In this document: one piece after another, positions 1 through 5,856 of the stretch
Layout: the number at the start of each line of letters is the position of its first letter
How positions within the stretch are numbered: the first letter of the stretch is position 1
Assembly: GCA_016193065.1 (NCBI GenBank)
Contig: JACPSX010000137.1
Location: forward strand, 1 to 5,856
Direction: 5' to 3'
Source of the DNA: Candidatus Tectimicrobiota bacterium
GTDB taxonomy: Bacteria; JACPSX01
DNA length: 5,856 nt
The notes under the pieces: model-generated
What the model saw: the letters and a program-made list of their open reading frames with translations, nothing else
Told to the model about the DNA's origin: nothing
The model's database searches: none
Position numbers and translations under genes: made by a program

Positions 1-545
1 AGGCCATCGATCCAAAAACGGGAAGCCCGCTGGAACTGGGCAGCGGTCCGTTCTTGCTTGGAGCGGGGCTGCTGGGGGCGACTCTGATGACGCTCCTTTC
101 CGCGCTCCGCGGGAGAGCCCTCCCGTGCTTTGGAGCCATCGCCTGCTCTTCCCTCGTGGTGATCGTCGTCTCCCTCACAATGATCGCTCCTCCCATCGAC
201 GGGCTTCGGCACGGGCGCCTGGGAGATCTGGCGAAAATGGCTGGAAGGAGAGCCGGGCCCGATGATACAATCGTGAGCTACGGTCTCAAAAAGACCAGCG
301 TGGTCTTCTACAGCCGCCGCCTGGTGCGGGAAGTGGACCAGGGAGACCTGCCTCTCCTCAAGACGTTGGCACAGGGAAAGGGAAGCATGTGGGTATTGAG
401 CCGGATCGAATACGAGCCGGATCTAAGACAGGTGAATGGCCTGGTGACTCTGGACAAGAACCCCCCCTACCTGCTGGCTCTGAGGCAGGGAACAACCCCT
501 TCACCGGATCACGGGCAAAGCTCTTCCCCGGCCAGGAAACGATGA
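1..545 (+). CDS. GT-C membrane glycosyltransferase (ArnT/PMT-like), C-terminal part
   Basis: The reading frame is open from the left edge (first whole codon at base 3) to TGA at 543-545, giving 180 residues of a protein whose N-terminus lies outside the window. Residues ~16-36 and ~40-60 are two hydrophobic membrane segments. About 120 mostly soluble residues follow, containing a stretch (about DDTIVSYGLKKTSVVFYSRR) that resembles the periplasmic C-terminal domain of ArnT/PMT-type (GT83/GT39-like) transferases, which often carries a Y...FY..R pattern. Known members move a sugar from a polyprenyl-phosphate donor to lipid A, protein or glycan on the outer face of the inner membrane. The catalytic N-terminal loop (acidic residues) is not in view, so activity cannot be judged. 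The tail is low-complexity (Pro/Ser/Gly, ending ARKR). The next gene, a polyprenyl-phosphate GT2, overlaps its stop and supports the assignment. It could be another GT-C family with the same topology. Acceptor and sugar are unknown. Confidence 0.72.
   Translation, partial: AIDPKTGSPLELGSGPFLLGAGLLGATLMTLLSALRGRALPCFGAIACSSLVVIVVSLTMIAPPIDGLRHGRLGDLAKMAGRRAGPDDTIVSYGLKKTSVVFYSRRLVREVDQGDLPLLKTLAQGKGSMWVLSRIEYEPDLRQVNGLVTLDKNPPYLLALRQGTTPSPDHGQSSSPARKR
534..545 (+). promoter_or_regulatory. RBS and ATGA start/stop overlap for the GT2 gene
   Basis: AGGA at 534-537 lies 4 bases before ATG at 542-544, and that ATG overlaps the upstream TGA stop (543-545) as ATGA. The frame stays open further upstream (an in-frame ATG at 389), but a start there would sit inside the preceding gene and add 51 residues with no GT2 similarity. 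The family's first beta strand (DLTVVIPVFNE) begins 10 residues after the 542 start, so 542 is preferred. The spacing is short, and coupling to termination of the upstream gene probably helps initiation. Confidence 0.6.
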
Positions 546-1522
546 GTCCGGAATCTTCTCCCACTCTCGATCTCACCGTCGTCATTCCTGTTTTCAATGA
601 AGCCCCGAACTTGCGCCCCCTGTGCGAAAACCTCACGAGCGCTTTATCTCCCCTCGGGCGCACTTTCGAGATCCTCCTGATCGACGACGGCAGCAGCGAC
701 GAGAGCTTGCAGATTTACCCGGAGCTCTGCCGGAAATATGAGCAGGTCAAGGTCATCCGCCTGCGCCGCAACTTCGGCCAGACCGCGGCCTTCTCGGCCG
801 GCTTCGACTACGCCCGGGGCCGGATCATCGTCGCCATGGACGGAGACCTCCAGAACGACGCCGCGGACATCCCGGCGCTCCTGAAGAAAATCGAGGAAGG
901 GTACGATCTGGTGAGCGGCTGGCGGGTGAACCGGCGGGACAAGAAGGTGACCCGCATCCTCCCATCCCGCATTGCGAACTGGCTTATCAGCCGCCTGACC
1001 GGAGTCCCCCTGCATGATTACGGTTGCTCACTGAAGGCCTACCGGGCCGAGGTTGCCAAGAACCTGGCTCTCTACGGCGAGCTGCACCGCTTCATCCCCG
1101 TCCTGGCCAGCATGTACGGCGCCACGATTGCCGAGATCCCGGTGCAACACCACCCGCGCCGGCTGGGGAAGAGCAAGTACACGCTCTCGCGGGTCTTCCG
1201 GGTCGTGATCGACCTGGGAACGATCCTGTTCCTGAAATGGTTCCTGGACCGGCCCCAGTACGTGTTCGGGCGCTGGGGCTTGATCCTGTTCAGCGCGGGG
1301 CTGGTCATCGACGGCTACCTGGCCGCTCTGAAGATCTTCTGGGGAGAGGACATCGGAACCCGGCCCCTGCTCATCCTGGGAGTCTTGCTGATCCTGGCCG
1401 GCATGCAGATCTTCTTCACGGGAATCCTGGCTGAAATTCAGATCCGCACGTATTACGAATCACAGAAAAAACCCCGCTACCACGTGCGCGAGGTCCTCAG
1501 CTTCAACGAGACCATCCGTTGA
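542..1522 (+). CDS. GT2 polyprenyl-phosphate glycosyltransferase (DPM1/ArnC/GtrB type)
   Basis: This 326-residue protein has a cytoplasmic GT-A domain (~10-215) and two C-terminal membrane helices (~244-263 and ~275-297). Visible GT2 motifs are VVIPVFNE (13-20), the nucleotide-binding IDDGSSDES (47-55), RNFGQTAAFSAGF (76-88), the DxD-containing MDGDLQND (99-106), SGWRVNRRD (125-133), DYGCSLKAYR (159-168), ELHRFIP (180-186) and the basic HHPRRLGKSKY (203-213). Together these are typical of enzymes that transfer a sugar from a nucleotide sugar to polyprenyl phosphate (undecaprenyl phosphate in bacteria), as in DPM synthase, ArnC and GtrB. All expected catalytic residues are present, and length fits the ~310-330 of two-helix members. 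Starting at ATG 542 gives ATGA overlap with the GT-C gene, and its TGA overlaps the next gene's ATG. Context suggests it makes the lipid-linked donor used by the upstream GT-C enzyme. The sugar (mannose, glucose, aminoarabinose or other) cannot be decided from motifs alone. Confidence 0.92.
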   Translation: MSPESSPTLDLTVVIPVFNEAPNLRPLCENLTSALSPLGRTFEILLIDDGSSDESLQIYPELCRKYEQVKVIRLRRNFGQTAAFSAGFDYARGRIIVAMDGDLQNDAADIPALLKKIEEGYDLVSGWRVNRRDKKVTRILPSRIANWLISRLTGVPLHDYGCSLKAYRAEVAKNLALYGELHRFIPVLASMYGATIAEIPVQHHPRRLGKSKYTLSRVFRVVIDLGTILFLKWFLDRPQYVFGRWGLILFSAGLVIDGYLAALKIFWGEDIGTRPLLILGVLLILAGMQIFFTGILAEIQIRTYYESQKKPRYHVREVLSFNETIR

Positions 1523-1524
1523 TG
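1519..1524 (+). promoter_or_regulatory. TGATG coupling site; start choice of flippase-like gene
   Basis: The GT2 stop TGA (1520-1522) shares one base with ATG at 1522-1524. A TTG at 1519 is also in frame and would add one residue. No convincing Shine-Dalgarno sequence precedes either codon (upstream bases read CGAGACCATCCGT), so termination-reinitiation by ribosomes finishing the GT2 gene is the likely mode. ATG 1522 is chosen over TTG 1519 as the stronger start codon. Confidence 0.55.
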
Positions 1525-2457
1525 AAAAGGCTGCACTGGCTCCGGGTGGCCGTGAGCATTGCAGTTCTTTGGGTGATCTTCACCAAGATCCCATTGCGGG
1601 CCGTGGGCGACGTTTTGGGGAAGGTCACCCCGCTGCCCCTGTTCTTTGCTTTCCTGTTCTACCTGTGCGGTCAGACGCTGAGCGCCTACAAGTGGCGGCT
1701 TCTGGCCGCCCCTCTGGGATTTCAGCGGCGCTTTCGGGACTACCTGAGCTACTACTTCATCGGCATGTATTTCAACCTGTTCCTGCCCACCAACGTGGGG
1801 GGCGACGTGGGGCGGGGCTACTATCTGGCCGCGGAGAACAAGCAGTGGACACTGGCCTACTACTCGATTCTGGCCGAGCGCGCGAGCGGTACACTGGCCC
1901 TGTTCCTGGTGGCTTCCCTGGGGATTCTCGTTTCCGGCGGGGCGTCGCTTCCGCTCTGGATCTCCTGGGGAACCGGGCTGGCCACTGTTGCCCTGTTCGG
2001 CTGTCTCCCTGCCGTCCCCGCCCTGCTCAAAGTCCTGCGTGCACGCGTCCGTATCCTGTCGCCCTACATCCGGGAGGAGATGACCCTGTACTGGAAGACC
2101 CCCGATCTCCTCGTCCGCGCCCTTCTCCTGTCAGCCCTCTTCCACCTGCTGCTGGTCCTGATTCATTTCCTGATCGGGCGCGCCATGGGCTTGCAGCTCC
2201 CCGTGTCCTCCTACCTCGTCACGGCCCCCCTGACGGGGCTGGCCGCGTTTCTTCCCGTGAGCTTCAACGGGATCGGTATTCGGGAAGCCGCCTACATCTT
2301 CTTCCTGGGAAGCTTCGGCGCCGGACCCGCCGTGGCGTTCAGCTTCGGGATCCTCTGGCTCGCCGTGGTGGTGGCCGCAAGCCTTCTGGGAGGAGGAGCC
2401 TTTCTGCTCAAAAGGAGAGAGAAATTTCCCACAACGGAGTCTCGTCCAGACGCTTGA
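1522..2457 (+). CDS. Flippase-like integral membrane protein (LPG_synthase_TM / UPF0104 / AglD family)
   Basis: This 311-residue, highly hydrophobic protein has roughly seven to nine membrane segments (about 7-20, 38-54, 74-88, 112-137, 145-170, 197-219, 229-245 and 262-297). It carries the family hallmarks: AYKWRLL (55-61), LPTNVGGDVGR (88-98), ILAERASG (116-123), and PVSFNGIGIREAA (245-257) near the C-terminus. Families with this fold include the lipid-flipping membrane half of MprF and many unassigned proteins encoded beside polyprenyl-phosphate glycosyltransferases. There is no C-terminal aminoacyl-transferase domain, so it is not a full MprF. The TGATG junction with the GT2 gene suggests shared expression. 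Flipping of the lipid-linked sugar made by that GT2 is an inference; an accessory role in glycolipid synthesis is also possible. The last 16 codons overlap antiparallel with the end of the HyuB-gamma gene, and the encoded tail (KRREKFPTTESRPDA) is polar and probably cytoplasmic. Confidence 0.85.
   Translation: MKRLHWLRVAVSIAVLWVIFTKIPLRAVGDVLGKVTPLPLFFAFLFYLCGQTLSAYKWRLLAAPLGFQRRFRDYLSYYFIGMYFNLFLPTNVGGDVGRGYYLAAENKQWTLAYYSILAERASGTLALFLVASLGILVSGGASLPLWISWGTGLATVALFGCLPAVPALLKVLRARVRILSPYIREEMTLYWKTPDLLVRALLLSALFHLLLVLIHFLIGRAMGLQLPVSSYLVTAPLTGLAAFLPVSFNGIGIREAAYIFFLGSFGAGPAVAFSFGILWLAVVVAASLLGGGAFLLKRREKFPTTESRPDA
2408..2457. other. 50-base antiparallel coding overlap between convergent operons
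   Basis: The flippase-like gene stops with TGA at 2455-2457 (+ strand), and the HyuB-gamma gene stops with TGA reading 2410-2408 (- strand), so both genes use the same 50 bases for their last ~16 codons. I see no strong GC hairpin followed by a T-run in or next to the overlap on either strand. Transcripts from both sides must therefore run into each other or terminate inside the opposite gene. The mRNA 3' ends would be complementary over at least this stretch. Confidence 0.9.
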
Positions 2458-4570
2458 CCTCCAGACTCAAAAGAGAGCCGCAGCCCGGGCACAGGTGCTG
2501 AACCGCTTCCAGGTCCTGGTGGAGCCGGATCAAGGGGCCAAGCTCCTGCGGAGAAATTCGGCGGGCCACCGCTCTCTCCTTCCAGTTCTTGTCCGGCCCG
2601 CCCAACGATACGCCGCAGCGGCAGGCCACTTCGCTCTTGCCGTCCCGGCGCACCAGACTCAGGCCCTCTCCCAGAGCGGAAATCACTGGTGCGGACGCGC
2701 CCGCCTGGTCTCCCGGATCCGGCTTCTTTCCCAAGCGCTCCTCCACTATGGCCCGGCGCAATGCCACCGTCTCTTCCTCCAAGACCCGGTATGATCCCTG
2801 CTCCAGGACCACGCCGTAAATCTGCCGGGCTACCTGCGCTGAAATCTTCCCCTCCGCCACGTCCATCGCCACCTGAGCGGGATTTCGTCCCAGGGGATCC
2901 CCGACTCCGCCCCCTCCTTGCCAGGTAACCTCAAATACATCACCGGGGCGGAGAAGCACGGAGCCGGGCTTGGGTCCCAGTGTCTCCCGCTCCCCCTCCA
3001 CATCGTGCACTCCGGTGGGCAGAATCCCCGCCCGGAAGCGTTCCAGGAGATTGGAGGAAGTGAGCAGGCTTTGGACGACGCAGGAGCCGGGATAGCCCCC
3101 GAAAAGACCCGCGGAGTTCGGCACCTCGACGCCGTGGGTCATGATCAGGGCGTGCAGATCAGGAACCCCATGAACCGTGAGGGCAATGCCGGCGCTGCGT
3201 CCCCCCTGATGTTTTCCGGGTCCACCCGAATCCCGGGTAAAGCTGCGCCTCAAGTAGAGGATCGGGGCAAAATTCTCGTTGGTCTCCACATTGGCGATGT
3301 TGGGCAAGGGACAGGAAAAAGATCCCCCGACGTCGAGCCCGTCTTGATCCAGGTAGGCTCCAAAGCCGCCGGCCAGGGGATCCAGCATGTGGTGGCCGAA
3401 GGGCTCTCCATACTGGTTCTTGCCGCCGAAGTTGAGCGTCGCCATGCAGCCGTCGGAGACGGCGATGGCCTCTTGCCGATAAGCGGGATGGCAGGAGACC
3501 AGCCGCGAGCACGCGGAGATGGCCACGTTCTTCACGCACCAGACCGCTTCCACGGTGGCTGCTCCCACCGGGGCGGGGAACTCCGCGTTGCAGATGCGCC
3601 CCTTGGGACACACCACTTCCAGGGGGCGCAGCACTCCTTCATTCCATAGGATGTCATAAGCCAGGATGGGGAAAACCCCGGAGGCAATTCCGCTGATCAG
3701 GCCGGCTTCCGTGCAGTTGATGAACCCGGGGGCCTGGGGGGAGCTGCCGCTGAAGTCGAAAATCAGCCTGTCCCCTTTCTTGATCATCTGGAGAGCGATG
3801 GTGTAGAGGCAGTTTTCGTGGCCGTCGTGCTCCAGGTAATCCCGGGCCCGGTAGACACCGTCGGGTAGCTCCCGCAAGCGCCGGCGCAGGCGCTCTTCCG
3901 ATTCATCCAGGAGCTTCCCCATGACCCGCTGGACGACCTCGATCGTGTAGCGGTCAAACAGCGCCACGAGACGCTCGGCTGCTACGTGGTTTGCGGCAAT
4001 CATGGCCTTCAGATCGAGACCCAGCATGGCGGGAAGCCGCGAGGCGCCTAGAATCAAATCCCAGATATCCTGGCGCACCTCGCCGTCTTCCACGATCTTT
4101 ACAGCGGGCACCCGCAACCCTTCCTGATAGACTTCCTTGGCCTTCGGGCACCAACTCGCAAAGTCCATGCCGCCCACGTCCACCTCGTGGGCCCCGGCCC
4201 CCGCCCAGGCCACGAGCTGCCCCCGGTAGAACACCGGCCCGACCACGGCCACGTCGTTTTGGTGGATCGCGCCGCGGTAGGGATCGTTGACAAGGAACAT
4301 GTCGCCGGGCTTCACCCCAGGGTTTTGAGCCCGGCTGCTCAGGAGGTTCTTGATCATCAGCGACATGGCCCCGGCCTGGGAGATCACCTGGCGGCCCATG
4401 GTGGCCACGGTGCCGTCGGCCAGGTAGAGGCCGTTATTGTAGTCGGTGGCCTCCGTGACGACCGGTGACCCGGAAACGGCGCGCAAGGCGATGCGCTGTT
4501 CCTCGGTAATGGCCAGGAGCTTATTGCGCAGGACTTCGTAGATGATGGGATCGATGTTTTCGTCAATCAC
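2408..4570 (-). CDS. HyuB/acetone carboxylase alpha-type subunit fused to a gamma-like zinc domain
   Basis: This 720-residue protein starts at GTG (4570). Residues ~5-610 form the hydantoinase B/oxoprolinase domain, shared by N-methylhydantoinase B, 5-oxoprolinase, and acetone and acetophenone carboxylases. Visible motifs are DPIIYEVLRNKL (7-18), VNDPYRGAIHQND (94-106) and AGAHEVDVGG (125-134), which contain H103, D106, H128 and D131 as likely metal ligands. Further on are FDFSGSSPQAPGFIN (271-285), DSGGPGKHQGGRSAG (447-461) and WQGGGGVGDPLGRNP (550-564). HyuB proteins usually end soon after the last motif, at ~520-600 residues. This one continues through a Gly/Ala/Pro linker (~614-628) into a gamma-like domain (629-720). 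It lies 3' of the HyuA gene with an 8-base overlap, so the two subunits probably form one complex that uses ATP to activate a substrate and/or bicarbonate. The gamma-like tail favours a carboxylase over a hydantoinase or oxoprolinase. The substrate is unknown. NIANVETNE (424-432) and GKHQGG (452-457) differ from the usual family wording (NxPvEvxE, GRFRGG), suggesting a divergent subfamily. Confidence 0.88.
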   Translation of the reverse strand: MIDENIDPIIYEVLRNKLLAITEEQRIALRAVSGSPVVTEATDYNNGLYLADGTVATMGRQVISQAGAMSLMIKNLLSSRAQNPGVKPGDMFLVNDPYRGAIHQNDVAVVGPVFYRGQLVAWAGAGAHEVDVGGMDFASWCPKAKEVYQEGLRVPAVKIVEDGEVRQDIWDLILGASRLPAMLGLDLKAMIAANHVAAERLVALFDRYTIEVVQRVMGKLLDESEERLRRRLRELPDGVYRARDYLEHDGHENCLYTIALQMIKKGDRLIFDFSGSSPQAPGFINCTEAGLISGIASGVFPILAYDILWNEGVLRPLEVVCPKGRICNAEFPAPVGAATVEAVWCVKNVAISACSRLVSCHPAYRQEAIAVSDGCMATLNFGGKNQYGEPFGHHMLDPLAGGFGAYLDQDGLDVGGSFSCPLPNIANVETNENFAPILYLRRSFTRDSGGPGKHQGGRSAGIALTVHGVPDLHALIMTHGVEVPNSAGLFGGYPGSCVVQSLLTSSNLLERFRAGILPTGVHDVEGERETLGPKPGSVLLRPGDVFEVTWQGGGGVGDPLGRNPAQVAMDVAEGKISAQVARQIYGVVLEQGSYRVLEEETVALRRAIVEERLGKKPDPGDQAGASAPVISALGEGLSLVRRDGKSEVACRCGVSLGGPDKNWKERAVARRISPQELGPLIRLHQDLEAVQHLCPGCGSLLSLEVKRLDETPLWEISLSF
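2411..2686 (-). other. Acetone carboxylase gamma-like zinc domain fused to HyuB (residues 629-720)
   Basis: The segment reads ISALGEGLSLVRR, then CRCG (650-653), KNWKERAVAR (661-670), LCPGCGSLLSLEV (693-705) and a short tail ending WEISLSF. From memory, the separate acetone carboxylase gamma subunit has the same order: a short LPLGPxL strand, CxCG, NWK, then CPxCGxL plus an acidic residue. C650, C652, C694 and C697 are candidate zinc ligands. At ~92 residues this is shorter than the ~165-residue free subunit and seems to lack that subunit's N-terminal helical part and C-terminal extension. No separate gamma gene follows, because the next gene downstream is on the opposite strand. The alternative is a generic zinc ribbon, but the NWK motif between the cysteine pairs argues against that. 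Confidence 0.75.
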
Positions 4571-4584
4571 GGCCAGCTTCCCTT
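4563..4584 (-). promoter_or_regulatory. RBS and GTGATTGA overlap linking the HyuA and HyuB genes
   Basis: Read on the - strand, purine-rich AAGGGAAG (4584-4577) lies 6 bases before GTG at 4570-4568. The HyuA stop TGA is at 4565-4563, giving an 8-base overlap (GTGATTGA). The encoded start (M-IDENIDPIIYEVLRNKL) puts the conserved DPI..EV.RN motif right at the N-terminus, as is normal for HyuB, so a GTG start here is well supported and no nearby ATG fits better. The overlap suggests translational coupling and balanced subunit synthesis. Confidence 0.65.
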
Positions 4585-5856
4585 TCCAGGACGACGTTGA
4601 GCAGTGAATCCAGGCGGGCTTTCTGCTTTACGCCCACGACCACCGTCGTGCCAAAATATTCGATGACGGCCGGCCCCGCGACCTCGTTGCCGGCTTTCAG
4701 ATCGGGGCCCGAGTACACGGGGGTCTCCAGAAAATCCCCGGCTTCCAAAAAATAAATGGGCCTTTTCCCCCGCCGGGCGCCGGAGGGATCCGGACCTTGC
4801 AGAGGGAACTCTCTCAAGCTCGGTTTGGGGAGATTGCCCACCGCTTCGACCCGCAGCGTGGTGATTTCAAGCCCTGCTTCCCGATACGCGGAACCACGCC
4901 CGTAGCGGCGCTGGTAGATTTCTTCAAAGCGCCGGCACAGGAGGTCCACCTGCTCCTCTGTGAGAGGCCCCGGCGGAGCCGGGACCACGACCTCGTGGGT
5001 CTGCCGCCGGTAGCGCATGTGGGCCGTGCGCAAGAAGGCCCACCTCTCCGGCCGGACGCCGCTGCGCTCCAGGGCCTTGGCCCCTTGCTTCTCCAGATCG
5101 GAGAAGATTTTCTCCAGGCGGGTGGCCTCCAGATGCTCCGAGGCCCGGGCAAAGAAGGGCGGAGTGCGCAGGATCTCGGAGCGCTCGAAGACATAGCGCA
5201 GGTCCGCGGCCGCGCAACCATAGGCCGAATAGGCAGTGGCCGCCGGGGGAATTACGGTGGAGCGCACCTCCAGCTCGGAAGCGTAGGTGGTGCAGTGGGC
5301 CGGACCTGCGCCGCCGAAGGCGAGCACGGTAAACTCTCTGGGGTCACACCCTTTTTCCACTAGAACCTGGCGGAGAAGGTCGGCCATTTGCTGGCCCACG
5401 ATCGTGCGGATCCCGGCCGCCGCCCGGGAGACGGGAATTCCCAGAGGATCGGCGACTTTTTCCCGGATCACCTTTTCGGCGGCCGCCGCGTCCAGGCGCA
5501 AGCGCCCGCCCAGGAAGTTCTGCGGGTTCAGGATTCCCAGCACCACATCCGCGTCGGTCACGGTGGGCTCCTGCCCCCCGCGCCCGTAGCAGGCCGGCCC
5601 CGGATCGGCGCCGGCACTGTTCGGGCCCACCTTGAGAACCCCGTCCACCACGGTGGCCAGGCTTCCTCCTCCGGCTCCGATGGAGCGCAGATCGATCTGG
5701 GGAATCAGGAGGTGAAATTTGCCAGCCACGGTTTCCAGCGTCTTCACCGCTTCGCCATCGCAGATCAGCCCCACGTCAAAGCTCGTCCCCCCCATATCGG
5801 TAGTGACCAGGTTGGAGAGTCCCAGGGCTTCTCCCAGGTAGAGGGCGGCTCCCACC
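4563..5856 (-). CDS. HyuA/acetone carboxylase beta-type ATP-binding subunit, C-terminal ~430 residues
   Basis: The gene enters from the right edge with 430 residues in view; HyuA proteins are usually ~680-720, so ~250-280 N-terminal residues are missing. The first codon in view is an internal Val, not a start. Visible motifs (numbered from the first in-frame codon, base 5855) are the ASKHA-type phosphate-binding DMGGTSFDVGLI (20-31), IGAGGGSLA (59-67), GPACYGRGGQEPTVTDADVVLG (86-107), LAFGGAGPAH (178-187), AYSAYGCAAAD (208-218), MRYRRQTHEVVVP (280-292), ETPVYSGPDL (377-386) and GPAVIEYFGTTVVV (394-407). These match the hydantoinase/oxoprolinase family (HyuA, 5-oxoprolinase N-half, acetone carboxylase beta, acetophenone carboxylase), in which ATP hydrolysis activates the substrate or bicarbonate. 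MRYRRQ carries Arg where Gly is common (RYxGQ), a mild divergence. It is followed directly by the HyuB-gamma gene, its likely partner. The substrate cannot be called, but the gamma-like tail on the partner points to carboxylation. Confidence 0.9.
   Translation of the reverse strand, partial: VGAALYLGEALGLSNLVTTDMGGTSFDVGLICDGEAVKTLETVAGKFHLLIPQIDLRSIGAGGGSLATVVDGVLKVGPNSAGADPGPACYGRGGQEPTVTDADVVLGILNPQNFLGGRLRLDAAAAEKVIREKVADPLGIPVSRAAAGIRTIVGQQMADLLRQVLVEKGCDPREFTVLAFGGAGPAHCTTYASELEVRSTVIPPAATAYSAYGCAAADLRYVFERSEILRTPPFFARASEHLEATRLEKIFSDLEKQGAKALERSGVRPERWAFLRTAHMRYRRQTHEVVVPAPPGPLTEEQVDLLCRRFEEIYQRRYGRGSAYREAGLEITTLRVEAVGNLPKPSLREFPLQGPDPSGARRGKRPIYFLEAGDFLETPVYSGPDLKAGNEVAGPAVIEYFGTTVVVGVKQKARLDSLLNVVLEREAGRD

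Follow-up and report, generated by a model that had tools for sequence, protein, structure and literature searches.

Within the window, the 5,856-nucleotide stretch of DNA analysed here, a single gene was found to join a HyuB-type core to a C-terminal domain genuinely related to the gamma subunits of acetone carboxylase (AC) and acetophenone carboxylase (APC). With the A subunit encoded beside it, the product would form an ATP-dependent enzyme of two polypeptides, with gamma fused to B, in the hydantoinase/ketone carboxylase superfamily, and on the whole we lean towards a ketone carboxylase. No paper on the fusion or on a characterised member of its branch was found among the open-access papers searched.

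The fused gene and its gamma domain

The HyuB-gamma fusion gene lies at 2408-4570 on the minus strand, as do all features given below, and reads as a single open frame of 720 codons from a GTG start, with zero internal stops or frame breaks; the protein was aligned with relatives in 41 rows. The sequence-only reading, which had left the strand unstated, had the HyuB core end near residue ~610 before a linker and a compact domain. This division was reproduced: the core spans residues 1-612 (2735-4570), the linker residues 613-628 (2687-2734, including GKKPDPGDQAGASAP) and the gamma zinc domain residues 629-720 (2411-2686; 92 residues). PF02538 (HydB) was matched at residues 7-559 over profile positions 1-519 of 519 (E = 6e-133), and the core was also identified by its fold match; the gamma domain was assigned from PF08882, a profile of related tails and the Z-score of its model. 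The AlphaFold model of the fusion protein was confident overall (mean pLDDT 91.3, pTM 0.93), the linker being its least confident internal stretch (pLDDT about 70) and varying in length among relatives. It was also noted that GTG codons stand in frame at residues 629 and 640 as possible internal starts for a free gamma; inspection by eye found no clear ribosome-binding site before either.

The join between the core and the gamma domain was confirmed as real. Fused B-gamma proteins were encountered in 67 of the 78 nearest loci, with gamma as a neighbouring gene in the other 11, and the relatives that share the join span many phyla, so the fusion is widespread and not peculiar to the source genome. 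Cultured relatives that have the fused gene beside a full-length A include Labrys sp. KNU-23, Pusillimonas noertemannii DSM 10065 and Rhodococcus opacus (pCP105). Because the 67 loci carry the join in one frame, a sequencing frameshift at this point is excluded. Codon-position GC was also alike on both sides (0.68/0.43/0.79 in the core and 0.66/0.47/0.76 in the tail), and an assembly artefact was ruled out on the same two grounds. In RefSeq, the fused proteins are named only 'hydantoinase B/oxoprolinase family protein'.

In every one of the nearest unfused relatives, a free gamma reading frame adjoins the A and B genes, so gamma belongs to the system; it lies upstream of A in one locus and has an apparent frameshift in another. 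Free-gamma relatives, for example those on plasmids of Natronosalvus halobius and Haladaptatus pallidirubidus, in Ca. Tectomicrobia and on another contig of the source genome (C41), share the same kind of B, the same gamma and A-B-gamma adjacency, and differ in that gamma is a separate neighbouring gene. RefSeq annotates their free gamma as 'acetone carboxylase subunit gamma'.

The identification of the tail as gamma-like, proposed from motifs, held up under profile and fold searches. PF08882 (acetone carboxylase gamma) matched residues 632-705 weakly in the whole protein (17.6 bits, E = 0.0045), below its curated cut-off of 21 bits, and exceeded this cut-off when the tail was scanned alone (23.1 bits, E = 9e-5). 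The score was 22.4 bits when the window domain was found with its neighbours in a six-frame search. Among fused tails scanned on their own, 27 of 35 were matched; some relatives' tails also matched generic zinc-ribbon models. A phmmer search of the PDB with the single window tail gave no significant match, so a family profile was needed. Built from 35 fused tails and searched against 177,635 PDB sequences, the profile strongly matched only AC gamma (E = 9e-12) and APC gamma (E = 1.6e-10). Since the VIA-align rows below rank 6 for the whole model were taken up by the N-terminal domain and uninformative on gamma, the gamma domain was folded and searched alone. Its model matched AC gamma (5svb_F) with Z 12.1 over 100 residues (rmsd 2.8) and APC gamma with Z 9.5, the next best match reaching only Z 2.9. 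As both kinds of search single out AC and APC gamma, an unrelated zinc ribbon was ruled out. In the tail profile, the domain aligns to residues 52-134 of the 168 in AC gamma and lacks the N-terminal extension, as expected of the short gamma module suggested earlier.

The motifs CRCG (650-653), NWK (662-664) and CPGCG (694-698) stand exactly where they had been reported. Aligned to 5m45_C, the domain shows the CxC ... CPxC order of four zinc cysteines: Cys650 and Cys652 of CRC (2615-2623) correspond to AC gamma Cys74 and Cys76, and Cys694 and Cys697 of CPGC (2480-2491) to Cys124 and Cys127, the zinc cysteines of that subunit (PMC5543143). Both pairs are kept in 66 of the 67 fused relatives, and this Cys4 site is presumably occupied by zinc. 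In the Sphingomonas sp. Root710 protein, three of the four cysteines are missing. The gamma domain is under purifying selection, with dN/dS of 0.03-0.29 in close pairs.

The A subunit, the predicted metal site and the position of the branch

A HyuA-type ATP-binding subunit is encoded at 4563-5855 (PF01968, E = 7.5e-66; PF19278, E = 1.2e-29). Only its C-terminal 430 residues are present, as the gene runs off the contig end and its N-terminal part is missing. It shares 8 bases (GTGATTGA, 4563-4570) with the beginning of the fusion gene, and its nearest PDB entries are APC alpha, CapA and AC beta. In the ATP site, the phosphate-2 motif DMGGTSFD (5775-5798) is conserved in the branch, and the adenosine motif GADPGP (5595-5612) follows the published GxxPGP pattern (PMC5214803). 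GxxPGP was considered as a discriminator for AC and dropped, the motif being kept in two of four AC-group sequences. The order A then B-gamma does correspond, as had been claimed, to the acxA-acxB-acxC order of acetone carboxylase (PMC5214803) with the last two genes joined; the contig ends within A, and a further upstream gene is possible. Convergent glycosyltransferase and LPG-synthase-like genes lie downstream of the fusion gene and the contig end lies upstream, so the window holds no metabolic neighbours informative on function.

The B core was matched by fold to APC beta (Z 37.1), CapB (Z 34.8) and AC alpha (Z 33.5). Its predicted catalytic-metal site is complete when aligned residue by residue with the ligands reported for AC, APC and CapAB (PMC8453981, PMC5543143). 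Asp43 (4442-4444) aligns with AC E89, APC D65 and CapB D41; His103 and Asp106 (4253-4264) with AC H150/D153, APC H123/D126 and CapB H99/D102; and His128 (4187-4189) with AC H175, APC H148 and CapB H124. Position 43 is Asp in the window protein and in each of the 82 members of the branch, a residue also seen in hydantoinases and APC, whereas the four AC compared have Glu, the gating ligand (E89).

In the B tree, the fused and split proteins form a branch of their own (SH-aLRT 92), nearer to hydantoinases than to AC and APC. They fall on the hydantoinase side with CapB and N-methylhydantoinase, apart from the AC rows (together at 100) and from AC with APC (99). Grouping of the branch with AC or with APC was rejected (AU p = 0.014 each, with long branches as a caveat). 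The best NCBIfam matches were caprolactamase CapB for B-gamma (252.7 bits) and CapA for the partial A (348.9 bits), both far under the equivalog cut-off of 1000 bits. The presence of gamma sets the enzyme outside hydantoinases defined by two subunits without gamma, and its fused 92-residue form sets it outside AC defined by three separate subunits with a gamma of about 168 residues; the AC genomes in our survey carry a separate gamma frame of 168-187 residues scoring 127-152 bits with PF08882.

Compared with acetone carboxylase (AcxABC; PDB 5SVB/5SVC/5M45), the window enzyme shares the A-B-gamma gene order, a gamma with the CxC...CPxC zinc site and NWK motif, the His/Asp/His of the B metal site, and the fold of B and gamma. 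It differs in having a fused gamma, shorter by about 75 residues, in lacking AC-type extensions, in Asp for Glu as fourth metal ligand, in its separate tree branch and in chain length, 720 residues with gamma included where AC alpha alone has 776. Acetophenone carboxylase (ApcABCDE; PDB 5L9W) offers the best B-core fold match, an Asp/His/Asp/His site, a small gamma and GxxPGP in A, but its gamma is a separate gene, it has a second A-type subunit as well as an epsilon subunit, its gene order is A', gamma, A, B, and the tree separates it from the branch. The hydantoinase/caprolactamase group (CapAB, PDB 6YRA; N-methylhydantoinase, 7HK5/9H03) shares the A and B polypeptides, fused into one chain in 7HK5, together with the nearest B core by tree, the Asp-type metal site and the sub-threshold NCBIfam matches. 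It differs in having no gamma domain, gamma being reported absent from any Hyd complex (PMC5214803), and in the amino-acid and amide genes beside gamma-less relatives. In APC, the B-type subunit wraps its C-terminal arm around gamma (PMC5214803), so a C-terminal fusion is geometrically natural.

Neighbourhoods of relatives and the predicted reaction

The closest clade members neighbour genes for LysR, a short-chain dehydrogenase, an aldehyde dehydrogenase and a sugar-type ABC transporter, and across 38 loci, aldehyde and alcohol dehydrogenases, which fall into three unrelated kinds, are the most frequent neighbours. Genes of CoA metabolism (CoA ligase, CoA transferase, enoyl-CoA hydratase, thiolase or acyl-CoA dehydrogenase) were found within about 5 kb in six of eight plasmid gamma-bearing loci and in none of six gamma-less hydantoinase loci, a small, unblinded contrast, with related haloarchaea accounting for several of the eight. 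The gamma-less loci were flanked by amino-acid transporters, racemases, an amidase and proline catabolism genes. CoA genes would be expected beside a ketone carboxylase because its product would be a 3-oxo acid, and the alcohol and aldehyde dehydrogenases, CoA ligases and enoyl-CoA hydratases near relatives favour ketone carboxylation. Isochorismatase-family hydrolases, whose fold is that of N-carbamoylsarcosine amidohydrolase, adjoin some relatives and suggest cyclic amide hydrolysis at those loci.

In the proposed mechanism, the A subunit would phosphorylate the enol form of a carbonyl substrate, bicarbonate or both at the expense of ATP. The intermediates so activated would travel along an internal channel to reach the metal at Asp43, His103, Asp106 and His128 of the B core and combine there, most likely carboxylating a ketone-like compound to a 3-oxo acid. 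The zinc domain would be structural and non-catalytic, stabilising the complex while tethered at the docking place that free gamma has in known enzymes, beside the C-terminal arm of B. The substrate, carboxylation in preference to hydrolysis, zinc occupancy and the quaternary structure are predictions, and the gamma-bearing enzymes of known function, all ketone carboxylases, favour carboxylation.

The B core, placed with CapB and N-methylhydantoinase away from AC and APC, and the Asp ligand count against a carboxylase. They fit instead an ATP-dependent cyclic amide hydrolase of hydantoinase, lactamase or oxoprolinase type with a structural gamma, in which A would phosphorylate the amide carbonyl, the B metal would deliver water for ring opening and bicarbonate might be a mere cofactor, as in caprolactamase. 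The CapB and CapA matches (far under cut-off) and the isochorismatase-family neighbours point the same way. We nevertheless regard this hydrolase as rather unlikely, since gamma has so far been found in ketone carboxylases only (PMC5214803), the branch neighbours belong mostly to carbonyl and CoA metabolism, which sets them apart from the genes beside gamma-less hydantoinases, and APC too has Asp at position 43.

Of the ketone-substrate carboxylase in two polypeptides put forward by the sequence-only reading, the reaction is favoured by the relatives' neighbourhoods, while its equation with acetone carboxylase was rejected by the AU test and by Asp43 in place of Glu. Despite its gene order and gamma homology, acetone carboxylase proper, reduced from three polypeptides to two, is thus highly improbable, the much longer and higher-scoring AC gamma (against 23 bits here) and the longer AC alpha also speaking against it. 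An unrelated zinc ribbon or an artefactual join has a negligible chance of being correct: the weak whole-protein score and the generic zinc-ribbon matches are outweighed by the specific profile and fold results, the join shared across phyla and the even codon statistics.

As a tentative wider proposal, the gamma-bearing, mostly fused A/B-gamma proteins of bacteria and haloarchaea could constitute a fourth functional branch of the superfamily, one that uses a metal site of hydantoinase type to carboxylate varied ketone-like compounds. In the published criteria, the presence of gamma serves to distinguish a ketone carboxylase from a hydantoinase (PMC5214803; used also in PMC4959651). With gamma and a hydantoinase-like core in one branch, either such criteria fail or many 'hydantoinase B/oxoprolinase' proteins are carboxylases. 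If the proposal is true, biotin-independent ketone carboxylation would be far commoner than the small number of acetone and acetophenone carboxylases known today indicates. The single-chain B-gamma also offers a simpler two-polypeptide enzyme for probing the role of the unexplained gamma subunit.

Architecture of the fusion gene and identity of its tail

The fusion gene (2408-4570, reverse strand) comprises 720 codons with a GTG start and without an internal stop. A HyuA-type gene (4563-5855, reverse strand) lies directly upstream; the contig ends within it, leaving the C-terminal 430 residues, which include a phosphate motif (DMGGTSFD) and an adenosine motif (GADPGP). The stop of the HyuA-type gene and the start of the fusion gene overlap by eight bases (GTGATTGA), a pattern to be expected of co-translated subunits. 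Downstream and convergent with the fusion gene, genes for a lysylphosphatidylglycerol-synthase-type membrane protein (1519-2457, forward strand) and a family-2 glycosyltransferase (542-1522) have no evident relation to it; it was noted that the 3' ends of the fusion and synthase-type genes overlap by 50 bases (2408-2457). The window is an entire contig of a draft genome (2.9 Mb, 294 contigs, 86% complete), which is the sole representative of its phylum in the genome set compared.

A Pfam scan of the fusion protein assigned residues 7-559 to HydB and, weakly, residues 632-705 to the acetone carboxylase gamma family PF08882 (17.6 bits for the whole protein versus 23.1 bits for the tail alone; cut-off 21). 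The weak score was settled by profile evidence from relatives. When a profile of 35 fused tails was searched against 177,635 PDB sequences, the three leading matches were two entries for acetone carboxylase gamma (5m45_C at E 9.1e-12, 5svb_C at 2.7e-11) and then one for acetophenone carboxylase gamma (5l9w_C at 1.6e-10), followed by a zinc finger at E 0.0044. Scanned individually, 27 of the 35 tails matched PF08882, and a profile of fused tails recovered genuine acetone carboxylase gamma genes in four surveyed genomes (E 6e-15 to 2e-4). The tail as modelled by AlphaFold (pLDDT 87.5) matched the folds of acetone carboxylase gamma (Z 12.1) and acetophenone carboxylase gamma (9.5), with the next entry at 2.9. 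Cys650, 652, 694 and 697 of the fusion protein correspond to Cys74, 76, 124 and 127 of acetone carboxylase gamma (PMC5543143). The tail is thus firmly identified as a gamma domain, as the sequence-only reading had proposed. The tail model (window 2411-2737) also showed a weak likeness to the zinc domains of Mis18-yippee, cereblon (CULT) and RIG-I (C-terminal), at Z 2.5-2.9. Cereblon is a binder of cyclic imides, but this likeness is too weak for any inference.

Metal site and phylogenetic placement

The AlphaFold model of all 720 residues was confident (mean pLDDT 91.3, pTM 0.93), less so at the linker around residues 611-630, and its core matched acetophenone carboxylase beta (Z 37.1), the caprolactamase subunit CapB (34.8) and acetone carboxylase alpha (33.5). 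The predicted catalytic-metal ligands D43, H103, D106 and H128 align with those described for acetone carboxylase (E89/H150/D153/H175), acetophenone carboxylase (D65/H123/D126/H148) and CapB (D41/H99/D102/H124) (PMC5543143, PMC8453981, PMC5214803); the published residue numbers were reproduced exactly, which serves as a check on the alignment. Position 43 is Asp in all 82 members of the gamma-bearing branch, as in hydantoinases and acetophenone carboxylase, whereas it is Glu in 4/4 acetone carboxylase sequences.

Phylogenetic analysis of 99 B cores recovered fused and split proteins together as one branch (SH-aLRT 92), adjoined by hydantoinases, caprolactamase and N-methylhydantoinase, and the acetone and acetophenone carboxylases as a separate one (SH-aLRT 99). 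Constraint tests rejected grouping the gamma-bearing branch with either carboxylase (p = 0.014 for each), which, given the long branches in the tree, is good but not final evidence for its placement apart from them. The A subunits of the branch likewise group together. The window protein lies within a 23-row clade in which every member is fused, nearest to a sister Tectomicrobia protein (52% identity, support 97). The fused state requires six changes on the tree, at least five of them forced, so fusion, fission or both occurred several times.

The tree placement and Asp43 make an acetone carboxylase very unlikely, and a hydantoinase in the published sense is ruled out by the presence of gamma, which those enzymes lack (PMC5214803). 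The earlier prediction of an acetone-carboxylase-like enzyme needs correction: the fusion protein belongs to a branch of its own, apparently uncharacterised, in which gamma accompanies a hydantoinase-like core. We found no paper on this branch among the open-access papers searched, and mention elsewhere is possible.

Spread of fused and split forms and the role of gamma

A three-sequence alignment scanned against 84,980 species genomes yielded 78 loci. B and gamma share one frame in 67 of these, and all four cysteines are kept in 66 of the 67. At the remaining 11 loci a free gamma ORF adjoins the A/B pair (one upstream of A, one apparently frameshifted). The hosts include Alphaproteobacteria, Pusillimonas, many actinomycetes, Dehalococcoidia, Tectomicrobia and Deltaproteobacteria, and both forms occur on haloarchaeal plasmids. 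Elsewhere in the window's own genome, another fused gene is truncated at the edge of contig C262, and a split pair, overlapping by a short stretch, lies on C41. The architecture is widespread and not new to this genome; in public annotation the fused protein appears as 'hydantoinase B/oxoprolinase family protein', and free gamma is listed as 'acetone carboxylase subunit gamma'. The dN/dS of gamma was 0.03-0.29 in eleven close pairs, indicating purifying selection, and gamma evolves faster than the core.

Several arrangements were unusual. At loci L051 and L052 (Centralia and clean291 MAGs), one A precedes a tandem array of two to three fused B-gamma genes, and another A lies on the other strand. 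A Ca. Tectomicrobia locus (L112; G047, contig C31) has A, B, B and gamma consecutively on one strand, with a single free gamma for both B genes. In a Gammaproteobacteria MAG (L068, 7785-9455), the second half of a free gamma is apparently frameshifted and, by eye, runs in frame into Rieske-type oxygenase-like sequence; the gene is probably either a pseudogene or the product of an error in the MAG.

In acetone and acetophenone carboxylases gamma has no assigned role, and its zinc is considered structural and distant from the active sites (PMC5543143, PMC5214803). The C-terminal arm of the acetophenone carboxylase B-type subunit embraces gamma (PMC5214803), and this is the same end of B to which gamma is joined in the fusion protein. 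A natural test of the need for zinc is offered by the fused B-gamma of Sphingomonas sp. Root710 (L033, 5800-8112), in which the four zinc-cysteine positions read Ser, Gly, Cys, Ser, a loss of three cysteines, and the rest of the domain is kept. This loss would fit gamma acting as a scaffold, not as a catalyst.

Gene neighbourhoods and the candidate reaction

The window offers no neighbourhood evidence, so functional inference rests on relatives. In the nearest clade the genes run LysR regulator, A, B-gamma, short-chain dehydrogenase, aldehyde dehydrogenase, and several loci also have a ribose-type ABC transporter. Among 106 immediate neighbours at 38 loci, the commonest families were aldehyde dehydrogenase (12), short-chain dehydrogenase (8), LysR (7) and zinc alcohol dehydrogenase (6-7). 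A 2,3-butanediol dehydrogenase occurs at two haloarchaeal loci, and R. opacus pCP105 has the order short-chain dehydrogenase, A, B-gamma, short-chain dehydrogenase, acyl-CoA ligase. On plasmids, CoA-ligase, CoA-transferase, enoyl-CoA hydratase, thiolase or acyl-CoA dehydrogenase genes were found near 6/8 gamma-bearing loci versus 0/6 gamma-less hydantoinase loci in the same search, the latter having amino-acid transporters, racemases, an amidase and proline catabolism genes. By simple counting the chance of so extreme a split is 28/3003 = 0.009, for loci that are few, hand-chosen and partly related.

This pattern fits a pathway in which an alcohol would be oxidised to a ketone, the ketone carboxylated using ATP, and the product then activated with CoA, the order seen in acetone and acetophenone catabolism. 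On these neighbourhoods we lean towards carboxylation as the reaction of the branch. Amide hydrolysis is the less likely alternative. Against carboxylation, an isochorismatase-family hydrolase stands beside B-gamma in Tectomicrobia (L016) and in Dehalococcoidia (L050). Such a neighbour recalls the creatinine pathway, in which N-methylhydantoinase and N-carbamoylsarcosine amidohydrolase act. At the Dehalococcoidia locus (297-7173) one run holds A, B-gamma, a TPR protein, the isochorismatase-family hydrolase and a UbiD-type gene. The edge-cut fused gene on C262 (L143) is accompanied by genes for an NMT1-type transporter, a thiamine-diphosphate enzyme, a UbiD-type decarboxylase and a formiminotransferase. 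Because isochorismatase-family and UbiD-type neighbours occur at some loci, the gamma-bearing branch, for which carboxylation is our preferred reading, may hold more than one reaction.
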